Both the position numbers and the translations under genes were made by a program. From Planctomycetota bacterium (lineage in GTDB: Bacteria; Planctomycetota; UBA8742; UBA2392): a stretch of DNA of 41,175 bases. Each line of letters begins with the position of its first letter. Position 1 is the stretch's first letter. The notes under the pieces were generated by a model. The model saw only the letters and a list, made by a program, of their open reading frames with translations, searched no databases and had not been told where the DNA came from. Of the stretch, positions 1-41,175 are shown one piece after another. Where the stretch lies: the NCBI GenBank assembly GCA_020848275.1, contig JADLAK010000048.1, forward strand, positions 1 through 41,175, in the 5' to 3' direction.

Positions 1-111
1 CAAGAACGCCCGCCCTGCCCGCGTGCGCTGGTGCGAAACACGCAGGCAGACTACCCCTTCCTCTATCACACTCGCCAACAATGGTACGTCCGCTACCTCG
101 CCGCCGCTTAA
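1..111 (+). CDS. C-terminal end of an unrecognised protein (partial)
   Basis: Frame 1 is open from the window edge to a TAA at 109-111, giving 36 residues. The tail is protein-like and aromatic-rich (PFLYHTRQQWYVRYLAAA at its end), unlike the other two frames. The gene starts outside the window and converges on lptG. Nothing is left that identifies a family, so no function is proposed. Confidence 0.45.
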   Translation, partial: QERPPCPRALVRNTQADYPFLYHTRQQWYVRYLAAA

Positions 112-123
112 TCCCGCAGCATT

Positions 124-150
124 GGCCCTCACGGGCCGGGCTCAGTTTTT
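124..150 (+). terminator. Weak hairpin between convergent genes
   Basis: GGCCC (124-128) pairs with GGGCC (133-137) around a TCAC loop. A run of five T follows at 146-150, eight bases after the stem. It lies just beyond the partial gene at the left edge and overlaps the lptG stop. The stem is short and the T run is displaced, so this is only a possible terminator. Confidence 0.3.
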
Positions 151-1194
151 CCAGAGTCCCGCTGTGCCCGCGATAAGCAGCAGGCTGGGCGTCAGCGCGG
201 CGGCGATTTCCGGCGGCAACATGCCCGCGCGCGCCAGCGCCTCGAACCAGAATACGCCGATGAAGTAGAACGACACGCACGCCAGCGTCAGCAGGCTTGC
301 CGTGAAGAACCCGCGCGTGCGGCCCCAAAGCGCCAGCGCGCAGCCGCAAAGCAGCAGCGCCAACCCGCCAAACGGATGCCAGAGTTCATGTGATGCGGCG
401 GTGCGAAGATCGAGGTAATCCGGGCGTTCGCCCGCGCCGCGCCAGAGTTCGCTGACGCTCTGATCGGCAAAGGTTTTGCCGCGCCGCGCGAAATCACCCG
501 GAAGCAGGTCGCCAAAGGGCGGTGCGCCGGCAAACGTGGTCGCTTGGGCGTCGGTCACGTCGCCCGTCAGCGCCGCGAGGTTGTAAACCTGCGCCTGTTT
601 TTCCGTGCGCCAGTGGTTTGCGCTTTCGGCCCAGGCCATGTCCGGCGCGACGACCAATAGATTGCCGTCTTTGCTCAGGATGCGCACGCCCTCGATGAAG
701 CCCGTGTTGAGGTCGTACTTGCGAACGAACCAGTGGTTGCCTTGATTGTCACGCACGCTGATGCGCTTGCCCTTGCGGAACTCGAACGCGCCGTAGGGCG
801 ATTGGCGCTGCGCCTGCGCCAGCGCGGGCAGCGCCGCCTCGCGCAGGGCAAGGCCAATCACGCCAAGCAACAGCGCCGGTAGAATCAGCGGCATCAGCGC
901 ACGGCGGGGACTGACGCCGGCGGCCTCGAGCACCAGTAACTCGCGCGATCTCAGCATTCGGATCAGCGTGAACATGCCCGCGGCGACGATGATCAGCGGC
1001 CAGCCGAGGTACAAAATCGGCGGTAGGTTGAAGCTGTAGTAAAGCGTGACGCCGCGCGAGATGTCGTCGAAGTTGCGGAACTCGTCGGTGTTCAACAGCA
1101 CGTCGACGACGACAAACACCGTTGACAACAGCGCCACGACCGCGATCAGGCTTTGCGTGAACACCCACAGGAAGTAGCGGTCGTAACGCGTCAC
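142..1194 (-). CDS. lptG: LptF/LptG family permease of the LPS export ABC transporter (LptG position)
   Basis: A 350-residue inner-membrane protein of the YjgP/YjgQ (LptF/LptG) family. In the LptB2FG complex these permeases pull lipopolysaccharide out of the inner membrane and pass it to the periplasmic bridge. The expected layout is visible: hydrophobic helices at about residues 10-35, 55-80 and 95-120, a soluble periplasmic domain at about 125-260, and three helices from about 265 to the end. The cytoplasmic coupling loop has the family feature RSRELLVLEAAGVSP, which contacts the ATPase. Its start overlaps the end of the upstream paralogue by four bases (ATGA type), so the two are translationally coupled. 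Calling it LptG rather than LptF rests on gene order only. The ATPase LptB is not in the window. Confidence 0.85.
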   Translation of the reverse strand: MTRYDRYFLWVFTQSLIAVVALLSTVFVVVDVLLNTDEFRNFDDISRGVTLYYSFNLPPILYLGWPLIIVAAGMFTLIRMLRSRELLVLEAAGVSPRRALMPLILPALLLGVIGLALREAALPALAQAQRQSPYGAFEFRKGKRISVRDNQGNHWFVRKYDLNTGFIEGVRILSKDGNLLVVAPDMAWAESANHWRTEKQAQVYNLAALTGDVTDAQATTFAGAPPFGDLLPGDFARRGKTFADQSVSELWRGAGERPDYLDLRTAASHELWHPFGGLALLLCGCALALWGRTRGFFTASLLTLACVSFYFIGVFWFEALARAGMLPPEIAAALTPSLLLIAGTAGLWKN

Positions 1195-2276
1195 GTACGT
1201 GCCCCCCGGCTGTAACGCACGAGCAGCACCGTGATCGCGACCAGAGACGCACCGACGGGCAGCGCAAGCGCTTCAATTCCAAGTGTCTTGGAGGTGGTTA
1301 AACCCGAGGCGAGGCTCAACAGCGGGTAATAAAGGATGGCGCCGGGAATGGCGCCGACCGCGACGGCGAACAGCCGGTTGGGATGGTTCACCAGCGCCGC
1401 CATCAACGCACCTAATAGAGGAAGCAATAGCCCGGCAAGGCCGAGGCCAAGCCGCCGCACGAATTCGGCGCGCCCGTGGGCGTCGCCGGCGTCGCCCAGC
1501 CGCGAGAGCAGCATCGCCGTGTTCCAGGCCTTGTTCGATTGGGCTTCTTCGTCGCTCCTGAAATCAAACGCGCGCCGGAAGTTCGTGATGCGCTCGGCGG
1601 ACAAAACGGTTCCGATGGGCTTTCCGCTGACGGGATCATAAGTGACGACGCGCGGCTTCACGCAGTTCGAGAGTACAAGTTCGCGCGCGGCGCGATCATA
1701 CGTGAGGGAAGCCTGGTGCGCGGTTAAACTCGCGACCAGCCCGCGGTCGTCGTAGAGGACGACGCTCAGGTTTTCGAAGCGGCTGTTGCGCGCGTCGGCG
1801 TAACTCAAGTCGAGGCCGGGAAAGCGCAGCTCACGCGCGCCGGGAGACGGCCGCTCGATGAAATCCGCCAGCGCCTCGCGCAGCAACTGGTGGCGGCGAC
1901 CGTAGGCCGCGGGCCCGACTTCCGACGCCGCGCCGAACGCCAGCACCGCCGACGCAGCGCCGACCCACACCACGGGCAAAAATGCGCGCCAGGGCGGCAG
2001 GCCCGTTGCGCTCATCAGCAGCAGTTCGCGGTCAAAACGCATGCGGCCGTAAGCCAGCGCGACTGCAAGCAGCACCGAAATCGGCAGCGTCATGGGCAGC
2101 AGCGAAACCCACAGCGTCGGAGCGAACGACATCAGGGTTGCGGCGCCCGGTGCGGCTTCGAGGCGATTGATGATCTGGTAGAGGCTGATGGCCGTGAACA
2201 GGAACGTCAAGCCGACGACGCAAATTAAAGCGATCGGGACGGTTTCGAACAGCACTGCTCTGTCAAATCGCCGCAT
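1191..2276 (-). CDS. lptF: LptF/LptG family permease of the LPS export ABC transporter (LptF position)
   Basis: A 361-residue paralogue of the downstream gene, with the same six-helix, split-by-a-periplasmic-domain layout. The N-terminal half has helices at about 10-35, 50-80 and 100-120. The loop FDRELLLMSATGLPPW matches the coupling helix of the family. A beta-rich periplasmic domain covers about 135-255, and the last three helices lie between about 270 and 355. With the downstream gene it would form the heterodimeric membrane part of the LPS extractor. It lies 112 bases downstream of aroC in the same direction, and that gap is filled by an inverted-repeat element that must contain or displace its promoter. 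The family is certain; the F versus G assignment is by gene order. Confidence 0.85.
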   Translation of the reverse strand: MRRFDRAVLFETVPIALICVVGLTFLFTAISLYQIINRLEAAPGAATLMSFAPTLWVSLLPMTLPISVLLAVALAYGRMRFDRELLLMSATGLPPWRAFLPVVWVGAASAVLAFGAASEVGPAAYGRRHQLLREALADFIERPSPGARELRFPGLDLSYADARNSRFENLSVVLYDDRGLVASLTAHQASLTYDRAARELVLSNCVKPRVVTYDPVSGKPIGTVLSAERITNFRRAFDFRSDEEAQSNKAWNTAMLLSRLGDAGDAHGRAEFVRRLGLGLAGLLLPLLGALMAALVNHPNRLFAVAVGAIPGAILYYPLLSLASGLTTSKTLGIEALALPVGASLVAITVLLVRYSRGART

Positions 2277-2279
2277 CAG

Positions 2280-2388
<109 letters not shown>

Positions 2389-2391
<3 letters not shown>

Positions 2392-3573
2392 CACGCCGTC
2401 GGGGTATTCGCGCAATTGCGCGAGGTAGCCTTCAAGGTTGCGTTTTGCCTCGTGCAGGCTGTCGCCGCCGGTTTTTTCGAGAAGCGCGCGCGCTATTTCA
2501 AAGGCGACGGCGCATTCACAGACAATCGCCGCGGCGGGCACGGCGCAGACGTCGCTGCGTTCGCGGTTGGCGTCGGTCGCCTTGCCAGTTGACAGGTCAA
2601 CAGTCGCCAAAGGATTCATCAAAGTCGAGATCGGCTTCATGTGCGCGCGCACCACCAGTGGCTGGCCGTTGGTGATGCCGCCCTCAAGCCCGCCCGCGTT
2701 GTTGCGCGAACGCGTAAAGGGCACGGGGTTGTTGCCGACGGCGGGGCGCTTTTGCTTGATCACCGGGTCATGCACGGCGCTGCCGCGCATGCGTGCGGCC
2801 TGCGCCCCCATGCCGATTTCGACAGCCTTGATCGCCTGGATGCCCATGATCGCGCCGCCAAGGCGCGCGTCGAGCCGGTCTTGGACGCTGGCGTAGCTCC
2901 CCAGTCCCGGCGGCAAGTTTGTGGCGACAATTTCGATGCTGCCGCCCAGCGTGTCGCCTTTGGCCTTGGCATCGTCTACGGCGGCCTTGAGCCGCGCTTC
3001 GGCCGCGGTGTTGAGTGTGTAAAATTCGCTTCTGTCGCGCACGGCAAGCGCGCCCGCGGGGTCGGCGATGATGCGCGCGCTTGCATCGCCCAGCGGCGTG
3101 CTTGCATCCACGACGCCGACCGACAGCACGTGCGCGACGACGGAAACATCGAATTCCGCCAGTAAACTTTGCGCGGCGGCGCCGGCCATGACGCGTGCGG
3201 CGGTCTCGCGGGCGCTGGCGCGCTCAAGCACGTCGCGGGCGTCGCGCAAGCCGAACTTCAGGCTGCCAGCGAGGTCAGCGTGGCCCGGCCGGACGTTATG
3301 CACCGGCGGCGATTTTTCGATGCGCGAATCGGCGTTGAAAATCGCGAGTGTCAGCGGGCTGCCGATGGTGTGGCCGTTTCGCAGGCCGGAAAGAACCTCC
3401 GCCGCATCGTGCTCGATCTTCTGGCGGCCGCCGCGGCCATAACCGCCCTGGCGGCGCTTGAGCTGCGCGTTGATCCAGTCAAGGTTGAGCTTGTGGCCGT
3501 GGACGATGCCGAAAACCGTCGCGGTGACGGCGCGGCCGTGGGATTCACCCGCAGTGGAATAAGTCAAAGCCAT
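2389..3573 (-). CDS. aroC: Chorismate synthase
   Basis: A 394-residue protein, within the usual size of the family. It converts 5-enolpyruvylshikimate-3-phosphate to chorismate, the last common step of aromatic amino-acid synthesis, using reduced FMN. Diagnostic signatures are all present: AGESHG near residue 10, VRPGHADLAG near 94, SARETAARV near 120, RSRNNAGGLEGGITNG near 290 and ERSDVCAVPAA near 340. The start ATG gives MALTYSTAGESHG, as expected for the N-terminus. The gene is divergent from nrfH. Its stop codon lies in an inverted repeat, and the co-directional lptF-lptG follows. No key residue appears missing. Confidence 0.97.
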
Positions 3574-3688
3574 CGGCGCGCAAGTTTATCCGCGCGACGG
3601 GGCAAAAGCGATATCGGGGCGATGCAGTGCAACGCGGCGACGAAACGAATATACTGCGCCCGGACTTTAACAATTGCTTTGGGATCCG

Positions 3689-4165
3689 ATGAGAATACTG
3701 CCGGCGATGCGGCGGCTGGGTTTGAACCCGTTGGTCCTTTTGCTCGCGGTCATGGCGGGCATTTGCGCGGGCGCCGGCGGCTACACGTTTTATTTTGCCG
3801 AGGGGCTTTCCTATCTCTCGAACGATCCCAAGGCCTGCGTCAATTGCCACATCATGAACGAACAATATGACGGGTGGATCAAGGCCAGCCACCACGCCTT
3901 TGCCACCTGCAACAGTTGCCACGTGCCCCACGACCTCGTGGGCAAATACCTGACGAAGATCGAACACGGCTACCGGCACTCCAGGGGCTTCACGTTGCAG
4001 GATTTCCACGAGCCCATCCGCATCACGGAATCCAGCCTCAAGATCGTCGAGCACAATTGCATCGGCTGCCACGAAGACCTGGTCGAACCGCTGACGGCGC
4101 ATGCGGCGGGCGACGTCGGTTGCGTACACTGCCATGCCGATGTCGGCCACGGACCCAAACAATAG
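3689..4165 (+). CDS. nrfH: NrfH-type tetraheme c cytochrome (quinol oxidase subunit for nitrite reductase)
   Basis: A 158-residue membrane-anchored NapC/NirT-family cytochrome. A single N-terminal helix (about 12-36) is followed by four haem c sites: CVNCH (50-54), CNSCH (74-78), CIGCH (124-128) and CVHCH (145-149). The first site continues with a Met two residues later (M56), the CxxCHxM pattern of NrfH, where Met is an axial ligand. The small size also fits NrfH rather than the larger NapC. It would oxidise menaquinol and pass electrons to NrfA, which starts 93 bases downstream. The ATG at 3689 is preferred over the upstream TTG because it starts just before the charged/hydrophobic anchor. 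Confidence 0.93.
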   Translation: MRILPAMRRLGLNPLVLLLAVMAGICAGAGGYTFYFAEGLSYLSNDPKACVNCHIMNEQYDGWIKASHHAFATCNSCHVPHDLVGKYLTKIEHGYRHSRGFTLQDFHEPIRITESSLKIVEHNCIGCHEDLVEPLTAHAAGDVGCVHCHADVGHGPKQ

Positions 4166-4258
4166 AGCTTTTTCAGGGTTGGTTTGCAGAATGCATGCGA
4201 AGTTCGCCGCAAGCAGGCATCTGCCAATCAATCGTGAAAATGCTCATAGGCGCACACC

Positions 4259-5767
4259 ATGCAAGAGCCCGCTGGACCCTCCGAGACCTCGATTACGTCG
4301 GCCCAAAGCACGATTTCGCCGCCGACGCCGCCCGCGCCGGAAAAACCGGCGAAGCGCCGCGCGGGCCTGTTTGTCTACCTGGCATTGCTGGTGCTTACCG
4401 CGGCGGCGACGGCGGGCGTGATGTACCTGGGCCAGAACATCATGGAGCGCAAGATCGAGTCGCGCGAAACGGCCTTCAAGCTGGCCGACCTTGACGAGCG
4501 CGTGATTGACCCCGCCGAGTGGGGAAAAACTTTTCCGCGGCAGTACGACGGTTATAAGCGCACGGTCGATATCGAACGCACCAAACATGGCGGGTCGGAC
4601 GCGTTCCAGAAGCTCGACGACGACCCGCGCTGGCGCATCCTCTTCAAGGGCTATGCCTTTGGCGTGGATTACCGTGAGGAACGCGGCCACGCCTACATGC
4701 TTTCCGACCAGGACATGACCGAGCGCGTCAAGAACTTCAAGCAGCCGGGCTCGTGCCTTCATTGCCACTCGTCGGTCATCAATGCCTACCGCAAGGCGGG
4801 AGCCGACGCAGGCGTGGCTGATGCCGGCGGTTTCAACTGGCCGCAGGTGATGAAAGGTTTTGAGGTCGTATGTGCCGAGCCCTGGACCGAGGCGCGCAAA
4901 CGTGTCGATCACCCGGTGGCCTGTACCGATTGCCACGACCCGAAAAGCATGGCGCTGCGCGTCACGCGCCCGGGTTTCGTCAACGGCATTGCGGCCCTCG
5001 CGAAGTCGGACGCGCCGACGCCGCACCTTCCCAGCATCGAGCGCTGGCGGCAGGGCAATCGTGCGAAGGAATATGACCCCAACGTCGACGCCACGCGCCA
5101 GGAGATGCGTTCGTTCGTGTGCGGCCAATGCCACGTTGAATACTACTTCAAGGGCGAAGGGAAGCTGGTGACTTATCCCTGGCACAAGGGCCTGAAGATG
5201 GAACAGATGGAGGCCTACTACGACGAGGTCAAACACGTCGACTGGAAGCACGGCATTTCAGGCGCGCCGATCCTCAAGGCGCAACACCCGGAGTTCGAGA
5301 CCTGGAGCCAGGGCATCCACGCGCGCAGCGGCGTGGCCTGCGCCGATTGCCACATGCCCTACAAGCGCGAGGGCGCGATCAAGGTCAGCGATCACCACAT
5401 CCGCAGCCCGCTGCTGAACATTTCGCGTGCCTGCCAGCCCTGCCACAACTACCCGGAAAGCGAAATCCTCGCGCGCGCGACCATGATCCAGGACCGAAAC
5501 AAGGCCCTGATGTTGCGCGCCGAGGACGCCAACCTTGCCTTGATTAGCGTAATTGAGGAAGCGCGCAAAGCCGGCCTTGGCGACGCCGACCTCGACGAGA
5601 TGCTCAAGTTGCACCGCAAAGCGCAGTGGCGCCTCGACTTCGTCGCGGCGGAAAACTCGATGGGATTCCACGCGCCGCAGGAGGTCGCGCGGATCCTGGG
5701 CGAGTCCGCGGATTTCGCGCGCCAGGGCGAAGTTGCGGTGTTGCGCAAGCTGCTGGGCAAGAAATGA
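4259..5767 (+). CDS. nrfA: Cytochrome c nitrite reductase, pentahaem, CxxCH-type
   Basis: A 502-residue protein that reduces nitrite to ammonium with six electrons in the periplasm. Five haem sites are present: CLHCH (166-170), CTDCH (222-226), CGQCH (288-292), CADCH (361-365) and CQPCH (392-396). Active-site surroundings are conserved: CGQCHVEYYF carries the catalytic Tyr, ILKAQHPEFETW the catalytic His, and a distal HH pair lies at 379-380. The first, active-site haem has CxxCH, not the CxxCK of the classical enzyme, so the lysine ligand is replaced by His. A Pro-rich N-terminus and one helix (36-57) give either a membrane anchor or an uncleaved signal. Together with nrfH it makes a DNRA or nitrite-detoxification unit. 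No dedicated maturation lyase lies nearby, which agrees with the CxxCH site needing none. Confidence 0.95.
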   Translation: MQEPAGPSETSITSAQSTISPPTPPAPEKPAKRRAGLFVYLALLVLTAAATAGVMYLGQNIMERKIESRETAFKLADLDERVIDPAEWGKTFPRQYDGYKRTVDIERTKHGGSDAFQKLDDDPRWRILFKGYAFGVDYREERGHAYMLSDQDMTERVKNFKQPGSCLHCHSSVINAYRKAGADAGVADAGGFNWPQVMKGFEVVCAEPWTEARKRVDHPVACTDCHDPKSMALRVTRPGFVNGIAALAKSDAPTPHLPSIERWRQGNRAKEYDPNVDATRQEMRSFVCGQCHVEYYFKGEGKLVTYPWHKGLKMEQMEAYYDEVKHVDWKHGISGAPILKAQHPEFETWSQGIHARSGVACADCHMPYKREGAIKVSDHHIRSPLLNISRACQPCHNYPESEILARATMIQDRNKALMLRAEDANLALISVIEEARKAGLGDADLDEMLKLHRKAQWRLDFVAAENSMGFHAPQEVARILGESADFARQGEVAVLRKLLGKK

Positions 5768-5798
5768 AAACAATCGGCGCGCGGCCTGGAGCGTTTTC

Positions 5799-6183
5799 GT
5801 AGATGGTTTGCAGATAACAGCCCCGGCCGCAAGGCCGGGGGAAAAGAGTTAATCCCCCGCCCTTGCGGCATTGGTATCTACACAAGTCGAGGAAACGCAT
5901 TCGGGCGTGCGCGCAGAGCGGATATAGGCGCGTAGCGCCGAAATCTTTTTCGCCCCCAGCGAAGCTGGGGGTTTTGGAAGGGATAGGATTCCAAGCCGCA
6001 TCGCGGCGACACCAAAATTCCCTGTGTCGGCGCTACGCGCCTTTGAACTAATGTTCCGACGGATTCCACCACCTGACGGTGGTGGCTAAACAAATGACGG
6101 CGCTACGCGCCTGAAACCCCACACTCGGTATACTTGTGTAGATACCAATGCCTTTCGGGCGGGGCTGATTGCGACTCATCTAC
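5799..6183. repeat. Nested palindromic repeat cluster between nrfA and ompH
   Basis: This geneless stretch is built from inverted repeats inside one another. The inner pair is a perfect 21-bp inverted repeat (5867-5887 and 6132-6152). It sits inside the loop of a CCCCCGCCC/GGGCGGGG hairpin that itself belongs to an outer element starting CAGCCCCGG at about 5818 and ending GGGGCTG at about 6167. The inner segment holds further palindromes: CCCCCAGC-GAA-GCTGGGGG (5953-5971), CCACCACC-TGAC-GGTGGTGG (6066-6085), and a 13-bp unit at 5927-5939, 6029-6041 and 6099-6111, the last two inverted relative to the first. It probably also stops transcription from both sides. No credible ORF is inside. Confidence 0.85.
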
Positions 6184-6851
6184 TTGATCAGGTCCGTGAT
6201 ATCGGTGATGTACTCGTTAGGGCGCGGCGCTTTGGGGTCAATGCGGTCAACGAACAACACCGGCTTGTTCATCAGCGTTTCGGACCACATCTTGCCCGCG
6301 AACAGGTCGTCGGTCTTGGCGTCGCCCAGCGCGTAGTCCTGCAGCAGCATGTGATAGCCGTTGCGCTCGCAATAGGTCTTGGCCGTGTCGTACACCTTTT
6401 GCAGCACGTCCCTTAGAAACTTGTCGCGCAGTTCGGCGAGGTAGTGCTTGTAGAAATCATCGGCGAACTCGATCTCCTGTTCCTTGGCCTTGATTTCGAC
6501 TTCCACCGCGGCGGCTTCGTCCGGTTTGTTGGTGGCCTGATATTCACGCAGGCGCTCGCGCAAGGTGTCCAGATCACGCCTTCTTGCTTCGCGCTTGTCG
6601 TTCACATCTTTCTGGTGGGCTTCGTACTTCAGTTTTCTGGCATTGAAGAGGTCTTCATTGCGGCAAGCCTTTTCGAGATTAATGATCGCGATCTTGATTG
6701 GTGCCGGCGGCGCGGGTGGGGGCACGGGCACGGGCTTGGCCTGCGCCTGCACCACTTGCGCCTGGTTGATCAGCATCGTTGCAATCGCGCCGCCAACACA
6801 GCCAGCGATGCACGCGCCTGCAATAATGATCGCAATGGTCAACTTGTTCAT
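6180..6851 (-). CDS. Skp/OmpH-like periplasmic chaperone, membrane-anchored
   Basis: A 223-residue protein of the OmpH/Skp type. The start ATG at 6851 is chosen because GAAGGA lies six bases upstream and it opens directly into a hydrophobic helix (about 4-30). After a Pro/Ala linker (about 36-48) comes the typical OmpH core: a beta strand with INLEKAC, then a long charged helical hairpin (about 65-145) rich in Arg, Glu and Lys, then a C-terminal beta part containing the LLQDYALG stretch. Skp binds unfolded outer-membrane proteins and keeps them soluble. It follows bamA by 46 bases on the same strand, the classical bamA-skp arrangement. The anchor looks uncleaved, and the C-terminal 70 residues are longer than in the E. 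coli protein. Confidence 0.8.
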   Translation of the reverse strand: MNKLTIAIIIAGACIAGCVGGAIATMLINQAQVVQAQAKPVPVPPPAPPAPIKIAIINLEKACRNEDLFNARKLKYEAHQKDVNDKREARRRDLDTLRERLREYQATNKPDEAAAVEVEIKAKEQEIEFADDFYKHYLAELRDKFLRDVLQKVYDTAKTYCERNGYHMLLQDYALGDAKTDDLFAGKMWSETLMNKPVLFVDRIDPKAPRPNEYITDITDLIK

Positions 6852-6897
6852 GTTCGTTCCTTCGATCGAAAAATGGTCCCGTAATAATGGTAGCGGC

Positions 6898-9800
6898 CTA
6901 AAACCCGAAGCCAAGGTTGATGCTCAGCACCTGTTCGCGGTTGCCGGGCTGGTTGATGATCGGGAAACCGAAGTCGAGCGCAAAGGGCACCGGCAACACC
7001 GGCAGCACCAATCTTAAACCCACGCCGCCGGAAACCGTGATGCCGCGCGCGTCCCAGGTGTTGATCGAGCCGGTAAGCTGCCCTGCGTCAATGAAAGCCA
7101 CGGCGTACAACGCGCCGGGGAAAACCGGCAGGCGAAGTTCCGTCGTGAACGTCGTGATGAAGTTGCCGCCGATGGCTTCGTTGTCGCGCGAGGGTCCGAC
7201 GCCGCCGAACTCAAAGCCGCGCAGAATGCCCTGGCCGCTGGGTGAATTGCCGCCAAGAAGGAAGCGCTGCGAGAACGGAATGCGGTCGGTGTTGCTGTGG
7301 ATGTCCTGCCACTGGGCCTGAAGCTGGAACGCCAGCGCCAACGTCCGGATGTCGTCAAGTTGCGCAATCGGGATGTAATAGCGGCCGTCAAACGACAGGC
7401 GCCAGAAGTCCAGCGTGCCGCCGAAAATGCCGCCCGTGTAACGGTACTTGCCCGAGAGCAGCCAGCCGCGCGTGGGGAAACGCGGGTCGTCGCGGGTGCT
7501 CCATGCGGCGCCGAAGGTTACCGCGCTCAGGGTTTGCTGGCCCTGGTCCTCGCGGATTTCGATCGGCGCGTTGGCGCCGACGTCAAACAGGTCGACGATG
7601 GAGTAGCCGTAGCCCAGGGACAACTCGACGTCGGGCACGACGCGCCAGGCGCCATAGGGGTCGACGCCCAGGCGCGAGATGCTGTAGAGGCCGAAATCGC
7701 GCGTGTTGTATTCGCCCACGACGCCTGTCTCGACGGGCCGGCCCCATGTCCAGGGCTCGCGGAACGTCAGCGAGTACCGCTGTGCGCGGTCAATCGGCGG
7801 TTGCAACGAAAGCGCGATTTCCTGGCCCGCGCCCGTGAAGCTGAAATCGCCGCGGAAAATCGAGGCGATGTCAAAGTTCTTCTTGGCGAGGTCCAGTGTC
7901 GCGATGAAGCCCGTCGACGTGTTGAAACCCGCGGAAATATTGAAGTTGCCGGTGCGGCCCTCGATGACATCGAAGTTGAAATCGGTGTACTCGAGAATGG
8001 TGTCGCCCTGCTGCACCAGGCGGGGCGTGCTGCGCTGGCGGACGCCGCCGCCCGGCGCCTGCGCCTCGAACCAGTTGGTGAAACGCATGCGCGCCAGGCT
8101 GCGCTCAAGTTCGTTGCGGTTGAACTCGTCGCCTGAATACAGCGAAATCAGTCTGCGCACGACATCGTCGCGGGTTTCCTCGTTGCCGCGAATAGTGATG
8201 GTGCCGACGCGGCTCTTGTAACCCTGGTCGATGCGCAGGATAAGCCCGACAGGTTTGACGGGCGTGGGCAGCTTGTATTCGGTCTTGAGTTCGCCCTCGT
8301 AGGCGTAAATCGGCTCGATCTCGATGTTGATGTTCGAATAACCAAACGCCGCGAATATTTCCTTGATGCGGCCGATCGCGCCCACGTTGCGCCCGCCGTC
8401 GCCCTCCAGCCGCAAGTCGTCGACGGTAAACGGCTTGTCGAAGGTCCAGGCGCTGAAGTATTTGCCGGTTTGAGGCGAGTTGAGGGCGTCGACGTAGGCC
8501 GCGGTAAATTGCTCGCGCGCTTGTTCGAGGGGGATTTCCTTGCCGTGGAGGGTGTATTCGCTCATGCGCTTGAAGATGTCCTCGAACGTCACGCAGGGTT
8601 TGTCGAATTCCGGCGTCTGGGTGCCCGCGGGCACGCGCGGCGACTTGGTCGCGAGTTCGATGCGCACGGTGGTCGCGGCGTACAGCGGGCCGGGCTCGAC
8701 GTGGTAAATGACGCTTGCACGCGTGCGGCCGTGGTTCCAGTTGATGTTCTGGACCGTCAGGCGCGCGTCGCGCCAGCCGCGCGAACGCAGGTATTCCTGC
8801 ATCAGCGACGCCTCGTGTTCGGCATAGGCGTAAACAAAGGGCTGGCCGGGGAAAAGTTTGGTCTGGTTCTTGCGCATCAGGGCTTCGGAGAACTTGGCGT
8901 TCTTGTTGGCCCAGGGCATTGAATACCAGATGTCGAGGACGCCCGCCGGGAACTCTGTGAAGTGCGCGGGTTTCATCGCGTCACTGTCATCGGGCTCGCC
9001 GAGGTTTTCGATGCCCGAGAATGTGATGTCGCCCACCAGCACCTTGGGGCCTTCGTAAACCTGGTAGACCAGCACCAGGCGGCCGGCAGTACGCGCGTTG
9101 AAACGGCCCGCAAGCAGATCCAGCGCGTGGGCAGACAGGTCCGGGTAGGACTTGATCATCTGCCCGCGATCCCAGACGCGGGGCATGCCGACAAGCCGCG
9201 GCGTTACGTGCACAAAAGGAAAGCCGCGATACTCGTAGTAAACCTGGATCAGCGATGCGCCGGCCAATATCGACGCGGCGTCGGCGTCGGTGGTCAGGTC
9301 GAAATCAAAGGCGCGCTGGTCAAAGTAGACCTTACCGACGAGGTTCGTCGGGTCGTCCTCGTTTTTCTTGTCGCCGCCGGGGATTTCGCGCGCACGCATG
9401 CGGCCGCCCAGCACCTTGATAAGGTCTTGCCGGAAGCCCGCCTCATGCACCCCCGCCATCGACACGCCGCAAAGCGGTTCGTTCTGGATCACGCGCAGCA
9501 GCAGGTCGACGCCCTTTTCGCCGTAGGTGTGCTCGCTGCGGATGTCGAGGAACTTGCGGGTGTAGTAAAGGCGCTTGATGTCGGCATCGAGGCGCACGAG
9601 TGAAAATTCGCTGGCCAGCGCGCTGTCCATCAGGTTGCTGAAGGTCCATGCGTCGCGCACGGCGTCTTCGACCCAGCGGCCGTCGCGGGGCGCAACGTAG
9701 CGGATGCGCCAGATCAGCGGCTGGGTGAGGATCAGTTTCACGCGCACGCCATCGAGTTTTTCGTCGAGCTCGACCTGCCAGGTGACGGCGCGGAACAGGT

Positions 9801-10116
9801 GGCTTTCGGTCGTGAGGTAGTCGATGTCCTTGGCGAGTTCGGCGGCGCGGAAGTCGCGGGTTTCGCGCGTGCGCAGCTTGTTGAGGACGTCGGTGCGCTT
9901 GGCGGAGTCAGGGTCGCGGTCGAAGACTTTGCCCTCGGCCGAAACCGCGAGCTTGACGGTCAAGACTTTCTTGCCCTCGGCGCCTACGGGCAGCGTCTGC
10001 GCCGACAGGCAGGGCGCCGTCAACGCAATCAGCAGCAATAGTCCCAGATGAACGCGCAAGAACGCCCCGACGGCCCGGATAATCGAAGCCGGGATTCTAG
10101 GGGGCAATGCGCGCAC
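6898..10116 (-). CDS. bamA: BamA/Omp85 outer-membrane assembly factor, extended
   Basis: A 1072-residue outer-membrane protein with an N-terminal signal peptide (hydrophobic about 22-38). Beta/alpha POTRA-type repeats fill roughly residues 50-680, and a C-terminal surface-antigen beta barrel occupies about 700-1072. The barrel shows Omp85 hallmarks: DDPRFPTRGW, the RGFEFGG motif with its conserved Arg, and a final aromatic residue (FGF), the expected C-terminal signal. It would insert beta-barrel proteins in the outer membrane. It is about 260 residues longer than E. coli BamA, because the POTRA region is longer and includes two large insertions. Its neighbour is a Skp-like chaperone gene, which supports the BamA role over TamA. 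Confidence 0.9.
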   Translation of the reverse strand: MRALPPRIPASIIRAVGAFLRVHLGLLLLIALTAPCLSAQTLPVGAEGKKVLTVKLAVSAEGKVFDRDPDSAKRTDVLNKLRTRETRDFRAAELAKDIDYLTTESHLFRAVTWQVELDEKLDGVRVKLILTQPLIWRIRYVAPRDGRWVEDAVRDAWTFSNLMDSALASEFSLVRLDADIKRLYYTRKFLDIRSEHTYGEKGVDLLLRVIQNEPLCGVSMAGVHEAGFRQDLIKVLGGRMRAREIPGGDKKNEDDPTNLVGKVYFDQRAFDFDLTTDADAASILAGASLIQVYYEYRGFPFVHVTPRLVGMPRVWDRGQMIKSYPDLSAHALDLLAGRFNARTAGRLVLVYQVYEGPKVLVGDITFSGIENLGEPDDSDAMKPAHFTEFPAGVLDIWYSMPWANKNAKFSEALMRKNQTKLFPGQPFVYAYAEHEASLMQEYLRSRGWRDARLTVQNINWNHGRTRASVIYHVEPGPLYAATTVRIELATKSPRVPAGTQTPEFDKPCVTFEDIFKRMSEYTLHGKEIPLEQAREQFTAAYVDALNSPQTGKYFSAWTFDKPFTVDDLRLEGDGGRNVGAIGRIKEIFAAFGYSNINIEIEPIYAYEGELKTEYKLPTPVKPVGLILRIDQGYKSRVGTITIRGNEETRDDVVRRLISLYSGDEFNRNELERSLARMRFTNWFEAQAPGGGVRQRSTPRLVQQGDTILEYTDFNFDVIEGRTGNFNISAGFNTSTGFIATLDLAKKNFDIASIFRGDFSFTGAGQEIALSLQPPIDRAQRYSLTFREPWTWGRPVETGVVGEYNTRDFGLYSISRLGVDPYGAWRVVPDVELSLGYGYSIVDLFDVGANAPIEIREDQGQQTLSAVTFGAAWSTRDDPRFPTRGWLLSGKYRYTGGIFGGTLDFWRLSFDGRYYIPIAQLDDIRTLALAFQLQAQWQDIHSNTDRIPFSQRFLLGGNSPSGQGILRGFEFGGVGPSRDNEAIGGNFITTFTTELRLPVFPGALYAVAFIDAGQLTGSINTWDARGITVSGGVGLRLVLPVLPVPFALDFGFPIINQPGNREQVLSINLGFGF

Positions 10117-10134
10117 CGCCAGTGATTTGCGCTG

Positions 10135-10857
10135 CTACTTCCCGCACACTTCGGCCATGACGTCGGCCAGCGCATTGAGCGCCTTGGCGCCGTCGCCCTT
10201 GTAGGCCGCGCCATGCATGACAGCCAGTGTCTGCGGTTTCAGGGCGGCCAGCTTCTGCAGCGTGCCCCTCGTGCGCGGTGTCCACGGCATGTAATGGCCA
10301 AACGGGCCATCGTTGTAGGCCATCATCGCCTCGCGTACAGACGGCAAGATGTCGTTAGTCGTCGTTGCTTCGGTCTTTCCGTTCTGGTGGAAAAGGTCCG
10401 AGCAAAACAGCGTGCCATTTTTTTCTTCAAACAGCATGCAGGCGTCCCAGCTGTGCGGCACCTGCGGCGTCGCGATCATCTTGAAGCTGAACTTGCCGGT
10501 TTTGAGCGTTTCGCCGTCATTGAGCGGTTGCGGCGGGCGCGAAAACGCGTCATAGCCGTTGACCATCGCGGCAACGAAGCCGCAGGCAATCTTGGCTTGC
10601 GGCGCGGTGGCGAGCCATTCGTTGGCGCTGCCGCATTCGTCCTGTTCGAAATGCGAGTAGCTGATGTAAGCAAGTTTGGTCGGGTCAATCAGCGTCGCGA
10701 CCGCTTTCTTGATGTCCGGGAACATGGCCTTGAGGCCGGTGTGGAACAGCAGCGGTTTTTCGTCGCGCACCAGGAACTGGTTGAAGCCCAGCCCGGCCTG
10801 CTCGACCATCGTCGAGATGCGGAAGACATCCGGCGCGATTTCGTGAACGGTTGCCAT
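10135..10857 (-). CDS. Metallo-beta-lactamase-fold protein, flavodiiron/ODP type
   Basis: A 240-residue protein with the metal site of the oxygen-binding di-iron (FprA/ODP) subgroup of metallo-beta-lactamases. The motif is HFEQDE (H69, E71, D73), followed by H135 in the VPHSWD stretch, D154 in CSDLF, and a late His in the AVMHGAA stretch near 225. No flavodoxin or rubredoxin domain follows, so unlike flavodiiron enzymes it is a stand-alone diiron domain. Likely roles are O2 or NO sensing or reduction, but the partner is unknown. The start at 10857 is preferred because a G-rich ribosome site lies just upstream; the next upstream ATG adds nine residues. A two-gene accessory unit lies directly upstream. 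Confidence 0.8.
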   Translation of the reverse strand: MATVHEIAPDVFRISTMVEQAGLGFNQFLVRDEKPLLFHTGLKAMFPDIKKAVATLIDPTKLAYISYSHFEQDECGSANEWLATAPQAKIACGFVAAMVNGYDAFSRPPQPLNDGETLKTGKFSFKMIATPQVPHSWDACMLFEEKNGTLFCSDLFHQNGKTEATTTNDILPSVREAMMAYNDGPFGHYMPWTPRTRGTLQKLAALKPQTLAVMHGAAYKGDGAKALNALADVMAEVCGK

Positions 10858-10884
10858 TGGTTGTCCCCCCTGCGGTACACCCAT

Positions 10885-11469
10885 TTATGCAGCCAGCTTT
10901 TCAGTCTTGTACTTGATGCATTCGACCACGGACTTAGCCCAATGGTCGTAGTTCTTGATCGACCATGGCCCCGCGTAGCCGTCCATGTAGAAGTCGATAT
11001 ACGTCCATCCCGACGTCGACTTTGGCTCGTTGTTGTCCAGTGGGTAAGTTTTGCGCCTCCCATAGGGAAATGGGTGCCAGAAACTGTTTGCCCATTGAGC
11101 CAGAATGTCACCCCAACCTCGCCAACTTGCGCTGAGTGCGCGGTTCTTGCTATCGAGAATATCGTGTTCATTGCGCCAAGCGCCGCCGTCCAAAATCAAC
11201 TCGGTCGCGGAGAGAAATGGGAACAGACATTTTCCCAAGAACTTTGCTTCGTGACGTCGGCTCAAGGTCCTGTAGGGACTTCGCTTCACATAATCCGAGT
11301 CAGGCAAGCGAACTAGAAAAACGCCATGACGCTCTTCTTCGGCGCGCAATATTTTCGCGGCTTTGGCCAGGCCCTTGCCGGTTTCGATGTAATCGAAGAT
11401 CGCACCAACAAATGGAAGTTTGCGATTAAGCTTTATGACGCCGGGACGGTTTCGTTTCGCCTTGGCCAC
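10885..11469 (-). CDS. Hypothetical protein, accessory pair with putative nuclease
   Basis: A 194-residue protein that I do not recognise. It starts with a basic stretch (MAKAKRNRPG) and is rich in Trp and Tyr in its second half (for example WRGWGDILAQWANSFWHPF). It has no signal peptide or membrane helix. Base composition looks less GC-rich than the flanking housekeeping genes. Its start lies three bases after the stop of the putative nuclease gene, so the two are almost certainly co-transcribed and may act together. It ends 27 bases before the metallo-beta-lactamase start. A defence or mobile-element role is only suggested by context. Confidence 0.6.
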   Translation of the reverse strand: MAKAKRNRPGVIKLNRKLPFVGAIFDYIETGKGLAKAAKILRAEEERHGVFLVRLPDSDYVKRSPYRTLSRRHEAKFLGKCLFPFLSATELILDGGAWRNEHDILDSKNRALSASWRGWGDILAQWANSFWHPFPYGRRKTYPLDNNEPKSTSGWTYIDFYMDGYAGPWSIKNYDHWAKSVVECIKYKTEKLAA

Positions 11470-11472
11470 GGA

Positions 11473-12336
11473 TCACTCCTTGGCTACGTCCTTGAGGGCC
11501 TGTTCGATCAATTCGCGATTAGGAGTGAATTCGGAGGGCAAAACGCGAATCCAGAGACCCCGATCCCTCCAGTAGCCAGTATCCAATTTCGCGGCTTTGA
11601 ATTTGCCCAGCCACGCATCGCGATCAGTCAAGTCGAAGAAGGTAATATCTAGCCACTTCGTCTTGGGTTGAAAGGTTACGAAGTTGTTACTGACTCCGTT
11701 GATCTTGATTCCCATGTAATGAATGAGGTAGCTGAGTTCCAACCCGGCGCGCAGTTTCTGGAGAAATCGAACAAAGCCGTCGATCTGTCCCATGATCTCC
11801 GGCGTTGTTTTCTCCATCCAGGTTTGCCGGTCCGAGCCGGCGCCACTGGATTCAGTCTCGTCGTCGCGCCGGAGTTCACGCAAATCCATGACTTTGGTGA
11901 ATTGCAGAGCGAGCTTTCCCTCGACGACGAGGGCACTTAGCTGGAGGACAATGATTGGTATGTTCCCCCAGAACAATGCGATAACGTTGAGGAAACGGGA
12001 GGTGATGTCTTCGGCCGCTATGACCGCAACATGTTCGTACGCCGGGAAGCGCCGCCGTTCTATATCCCAATATTCGATGGTCCGAACGAGGTGCGCTTCA
12101 TCCAAGCTGCCAAGCATCAACTCGCAAACGTAACGACGATCGTTCTCGTCGTCGTACAACAGCAAATCGAGCCGCCCGCCCCCGGGTGTAGGACGCTGGT
12201 TGTCGAGGAACTTTGTTCCTTCAAACTCAGGGCCGAGGAGTGCGGGATTCGCACGTAAACGTTCTTCCAACCACGCTTCGTTCTTTGCGATTGTCCTCAA
12301 TCTCACAGACTTGGCGGATACAAGTTCGTAGTCCAT
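11473..12336 (-). CDS. PD-(D/E)XK-like (NucS/RecB-type) nuclease-family protein
   Basis: A 287-residue protein with an N-terminal segment resembling endonuclease NucS-like families: a helix with WLEERLRANPALLG (about 22-35), then GGGRLDLLLYD with D57, a short turn, and YVCELMLG with E72. The spacing D-x14-E fits the PD-(D/E)XK core, but the usual Lys two residues after the Glu is Met here. After it comes an RTIEYWDIERRRFP helix and an AVIAAEDITSRFLNVI strand-helix typical of a widespread uncharacterised family. The last 110 residues form a separate domain that may bind DNA or a partner. It is operonic with the downstream unknown gene. Whether it cleaves DNA is uncertain because of the substituted motif. 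Confidence 0.6.
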   Translation of the reverse strand: MDYELVSAKSVRLRTIAKNEAWLEERLRANPALLGPEFEGTKFLDNQRPTPGGGRLDLLLYDDENDRRYVCELMLGSLDEAHLVRTIEYWDIERRRFPAYEHVAVIAAEDITSRFLNVIALFWGNIPIIVLQLSALVVEGKLALQFTKVMDLRELRRDDETESSGAGSDRQTWMEKTTPEIMGQIDGFVRFLQKLRAGLELSYLIHYMGIKINGVSNNFVTFQPKTKWLDITFFDLTDRDAWLGKFKAAKLDTGYWRDRGLWIRVLPSEFTPNRELIEQALKDVAKE

Positions 12337-12346
12337 CGTGCTTTCC

Positions 12347-13498
12347 CTACGCCTTGCCCCAGTCGAGCACGCACTTGCTGGCCTTGCCCGCGAGCATTTT
12401 CTCGAACACGCGCGGGTAATCCTGGTAAGGCGCCACTTCGCTGATGACCTTGCGAAGCAGGTCCTGCGCCTTCTTGTTGCGCACCAAATCGCGCACCTTG
12501 TACCACGTGTCGTAGATGCGGCGGCCGATGATGCCCTGCACCGTCAAACCGTTGAAAATCACGTCGCCCGAATAGTTGTCGAACGTAAACGCCTGGTTCT
12601 TCGGCAAGCCGAACGCAATCAGCTTGCCGCCGCGGCGCAAGCATTTGATCGCGTTCACCATCGCATCGGCGTGGCCCGACATCTCGAGTGCGACGTCGGG
12701 GCCGTCATGGCCCGCCGCATCGCGCACTAGCTTGGTGATGCGCGCGCGTTCCTCGGCCCTGCCCTTTTCGTCGGGGAAGGGAATGATCTTCGTTTCGATG
12801 ATGTTGCTGACGCCAATCGTCTTTGCGATTTCGATGCGGGTGGGGGACGTCTCGACGGCAATCACCTGTTTGGCGCCGTGAATCACCGCGATCACCGCGC
12901 AGAACATGCCAATGGGGCCCAAACCGAAAATCGCCACGCGCTGGTCCTTGAGCGGGAAGTGCGCCGCCGCGTGCATCGCGTTGCCCAGCGGCTCCTGGAT
13001 CGCCGCAATTTCAAAGGGCAGGTCGGCGTCGTTCTTCCAGACGCAGCTTGAATCGAGCGCGATGTACTGCGCAAAGCAGCCGTCACGGTCAAAGCCGATG
13101 ATCTTGTCGTTGACGCAAACGTGTTTTTCGCCGTGCGTGCACTGGTAGCACTTGCCGCACACCACGTGGCTTTCGGCGCTGACGAAATCGCCGACCGCGA
13201 GTTTCACGTTGGGGTCGTCCATGATCGTCTTGACGTCTTTGCCGATCTCGACGACATGGCCGCAGAACTCGTGGCCCGAGACGACGCCGTGTTTGAACTG
13301 GTCGCTGGCCTTCAGCAGTTTGCCGCGGATCGATTCATCCCACTGCCACAGGTGCAGGTCGCTGCCGCAAATCGCGCTGGCGCGGACTTTGATCAGCACT
13401 TCGTTGGGTTTGATTTTGGGTACATCGGTGGTGCGAAGTTCCATGGCGCCGACGCTTGCGGCGACCTTCTGGATGGACGGCATCGTTGCAGTGGACAT
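12347..13498 (-). CDS. Zinc-dependent medium-chain dehydrogenase, L-threonine 3-dehydrogenase-like
   Basis: A 383-residue medium-chain alcohol dehydrogenase. The catalytic zinc ligands are C44 in AICGSDLH and H76-E77 in SGHEF. The structural zinc site is the four-cysteine lobe CGKCYQC...C (C114, C117, C120, C128). The NAD-binding fold has GLGPIG at 192-197 followed by a glutamate (VETS), which favours NAD over NADP. The layout and the ICGSDLHLW stretch are close to threonine dehydrogenase (Tdh), which makes 2-amino-3-ketobutyrate from threonine. No Kbl lyase gene is adjacent, so the substrate could instead be a polyol or another alcohol. It lies eleven bases from the accessory pair, which seems to have been placed directly downstream of it. 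Confidence 0.85.
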   Translation of the reverse strand: MSTATMPSIQKVAASVGAMELRTTDVPKIKPNEVLIKVRASAICGSDLHLWQWDESIRGKLLKASDQFKHGVVSGHEFCGHVVEIGKDVKTIMDDPNVKLAVGDFVSAESHVVCGKCYQCTHGEKHVCVNDKIIGFDRDGCFAQYIALDSSCVWKNDADLPFEIAAIQEPLGNAMHAAAHFPLKDQRVAIFGLGPIGMFCAVIAVIHGAKQVIAVETSPTRIEIAKTIGVSNIIETKIIPFPDEKGRAEERARITKLVRDAAGHDGPDVALEMSGHADAMVNAIKCLRRGGKLIAFGLPKNQAFTFDNYSGDVIFNGLTVQGIIGRRIYDTWYKVRDLVRNKKAQDLLRKVISEVAPYQDYPRVFEKMLAGKASKCVLDWGKA

Positions 13499-13538
13499 TT
13501 GTGTGTTGGCCCGTAGTAGAGTGGAACAGGCAGTTTAG

Positions 13539-13742
13539 CCATGTTTTGGCAGACAGCGGAAGTGGGAGGTGGCGTGTGACGGAAGAACTCGACAACTGAT
13601 TTCCGTGACCTCTTTGGAGGACTTGATCCTCAACAAGCTGCGATGGGGTGCTGACTCCAAGTCGGCAAAGCAGGCGGCTGATATTGCTTCTCTGCTGCAA
13701 TCCAATGAAAAGATAGACTGGAAGTACTTAGAGCGATGGTGA
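13539..13742 (+). pseudogene. C-terminal fragment of an AbiEii/DUF6036-like nucleotidyltransferase
   Basis: In one frame an open stretch without a good start encodes SLEDLILNKLRWG, then a KQAADIASLL helix and IDWKYLERW before a TGA at 13740-13742. This order (S-x-EDLI-x-x-K, a helix with DIA, and IDW-x-YLERW) is typical of the C-terminus of nucleotidyltransferases of the AbiEii toxin superfamily. The catalytic N-terminal part (GSxxxDxD) is absent, and the fragment abuts the dehydrogenase promoter region. It is therefore a truncated remnant. The partner-like small gene follows in the same frame. Confidence 0.55.
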
Positions 13743-13748
13743 AAGAAC

Positions 13749-14042
13749 TTGACGTCGAAACCTATTTCAACCGCATTCGAACCGGTTGACACTTCGCCCG
13801 AAATGGAGCGAAGATACCGCCATAGTCTGTTAGCCCGGGTTGCTGCGGACCGCGTCAAGATGGCGTCTTCGATGTACCAGACGGCGAAGGCGACAGTCAT
13901 TGCGGGTCTGGGCAAACAAGCCAGCCGACAGGAAATCTTTAGGCGGATGTACGGTCGCGATTTTGAACCTGCGGTCTTGGCCGTAATTGAAAACGCGATT
14001 CGCAAGTACCACGGCAGAACCACCGGCGTTACAATCGAGTAA
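13749..14042 (+). CDS. Small protein associated with AbiEii-like nucleotidyltransferase
   Basis: Up to 97 residues, with the core DTSPEMERRYRHSLLAR followed by an alpha-helical region (VKMASSMYQTAK) and MYGRDFEP. Short proteins of this pattern, TSPE-x-ERR near the N-terminus, are often found next to AbiEii/DUF6036-like nucleotidyltransferases, and here the remnant of one lies directly upstream. The start is unsure: TTG at 13749 keeps the full conserved N-terminus, while ATG at 13803 has no good ribosome site and cuts into the motif. The small gene may still be intact while its partner is broken. Function unknown; an antitoxin-like or regulatory role is speculation. Confidence 0.5.
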   Translation: MTSKPISTAFEPVDTSPEMERRYRHSLLARVAADRVKMASSMYQTAKATVIAGLGKQASRQEIFRRMYGRDFEPAVLAVIENAIRKYHGRTTGVTIE

Positions 14043-14150
14043 CCGTCCCGGCGTGACCGCCGCGGTCATCTCTGGCGCGAAGTTTGCAACTCGTCAATCC
14101 CCTGCTGCGTCTTACCGATAGTGCCCCTGTCGCCCAAACGAGAGCTTATC

Positions 14151-15875
14151 ATGCGGGGAAAATGGCCTTTCGCGGCGCTTGCCGCCTTCGTCGTCGTTTC
14201 CGCAGCCGTTGCGGCGGCGTATTTCTTCTTGGTACCGCGTCCCGCCGCGCGCCCCACAATTGCCGAGGCCGAACCCTGTGCCCCGACGCCTGCCGCTCCG
14301 GCGCCTGAGCTTGCTAAACCCGCGCGTCCGCCGGTCAGGCCGACGCCAACGCTACCGGCGGAAACAGAGGCCAAGCCGCAGGCGCCGGATTTCACGCGCG
14401 CGCTCGACTTGGTAACGGAAGCGATGGAACTGCAAATTAAGGTGTGCAGCTATACCAGCTCGCTCCAAAGCGAGGCGGCGGAACTTCAGTGGCTACGCGA
14501 ATCGGGCGACGCCAACGAGAAAGACCTCGACGAGGAAACCCGCCGCATCCAGAAGGCCCATGCGGCGCTGGTCGCCGACCAGAAAAAGGTGAAGTCGCTG
14601 TGCGGGCAAGGCCGCGACGCCCTGTTGGCGGCGGACAAGCCCGACTTGTCAGCGGACTTGAACTCGACTGCCGGCCTGTGTGACGGCGCGTTGGCGCTGC
14701 TTCAGGCGCGCGTGCCGGATTACGGCGACCTGACGCAGCAGATCCAGTCCGGGGTGGTCGACAGGTTGCAGGCCGTTGTCGCGACGCTCCAAACCTTGGT
14801 CCCCAAGGCCGAGCCCTCCGTGATCAAACCCGACGCTCCGCCTGTCGAGATAAAAAATGGCGACAATGTGACGCTGGGATCCGGCCAGACCCTTCGGGTT
14901 ACCAAGGATCTGACGTTGTCATCCCTTTACGTGCCGCAGGGCGCGAACGTCCGCATGGGCGCCGCGACCTTGACCGTCACGGGCGATTTCGTCAATGACG
15001 GAACGTTCGAGGGCGACGAGGGCACGCTGGTGTTCAGCGGCGGCGCACAACGTCTGTCCGGAAACGCCAACGCCCGGCAAATCCGGATGACGGGCGGCGA
15101 GAAACATGTGGTGGCGGGCAGCCGTTTCGTCACAACCCAAGGCGACGACTCCGAAAAAGACGACCCGGCGTTGTTCATCGACGCCGGAACGACGCTGGTG
15201 ATAGACAAGGACGCCGAGTGGAACACGGGCAATCCCTTTGGCATCCGCGTCGCGGGCACGCTGATCATCGACGGCGGCACGTTCAATTGCGGCTTCACCA
15301 ACGGCCAAGGCCACGGCAAGAACCGCTCCTGGATGCCGGGCAGCAAGCTGATTATCAGAGACGGCAAGTTCACCGGCGCCGGCGACGCCGAGTTCACGGG
15401 TGCGTCGGTCTACGTGCAAGGCGGCGAATTGCGCATCACCGACGACATCTGGGCCAGCGGCGACTTGCTCGAACTCAGCGGCGGCGTGATGAGCAACACC
15501 TCCAGTGGGGGCATGTTTGCGCTCAACGGCATCGTGCGCTTCATGGGCGGCACGCTTGAGGCAAACCAACGCGGCGACCGCGGCCTTCGCATATGCGTTA
15601 GCGCCGATGTCCAGGGAACCCAAGGCGAAGTCGTGATTGCAGGCGGCGATGTCGCCGGGCCACAGGGCGGCATCAACCTGCAAACCAGTGCGTCGCTTCC
15701 CAACCTGGTTGTGAATCGCAGCACCGTTCTTAGCGTGGCGGAAGGCGTAAACGACCCAACGCTCCTGGTTCATGGTGAAGTCCAGATCGCCAAGGGCAAG
15801 AAGTTCTGCGCCCAGGGAGGACGCGTCATCGGTTCGATCGCCGAAGGCGAAGAGTTCGGCAAATTCGAACCCTGA
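14151..15875 (+). CDS. Membrane-anchored protein with helical region and beta-helix-like repeats
   Basis: A 574-residue protein not assigned to a named family. The ATG at 14151 opens with a basic N-terminus and a hydrophobic helix (about 5-28), so it is anchored or exported. GAGAG-like bases lie about nine bases upstream. A Pro/Ala-rich linker (about 30-80) is followed by an alpha-helical, probably coiled-coil region (about 85-225). From about 235 to the end the sequence is Gly-rich with repeated short strands such as GDFVNDGTFEGDEGTLVFSG and LIIDGGTFNCG, which looks like a right-handed beta helix or similar solenoid. It is followed by the sigma-factor fusion 101 bases downstream on the same strand. 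A surface or envelope role is inferred. Confidence 0.65.
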   Translation: MRGKWPFAALAAFVVVSAAVAAAYFFLVPRPAARPTIAEAEPCAPTPAAPAPELAKPARPPVRPTPTLPAETEAKPQAPDFTRALDLVTEAMELQIKVCSYTSSLQSEAAELQWLRESGDANEKDLDEETRRIQKAHAALVADQKKVKSLCGQGRDALLAADKPDLSADLNSTAGLCDGALALLQARVPDYGDLTQQIQSGVVDRLQAVVATLQTLVPKAEPSVIKPDAPPVEIKNGDNVTLGSGQTLRVTKDLTLSSLYVPQGANVRMGAATLTVTGDFVNDGTFEGDEGTLVFSGGAQRLSGNANARQIRMTGGEKHVVAGSRFVTTQGDDSEKDDPALFIDAGTTLVIDKDAEWNTGNPFGIRVAGTLIIDGGTFNCGFTNGQGHGKNRSWMPGSKLIIRDGKFTGAGDAEFTGASVYVQGGELRITDDIWASGDLLELSGGVMSNTSSGGMFALNGIVRFMGGTLEANQRGDRGLRICVSADVQGTQGEVVIAGGDVAGPQGGINLQTSASLPNLVVNRSTVLSVAEGVNDPTLLVHGEVQIAKGKKFCAQGGRVIGSIAEGEEFGKFEP

Positions 15876-15976
15876 ACGGCGCCCGCCACGTCCTTCCGCC
15901 GAAATTCCTCCAAATTCGCGGGACAGCCTCCCGTCCACCGACGGTTAATGTCGGGAAGCGATAACATCGGGCCGAT

Positions 15977-18925
15977 ATGGGCGCAAACTTCGACAGTCTG
16001 GATCATCTTGCCCGCAGTTGCGGCGAGCGTGCGTGGCGCACGGCCCGCGCGCTGTGCGGCAATGCTGCGGACGCCGACGACGCGGTGCAGGAAGCGTTCG
16101 TTGTCGCCGCGCGCAAGCGCGAGGCGATTCCGGCTGACGATCCCTGGCCCTGGTTCGCCCAAGTTCTGTTGTTTGAGACGCGCCGCATGCGGCGCAGGCG
16201 CGTGAGTGCGCAGGCGCGGGAGTCCGTGATGCGTTTACCCCATGAACAAACGCCCGCCGACGACCGCCTCGCCCGCGAGGAACTCGCCCGCGCCGCCTTT
16301 GAGGCGCTTGCCGAACTGCCCGAAGACGAACGCGAAGTCCTGACCTTGACGCAGATGTCGGGGCTGGGTGTGCGCGACGCGGCCGCGGCGCTTGGGATTT
16401 CCAAGAGCGCCCTGGATCGCCGCGTGCAAAGCGGCCTGCAACGCATGCGAGCACGCCTGCGCTGTGCCGAGGGCGCGCTGCTTGGCTGCCTGCCGTTGGT
16501 CCCGATCGAATTGCCTCCCAAGGGTTATGCAGTGTCCGCGGAACGCTGGTTGTCGCGCGCAAAAGCCGCAAGCCTTGCCGAGCCAGCCACATGGGGAGGA
16601 ACAAGCATGTTCAAGGCTGTTGGAGCGGTGGTTTCGGTTGCGGCGATACTGGTTCTGATTGGCATATGGCATCCGTGGCAGCGAGACAACGCGACGAACA
16701 CAATTGCGGATCTCGGCAACGGCGAAGTGGCGCTCAGGGCAGACGCTGTCAGTCGGAAGAGCGAGAAACCGGTCGCTGAGACCCCGGCTCGCGATGGCGC
16801 CGGATCGGCAGTTGCCTCCAAGGCCGCGAAGGCCGACGAAAAATCGCCGACACGCGCCCTGCCGGTCGAGGCAACACCGACATTTGCTATCAAGGGCATG
16901 TGCCGCGAGTTTGTGCCCCACGACAACTATCAGTACTCGCTTTCGGACAAGCCGGTGGCGGGCGCAACGGTCTGGCTGATGCGCGCAAAACCGGGGAACC
17001 GCGGCTACGTGGCGTTCAAGCAGGGCGAGGAAAATTACGAAATGGAAAACGATTACGATGGTGTCATCGAGGAGAATGACGCCGCGCTGTTCAAGACAAC
17101 CAGCGCCGCCGACGGAAGCTGGAGTTTTAAAGACATCCCCGCGTTCTGGCCCGCAGAGTCCGGCAAGGACCCTCAACGCGTGGAGCAACTTCAGATCGTG
17201 GCCTACCATCCCGTGTCCTGGGGGTGGGACAAGTGCCCCCGTTGGCTCGACGAAGACGACCAGTGGTGGAACTACCGCCGAGGTTGGCTCGCAAAAAGGG
17301 GAAACGAGCCCCTCAGCCGCGATCACGCTCGGCGTAGTTCAGTTCGCGTCACAGTGAAGGGCGACGCCAACAAGCCAGAACTGGAATGCTTGGCCAACGT
17401 GCGGGAGTGGATAGCGAGTTGGTCCCGAGACGGTGAACCGCCTATAGCACTGGTTGATGGCGCTGTGTGCCTTGGATTCGCCCCGCCTGTCAGGCTTCAC
17501 GGCACGGTGTTTGACACTGCGGGCAAACCAGTTCAGGGCGCAAAAGTCCAACTCGAAGACTGCCGTGACGCGCAAACCCGCGGTTCTCTCGATCGGGTGG
17601 ACGAGGTGCTGCGTGAAGGCGGCAATGAAGTGGACGGTCGCTTTGTCGCCCAGATCGTCACTGACGCATCTGGCCGATACCAGTTCGAGGGCGCTCATCC
17701 GTGGATGCCCACGTTGGTGGTCGCAAGCAAGGAGCCGAACCTCAAAGCCCGGGCCGAACCCAGGCTTGAAGGGCCCGGCGAATTCAACCAGGACCTCATG
17801 CTGCGCGTCCCGTCGACCATCCGGGCCCAATACATTCCTGACCCTGAAAGGACCAGTTTCAAGGGGCTCTATTTGCGCGTGGAGAGCGACACCACGTTTG
17901 TCCGGGGCATCAAGACCGTGCGTGTCCCGGACTCGCGCTGCGTTGACTTCGACGGGCTCGAATACGGCAGACGCTACCGGCTGAGGCTGATTGTGTTCGA
18001 CGACTGGCTCGATGCGGAAGAGGAAGCACAACTCTCGGACCCTGACTTCGCGGACGGCCCTACACGGGTGTTCACCAACTTCGTGGCGCTTGAATCGTCT
18101 TTGCTTGCAATCGACGTGGCCGAACCAGGAAATATCACGGTGAGGGTCAAATTGCCGCCCGAAGTGTTCAGCGACAACGTGCAGAAAGTCGTGGTGGCGC
18201 TAGCCCCCACCGACTGGTTCGATTACACGGCGGGCGCCGGTGCTCTGCTGCAGCTGTTGACGGCCAAAGCCGGGGATAATGTCAGGTATTGGGGTGATGC
18301 CCCGCCGCGCAAGGAAGCCCTCGTCGGCGAGCAAGTCATTGAGCTGAAGTCGCACGCGAGCAACATAGGCGAGCGTTCACTTAGGGCTGTCGCGTTCCCG
18401 GTCGAACTGGCCGAGCGCCTGGATGAATTGCGCGGCAAGAGTTGCACCGGGCCTGACGGCGACAAATGGCGCGAATTGCTGGCCAGACTGTTTTTCTCGG
18501 AAGCGTTCATACTGATCGCGGCTGGCGAGCAGGAAATCGCGCTCGGTGCGGCGTCCTTTTGGACTGCCTGTCGGCCCGCCATAGTTCGCGGCAAGATAGA
18601 CGGCGGCGGGGAGTTCCAGCTAACCCTGACGCGAAATTTGGACACCGCGACTGTCGAAAGATTCCGTGGCTTCTATTGGGCGGGCAGGGCGGTAATCTCG
18701 AGATCCAACAGCAACAGTGAATTTGAATTTGTGGAATTCGTCCTGCCTGGTGAATACCGCTGGCAGTTCGCGGTGCTAGATGAAAACGAGTATTGGAGCT
18801 ACATCGAGGACACGCAGGCACCCACGGGGTTGCCGCTAGTTCTCACCATCAAACCCGGCGAAACCCTGAATCTCGAACTGCAAGCGCCCGCCCCGGACGC
18901 AAAGCCGCCGGACGAAGGCAAGTAA
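15977..18925 (+). CDS. ECF sigma factor fused to a membrane-spanning helix and large carboxypeptidase-regulatory-like extension
   Basis: A 982-residue fusion. Residues about 7-80 are a sigma-70 region 2 (core DADDAVQEAFVVAAR), and about 105-165 a region 4 with a helix-turn-helix (VRDAAAALGISKSALDRRV). A single transmembrane helix follows at 212-230. The remaining 750 residues would be outside the cytoplasm. They start with a CarboxypepD_reg/DUF2012-like beta fold (KPVAGATVWLM), repeat that theme at about 510-600 (GTVFDTAGKPVQGAKVQLED), and continue as beta-rich domains. The layout suggests a membrane-tethered sigma factor sensing envelope signals in cis, with no separate anti-sigma gene seen nearby. 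Planctomycetes are known to carry ECF factors with long C-terminal extensions. Release by proteolysis is speculation. The start has only a weak ribosome site. Confidence 0.85.
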   Translation: MGANFDSLDHLARSCGERAWRTARALCGNAADADDAVQEAFVVAARKREAIPADDPWPWFAQVLLFETRRMRRRRVSAQARESVMRLPHEQTPADDRLAREELARAAFEALAELPEDEREVLTLTQMSGLGVRDAAAALGISKSALDRRVQSGLQRMRARLRCAEGALLGCLPLVPIELPPKGYAVSAERWLSRAKAASLAEPATWGGTSMFKAVGAVVSVAAILVLIGIWHPWQRDNATNTIADLGNGEVALRADAVSRKSEKPVAETPARDGAGSAVASKAAKADEKSPTRALPVEATPTFAIKGMCREFVPHDNYQYSLSDKPVAGATVWLMRAKPGNRGYVAFKQGEENYEMENDYDGVIEENDAALFKTTSAADGSWSFKDIPAFWPAESGKDPQRVEQLQIVAYHPVSWGWDKCPRWLDEDDQWWNYRRGWLAKRGNEPLSRDHARRSSVRVTVKGDANKPELECLANVREWIASWSRDGEPPIALVDGAVCLGFAPPVRLHGTVFDTAGKPVQGAKVQLEDCRDAQTRGSLDRVDEVLREGGNEVDGRFVAQIVTDASGRYQFEGAHPWMPTLVVASKEPNLKARAEPRLEGPGEFNQDLMLRVPSTIRAQYIPDPERTSFKGLYLRVESDTTFVRGIKTVRVPDSRCVDFDGLEYGRRYRLRLIVFDDWLDAEEEAQLSDPDFADGPTRVFTNFVALESSLLAIDVAEPGNITVRVKLPPEVFSDNVQKVVVALAPTDWFDYTAGAGALLQLLTAKAGDNVRYWGDAPPRKEALVGEQVIELKSHASNIGERSLRAVAFPVELAERLDELRGKSCTGPDGDKWRELLARLFFSEAFILIAAGEQEIALGAASFWTACRPAIVRGKIDGGGEFQLTLTRNLDTATVERFRGFYWAGRAVISRSNSNSEFEFVEFVLPGEYRWQFAVLDENEYWSYIEDTQAPTGLPLVLTIKPGETLNLELQAPAPDAKPPDEGK

Positions 18926-19001
18926 GGTCATTCAGCGCACGCCTTTACATCGCCGCTCAATTTCGCATGATTCGCGCGCCCACCATCGAGAGCGCACGAC
19001 C

Positions 19002-20024
19002 ATGCCCAAAATTGACATCCGCGGCCGCGACTTTTTGCGGCTCAGCGATTTCTCCGCCGAAGAAATCAACTCGATCATCGACCTTGCCTTCGAAATGAAG
19101 AAGGAACAAAGCAAGTTCAGCATCGCGGGCAAAACCATCGTGATGCTGTTCTTCAACTCAAGCCTGCGCACGCGCACCAGCTTCGAGATCGGCGCCTTCC
19201 AGCTTGGCGCGCACCCGGTCGTGCTCAACATCGGCCAGGATTCCTGGGACCTCGAATGGCTGGAGGGCGCCGTGATGGACGGCGACAAGCCCGAACACAT
19301 CAAGGACGCCGCTCGCGTGCTTTCGCGCTACGCTGACATCATCGCCGTGCGCAGCTTCCCCAAGATGGGCAACTACGACGACGACCGCCGCGACCCGATC
19401 CTCAGCGCGTTCTCCGAGTACACCAACGTCCCGCTGATCAACCTTGAAAGCGCCGTCGAGCACCCGTGCCAGGGCCTGGCCGACCTGATGACGCTGCGCG
19501 AGGTCTTCAACGGCGTCACCAAGAAGAAGAAAGTGGTGCTGAGCTGGGCGCCGCATATCAAACCGCTGCCGCTGGCGGTGCCGCACAGCGCACTGATGGC
19601 GATGGCGATGGGCGGCTGCAACGTCGTCGTGGCGCATCCCGAGAAATTCGACCTCGAACCCGAGATTGTCGAGCAGGCCCGGAAGGTCGCCAAGGCCGCG
19701 GGCGGCAAAGTCGAAGTCACGCACGACCAGGCCGCGGCGCTCGACGGCGCCGAAGTCGTCTATGGCAAAAGCTGGCTTTCGCGCGCGTTTTACGGCAAGC
19801 CCAAAGACGAACTCGCCTACCGCAAGACGCTGCCGAGCTGGACCATCACCGAGAAGAAAATGGAGCGAACCTCGCGCGCGAAGTTCATGCATTGTCTTCC
19901 CGTGCGCCGCAACGTCGTGGTGGATGACGCGGTGCTTGACGGCGAGGATTGCGTGGTCTACCAGCAGGCCGAAAACCGCCTGCATGCGCAGAAAGCCCTG
20001 ATGGTGAAATTGCTTGGCGAATAA
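19002..20024 (+). CDS. argF': N-acyl-ornithine transcarbamylase (ArgF' type), predicted N-succinylornithine-specific
   Basis: A 340-residue transcarbamylase of the acetyl/succinylornithine branch of arginine synthesis. The carbamoyl-phosphate loop is SLRTRTSFE (about 54-62). HPCQGLAD follows near 158-165, and the HCLPVRRNVVVDDAV signature near 295 contains the LPxRRN loop special to acylornithine enzymes. AENRLHAQKALM near the end also matches Xanthomonas ArgF'. At the position of Glu92 of Xanthomonas N-acetylornithine transcarbamylase this protein has Pro (P97 in MDGDKPEHI). A proline there is characteristic of the Bacteroides N-succinylornithine enzyme, so the acyl group is predicted to be succinyl. 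The alignment was made from memory. The gene's 3' end is duplicated about 940 bases downstream, beyond a DUF3800 gene. Confidence 0.9.
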   Translation: MPKIDIRGRDFLRLSDFSAEEINSIIDLAFEMKKEQSKFSIAGKTIVMLFFNSSLRTRTSFEIGAFQLGAHPVVLNIGQDSWDLEWLEGAVMDGDKPEHIKDAARVLSRYADIIAVRSFPKMGNYDDDRRDPILSAFSEYTNVPLINLESAVEHPCQGLADLMTLREVFNGVTKKKKVVLSWAPHIKPLPLAVPHSALMAMAMGGCNVVVAHPEKFDLEPEIVEQARKVAKAAGGKVEVTHDQAAALDGAEVVYGKSWLSRAFYGKPKDELAYRKTLPSWTITEKKMERTSRAKFMHCLPVRRNVVVDDAVLDGEDCVVYQQAENRLHAQKALMVKLLGE

Positions 20025-20029
20025 GCCGG
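20002..20029 (+). repeat. argF' 3'-end copy A (functional copy) of a direct repeat
   Basis: This stretch encodes the last residues (VKLLGE, stop) of the transcarbamylase plus a few bases. A near-identical direct copy lies at 20939-20967 with two mismatches and one inserted base. The DUF3800 gene lies between them. The pair looks like the attachment-site repeats left by integration at a gene's 3' end. Confidence 0.7.
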
Positions 20030-20054
20030 CCGACTTCAGGCGACAGGGACGAAT

Positions 20055-20840
20055 GTGTACCTAATCTATCTGGATGAGTCGGGCAACAGCGGGAACAATC
20101 TGACCGCCCCTGCGCAGCCGATATTTGTGCTGTGCGCCCTTATCGTCGCTGAGTCTCAGTGGCAAGCGCTCGAGGTCGAACTGTCCGCTGAAATAGAGAA
20201 ATTCTGGCCCTTCCCGCGGGCTGAGGGATTCGAAATACACGCGTCAGAACTATTTAATCCCCGCAGTGCGCCGTTTCGTAAAGCATTACCATCCCACCGA
20301 CTTGCGTTTATTTCGGCATGGATGAGTGCCGCTGCACGTCACGGCGTCAAGTTGATGTTTCGAGCGATCGTGAAACATCGCTATGCAAAGTGGCTGCAGC
20401 AAACGTTCGGCGCGGGGGTTGTGATCAATCCTCACGTCGCAGCGTTTTCTCTTGTGGCGCAAGTGGTAAACAGCCATCTGCGTGGCTTGCAGGGGTCGCC
20501 TCGTGGCATCTTCATTTCTGATGAAAACTATCAGGTTGCGGGAGATATTGACAAGTCAATACAACTGCTTCGCGGCGAACAAGGTCCGTTGCGCCTGACC
20601 CAGATAATTGAGAAGGGCTTTTTTGTGGAATCCCACAAAAGTCTTGTACTACAACTGTGCGACCTTTTTGCGTACGTGATTCGGAGACATGAAGAAATTA
20701 CCGCCGGCGGGAAAGCTAAGCCTGTTGATGCGGACGTTTGGAAACTCGTTGAGCCGCTGATCGCGCAAGGAGATGAAAAATTCAACGATGCTATCGGTTG
20801 GCTTGAAGCGCAGAAAAAGAAAGAGCGGCCAGGGGCATAA
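20055..20840 (+). CDS. DUF3800 family protein
   Basis: A 261-residue protein of the DUF3800 family. It opens with the family signature LIYLDESGNSG (D7, E8) and carries a later acidic motif FISDENYQ (about 155-162) and a C-terminal LCDLFAYVIRRHEE (about 213-226). The conserved acidic residues suggest an RNase-H-like metal site. The family is common beside phage, plasmid and defence genes but has no established biochemical role that I can state. The start is GTG at 20055, with a purine-rich stretch upstream. Base composition is more AT-rich than the neighbours, and it lies between two copies of the argF' 3' end. It is therefore most likely a recent insertion unrelated to arginine synthesis. Confidence 0.8.
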   Translation: MYLIYLDESGNSGNNLTAPAQPIFVLCALIVAESQWQALEVELSAEIEKFWPFPRAEGFEIHASELFNPRSAPFRKALPSHRLAFISAWMSAAARHGVKLMFRAIVKHRYAKWLQQTFGAGVVINPHVAAFSLVAQVVNSHLRGLQGSPRGIFISDENYQVAGDIDKSIQLLRGEQGPLRLTQIIEKGFFVESHKSLVLQLCDLFAYVIRRHEEITAGGKAKPVDADVWKLVEPLIAQGDEKFNDAIGWLEAQKKKERPGA

Positions 20841-20938
20841 GCCGCGGGAACGGAAAAGGTCCGAACCGCACTGGTCGCTGCACTTAGGCTATTAGCGCGA
20901 CGCGAAATGTAAACCCGAAACACCTGGCCTATTGTGGG

Positions 20939-20967
20939 TGGTCAAATTGCTGGGCGAATAACGCCGG
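20939..20967 (+). repeat. argF' 3'-end copy B (displaced remnant)
   Basis: Read in the frame that ends at its TAA, this remnant gives WVVKLLGE then stop, matching the true end of ArgF' (MVKLLGE). It is not attached to an ORF. It is the displaced original end, or a duplicate made during insertion of the DUF3800 segment. Beyond it the GC-rich native sequence resumes. Confidence 0.7.
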
Positions 20968-21033
20968 ATTATTTTCCGCGTTTGCCGGGCTCGGCCGTAT
21001 TACTACTATCGGTGGTGTAAATACGGAGGCCCT

Positions 21034-22173
21034 ATGAAAACCTTGTTCCTGATGGCGGCCCTGGCGCTGGGATCTGCGCCTTTGGCGGCGGCGGATCCAA
21101 CTCCGTCCCGCGGGCCCAACACGGCTAAACCCGCACCCAAGGACCCGGTCGAAAAGACCGCGGTTGCTTGGGAAATGACTGAAAAGTCCGCGCTTGCGCG
21201 CGCCGCGGCAGAAAAGAAATCGGTCTTTGTCTTCGTCTACATCGGCGGCGGCTGATGAGGCACCACACCGCGGCCGGAGGCCGCGCTTTGGGAAGACAAG
21301 CGGGTTGGAAAGTTCGTCGAAGACAACTACGTGCCGTTCTGGATTTCCTTTAAGACCGACAAAGAGGCCGCCAAGAAGTACGGGATTCTCCGCGGCCCGG
21401 CATTTGTCGTAACCGATGCCGAGGCAAAAGTTCAGCTCACCTATCGCGGCATGCCTTTCACCAAGGCCGACGCTGCCCTGGCGTGGCTTGGCGAATTGCC
21501 GGCGAAGATCAAGGCCGTCGGCGAGGCCGAGGCGAGGTTCAAGGACAAGGCGGACGACAACGAAGCGCGCCTGGCGATGGCCAAGGCTTACGGCGATGTC
21601 GGTCGCATCGACGAAGCCCTTGAGCTTTACGCCAAGGCAATCGAGAGCCTGCCCAAGGATGACAAGCGCATTGTCGACGCGCAGTGCCACCGCGGCTCGC
21701 TCGCAACCCAGAAGAACGATCTTCAACTTGCCGCGAAGTTCTACGGCGAGGTGTTTCCGCGCCTGGTTGAGGCCAAGGACGAGCGCGGCGTGGAAGCGGG
21801 AATGACGCTGGCGATGACCCAGCGCCGTGATCCCGCCGAGGCGCGCAAGACCTTCCTGAAAGTCGCCGAGACTTTTCCCAAGCACGAACGCGTGTGGGAA
21901 GCGCGAGTCATGGGCGCGATGTGCCTGCTGAGCGGCAAGAGCCCCGACTTCGAAACGGCAACGGCTGAAATCAAGCAGGTCGTCGATACCGGCCCCGCCG
22001 ACAACCAGTGGGTCAAGAACGGCGCCACGTACCTCAAAGCAATTGAGGCGCGCGCAAAGAAAATGGCCGAGAAGCGTGAGCCGCAGGCAGAAGAGAAACC
22101 CGCCGCGCCCACGCCGAAGTCCGACCCGCCTCCCAAGGAAGCACCGGAAAAACCCAAAGAGGAAGAATTCTAG
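21034..22173 (+). CDS. Exported thioredoxin-fold/TPR selenoprotein with tandem Sec-Sec (paralogue 1)
   Basis: The ORF is read through two consecutive in-frame TGA codons (21253-21258) to a TAG at 22171-22173, giving 379 residues with U74-U75. ACGGAGG lies upstream of the ATG, which opens a Sec signal peptide (about 1-21). The thioredoxin-like part is KKSVFVFVYIGGG-U-U-GTT, then PEAALWED, YVPFWISF and a RGPAF turn whose P122 fits the cis-proline. Residues about 165-355 are TPR-like helices, followed by a Pro/Lys/Glu-rich tail. The second U aligns with the single U of the neighbouring U-V-P-C protein, and the usual resolving Cys is Thr. A hairpin at 21269-21285 fits a SECIS. The downstream frame is open for 915 bases and homologous to both neighbours, so it is translated. 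A strong terminator follows. Its role is probably periplasmic redox or peroxide chemistry, which is inferred. Confidence 0.85.
21269..21285 (+). promoter_or_regulatory. Predicted bacterial SECIS hairpin of selenoprotein 1
   Basis: Ten bases after the second TGA, CGCGGCC (21269-21275) pairs perfectly with GGCCGCG (21279-21285) around a GGA loop. The first loop G comes 17 bases after the UGA, a spacing that fits known bacterial SECIS elements such as fdhF. The stem is translated as part of the protein. The same spacing, loop and pairing recur at the other two genes, with compensating base changes. Confidence 0.8.
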
Positions 22174-22186
22174 GGATAGCTCCAAG

Positions 22187-22219
22187 AACCGGCCCGACCT
22201 CGTCGGGCCGGTTTCTTTT
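22187..22219 (+). terminator. Rho-independent terminator of selenoprotein 1
   Basis: AACCGGCCCGAC (22187-22198) pairs perfectly with GTCGGGCCGGTT (22202-22213) around a CTC loop, followed by TCTTTTC. It ends the first selenoprotein transcript, so the next gene must have its own promoter in the short gap before 22261. Confidence 0.85.
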
Positions 22220-22260
22220 CGCTACGATAGCTGCCCACTTTCCGGGGCCGGAGGCTTTCC

Positions 22261-23331
22261 ATGCGCTATGTGATGCCTGTGCTGTTGCTTCTGATCGCCG
22301 GTTGCGCTTCGCAGCCCGAAAACAGGCCGACGCCGCAGCCGCAACTCGAACCCGGGCCCGTGCAACCGGAACCGAAACCGGAGCCCAAACCGGAGCCCAA
22401 ACCCGAAGATTTCCCCAAGGGCATGGCCTGGCGTCACGACTGGGACACGGCGCGCAAGGAAGCCGTGGACAGCAAGCGCCGTTTGTTCATCGAATTTACC
22501 GGCGAATTCTGAGTGCCCTGCCGGCGGCTGGACGCCGCCGTGTGGCCCGACAGCAAACTCGCGGCGCGCATTGAAGGCGAGTACGTGCCGATCAAATTGA
22601 TGGACGAAACGGCCATGGACATCGCCAAGGCCTACGACGTCCAGGTGGTTCCGACGTTTGTGATCGCGAAAACCGATGGAGAGTTGTTGCTCAAGCAAGT
22701 GGGCCCGCCGTTCTCGAAGCCGACCGAGGCCGTAATCTGGTTCGACGCCATCGCGCCGCGCCTGAAAACGGCTGACGAAGCCGAAGCCGCAGCGAAAGCC
22801 CGACCCGGCGAATTCGCCGCGCAACTGGCGTTATTCCGCGCTTGCAATGATCTCGGCCGTACTGCGCGCGCCGAGGAAGCCATGCTGGCCGCTGAAAAAC
22901 TTGCCGGCGACAGTGAAGACAACAAGCTTGAAATCGACGTAGCGCGCCTGACCGTGCTGGCCTCGAAGCAAAAGATGGGCGAGGCCGCGCCGGTGGCCGA
23001 CCGGGTCGCCGCGGCGTTGCTGAAAAAGAAAGACAAGCGCCTGGTTGAGCTGGGGCTGCTGATCTGCGACGTGTACTCGTTCATCGACCGCAAGGACGAG
23101 CCGCGCACCTTCATCAAACAAGTCAACGAACTGTTCCCGGATAACCCCAACCGCATCCAGTACAACGTGCGCGCCGCGTTTGCGCTGATGCAGGGCGGCG
23201 ACAAGCAGGGCGCGCTCAAGGAATTCGAGGCCATCATCGCGGCGGGCCCGGCCGATGACATCTGGGTCAACTACGCCACAGAAGCCCGCGACCACGTCAA
23301 GAAGAGCCTCGAGTCGCCCGGGGGCGGGTAG
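22261..23331 (+). CDS. Thioredoxin-fold/TPR selenolipoprotein with U-V-P-C redox site (paralogue 2)
   Basis: Read through one in-frame TGA at 22510-22512, the ORF is 356 residues with U84. GGAGG lies upstream of the ATG. The N-terminus is a lipoprotein signal, LLLLIAGC, with the lipid Cys at residue 15. A Pro/Glu/Lys-rich linker (about 18-50) follows. The redox site is FIEFTGEF-U-V-P-C (U84, C87), then RRLDAAVWPD and YVPIKL, and VVPTF whose P131 fits the thioredoxin cis-proline. About 165-345 are TPR-like helices homologous to both neighbours. UxxC replaces the CxxC of cysteine homologues, the classic sign of a true selenoprotein. Ordinary gene callers would report an 83-residue stub and a GTG-started 272-residue protein. 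It is the least unusual and most convincing of the three. Confidence 0.9.
22522..22540 (+). promoter_or_regulatory. Predicted bacterial SECIS hairpin of selenoprotein 2
   Basis: CGGCGGC (22522-22528) pairs perfectly with GCCGCCG (22534-22540) around TGGAC. The loop GGA starts 17 bases after the UGA, exactly as in the two sister genes, although the stem sequence and loop size differ. The conserved distance and loop, with a different stem, argue for an RNA signal and not just shared coding sequence. Confidence 0.8.
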
Positions 23332-23861
23332 CCCGACGGTCGCCATCACTGACGCCGCCCGCTTCGAACTGGCGATAGTCAATTGCTTCAGCATCGCGCA
23401 TGCGAAGAGCAACCAATGCGTCAATCCGGAGCTTGCCAGGCGTTACGGCTGGCCATGCACGGCCAGTGTATACGCCCCGGCGCCACGAAGCTTTTGTGGC
23501 GCAAGGAAATGAGCCACGACGACACCCAGGGCCGCAAAGAACATAAAAAGGCGGACATCGCCGAAACGCTGCGAAAACGCCGCGCTTGCGCGCGTGAAAG
23601 AAGCTGCGGCTGTTGGCAAAAGCGGCGAAATCGACAAGGCGAGGCAAATGCTTCAGGTCATAATGAGGGACAAGAAAGCCGTTTCGGCGCTGGAGGCTGC
23701 CAAGGAAGCGCTCAAGGACCTCGAAAGTCCACCTAAGTAACAGCGATGATTAGGGTTGCGGTCGGCCGGCCCACTGGCCGCGTGCGTAATGTTTCCAGAA
23801 CTATGGCGACGGGCTTTTCGTCAAACGTAGTATGAGCAGCCGTCATTCGAAAGGAGCTGTT
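23332..23861. other. 530-base gap between selenoproteins 2 and 3
   Basis: No intact gene is seen. A 7-bp hairpin (GCGCCAC at 23480-23486 with GTGGCGC at 23496-23502) has no T run and is a poor terminator. The second half contains a degenerate coding stretch described separately. The last 100 bases hold the ribosome site AAAGGAG of the third selenoprotein and presumably its promoter. Confidence 0.5.
23509..23740 (+). pseudogene. Possible degenerate small gene or family remnant
   Basis: Two frames each look protein-like over part of this stretch. One starts MSHDDTQGRKEHKKADIAET at 23509. Another ends at TAA 23738-23740 after KSGEIDKARQMLQV and AVSALEAAKEALKDLES, a charged helical tail like the TPR ends of the adjacent selenoproteins. 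Joining them needs a frameshift. It could be the eroded end of a fourth paralogue, or chance. The evidence is weak. Confidence 0.3.
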
Positions 23862-24914
23862 ATGAAACTAAGTTTCTTCGCCGCTGCGGTGCTTTGCGCC
23901 GCCCTGGCGCCCGCGCTTTGCGCGGAGGAGGCCCGCGAGGTGCGCAGAGCCGCATCGCCGCCGGCTCCGAAGGCCGAGGAATCGGCCAAGAAGGTTGCAT
24001 GGGAGAAAGAAATCGACAAAGCGGTAGCCCGTGCCAACAAGGAAGACAAGCGTATCCTTGCGTTGTTCTTCATGGCCGGTGGTGGCTGATGAGGCCCGCC
24101 CGCGCAGCCGGAGGCTGCGCTCGATGCTGATGCCCGCGTTGTTGACGCAATCAACACCGGATATGTGCCGCTGCTGATCGATATCGGCGAACATGCCGAC
24201 CTGGCCAAGGAAACGGCCATCACCTACAACACGCTCTCGCTACTCAACACCGACAAGGTCTTGATGGCGGCCGCGCGTAACCTCGACCTCGGCGATGCTG
24301 AGGGCGTACTGAAGTGGTTCAAGGCCGCCCCGGACCAGATCAAGGCCGTGGCGACCGCCGAAGCCGCGGTCAAGGCCAAGGCCGACACCGAAACGCGGCT
24401 GGCGTTGGCCAAGACCTATGACGATGCCGGCCGCCTGTCGGAGTCGATGTCCACCTACGAACAGGTCGTTAAGGGCATGGCCAAGGACGACAAGCGCCTG
24501 TTCGACATTGAGTTGCGCCGCGCGGAAATCGCCGAGCAAACATGGGATTGGGAAAAATCGCAGGCTTTGTACGCCGAGCTTTTCCCGAAGCTGCTGGAGG
24601 CCAAGGATGAACGCGCGGTTCGCGCAAGCTGGGCGATCGTCAACAAACTCAGCGGCGAAAACAAGTGGAAGGAAGCTCACGACCTGATCCTCAAGGTTGC
24701 GGCGGAGTTCCCCAAGAACGACGAAGCGCAACAGGGCAAGATCAGCGCCGCGTGGTACCTCGCGCAGTCCGGTGACAAAGCCGGCGCAAAGGCGGAACTG
24801 AAGGCCATCATCTCCGCCGGCAAGGAAGACGACATGCTGGTGATCGGCGCCAAATCGATGCTGGAAATGATCGAGGGCGAAGAAGGCGATAAGAAGGAAG
24901 AAAAGAACGGGTAG
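23862..24914 (+). CDS. Exported thioredoxin-fold/TPR selenoprotein with tandem Sec-Sec (paralogue 3)
   Basis: Read through two consecutive TGA codons (24087-24092), the ORF is 350 residues with U76-U77. The ATG at 23862 is chosen because AAAGGAG lies seven bases upstream and a Sec signal peptide (about 1-21) follows; an upstream ATG at 23832 lacks these. The redox region is KRILALFFMAGGG-U-U-GPP, then PEAAL and YVPLLID, matching paralogue 1. The region where a cis-proline should sit (YNTLSLLNTD) has none, so the fold is more diverged. TPR-like helices fill about 160-335, with KDDKRLFDIELRRAEIAEQ and LLEAKDERAVR close to paralogue 1. A SECIS-like hairpin follows the UGA pair and a strong terminator ends the gene. 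Its retention of both UGA codons despite divergence suggests that the Sec pair itself is under selection. Confidence 0.82.
24102..24120 (+). promoter_or_regulatory. Predicted bacterial SECIS hairpin of selenoprotein 3
   Basis: GCGCAGCC (24102-24109) pairs perfectly with GGCTGCGC (24113-24120) around GGA. The loop begins 17 bases after the second UGA. Against the hairpin of paralogue 1, one G-C pair of the stem has become A-U, with both sides changed together. That covariation supports selection for the structure. Confidence 0.8.
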
Positions 24915-24925
24915 AGTTCGTTACC

Positions 24926-24960
24926 GTAGGGGCACGCTTTTGCGTGCCCCTACGCGTTTT
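24926..24960 (+). terminator. Rho-independent terminator of selenoprotein 3
   Basis: GTAGGGGCACGC (24926-24937) pairs perfectly with GCGTGCCCCTAC (24942-24953) around TTTT, followed by GCGTTTT. It closes the selenoprotein cluster before the ferredoxin gene. Confidence 0.85.
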
Positions 24961-24985
24961 AAGCGGCTCGCGCTATAACGTTGGC

Positions 24986-25360
24986 ATGGCAAATATTAAA
25001 TATCCGCCGTACGAGCGGCACGTCTTCATCTGCCTCAACGAACGCCCGGCGGGCAACCCGCGCGGCGACTGCAAATCCAAGGGCGCCGAAAAAGTGCTCG
25101 AACGTTTCAAGAAACTGGTCGACGAAAAAGGCCTGAAGCCCCGCATTCGTGCCCAGAAATCCGGCTGCCTGGACACCTGCGAGCTTGGCGTAAGCGTGGT
25201 TGTTTATCCGGAGGCCGTCTGGTACGCCAAAGTTACGGAAGCCGACGTGGATGAAATCGTCGAAAGCCACCTGATGCGCGGCGTGCCGGTCGAACGCCTG
25301 CGCATGCACCCGTCGATCCCGCGCGACTCCAGCAAAATCCTCCCCGCCGGCGGCGCGTAA
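24986..25360 (+). CDS. Thioredoxin-like 2Fe-2S ferredoxin
   Basis: A 124-residue protein of the (2Fe-2S) ferredoxin family with a thioredoxin-like fold (COG3411 type). The cluster ligands are C16 in FICLNE, C29 in RGDCKSKG, and C61 and C65 in SGCLDTCELG, the usual C-x12-C...C-x3-C layout. The ATG at 24986 gives MANIKYPPYERHVFICL, the expected N-terminus; the longer reading frame upstream runs into the terminator. It carries electrons in the cytoplasm for an unknown partner. It follows the exported selenoproteins but lacks a signal peptide and has its own transcript, so a direct link to them is not shown. Confidence 0.88.
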   Translation: MANIKYPPYERHVFICLNERPAGNPRGDCKSKGAEKVLERFKKLVDEKGLKPRIRAQKSGCLDTCELGVSVVVYPEAVWYAKVTEADVDEIVESHLMRGVPVERLRMHPSIPRDSSKILPAGGA

Positions 25361-25366
25361 TTTTTT

Positions 25367-25397
25367 GCCACAGATGGACACAGATAAACGCAGATAA
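25367..25397. repeat. Left 31-bp inverted repeat (GCCACAGATG type) of a cargo segment
   Basis: Begins GCCACAGATGGACACAGAT and ends AGATAA. It is an inverted copy of 26589-26619, with 27 of 31 positions matching. It starts six bases after the ferredoxin stop and ends one base before the end of the cargo gene. The unit is made of approximate ACAGAT-containing repeats. Confidence 0.8.
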
Positions 25398-25398
25398 G

Positions 25399-26541
25399 TT
25401 ACAGCATCCCAGCTTGCTTGAGTGCGCGCGCAGTCTTGCCGTCAACCTGAGCAACGACTTCGTTGGCAAAGTCTCCAAGATCGAGGGTGACGACGACCAC
25501 AACGAAGTTCTTGGCGCGTCGGCAGGGTAACTTTGCTTTTTGCACAGAACGCGCGAGGTCGTGCAGAAACTGATTGACTTCTTCGTAGAGTTCGTTCTGC
25601 CAGATGTCTTGGCTTACCGATGCACACAGCGTTGCAAGCTCGGTGGGAAGCTTCAGGTCGAGGTCGCCCGATGGCCATTCAGCGGGGTTCCAAACAAATA
25701 CTGGCGTTCGCTTGCCGTGCAGGTTCTGAAGCCTTTTGCACTCGGAGACTAATCCGACGCTTACGTCTGGCGGCAGGCGATGTTCGTACTGAGCGTCGTA
25801 ATGCGAGATCACGATGGCGTAGACCTCATCGTCAATCTTTTTGCTTCGTAGTGTTGTGACAATCGCCTCGGTGAGTTGAGTCAAGAGCTTCTTTCGGCAG
25901 GCACGCAGAGTTGCTTCCTTTGCCGGTCGCTCGAAATTCAAAATGCGCCGTCCATCCGGGTAACACCAATAAACGCGGACAATCTGTCCGGTCCCGTCGT
26001 ATTCCAGTTCCCACCAATCGTCGACCTCGATCTCGCCATTCGACTTACTGCCGCGTCGCTGGCAGCGCGACATTCGCCCCAATTCATCATAGGTGTATGT
26101 CAAAGACTTCGAGCTACCCCGGGCGTAAACGGTATGGCATTCGATTACGCCCTTCGCACCTACAACGAGCCACTCGGCGTTAATCCACGGCTTTTCGGGA
26201 TCGTGGTGATAGTGACAAGCCGCAATGCCGTCGGGTTCATGGACAAAGAACGTCTCGTAAACACGCCCAGGAAATTCTGTCTGCTGTCGTTCAACTACGA
26301 TCCGGTCGTTGGCGTCGAACCCATACCCGTGAACGCCACTAACCGGAGGTGTGGGTTCTGACGGCAAGAGTCGTCCTCTTGCGTACTTTGAGATTTCAAA
26401 GTGAGCGGGCTTGTACGAGTAAGTAGCGAAGGTTGCCCACTGCCAACGCACGACCTTGGCCTCAGCGGCGGCTTTCAGGTCGGCGTAGGAGGTCGGCGCT
26501 TTTGCGGCTAACAGTTTCGCGCGTTCCAGCCCGTTGCTCAT
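25399..26541 (-). CDS. Hypothetical protein, cargo between inverted repeats
   Basis: A 380-residue protein that I cannot assign. The N-terminal half is beta-rich with Trp and Tyr and includes a short segment like an RHS/YD repeat (TYTYDELGRMSRCQRRG, about 168-184). The C-terminal half begins with LTEAIVTTLRSKKIDDEVYAIVISHYDA, which resembles the helix-strand opening of DUF4303-like immunity or SMI1/KNR4-type proteins, and ends in a charged helical part. No signal peptide or membrane helix is seen. It points against its neighbours, looks less GC-rich, and is bounded on both sides by 31-bp inverted repeats. It is therefore most likely mobile cargo. An immunity-protein-like role is a guess. Confidence 0.6.
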   Translation of the reverse strand: MSNGLERAKLLAAKAPTSYADLKAAAEAKVVRWQWATFATYSYKPAHFEISKYARGRLLPSEPTPPVSGVHGYGFDANDRIVVERQQTEFPGRVYETFFVHEPDGIAACHYHHDPEKPWINAEWLVVGAKGVIECHTVYARGSSKSLTYTYDELGRMSRCQRRGSKSNGEIEVDDWWELEYDGTGQIVRVYWCYPDGRRILNFERPAKEATLRACRKKLLTQLTEAIVTTLRSKKIDDEVYAIVISHYDAQYEHRLPPDVSVGLVSECKRLQNLHGKRTPVFVWNPAEWPSGDLDLKLPTELATLCASVSQDIWQNELYEEVNQFLHDLARSVQKAKLPCRRAKNFVVVVVTLDLGDFANEVVAQVDGKTARALKQAGML

Positions 26542-26588
26542 TTGCCCCTTGTACTGCGAATTTCACCCATGCTCAACTTGCAGCGCCT

Positions 26589-26619
26589 TTATCCATGTTT
26601 ATCTGTGTTCATCTGTGGC
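26589..26619. repeat. Right 31-bp inverted repeat of the cargo segment
   Basis: The inverted partner of 25367-25397, ending ATCTGTGGC, with four mismatches. It lies 47 bases upstream of the cargo gene's start and 15 bases before the Old Yellow Enzyme gene. The two arms enclose about 1.2 kb with a single gene. Confidence 0.8.
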
Positions 26620-26634
26620 TAAATAAAGCCGTGC

Positions 26635-28053
26635 ATGCTTTTCACGCCTTTCAAAATTAACTCGATTACGCTGCCCAACCGGCTTGTCGTGCCCGCAATG
26701 GTCACGCGGCTGTCCGGCGAGGATGGCTTCGTCAACGACGCCATCCGCGAACGCTACCGCCGCTTTGCAAAAGGCGGCGCGGGGTTAATTGTCATCGAGG
26801 CCATGGCAGTCCATCAAGCCAAGTCGGGGCCGTTGCTCAGGCTCGGCGATGATCAATTTATTCCCGGGCAGCGCGACCTCGCCAAACTGATGCACGACAG
26901 CGGCCCGGGAAAGGTCGTCCCGCAGATCATCCACTTCCTCAAGATCGCGCGCAGCGGCTGGCGTCAGAAAGTCGACGACCTCAGCCTCGACGACATCCGC
27001 GAGATCGCCCGCGCTTACGCGGCGGCGGCGGCACGCGCGATTAAATGTGGCTATGACGGTGTCGAGCTGCACATGGCCCACGCCTACACACTGTCCAGCT
27101 TCTTGAGCAGATTAAATCCGCGCCGCGACGATTATGGCGGCTCGCTGGAAAACCGTCTGCGCCTGCCGCTGGAGGTCGTGGCCGCCGTGCGCGCGGAAAT
27201 CGGCCGCGAGTTTCCACTCGGCGTGCGCTTTCTGGGCGAGGAATGCATCAAGGGCGGCGCGACGGTCGAGGACACGCGGCTGATCGCGCTTGCGCTGGCC
27301 AAGGCCGGCGTCGATTACCTGTCGGTCAGCGCCGGCGGCAAGTTCGAGGACGCTGTGCATCGGCCCGGCGAGCCGCTCTATCCCTACACCGGATACTCCG
27401 GCGACCGCTGTATGCCGGGCGCGAGCTATCCCGACGGGGCCAACCTTTATATGTCGACGGCGATCAGGGCTTGCCTGCGAGAGCACGGCCAGCAAACGCC
27501 CGTGGTTGCGACCGGCAAAATCAACACGCCGCAAATGGCCGAGGACATCCTCAAGCGCGGCGACGCCGATTTAATAGGCATGGCCAGGCCGTTATTGGCT
27601 GACCCTGATTGGCCGCGCAAGGTCCAGGCCGGGCAGTTCGACAAGGTCATCCGTTGCTGCTACGCCAACGTCTGCAAGGCGCGCGACGAACACTTCCAGA
27701 CCGTCGCTTGCTTCCTTTGGCCCAAGGGTGCGAGCCAGGCGCCAGAGAGCGATGACCTTCAACCGCCGCAGTGGCCGGCTTCGGGAGACGGCCTAAAGAT
27801 TGAGCACAAAAACGGTCGAATATATCTGCGTTGGAACGCCGCGTCCGATAATGAAGGCGTTTATGGCTACGATGTGTTTCGGGCGGAGGGTGCGGGCGAA
27901 TTCATGCGGCTGACGGCGGTGCCGGGCGGATTGACGACGTTTATCGACGGTGGATGCGCGCCGGGAGTGGGCTATCGATACCAGGTTAAAGCCTACGACT
28001 TCGCGGGCAATCGTTCCGCAGCTTCGCAAGTGGTAGCTGCAGGAACTGCGTAG
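26635..28053 (+). CDS. Old Yellow Enzyme-family NADH:flavin oxidoreductase with C-terminal fibronectin type III domain
   Basis: A 472-residue fusion. Residues 1-345 form the FMN-binding TIM barrel of the OYE family: LFTPFKINSITLPNRLVVPAM at the start (20 residues of it are conserved), GYDGVELHMAHAYTLSSF near 140-157 with the substrate-binding His, NPRRDDYGGSLENR near 160-173, and IGMARPLLADPDWP near 313-326. A Cys-rich segment (CCYANVCKARD, then C near 362) resembles the Fe-S site of the multidomain enoate reductases, but without their usual spacing. Instead of the pyridine-nucleotide domain, about 385-472 form a fibronectin type III fold (LKIEHKNGRIYLRWNAASDN, YGYDVFRA, YRYQVKAYDFAGNRS). No signal peptide is present. 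Substrate unknown; it is probably an alkene reductase needing an external electron donor. Confidence 0.85.
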   Translation: MLFTPFKINSITLPNRLVVPAMVTRLSGEDGFVNDAIRERYRRFAKGGAGLIVIEAMAVHQAKSGPLLRLGDDQFIPGQRDLAKLMHDSGPGKVVPQIIHFLKIARSGWRQKVDDLSLDDIREIARAYAAAAARAIKCGYDGVELHMAHAYTLSSFLSRLNPRRDDYGGSLENRLRLPLEVVAAVRAEIGREFPLGVRFLGEECIKGGATVEDTRLIALALAKAGVDYLSVSAGGKFEDAVHRPGEPLYPYTGYSGDRCMPGASYPDGANLYMSTAIRACLREHGQQTPVVATGKINTPQMAEDILKRGDADLIGMARPLLADPDWPRKVQAGQFDKVIRCCYANVCKARDEHFQTVACFLWPKGASQAPESDDLQPPQWPASGDGLKIEHKNGRIYLRWNAASDNEGVYGYDVFRAEGAGEFMRLTAVPGGLTTFIDGGCAPGVGYRYQVKAYDFAGNRSAASQVVAAGTA

Positions 28054-28148
28054 CGATTACAATTGAATTTGTGCAAGTGGCTATTCTTCGCGTAAAGAGT
28101 GAGATAAAAAACTACTGACCAGTTGGTCATCTTTGATGAAGATTCAAC

Positions 28149-28412
28149 ATGAGTGACAACAAGATCGCGCCAACAGTGGTTCGTGACTCCCGTGGTACGC
28201 GCCTGGTCATCGGCCAGAATGTTTTTTCGCACGAACACAAGAAGGTCGGCCAGTTGATGCAGGTTCGCGACCAGGCGTCCTGCGTGGTTCGCTTTGCCGG
28301 CGGCGGCGAAACCGTCAGCGTCGCGTCTGATCGCCTGACGGTTGCCTCGTGGGAACAAGTGCGCGCCGGCGGCTCGGGTATGTTCCCGAAGCTGCCTACC
28401 AACCCGAAGTAA
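28149..28412 (+). CDS. Small hypothetical protein
   Basis: An 87-residue protein without recognised domain. The middle (RLVIGQNVFSHEHKKVGQL then ASCVVRFAGGGETVSVASDRL) is a run of short beta strands consistent with a small barrel such as an SH3-like or PRC-like fold. There is no signal peptide. The coding sequence is well bounded: it has its own stop and a perfect terminator 22 bases beyond. No strong ribosome site is visible before the ATG. Confidence 0.6.
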   Translation: MSDNKIAPTVVRDSRGTRLVIGQNVFSHEHKKVGQLMQVRDQASCVVRFAGGGETVSVASDRLTVASWEQVRAGGSGMFPKLPTNPK

Positions 28413-28433
28413 CTCTCGTTGGCTCGTTTATGG

Positions 28434-28460
28434 ACGCCCCGCTTATGCGGGGCGTTTTTG
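28434..28460 (+). terminator. Rho-independent terminator after the small gene
   Basis: ACGCCCCGC (28434-28442) pairs perfectly with GCGGGGCGT (28447-28455) around TTAT, followed by five T. Confidence 0.9.
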
Positions 28461-29267
28461 TGTTACGAAGTACCGCCCGGCATTCCGCGCACGTAACAAC
28501 CCGCAAGTCGGCGCCTCAAAATTAGCGATACCGGCCGGCCACATCGCCCCCGAATCGCCTCCAGGCCAAGGCTTTGTGGGCGTTACGGCCGCGAAACGTC
28601 CACGCTCGCGCGAATTGGCACGAAGGCTGCATTAGTTCAAACATCAACAAGCAATGAAGCCAGTGATAGTGAATCGCCTGAGGATCGAGCACGACCCTCA
28701 CGACCGCGACCCGGGCTTACGAGACGCAGGCAGAGAATCGAATCGCAGGGACGCAGAAGGCAGTCATGGCGCAGAGCAACTGCGCGACGAGCCGGCAGTC
28801 TTTCCCAACTGAACGCAACGCAGGATTTATCCTGCGGATTTCGGTAAAGCCTTTTCAGACTTGATGTGTCCTGTGTGGCCACTGCAACTCTGAAAACGCT
28901 TTATTCCCTCGGCGCCGGTGCTCGGTGAAACTTGCCGTGCGCGCAACCGGCGCCGGGGGGTCCCGCCCTCCACCAAGCCAAAGAACGCCCCGAGACTCGG
29001 GGCGTTCTTTTTTTGGCGTCGGCAGTGCCATCGCGGATTTGCAACGACTGCGCGACCGATTCGAATCCGGAACGTTGCAATGTTACGACGCCGGAATTTG
29101 GGGCCCGTTGCGCTACCTCGGCGTACGCAAACTAAATCGTGCGCCAAGACACCGCTTGCATCGCGCCGCATTGGAAGCCGCTTCCAGAGCCGATTTGCGG
29201 CCAACTCTGGTTTTGTTGGCACAGGCTATGCGTTTGGCTCCTCATCACTCTCTCGGAGCCACCGACC
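28461..29267. other. Long intergenic region without a supported protein gene
   Basis: About 800 bases between the small gene and the He_PIG lipoprotein. Open frames here have no start, ribosome site or protein-like composition. It contains a small hairpin GCAGGAT-TT-ATCCTGC near 28822-28837, a 10-bp stem at 28910-28955 and a very strong terminator at 28981-29014, so a short untranslated transcript is possible. The stretch 29015-29267 should contain the promoter of the He_PIG gene. Confidence 0.55.
28981..29014 (+). terminator. Strong Rho-independent terminator with no obvious upstream gene
   Basis: A 13-bp perfect stem (AAGAACGCCCCGA at 28981-28993 with TCGGGGCGTTCTT at 28997-29009) around GAC, followed by TTTTT. 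It lies more than 500 bases beyond the last gene's own terminator. It must end some other transcript on the plus strand. Confidence 0.85.
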
Positions 29268-32213
29268 ATGACTTGCGCGCGTCAGACCCTTTGGATTGCC
29301 CTTTGGGGTACGTTGTTTTCACTTCTTTGTGTGGGCTGCGACAACGCAGCCAAGGTTGCGGCGGGCGAAGACCTGCGCCTCGTCACGCCTGTGCTGAGCA
29401 ACGGCACGGTCGACGTCAGCTATGATTTCACGATCATCGCCATGGGCGGCACGCAGCCCTACACCTGGTCGATCATGTCCGGCGCTCTGCCGGCGGGCCT
29501 CGAACTGGATGCCGACGGCACGCCGGCCACGCGCGTTCACGGCTCGCCAACGCAGGAGGGGTCCTTTAGCCTCACGATGCTGGTGCGTGATGCGGCGGGC
29601 AAAAGCGCGCAGCGCGATTTCTCGATGCGCGTTGACTCGCGCCCGCTGTCGTTTACGCCGGTCAATATCGGCCAGGGCGACGTGGGCCGGGACTACAGCG
29701 AAGTCCTCACCGCAACAGGCGGCGCGCGGCCCTATTCGTGGACCGTCGCGGGCGCCGTGCCGCCGGGTTTGGCCCTTGTTGCGGCCGGTGTGGACACAGC
29801 GGCCATCCAGGGTACGCCCACCACCTGGGGGGATTACAGTTTCACCGTCACGCTTACGGATGCCGCTGCACGCCAGGACACCTGCGATTACCGGGTGATC
29901 ATCCACCCGGCAATCGAGTTGATCGTCCCGGACTTTGGCCCGCAAGTCGTCGGTGAAAGCAACGACTATGGTTTGATCGCCACGGGCGGCCTGCCGCCCT
30001 ACCACTTCGCGATGGTCGGCGCCGGCCCCGCGGGGTTTGTCCTGACCGGCTCCGGCGGGTTGCACATCGAGGCGCCCGTCGCCGCAGCTTACGAGTTCCA
30101 GGTGCTGGTGGTCGACTCGCGCAGCATCGGCATCACGGCGCTGCTGCACGTCGACGTCTACAATCCGCTGCTGATCACGACGACAATCCTTCCCAATGTC
30201 GTGTCCGGCGACCAATACAACGCCGACATTACCGCCGAAGGCGGCGCAAACGCCGGGTACACCTGGACGCTGGTTGACGGCGCCCTTCCCCCGGGCATCG
30301 AGCTTGTCCAGGGCACGCCGTCGGCGACGCTCAGCGGCTTGGCGAGTGCGGAGGGAACGTATGCTTTCACCCTGGAAATCGACGATCACCTGCTTGCGCC
30401 GCATGCACGGCAATTCGAAATTGTGGTCCTCGCGTCGCTGCAGATCACGACCGAGGTGCTGGAAATCGCGACCATCGGCATCCCGTACTCGCAAATCGTT
30501 GAGGCGCTCGGCGGCGGCGGGACGACTTATGCCTGGTCGGTGGCCGACGGAGAGCTGCCCGACGGCCTCGATCTCGTTGGCGGCACTCCAAACGCCCGGA
30601 TTTCCGGCTTTGCTACGACCGCCGGCAAATCGGAATTTTTCCTCAAGGTCGAGGACGGCATTGGCCACGCGGCGAGACGGAGATTCACTCTCGAAGTGGT
30701 TGTCCCGCTCGAGATATTGACCACGCTGTTGCCCAATGCATTTCGTGGCGAGACCTACGGCGCAGAAATCGCCGCAACAGGATCCACGGGCGCATATGTG
30801 TGGAGCGTGATTGCAGGTTCGCTGCCTTCGGGCCTTTCGCTGGCTCCCGGCACGCCCACGGCGCATTTCCTTGGAGCGCCGGATGTTGTTGGCGTCTTTT
30901 CATTCACGATCCAGGTCGAAACGGCCCAGTGCGTTGACGCCCACCCGTTCCAGTTGGTGATTTACGAGCCCTTGGCGTTGCTCGACGAGGAGCTGCCTAC
31001 AGGGTTTGTGGATGTGTCCTATGGGCGCAAGCTGGAGGCCACGGGCGGAGCAGGCGGCCCGTATAGCTGGGGCTTGATCGGCAATCTTCCCGATGGGCTG
31101 CGCATGGAGTCCATGGAGTACGTGGTTTACACCTACCCCTCGACCTGGACGTCCGTGAGTTTCATGACGATCGCGGGACTTCCTGAACTGGCCGCAACAT
31201 ATCACTTCCAGTTGCAGATCGCCGACGTGGCCAACAATGTCCGGGTCCGCGACGCGACGCTGCGAATTGAGCCCAACGCCAGCCGCCTCGAGATCATGAT
31301 CTCCGAGTATTATCCCTACGTCGATTTTCCCTGGGGACAGGCGTTGACGCCTTACTCGCACGTGGTGCACTCACGGGGTGGGTCCGGCGTTGACCTGAAC
31401 TGGTCCATCAGCCGCGGCAGCCTTCCGCCGGGGCTCACACTTACCTCGGCGGGCGCAACGGCAACCGTGAGCGGAATCCTGCCGCTGTTCTACGTGAACG
31501 ACGAGGGGTTTGAACTCACGCTGACAGACTCGCTTGGCAACGTGGCCAAGGCGAGATGCCGCATCGAGATCATGCTCACGCCGTCGCAAGAATGGTACCC
31601 GATGCTGGGCTGGGACGAGGAAGAGGTGGCCGTTGAAGGCCAGTATTTTGAAAAGGTTCTGTATGGCGACGCGCGAGATTGCACGGAACTGACCTGGACC
31701 ACGTCTGACCTGCCCCCGGGCCTCTCGCTGCAGCCTTGCCCGCAGGGCTGGATGATCGCCGGCACGCCGTCAGGGACCGCGACGTACTACTGCTTTGTTG
31801 GCTTCACGTCCGGCACGGGGCGCACCGCGGCGGGCTATTGTCCGCTTGAGGTTCTCAATGCGCCGCAAGCCCTGGGCATCGTGGATACCTTCCTCGCAGT
31901 TGTTACGCCGGCGTTCCCGCCTTTTCCGGCCTCGGACCCGACGATTCAGGTGGGAAGCTGGCAGGGCGCCCCGGCCGCGGTGTGCTTCACCCTGCGCGCT
32001 TACGGCGGCTCGGGCACGGGCTATACCTGGAGGCTCAAGAGCGGTCTTCTGCCTCCCGGCCTGGGCATCCACCAGAAGGAGAATCAAAACCTGGAGATCC
32101 GCGGCACGCTGGAGATGACGCTGCCGATTCGCTACTTCATCGCGGTGTTTGAAGTGGAGGATTCCCTGGGCAACCTTGCGGAAATCACCACCCGCATTGC
32201 GATCTCGGGTTGA
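29268..32213 (+). CDS. Large He_PIG-repeat lipoprotein or exported adhesin-like protein
   Basis: A 981-residue protein. The ATG at 29268 is chosen because CGGAG lies about eleven bases upstream and a lipoprotein-like signal follows (LFSLLCVGC, Cys about 24), although Cys at the -3 position is unusual. The rest is about ten repeats of roughly 85-100 residues of the putative-Ig (He_PIG/cadherin-like) type. Each has a strand with a YSxxLxATGG-like core, then W-S/T, then LPPGL or LPDGL, then a G-T-P or similar loop and a TYxFTL-like strand; for example YSEVLTATGGARPYSWTVAG and GALPPGIELV. Such proteins are envelope or secreted, often adhesins or matrix proteins. No catalytic domain is seen. It stands alone, with a terminator at the end. 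Confidence 0.8.
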   Translation: MTCARQTLWIALWGTLFSLLCVGCDNAAKVAAGEDLRLVTPVLSNGTVDVSYDFTIIAMGGTQPYTWSIMSGALPAGLELDADGTPATRVHGSPTQEGSFSLTMLVRDAAGKSAQRDFSMRVDSRPLSFTPVNIGQGDVGRDYSEVLTATGGARPYSWTVAGAVPPGLALVAAGVDTAAIQGTPTTWGDYSFTVTLTDAAARQDTCDYRVIIHPAIELIVPDFGPQVVGESNDYGLIATGGLPPYHFAMVGAGPAGFVLTGSGGLHIEAPVAAAYEFQVLVVDSRSIGITALLHVDVYNPLLITTTILPNVVSGDQYNADITAEGGANAGYTWTLVDGALPPGIELVQGTPSATLSGLASAEGTYAFTLEIDDHLLAPHARQFEIVVLASLQITTEVLEIATIGIPYSQIVEALGGGGTTYAWSVADGELPDGLDLVGGTPNARISGFATTAGKSEFFLKVEDGIGHAARRRFTLEVVVPLEILTTLLPNAFRGETYGAEIAATGSTGAYVWSVIAGSLPSGLSLAPGTPTAHFLGAPDVVGVFSFTIQVETAQCVDAHPFQLVIYEPLALLDEELPTGFVDVSYGRKLEATGGAGGPYSWGLIGNLPDGLRMESMEYVVYTYPSTWTSVSFMTIAGLPELAATYHFQLQIADVANNVRVRDATLRIEPNASRLEIMISEYYPYVDFPWGQALTPYSHVVHSRGGSGVDLNWSISRGSLPPGLTLTSAGATATVSGILPLFYVNDEGFELTLTDSLGNVAKARCRIEIMLTPSQEWYPMLGWDEEEVAVEGQYFEKVLYGDARDCTELTWTTSDLPPGLSLQPCPQGWMIAGTPSGTATYYCFVGFTSGTGRTAAGYCPLEVLNAPQALGIVDTFLAVVTPAFPPFPASDPTIQVGSWQGAPAAVCFTLRAYGGSGTGYTWRLKSGLLPPGLGIHQKENQNLEIRGTLEMTLPIRYFIAVFEVEDSLGNLAEITTRIAISG

Positions 32214-32229
32214 TAGACAGAGAACACCA

Positions 32230-32259
32230 GCGGTTCGGGGCCTGTTGGCCCCGAACCGC
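32230..32259. terminator. Bidirectional terminator between He_PIG gene and nucleosidase gene
   Basis: A 13-bp perfect stem (GCGGTTCGGGGCC at 32230-32242 with GGCCCCGAACCGC at 32247-32259) around TGTT, then GTCATTT. It serves the plus-strand gene and, by symmetry, could also stop the convergent minus-strand transcript. Confidence 0.75.
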
Positions 32260-32269
32260 GTCATTTAAG

Positions 32270-32291
32270 AAGTTGGGTGGCCACCCAACTT
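32270..32291. repeat. Perfect 22-bp palindrome
   Basis: An 11-bp inverted repeat without a loop, half-site AAGTTGGGTGG. It touches the stop codon of the minus-strand nucleosidase gene. It may be a protein-binding site, part of a terminator, or the footprint of a repeat element. Confidence 0.6.
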
Positions 32292-33061
32292 TAAGGACTG
32301 AGGTCGCCGCGCTTGATGATGGCGGCAAGCTGGCGGCCATAAACGTTCACCAGCTTCCACAGCCCGTACAGCGTCGGCACGCATTTAATCGGGTGGCGGA
32401 GTATCCACCAGAACAGGCGGCCGTAGTACGGCCGGCCGGTGATCGGGCTGAGCGCGCCGAAATCCGGCAGCGGCAGCTTGGGCGTATCGACGCACACGCG
32501 CGCCACCACCCACGGGATGCCGGCCTCCTCGCTTGCTTGCGCGATGCCGAAGGTTTCCATGTCGACGCCAATGGCTTTGTTCTCGTGCGCGATGCGTTCT
32601 TTTTCGGGCTCGAGAAACAATGGCACGTCGCCGACGCACACCAGCAGCCCGTCAATCGGCTTGCCCCCGACCGCTTTTAAGCCTGCCGCAAGTTTTTCGA
32701 CGTAGGGCCTTGTCTTGTCGCCGCCATCGAGATCGCGTTTGGCCGTGCGATCGCCCGCATCGCCAAGCATGCGCGAGCGCGCGATGCACAACCACTCCGT
32801 TAAATTTACACCGTCGACCAGCGCGCCAAACGTGCCCGCGCTGACGATCAGGCCGGGTTTACACTCTTCTATTTTCTTGCGCGTGCATTCGTAACTACGT
32901 TGGGTGCCCACGCCGGTGCAGGAAATGTATGTCTCGGGCATGGCGCCGCTGGCGGGCGCATGCCAATGGTAGATCGAGCCCAGTTTGTGCGCGCCTATGC
33001 CGCGTGCGACCGGCAGCAGTTCGTCGGTTCCTTCAATCAGTATCAGCAGCGGTCCTGGCAT
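32291..33061 (-). CDS. Nucleoside phosphorylase-superfamily protein (HpnG/MTA-nucleosidase-like)
   Basis: A 256-residue protein of the purine-nucleoside phosphorylase/MTAN superfamily. The diagnostic GVDMETFGIAQASEEAGIPW (about 178-197) contains the Met-Glu pair that binds the ribose and the following helix. ISCTGVG near 46-52 and SAGTFGAL near 74-81 match the phosphate/ribose loops of the family. The C-terminal 50 residues (RLFWWILRHPIKCVPTLYGLWKL) are hydrophobic with Trp and may contact the membrane, which fits the hopanoid nucleosidase HpnG better than a soluble MTA nucleosidase, but no hopanoid genes are in the window. It is divergent from the FecR-like gene. Confidence 0.75.
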   Translation of the reverse strand: MPGPLLILIEGTDELLPVARGIGAHKLGSIYHWHAPASGAMPETYISCTGVGTQRSYECTRKKIEECKPGLIVSAGTFGALVDGVNLTEWLCIARSRMLGDAGDRTAKRDLDGGDKTRPYVEKLAAGLKAVGGKPIDGLLVCVGDVPLFLEPEKERIAHENKAIGVDMETFGIAQASEEAGIPWVVARVCVDTPKLPLPDFGALSPITGRPYYGRLFWWILRHPIKCVPTLYGLWKLVNVYGRQLAAIIKRGDLSP

Positions 33062-33108
33062 GGGCCGGGAATGTAATGGGCACGCGGGCGCGGCGCAAGG
33101 CTGCTAGA

Positions 33109-34725
33109 ATGTCCGCCATGGACGACCGCGAATATCGCCGTCTCTGCGTCGACGCCCTGCGCGGACGTCTTGACGACGTGACGCGCCAGCGCTGGGAGGC
33201 CCACGGCCGGGCTAATCCCGAATGCGCGCGGTTCTTTGCCCAATTGGCTGCGTCCGACGCCGGCGCCGCAACCCGCATGACGTCCGCCCCGGTTTCAGCG
33301 CCGCCGCTGGCGATGCCCGCCGACGAAGAAGAAGCGGCGCGTGCGGATACACGTCGATTGGCCTATTGGGGGCCTGTGGCGGTGCTTGTCGGCGCGCTGG
33401 TCGCCGGCGTCGGCGCGCTGCTGATTTTCGGGCCGGACCCCGGTTCGCGCGGCAAGGCGATTTCACTGGACCGAACCAACCAGCCGCGCGAAATCGACGA
33501 ACGCGACCACATCCCGGAAAAGAGTTCGGACGGCTCGGCGCAAAATGTCCCGGTGACGTCGGCAACCAATGTGCCGACACAGCCCGAAAGACCCCCCGTC
33601 AAGTTGCCGGTTCACCCGCAACCGACGCAACCCGAGACGCCGCCGACAACGCCGCAACCCGTCAAACCGGAAATTGTCCCGGAAACCCCGCCGGTTGTAC
33701 CCACGCCGACCGACCCGGTGATTGCAACGCCGCCCGCGCCGGTTGCGTTCATTGGCGCGGTGGGGGGCAAGGACCCGCGTTATCGCCTGCAATCTGCGGC
33801 GGGCGCCCCGCGATTCCTGAGCGAGTCCGCCAACCTTGCCCGCGGCGACCGCGTGCGCCTGATGAGCGGCAGCATTGATGTAGCCGTCGATGGTCTCAAG
33901 TTGCAGTGCACCGAACGCGCGGAGTTTCGCGTCGTCACCGCGGCCGACCGCCCGCTCGGCGTGCAGTTCGACTACGGCACCTATGTGGCCGACGGTGTGA
34001 ACCTTGAGGAGCCTCGAGTCGTCGCCCTCGAGCACGCCCGGCTTGAATTGCGCCGCGCCGCGATCATGGTGCGCGCGGACTGGGGACAAACGTCGATTTG
34101 CGTACTGCAGGGCGAAATAGGGCTCTCGCACGACAACGCCACGCAGGTCTTGCGCGAAGGCGACAGCGCGCTGATTGAGCCCGGACGCATCAGCGTCCCC
34201 GCCCCCGGGAAAATCGATTGGGAGGCGATGGACAACCTGTGGCTTGGTTCGCGCGAAATATTGCTGCGGGCGGGCTTTGACAATGGCCTGGCGCCCTTTG
34301 ACATCGGCGTCCAGCAAGCGCCCGGCGCGCGCCACAGCGCCGGCGCCTTGGCCTGGGATAAAGCTCGCCCGGGGGTTGGGTGCAGCGAAAAAGGTCCCGT
34401 CTTCACGCCCGCGGCCAACTCGCGGCTGCGCTTTCGCGTGAAGACAAACAGCCCGCAATTACGCGTCCAGGTGCAGGTGATGATCGACGAGAAGTGGCAG
34501 ACCGTGGTAATCCCGCTGATACCGGCGGCGAGCGCCGAGTGGCAGCTTTTTGACCTGCCGCTGAGCGATTTGCGCACGGGGCCCAACGATTCGCAGGACG
34601 GTTTCGTCGTCGGCGCGGAGCACCGCGCGTTGCAGTTCCGTTATCGCTACCCCGACAAGCGCATCCTGCCCAGCGAACGCTTCCTGCTGGTTGACGACGT
34701 GGAAGTCTACACGCCGCTCGATTAA
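33109..34725 (+). CDS. FecR-domain membrane protein with zinc-finger-like/anti-sigma-like N-terminus
   Basis: A 538-residue single-pass protein. The start at 33109 is preferred because AAGG lies upstream; longer readings run into the divergent gene. Residues 1-50 form a short helical domain (CVDALRGRLDDVTRQRWEAH) like the cytoplasmic part of FecR/anti-sigma proteins but without a zinc site. A transmembrane helix (86-107) and a long Pro/Thr-rich linker (about 130-210) follow. Next comes a FecR-type beta domain (about 225-365; for example GDRVRLMSGSIDVAVDG and CVLQGEIGLSHDN). The C-terminal 160 residues form a jelly-roll-like domain (about 380-538) that could bind carbohydrate. No sigma gene is adjacent, although the sigma-fusion lies 14 kb away. 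Planctomycetes encode many such proteins. Confidence 0.75.
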   Translation: MSAMDDREYRRLCVDALRGRLDDVTRQRWEAHGRANPECARFFAQLAASDAGAATRMTSAPVSAPPLAMPADEEEAARADTRRLAYWGPVAVLVGALVAGVGALLIFGPDPGSRGKAISLDRTNQPREIDERDHIPEKSSDGSAQNVPVTSATNVPTQPERPPVKLPVHPQPTQPETPPTTPQPVKPEIVPETPPVVPTPTDPVIATPPAPVAFIGAVGGKDPRYRLQSAAGAPRFLSESANLARGDRVRLMSGSIDVAVDGLKLQCTERAEFRVVTAADRPLGVQFDYGTYVADGVNLEEPRVVALEHARLELRRAAIMVRADWGQTSICVLQGEIGLSHDNATQVLREGDSALIEPGRISVPAPGKIDWEAMDNLWLGSREILLRAGFDNGLAPFDIGVQQAPGARHSAGALAWDKARPGVGCSEKGPVFTPAANSRLRFRVKTNSPQLRVQVQVMIDEKWQTVVIPLIPAASAEWQLFDLPLSDLRTGPNDSQDGFVVGAEHRALQFRYRYPDKRILPSERFLLVDDVEVYTPLD

Positions 34726-34796
34726 TGAAGATTCCGTTACTTTCTCGGCGACTCGTTCCGTAGAAGGGTTGTGAAGCGTTTCCCCGGAGCAACCCC

Positions 34797-36053
34797 ATGA
34801 AGTTTGGCAGGACCTGGCTTTTGCCCGCCGCACTGGCGTTGGCGCCGATTTTGTCGGTGACGACGCAGGCGCAGAAGGCCAATGAACCCGCCCCGCAGGA
34901 GCAAAAGCGCGCAGGCTTTGATTCCGCGCGCGCGCTGCTCAAAAGTTTCGATCAACTCGCGACCAAGACGTTCAAGAACCCCGGCGCGCCGACGCCCGAC
35001 GAAGTCGGATCGTTTTTTGCGCAGGCCTGGCCGCGCGTCGGCCTGTACCTCGACGATCACCCCGACGCCAAGGATGCCGACTCGCTCTATGGCTGGGCGG
35101 TGGTGAACTGGGGCGTGGGCTGCATGCGGCACGGTTACGGCCGCGACGGTTTCATCAAGCTCGGCCGCAAGTACCTGGAAGACAAGCCCTACGCCAAGGA
35201 CCGCGAGGGCTGGCACATGGCGGTCATTCTCGCAAGCCTGGGCCACGAGGATTACCGCGACGACGCCGACAAGGAACTGGCCAAGCTTGAGGCCGAGTGC
35301 GATTCCAGGGATGCGATGCAGTTCCTTACCCTCGTCGGGGTCCGGCTGGACCACGCCTGCCGCCAGAAAAATGACGTCGACCTTGCGGCGTACACCGAAA
35401 AAGCGCGCAAGCATCCGGCGGTTGTGGCGAGCACGGACGTCTCGGTGCAGCGCAAACTTTTCCGCGTCGTGATGGGTACGCACCAGGTTCAGTTAAAGGA
35501 AGGCGCGAAATTCCCGGACTGGGCCGAGGTCATGCCGGTCAAGGACTTCAGCGGCAAGGAACTGAAGCTGTCCGACTACAAGGGCAAGGTGCTGCTGATC
35601 GACTTCTGGGCGATGTGGTGGCGGCCCTGCGTCACGGAGATGCCGGAGTTGGCGAAGCTGTACAATGAAACCCACGCCAAGGGGCTTGAGGTAATCGGCG
35701 TGAACCTTGATCTCGAGCAGGACGAGAAATCCCTGAAGAGTTATCTCAGCGGAAGCAGCAAGAAGAATTATTCGTCAGGCGTGGTGTGGCCGCAGGTCTT
35801 CGACGGGGGCCGGTCTGACAGCGGTTTGGCGCGCCGCTACGGCGTGACGCAAATTCCGCATACGATATTGATCGACAGCCAGGGGCGCGTGGCGGCTTTA
35901 GGGCTGCGCGGCGAGGATCTCGCCGATAAGGTTTACGAACTTCTTGGGCTCGAACGCTTGCGCGAACAGAAGCCCGACCTGCAGGAGCCGGTCAACCCTC
36001 CAGAGAAAACCCAGCCCGCCGAGCCCGGCGAGGACCAGGACGAACAGTATTAG
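34797..36053 (+). CDS. Exported TlpA/ResA-like thioredoxin-fold protein with Trp in place of the first active-site Cys
   Basis: A 418-residue protein. A signal peptide (about 1-25) is followed by an alpha-helical, probably TPR-like region (about 40-230). The TlpA-type thioredoxin domain covers about 240-395: KDFSGKELKLSDYKGKVLLI, FWAMWWRPCVTEMPEL, VIGVNLD, and TQIPHTILID with the cis-proline. The active site should read W-C-x-x-C but reads W-W-R-P-C, so the attacking Cys is Trp275 (codon TGG at 35619-35621) and only C278 remains. This leaves a monothiol protein unable to do ordinary disulphide exchange. A charged tail follows. Like the selenoproteins it joins TPR-like helices to a thioredoxin fold, but in the reverse order. 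An inverted-repeat element begins at its stop codon. Confidence 0.85.
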   Translation: MKFGRTWLLPAALALAPILSVTTQAQKANEPAPQEQKRAGFDSARALLKSFDQLATKTFKNPGAPTPDEVGSFFAQAWPRVGLYLDDHPDAKDADSLYGWAVVNWGVGCMRHGYGRDGFIKLGRKYLEDKPYAKDREGWHMAVILASLGHEDYRDDADKELAKLEAECDSRDAMQFLTLVGVRLDHACRQKNDVDLAAYTEKARKHPAVVASTDVSVQRKLFRVVMGTHQVQLKEGAKFPDWAEVMPVKDFSGKELKLSDYKGKVLLIDFWAMWWRPCVTEMPELAKLYNETHAKGLEVIGVNLDLEQDEKSLKSYLSGSSKKNYSSGVVWPQVFDGGRSDSGLARRYGVTQIPHTILIDSQGRVAALGLRGEDLADKVYELLGLERLREQKPDLQEPVNPPEKTQPAEPGEDQDEQY

Positions 36054-36170
36054 CACGACAACGCTGGATTCTCAGCCCCGGCCGCAAGGCTGGGGGAAAA
36101 CGAGAGTCTACCGTTACTCCCCCGCCCTGGCGGGCGGGGCTGAACTACGAATCCAGCGTTGTAGTGCTAA
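36050..36170. repeat. Double-hairpin element B with 22-bp inverted ends
   Basis: The ends 36050-36071 and 36149-36170 are inverted copies (TTAGCAC...GGATTC) with one mismatch. Inside are two hairpins whose outer halves also pair: CAGCCCCGG...GCAAGG...GGGG and CCCCCGCCC-TGGC-GGGCGGGGCTG. The core matches the outer element at 5818-6167. The left end includes the TAG stop of the TlpA-like gene. Probably a non-autonomous mobile element that also acts as a terminator. Confidence 0.8.
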
Positions 36171-36315
36171 TTCGCGATTGCGCAGCGTTGCCGTTTCTTC
36201 AGCTTCGGCGACGCCATGCTGATCCTTTAGACCGCAAACAAGTCGCGTGTAAGAAATCCCGCGGGAATCTGAAATTCCCGAGCGCGATAGTCGTACAACA
36301 ATTGTCTTGTACACG

Positions 36316-36469
36316 AAGGGGTGGCCACCAAAGTCAGGAAATGGAGGCGCGCATCAGAGCCCGTCGCGTAAGCGACGGGGCCGTAACCCCAGCGCGTCCG
36401 TGATTATGGCCCCGCCGCTGAAGCGGGCGGGCGCTGATAGAAATACCTGACGTTTGGTGGCCACCCCTT
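36316..36469. repeat. Double-hairpin element C with about 23-bp inverted ends
   Basis: The ends 36316-36338 and 36446-36469 are inverted copies (AAGGGGTGGCCACCAAA core) with one inserted base. Inside lie CCCGTCGC-GTAA-GCGACGGG (36360-36379) and a second GCCCCGCC/GGGCGGGC-type hairpin ending GCGCTGA. The design is the same as element B but all sequences differ. The 180 bases between B and C contain nothing recognisable. The element ends 28 bases before the VIT/vWA gene and so overlaps its promoter region. Confidence 0.75.
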
Positions 36470-36496
36470 TGTTCACGTCGACTTTCGGGGGCCGCC

Positions 36497-39064
36497 ATGA
36501 AATTTTTACGAAACCATGCGTTGTCTATTCTCGTAGTTGCTGTGGTGGTGGGATTTGCGGCGTTGGCCTCGATTCCCCTGGTGAGTTGCAACACCAGTGG
36601 GTCGCAATCTCCGGCCTATGCAAAGGACGGGTTTGTTGCGGCCGATGGCGGCAAGGGCTCTCCCTATGACGGCGAGAAGAGTGTGGCTATTGAGCCGTCA
36701 GCGCCGGCATCTCGCCAATGGAGCGCGTATGAGGTGGAGCGCGAACTTCGCGCCGACGGTCGTGCAAACCATGATCCGCGCCTTGCGCGGCTGAAGGACG
36801 GCGATGAACTCGTCCTGATTCCAAAGCTTGGCGAGACTGCCACCGCAGGAGAGCGCGCCAAAGCACGGGCAATGTCGATCAAAGTCGACGAGCCCACCGA
36901 AGGCTCGTTGTTCGCCAAGCGCGGGACAGAGACGGTCGGCCAGTTTCCGCTGAAACACACGGCGGTGAAGGCCGAAGTCAGCGGCTATCTCGGCGCCACC
37001 AACGTCACGCAGACCTTCACCAACCCCTTTAACGAAGTCATCGAGGCGGTCTATACCTTCCCGCTGCCCAACAACGCGGCGATCAACGATTTCCTGATGG
37101 TCATTGGCGACCGGCGCATCCGCGGCATGATCCGCCCGCGCGCCGAGGCCGAGCAGATCTACAAGGAAGCGCGGTCGCGCGGCGTCACCGCCAGCCTGCT
37201 CACGCAGGAGCGTCCGAACATCTTCACGCAAAACGTCGCCAACATCGCCATCGGCGGCCAGGTCGACATCAGCATCACCTACTTCGAAACACTGAAGTAC
37301 GAAGACGGCCGCTACGAGTACAGTTTCCCGATGGTCGTGGCGCCGCGCTACATACCCGGCAAATCCGTCGAGACCGTGCCGGTGTCGGGGGTCGACAAGG
37401 AAGTCCCGGTCGGCGGCCAAGGAACTTCCGCGCCGACGACGCGCGTGCCCGACGCCGAAAAGATCACGCCGCCGCTGATTCCCGAGGGCATGCGCAGCGG
37501 CCACGACATCAGCCTGACACTCGACGTCGACGCGGGCCTGCCGCTCGATTTTTCCAAGCTCGAACCCGTCACGCACAAGGTCCACGCCGAGCGCGTCAGC
37601 AACACGCGCTTCGTCGCGCGGCTCGACGACCTCGACAACATTCCCAACCGTGACTTCGTCTTCCGCTGGACGCTCAGCGTCGAAAAGCCCACCGTCGGCC
37701 TGCTTACGCATGCCGGCGACAGCGGCAAATTCTTCACGATGATGTTGCAGCCGCAACTCCACCCCGCCGAAGCGGACATAACGCCGCGCGAAATCACGTT
37801 TTTGATCGATACGTCCGGGAGCCAGCACGGCAAGCCGCTTGAGATGAGCCAGGACATCACGCAGCGCGCGCTTGATGGCCTGCGCGCCGAGGACACCTTC
37901 AACGTGTTCTTCTTTGCCGGAGGCAACGGGCAGCTTTGGGATGCGCCACGTCCCCGTACTGCCGAGAACGTCAGCATCGCCAAGGAGTACGTGAAATCGC
38001 TCAAAGGCGGCGGCGGGACCGAGATGCTCGCTGGCCTGAAACGGGCGCTGCGCGCCAGACACGACCCGAAGTTTTTGCAGATGTACGCCTTCTTCACCGA
38101 TGGCCAGATCGGCGATGAGGAAGCGATCCTCAAGACGATCAAGGAAGAAAAGAATGGCGCGCGCTTCTTTTGTTTCGGCACGGGCGGCAGCGTGAACCGT
38201 TACCTCTGCGACGGCATCAGCGAGCACGGCGACGGCCGCACGATTTACTGCATACCGCGCGAGCAAAGCCAGACCGAGAAGGCGACAGCGCTGTTCTTCC
38301 AGAGCATCGACGCGCCGGTGCTGTGCGACATCAGCATCGACTACAACGGCCTGCCGATGACCGACGTCTACCCGGCGCAGGTGAAGGATCTGTTCGCGGG
38401 CCAGCCGATCATGCTCAAGGGCCGCTACAGCAAGGGCGCGCGCGGGACGTTGTTCGTCAACGGCCGCATCGGCGCACGCAAAGTCAGCATCCCTGTCGAG
38501 GTGAACCTGCCGGAGAAAGAGCCGCGCAACGAGTGCCTGGCGCCGATCTGGGCCCGGGCGCGCATCGCCGAACTTTCCGGCGACATGATTGGCAAACCGG
38601 CCGAGGAGCAGAAGCCGATCATCGAGCAGATCACCAACCTCGCCTGCGAGTTCCGCCTGATGAGCCAATACACGGCGTTTGTGGCTGTTGACGAGTCAAG
38701 GATCGTCGGCGACGGCAAGCCACTGAAGGTCATGCAGCCCGTCGAATTGCCCGAGGGCACGACGCACGACCAGTTCGAGGGCGGCGCGGCCAACGCGCGT
38801 TCGATCAACGCCTGGGGTATCACCGTGGCGCAGAACAAACAGGGCGGCGTTGCGATTGTCGCTGTCAACAAGGACGGCGCCGCGGACAAAGCCGGCGTGG
38901 CTGTCGGCAAATTGGTCGCGAGCATCGACGGTGTTGCGGTCACCGGTGTCAATCACCTCGAGAGCCTGCTGCTGCAAACCAGCGGCAAGGAAACGGTTGT
39001 TGGCTTGCTCAACCCCGGCGCTGAGGCGACCAACATCGCCAAGGTCAAACTGCCAAGACCGTAA
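36497..39064 (+). CDS. VIT/von Willebrand A/PDZ lipoprotein
   Basis: An 855-residue exported lipoprotein. The signal ends in IPLVSC with the lipid Cys at 31. A linker (about 35-130) is followed by a VIT domain (about 145-285; QTFTNPFNEVIEAVYTFPLP, IYKEARSRGVTASLL, NIFTQNVANI). A vWA domain (about 430-610) has the metal-binding MIDAS D438-T-S440-G-S442, then a Thr and an acidic residue in the GGGTEML and FFTDGQIGD stretches, so it can bind Mg2+ and ligands. A beta region follows, then a C-terminal PDZ-like domain (about 775-850; VNKDGAADKAGVAVGKLVAS). VIT-vWA pairs are common in Planctomycetes and Bacteroidetes; the added PDZ suggests binding of C-terminal peptides. It has no obvious operon partner. 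Role unknown, probably a scaffold or adhesin. Confidence 0.85.
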   Translation: MKFLRNHALSILVVAVVVGFAALASIPLVSCNTSGSQSPAYAKDGFVAADGGKGSPYDGEKSVAIEPSAPASRQWSAYEVERELRADGRANHDPRLARLKDGDELVLIPKLGETATAGERAKARAMSIKVDEPTEGSLFAKRGTETVGQFPLKHTAVKAEVSGYLGATNVTQTFTNPFNEVIEAVYTFPLPNNAAINDFLMVIGDRRIRGMIRPRAEAEQIYKEARSRGVTASLLTQERPNIFTQNVANIAIGGQVDISITYFETLKYEDGRYEYSFPMVVAPRYIPGKSVETVPVSGVDKEVPVGGQGTSAPTTRVPDAEKITPPLIPEGMRSGHDISLTLDVDAGLPLDFSKLEPVTHKVHAERVSNTRFVARLDDLDNIPNRDFVFRWTLSVEKPTVGLLTHAGDSGKFFTMMLQPQLHPAEADITPREITFLIDTSGSQHGKPLEMSQDITQRALDGLRAEDTFNVFFFAGGNGQLWDAPRPRTAENVSIAKEYVKSLKGGGGTEMLAGLKRALRARHDPKFLQMYAFFTDGQIGDEEAILKTIKEEKNGARFFCFGTGGSVNRYLCDGISEHGDGRTIYCIPREQSQTEKATALFFQSIDAPVLCDISIDYNGLPMTDVYPAQVKDLFAGQPIMLKGRYSKGARGTLFVNGRIGARKVSIPVEVNLPEKEPRNECLAPIWARARIAELSGDMIGKPAEEQKPIIEQITNLACEFRLMSQYTAFVAVDESRIVGDGKPLKVMQPVELPEGTTHDQFEGGAANARSINAWGITVAQNKQGGVAIVAVNKDGAADKAGVAVGKLVASIDGVAVTGVNHLESLLLQTSGKETVVGLLNPGAEATNIAKVKLPRP

Positions 39065-39154
39065 ACGGATGAGAGATGGGGAGATCGAGAGTTAGAGAGA
39101 TGAGATTCATTTCTCCAACGCTCAACTCTCCAACACTCGTGCGCGAAAACATAA

Positions 39155-39187
39155 GGGATCGGGCGTCAATGATAGACGTCCGATCCC
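39155..39187 (-). terminator. Hairpin between VIT/vWA gene and small heat-shock gene
   Basis: GGGATCGG plus CGTC (39155-39167) pairs with GACG plus CCGATCCC (39175-39187), with one mismatch and a seven-base loop. On the minus strand it is followed by TTATGTTTT. It lies 22 bases beyond the small heat-shock stop. The adjacent 39075-39140 contains GAGAGTT/AACTCTC inverted repeats of no clear use. Confidence 0.6.
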
Positions 39188-39208
39188 GCTGCATTCACCG
39201 ACAACTCG

Positions 39209-39649
39209 CTACTTCACTTCAATCCGTTTCGCTGTCGCCTTGGGCGAAGGCGTCAGGCGCACCGTCAGGATGCCGTCCTTGAGTTCCGCCTTGACGTTTT
39301 CCTCGCTCACCTGCCCCGGCAGCGCGATACTGCGGCTTGCGGCGCCCCAGGTCCGCTCTTTGCGATAAAACTTTTCGTCCTTCGTTTCCGATTCGGCCTT
39401 GGTCTCGGCGCGGATTGTCAACACATTGTTGTTGATGCTGATGTTGACGTCCTCTTTCTTGTAACCGGGGAGCGACGTCCGGACGATGGTTTCACCGTTC
39501 TTGCCCTCGGAGACGTCGACGGCAAGCGAACCCTGGTCGTTCCATGCGCGCAAAGCGCCGCCATTGAAGAACGAGTCCTCGAAGAAGTCGCGGAACAAAC
39601 GGTTCATGCTGGGGATTTCATACAAATTGCGGGGAATCAGCTCTGACAT
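39209..39649 (-). CDS. Small heat-shock protein (Hsp20, alpha-crystallin domain)
   Basis: A 146-residue ATP-independent holdase that binds unfolding proteins. The ATG at 39649 is chosen because GGAGG lies eight bases upstream; longer readings start within untranslated sequence. The N-terminal arm (about 1-40) has MNRLFRDFFEDSFF, typical of the class A bacterial sHSPs. The alpha-crystallin domain (about 45-135) includes VDVSEGKNGETIVRTSLPGY, EERTWG-like RKERTWGAASRSIALPG and LKDGILTVRL. The C-terminal tail (KATAKRIEVK) carries an I-E-V motif that docks into neighbours. It is followed by a hairpin and sits 119 bases downstream of a second sHSP gene. Confidence 0.93.
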   Translation of the reverse strand: MSELIPRNLYEIPSMNRLFRDFFEDSFFNGGALRAWNDQGSLAVDVSEGKNGETIVRTSLPGYKKEDVNISINNNVLTIRAETKAESETKDEKFYRKERTWGAASRSIALPGQVSEENVKAELKDGILTVRLTPSPKATAKRIEVK

Positions 39650-39734
39650 GGCAATATCCTCCATCGAAATCGCCCCGCCCGGCAATCTCATCTTAAATCC
39701 ATGGCGCGGCCCACTCACGCCAATTTTCCGCTAA

Positions 39735-39760
39735 CGGAGCGCCGGTCTCCCGGCGCTCCG
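39735..39760 (-). terminator. Hairpin between the two small heat-shock genes
   Basis: CGGAGCGCCGG (39735-39745) pairs perfectly with CCGGCGCTCCG (39750-39760) around TCTC. On the minus strand the downstream bases hold no T run longer than two. It may attenuate or end the upstream sHSP transcript, leaving the second gene to its own promoter. Confidence 0.45.
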
Positions 39761-39768
39761 CGTTGCGG

Positions 39769-40197
39769 TTATTCAATCGGGACGGTCTTCGCCTGCGGCG
39801 TCGCCTTGAGAACGCGCACGGTCAGCACGCCGTCCTTCAGTTCGGCCTTGATGCCGTTTTCCGTCGCGTCGCGCAGCTTGACGCGGCGGGCAAAGGCGCC
39901 CTGCGCGCGCTCGCGCACCAGGTACTTCGCCTCGGCTGCGCCGGCTTCGTTACGCGTACCGGAGATATGCAGCACGTCGTCGGTCAGTTGAAGCTGCACA
40001 TCTTCGCGCTTGAAGCCGGGCAGTGAAGCGCGCACTTGATAGCTGCCGTCGGCCTCCTCGGTCACATCAACAGGGAGGGCGTGCTCGACCTCCGTGTCGC
40101 CGAATGCCTCACGGACAGCATCAAATGCCTCCTTCACCGCCTCGCTGGCAGTCTCTGGACCGCAGCAGTTGCCGCTAAAACCTCGTTTGAACCACAT
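39769..40197 (-). CDS. Small heat-shock protein (Hsp20), second copy with divergent N-terminus
   Basis: A 142-residue sHSP paralogue. GGAGG lies five bases upstream of the ATG. The N-terminal arm has a Cys pair (SGNCCGPE, C11-C12) and a helix with VKEAFDAVREAFGD, different from the first copy. The alpha-crystallin domain (about 42-130) contains VDVTEEADGSYQVRASLPGF, REDVQLQLTDDVLHI and LKDGVLTVRV. The tail ends KTVPIE, lacking the usual I-x-I. The two copies probably form mixed or separate oligomers. A search for a CIRCE site upstream found none. The Cys pair could respond to oxidation, which is inference. Confidence 0.9.
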   Translation of the reverse strand: MWFKRGFSGNCCGPETASEAVKEAFDAVREAFGDTEVEHALPVDVTEEADGSYQVRASLPGFKREDVQLQLTDDVLHISGTRNEAGAAEAKYLVRERAQGAFARRVKLRDATENGIKAELKDGVLTVRVLKATPQAKTVPIE

Positions 40198-40401
40198 GAC
40201 TGCCTCCGTTGTTATCGATAGAAGTTCCTTTGCTAAGTATTAGCGATACGCGTGCCAAAATTTCCGGACCGCCGCAAAGCCGCTCTGCAGGCCGATTTGC
40301 GGTCCTAAGGTCACGCAGACGGTTGCCAAGCTGGCAGTTGCGGCAGCGCAAGATAAACGGTCCTGCCAACGCGGCAGAAATCGCGGTGCTCGGAATACAA
40401 A

Positions 40402-40425
40402 AAGGCCCTCCACTCGGAGAGCCTT
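40402..40425 (-). terminator. Rho-independent terminator of the DinB-like gene
   Basis: Read on the minus strand, AAGGCTCTCC pairs with GGAGGGCCTT with a single G-U pair around GAGT, followed by a TTT run. It lies 34 bases beyond the DinB-like stop. The remaining 200 bases up to the heat-shock gene show inverted fragments but no gene. Confidence 0.8.
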
Positions 40426-40458
40426 TCCAATACCGGCAAATGACCGCCGACAACCGAA

Positions 40459-40977
40459 CTACGCCGCGCCCCACATGTGCATCGTGTTGACGTCTTTGCC
40501 CTGCAGCTTGAGGTAGTAGTAAAGCTGTGCCTTGTGCGTATTCAGGTGGCCGATCATTTCCCACACGTGCAGCCCAAGCGGCATGGGAGGGCCGCCCCAG
40601 GGCGCGGCGACTTTCTTCTCGAACAGGTTTTTGTCGCCGGCCTCGGTAATCAGTTTCAGCGTCTGGGCTTTGTCCGCGGCCAAAAGTTTTAGCGCGTCGT
40701 CGACGGACTTCGCAGTCGCCATTTTCTCGGCGGGCAGCATGCCAACGTGCTCCTCGGGGTTGGCGCTGGGGCGGCTCCAGTCGCCGGTGATGAAACCCTT
40801 GACGCAAAAACCGCAGGCGTCGGTGCAGTGCTGCATCAACTGGCCCGTGGTCATCCAGTTTTTGCCCGTCGCCGGCTTCCAGTTCAGCTTGTCCTTGTCC
40901 ACCAGCTTGAACAGCCCTTCAGCGGCGCGATAAACAGCGTCCACTTCCAGTTTCAGCAATTCCGTCAGTGTGCTCAT
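40459..40977 (-). CDS. DinB/YfiT-like four-helix metal-binding protein
   Basis: A 172-residue protein of the DinB superfamily, which binds a divalent metal with three His in a four-helix bundle. The likely ligands are H50 in LMQHCTDA, and H144 and H148 in IGHLNTHKAQ. Typical surroundings are a long first helix (LTELLKLEVDAVYRAAEGLF), a KPATGKNWMTTGQL loop, and YYYLKLQGK in the final helix. Members act as bacillithiol or mycothiol transferases, or have unknown roles. Three Cys (C51, C55, C58) surround the first ligand, which is unusual and might alter the metal site. It stands alone with its own terminator. Confidence 0.82.
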   Translation of the reverse strand: MSTLTELLKLEVDAVYRAAEGLFKLVDKDKLNWKPATGKNWMTTGQLMQHCTDACGFCVKGFITGDWSRPSANPEEHVGMLPAEKMATAKSVDDALKLLAADKAQTLKLITEAGDKNLFEKKVAAPWGGPPMPLGLHVWEMIGHLNTHKAQLYYYLKLQGKDVNTMHMWGAA

Positions 40978-41080
40978 GCGCTCTCTCCATTATTGAGGTC
41001 GACTGAATCATACCCTGTGCGGCGACACTGGCCAGCGGAGGGGACTGTCGGTAGTGGGTCCGTTTGGCCGAATGCCTTTC

Positions 41081-41171
41081 GTAGCGCGGGCGTCTCGCCC
41101 GCAGTCGCGGGCCAAAGGCCTGCGACGATTGCGGCCAAGATGGCCGCGCTACCCGCAGGCTGGAAGCCTGC
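41081..41171. repeat. Multi-hairpin palindromic element at the right edge
   Basis: An outer inverted repeat GTAGCGCGG (41081-41089) / CCGCGCTAC (41144-41152) encloses three hairpins: GCGGGCG-TCT-CGCCCGC (41086-41102), TCGCGGGCC-AAA-GGCCTGCGA (41105-41125, one G-U) and GCGGCC-AAGAT-GGCCGC (41131-41147). A fourth, GCAGGC-TGGA-AGCCTGC, follows at 41155-41171. The element may continue beyond the window. Confidence 0.75.
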
Positions 41172-41175
41172 ATCA

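Follow-up and report, generated by a model that had tools for sequence, protein, structure and literature searches.

Adjacent in-frame UGA codons predict vicinal selenocysteine pairs in probably exported thioredoxin-fold proteins of a planctomycete

Three neighbouring homologous genes of a Planctomycetota bacterium (assembly GCA_020848275.1), here called A, B and C, are each broken by UGA at one and the same alignment position. They lie in the window, by which we mean the whole stretch of DNA analysed, i.e. the 41,175 nucleotides of contig JADLAK010000048.1. As the initial annotation had noted, A and C carry TGA TGA and B a single TGA; the frames contain no other in-frame stop and otherwise run from start codon to TAG. 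The explanation we favour, and consider probable, is that the UGAs are read as selenocysteine (Sec) by means of one hairpin per site, with a vicinal Sec-Sec pair in A and C replacing the W-[Sec/Cys]-G-P-C of their relatives. Judged by sequence, A and C most likely encode exported thiol/disulfide oxidoreductases with such a pair. Collectively, the initial observation was confirmed and its interpretation as a selenium-dependent family is supported. The features are listed in Table 1.

Table 1. Features of the three-gene cluster and its upstream region (window coordinates).
Feature	Position	Strand	Remarks
Ornithine/aspartate carbamoyltransferase gene	19002..20024	+	upstream of A, DUF3800 gene between
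GGAGG ribosome-binding-like motif	21025..21029	+	upstream of gene A; by eye
Gene A	21034..22173	+	UU at residues 74-75, within a thioredoxin-fold domain of about residues 45-153; TPR helices at the C-terminus
Gene A N-terminal signal peptide			predicted, by eye
Gene A first UGA	21253..21255	+	predicted Sec74; column is Trp (TGG) in UGPC/CGPC relatives
Gene A second UGA	21256..21258	+	predicted Sec75; invariant catalytic Sec/Cys column
Gene A SECIS-like hairpin	21269..21285	+	7 bp; loop GGA at 21276-21278, spaced 17 nt from the second UGA and 20 nt from the first
Gene B	22261..23331	+	UVPC site with predicted Sec at residue 84; thioredoxin fold and TPR-like part; signal of lipoprotein type (LIAGC, by eye)
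Gene B single UGA	22510..22512	+	predicted Sec84
Gene B SECIS-like hairpin	22522..22540	+	7 bp, loop TGGAC
Gene C	23862..24914	+	UU at residues 76-77 counted from the 23862 start; thioredoxin fold and TPR-like part after a signal peptide (by eye)
Gene C first UGA	24087..24089	+	predicted Sec
Gene C second UGA	24090..24092	+	predicted Sec; catalytic column
Gene C SECIS-like hairpin	24102..24120	+	8 bp, GGA loop 24110-24112

The start of gene C is most likely the listed one, where AGGAG precedes the ATG. Between B and C lies a possible gene remnant. Among the relatives, 7 of the 19 loci fetched (6 UGPC, 1 CGPC) also have a carbamoyltransferase homolog immediately upstream of the family gene.

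B and C are paralogs of A (29 and 34% identity to A; own-genome matches with E 2.4e-47 and 2.7e-24). One invariant column of a 20-member family alignment contains the sole TGA of B and the second TGA of both A and C; loci L072 and L074, whose frame ends are uncertain, and weaker phylum-level matches were left out of this alignment. Relatives carry WUGPC, WCGPC or UGPU at this site, and the family forms a series of UU, UGPU, UGPC and CGPC, plus one member without any redox residue. Uninterrupted CGPC frames cross the UGA position at loci L073, L074, L076, L082 and L084 and in homologs P0006-P0011; the UGAs are thus not ordinary stops between two genes, the alternative that the initial annotation had asked to be checked. 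The search for CC, UC or UU homologs that it had proposed yielded one full-length UU ortholog of A (G012), encoded by a different genome of the same family, which was assembled separately (JADLFN010000018.1). Among 42 full-length homologs (P0006-P0047), the site reads W-C-x-x-C in 40 and is unaligned in 2, and CC occurs in none; no homolog with Cys at the first UGA of the pair was found, and relatives carry Trp there.

The Trp at this column (14 of 20 aligned members) suggests a rival reading, for TGG is one step from TGA: only the second UGA would encode Sec, the first being read by a near-cognate Trp-tRNA, and A and C would be one-Sec proteins with W-U-G-T-T and W-U-G-P-P. One-Sec UxxT selenoproteins are indeed listed (PMC13188914). 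We nevertheless regard this reading as unlikely. A is 44% identical to its G012 ortholog and 34% to C, and UU occurs in three of three genes of this branch, which the tree groups with support 90/90; the retention of TGA over that divergence, where TGG would avoid termination, argues against a Trp reading. Moreover, the hairpin lies 20 nt from the first UGA, inside the 16-37 nt range, and loss of the resolving Cys coincides exactly with the extra UGA.

Full-length UU genes are known in only 2 of 199 genomes. A scan of a database of genome contigs with the UU alignment returned one locus, that of G012; entries from the genome to which the window belongs may be absent from this database. A DNA pattern derived from the three UU sites matched these exactly, as it must by construction, and had five further matches in 5 of the 199 genomes, each with two mismatches; by eye these look like chance, and a reversed control pattern gave one. 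Seven database relatives are halves starting past the site, five of A-type (P0002, P0048, P0050-52) and two of C-type (P0053, P0054). Such records, in which gene callers begin the downstream half past the UGA (P0001, P0049 and seven relatives), would suit three decayed pseudogenes, or split genes with the downstream half translated from its own start, as would the possible remnant mentioned above. This reading is very improbable: the stops are TGA only and, in the three paralogs and the ortholog alike, fall at one column of the alignment, the start past the UGA differs among relatives, and the downstream half is conserved (65% identity with P0002). Sequencing or assembly error, conceivable in a draft genome of 111 contigs, is more improbable still, as the same TGA pair occurs in two paralogs and in the separate assembly.

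We determined whether the genome encodes the Sec machinery, a check that the initial annotation had called for. All four genes are present: selA (468 bits), selB (306 bits), selD (386 bits, carrying its own UGA in the SelD motif AGUGCK) and selC, as a tRNA-Sec match (70.8 bits) some 0.8 kb behind selA. Likewise, selA was found in 16 of 16 relatives, and 15 of them have a tRNA-Sec match of 69-75 bits no more than about 1 kb from selA; in the remaining genome, G016, the best match (47.5 bits) does not establish the gene. Because the tRNA search was loose, exceeding the cut-off in 5 of 14 control genomes and giving a second own-genome match at 48.2 bits, only matches near selA were counted. TGA terminates 4 of 17 other long frames of the window, so UGA functions as a stop here; these frames were picked as open under table 11 and lack internal TGA by construction. 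The four TGA-ended frames, together with the tRNA-Sec of the genome, speak against reassignment of UGA to Trp.

Behind each site lies a hairpin, described initially as 7-8 bp long with a GGA loop 17 bases past the UGA. Stem lengths and the 17-nt spacer from the second or sole UGA to GGA held in all three genes and the GGA loop in A and C; the loop of B is 5 nt long (TGGAC) rather than a GGA triloop. Of 20,000 synonymous-codon shuffles, 171 (A), 108 (B) and 173 (C) had an equally long stem in this exact register (Fisher-combined p 5e-5). With position left free the signal was weak: 284 (A), 333 (B) and 63 (C) of 2,000 shuffles had a stem as long anywhere, and 109 (A), 186 (B) and 383 (C) an energy as low. 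As claimed before, the stems differ yet stay paired, with 47 of 49 cells paired across seven genes, including GC/AT and CG/TA exchanges; because the stems are repetitive, 31-33 of 49 cells still pair when they are slid by 3 columns. A covariance model trained on four members from outside the window, including the ortholog of A, recovered all three sites, with 39.1 (A), 33.9 (B) and 26.5 bits (C) and the next match at 13.9. Sequence alone scored 18.9, 22.6 and 16.2 bits respectively, and the held-out score is partly plain sequence homology. This model misses the UGA sites of selD and of a DsbD-like gene in the same genome.

The hairpins of A, B and C all lie within the published bSECIS ranges (loop of 3-9 nt with G in one of its first two positions, stem of 4-16 bp, spacing of 16-37 nt and MFE no higher than -7.5; PMC13188914). 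In a perfect-stem scan, 8 of 17 family sites fell outside these ranges, and a hairpin at the 17-nt register was present at only 7 of the 17 Sec sites. L079 and L081 have a different hairpin (-10.4 kcal/mol), L086/L087 a 6-bp hairpin of -7.2, just short of the limit, and the same scan found no hairpin better than -1.4 at L071, L072, L075, L077, L078 and L080. In this GC-rich genome, an equally stable hairpin within the allowed range follows 43 (A), 43 (B) and 36 (C) of 5,354 ordinary codons. Rfam gave nothing over the gathering score in the window, and a lax search of 21200-24200 gave six sub-cut-off matches, none of them SECIS.

The expectation that UxxC replaces CxxC was borne out for B (UVPC), where alone two redox residues are spaced by two. 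In A (UUGTT) and C (UUGPP), Thr or Pro stands in place of the +3 resolving Cys, and the first predicted Sec occupies the thioredoxin Trp position; GGGUUG surrounds the pair in A, C and the G012 ortholog. The only Cys residues of protein C, Cys12 and Cys20, are both inside the predicted signal peptide. A and its orthologs retain Cys in the TPR part, and Cys297 of A could be the real resolving residue, a point we count against our explanation.

Pfam Thioredoxin_7 (cut-off 27.0 bits) matched B above threshold (35.2 bits) and A below it (19.2 bits); C was not listed. A structural model of A (pLDDT 86 overall) has, read by eye, the strand and helix order of a thioredoxin fold; its active-site loop is poor, with pLDDT under 50 at 76-79. 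The best Foldseek match was YbbN (PDB 3QOU, E 1.5e-4), and a PDB sequence search with B returned thioredoxin and PDI-like domains. The VIA-align rows are dominated by TPR domains and give little information on the thioredoxin part. From signal peptides placed by eye, we infer that the proteins are exported, B as a lipoprotein.

An exported selenoprotein could also use its Sec pair to bind a soft metal or metalloid (mercury, arsenic, copper) rather than as a redox diselenide. Some Sec residues may bind metals (PMC13188914), and protein C lacks Cys after residue 20. The thioredoxin cis-Pro, as placed by eye, is missing from both C and the G012 ortholog, which may open the site. A keeps this cis-Pro (GPAF), the relatives have a plain WCGPC/WUGPC redox motif, and no metal-resistance family was named among nine Pfam-scanned frames of the window (one without a match). 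We consider metal binding rather unlikely.

Under the redox explanation, a single hairpin would recruit SelB for both UGA codons, although two successive UGAs should lower the yield, which we count against it. The two Sec would be joined as a vicinal diselenide in redox cycling with substrate disulfides or peroxides, the resolving residue having been relocated from +3 to -1. Electrons would likely come from the genome's own DsbD-like membrane protein, which is also predicted to contain Sec (FTGINUKNC), and B may act as an intermediate. By analogy with CnoX/YbbN, client proteins would be bound by the TPR part. The likely origin is a W-Sec ancestor in which TGG changed to TGA within reach of an existing SECIS, after which the resolving Cys may have become dispensable. 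That these genes define a bacterial class of redox enzymes with a vicinal-diselenide active site, in which one SECIS serves two UGAs, the first Sec derives from a Trp codon, the resolving residue moves from +3 to -1 and an eight-membered Se-Se ring replaces the CxxC loop, is a proposal for which we put the chances at about even.

If true, consecutive Sec insertion would occur in bacteria as well, with SelB and an in-frame SECIS open to testing in E. coli, and a second Sec could arise beside an existing one from Trp rather than Cys. Service of two adjacent codons by one bacterial SECIS, and the role of a vicinal diselenide versus a CxxC disulfide, would become testable, and the family, from UU through UGPU, UGPC and CGPC to the member lacking redox residues, offers a natural series for both questions.

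A diselenide reportedly also occurs in the redox motif of SelL, an animal protein with spaced UxxU; the likeness is the diselenide as redox centre, whereas the pair predicted for A and C is vicinal. CnoX/YbbN shares the order of a thioredoxin domain followed by TPR. According to PMC8129009, however, CnoX has SXXC or CXXC, unlike A, B and C, and serves cytoplasmic GroEL/ES, against which the signal peptides seen here by eye argue; domain packing also differs (TM-score 0.19/0.25, rmsd 20.4). Bacterial UxxC Sec thioredoxin-like proteins (PMC13188914, Table 1) share the thioredoxin fold and a Sec N-terminal in the motif, and gene B and the UGPC relatives belong with them; UU is missing from the motifs of that table, the nearest being CU, UxxU and UxxT. 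The NCBIfam Trx_VPGUxxT models (NF041382, NF041383; cut-offs 350 and 275 bits) were not reached by the G012 ortholog (20.4 bits) or C (20.6 bits). The initial annotation knew Sec-Sec from no characterised bacterial family, and we found no bacterial case of consecutive Sec in the open-licence literature or a 119-family inventory, though a paper elsewhere may hold one. The novelty of the motif needs correction in that consecutive Sec has already been reported for algal proteins. Tandem UGA codons have also been proposed in a viral overlapping frame (PMC11510084). Algal PDI_e has the motif GUGUU with three Sec, two of them consecutive and encoded by consecutive TGA codons, and the authors state that they found no bacterial homolog (PMC7539508). 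Like PDI_e, the proteins predicted here are thioredoxin-like with two consecutive Sec; unlike this eukaryotic protein, they are bacterial, carry GGGUUG, would depend on an in-frame hairpin, have the first Sec in a Trp column and have lost the resolving Cys.

The reading frames and UGA positions proposed in the initial annotation for the three paralogous genes A, B and C were confirmed (see the table), and no internal stops other than these TGAs were found in the three frames. B and C are indeed paralogs of A, and the interpretation of all three as selenoproteins was upheld along with the observation itself. TGA serves as terminator in four of the 17 other long frames of the window. Cys218 and Cys297 are the only cysteines of A, and C contains none past residue 20. 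A check for Sec genes in the source genome, a 4.41-Mb draft (88% complete) of which the window is contig C48, returned selA, selB, selD and a tRNA-Sec match (selC; 70.8 bits, ∼0.8 kb behind selA); its selD itself carries an in-frame TGA (motif AGUGCK). All 16 relatives possess selA, and 15 of them have a tRNA-Sec match of 69–75 bits within ∼1 kb of it. The top match in the remaining relative, G016, reached 47.5 bits, and tRNA-Sec is not established there.

Coordinates of the genes and of associated features
Feature	Location	Coordinates	Description
A	window, +	21034–22173	TGA TGA at 21253/21256
B	window, +	22261–23331	TGA at 22510
C	window, +	23862–24914	TGA TGA at 24087/24090
Stretch between B and C	window	23340–23740	open; tail TPR-like by eye (EAAKEALKDLESPPK)
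L086	G016	7899–9104	UGPU paralog
L087	G016	6832–8040	UGPU paralog
L109	source genome, contig C88	2561–3622	fourth paralog
L113	G016, contig C133, −	1–2487	double-length relative
L124	source genome, contig C36	frame ends near 2580 in locus	DsbD_TM protein

A was matched in 48 of 199 genomes searched, many of the matches being weak. Read from the fetched loci with TGA translated as U, the site motifs show what by sequence is one close family, comprising UU (A, C and L070 of genome G012), UVPC (B), UGPC (L071, L072, L075, L077–L081, L083, L085 and L088), UGPU (L086 and L087) and CGPC members (L073, L074, L076, L082 and L084); remoter matches in the phylum have other Sec sites, UGYC, UGSC and UEAC among them. 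In a 20-row alignment, the second U of UU falls without gaps into the invariant catalytic column, while the column of the first U holds Trp in 14 rows; the UGPU rows have Thr and Gly there, and B has Phe. UGPC relatives have TGG TGA where the UU members have TGA TGA, and the resolving position (+3) of the latter is T in A and L070 and P in C. The three UU members form one tree group (support 90/90), and the UU label required a single change in 200 of 200 bootstrap trees. B and L109 are long branches of unsure placement; the active-site loop of L109 lacks both Sec and Cys, its redox motif being lost.

Each UGA site had been said to precede a hairpin. The perfect 7–8-bp stem and the 17-nt spacer from the last UGA to GGA held for all three genes; the loop as described did not hold for B, where it is TGGAC. 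Because the genome is GC-rich and the region coding, we used synonymous-codon shuffles at the exact register, of which 171 (A), 108 (B) and 173 (C) of 20,000 reached the native stem (combined p 5e-5). The signal became weak once the stem was allowed anywhere: of 2,000 shuffles, 109 (A), 186 (B) and 383 (C) had equally low energy, and 284, 333 and 63, respectively, an equally long stem. A GG loop with a stem of at least 7 bp at this register occurred at one of 5,354 ordinary codons in nine other window frames. Seven of the 17 Sec sites (A, B, C, L070, L083, L085 and L088) have a stem at one common register, with 47 of 49 cells paired and pair exchanges at 14–24 (GC/AT), 17–21 (CG/TA) and 12–26 (GC/AT). 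Sliding the register by one or two columns left 11–19 cells paired; a three-column slide left 31–33, because the stems are repetitive. The five Cys members formed 1–3 bp at most, and a perfect-stem scan found no hairpin better than −1.4 kcal/mol at six UGPC sites.

A covariance model built from four non-window members, including the ortholog of A, placed A (39.1 bits), B (33.9) and C (26.5) as its three top window sites; the fourth match (13.9 bits) was the opposite strand of A's palindrome. A sequence-only model recovered the same sites (18.9, 22.6 and 16.2 bits, respectively), and therefore sequence and pairing both contribute. Further matches of the covariance model were eight other UGPC sites (19.0–28.8 bits) and, among the Cys members, the site of L074 (18.1 bits); it did not match the UGPU sites or the UGAs of selD and of a DsbD-like gene. 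The two UGPU genes share one GCGTCT-GGTC-AGACGC hairpin (6 bp), whose energy of −7.2 kcal/mol narrowly misses the published limit. Its spacing is 31 nt to the first UGA and 22 nt to the second, which puts a single hairpin within reach of both codons there too; by sequence, these genes are a second predicted double-Sec design of the family. For the window genes, we consider Sec at the catalytic UGA very likely and, in the UU pairs, Sec at both UGAs likely; a vicinal diselenide as redox centre is plausible.

Protein searches, which scored only candidates sharing most words with the query, yielded 42 full-length homologs (P0006–P0047). On the family alignment 40 of these have W-C-x-x-C at the site and two are unaligned there; none has CC. 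Relatives typed by eye as A-like (P0002, P0048, P0050, P0051 and P0052) or C-like (P0053 and P0054) are known only as downstream halves, whose starts lie past the site and differ from protein to protein, and we predict TGA TGA upstream of them. Searching 199 genomes with a pattern derived from the UU sites of A, C and L070 revealed no additional convincing site. Elsewhere, the two thioredoxin-like parts of L113 (WUGEV and GUGVK) have one UGA each and lack a Cys at +3. The relatives L110, L111, L112 and L114 (frames of 405–506 residues; site PF-G/A-C-T/V-U-N-N, with Cys two residues before the UGA) are perhaps another Sec thioredoxin-like family.

By eye, A and C have signal peptides and B a lipobox, and the three proteins would be exported; in the UU proteins, a Sec-Sec diselenide would form and undergo redox turnover. 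A single DsbD_TM protein (L124) came up in the genome search. Its frame meets a TGA within the thioredoxin end and continues past it as FTGINUKNC, so that it is predicted to be a DsbD-like selenoprotein, which gene-calling software would truncate. Through this protein, electrons would probably cross the membrane by a Sec-dependent route, their likely acceptors being A, B and C. In seven of 19 fetched loci, the family gene is directly preceded by a homolog of the carbamoyltransferase gene found in the window; the window cluster therefore occupies a site where several relatives carry theirs. The open stretch between B and C is perhaps a remnant of another copy.

In the predicted structure of A (mean pLDDT 86), TPR helices come after a thioredoxin-like part; the best Foldseek match of this model is YbbN, although domain packing differs, and client holding as in CnoX (for which we drew on part of PMC8129009) is a guess. 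In the portions consulted, a 2026 inventory of 119 families and subfamilies (PMC13188914) and deep-Sep (PMC12013277) list no UU-type motif, and the closest motif in the GOS survey (PMC2398784) is UxxU. The first consecutive Sec-Sec, according to the part consulted of PMC7539508, is that of PDI_e from single-celled eukaryotic algae, with the motif GUGUU.
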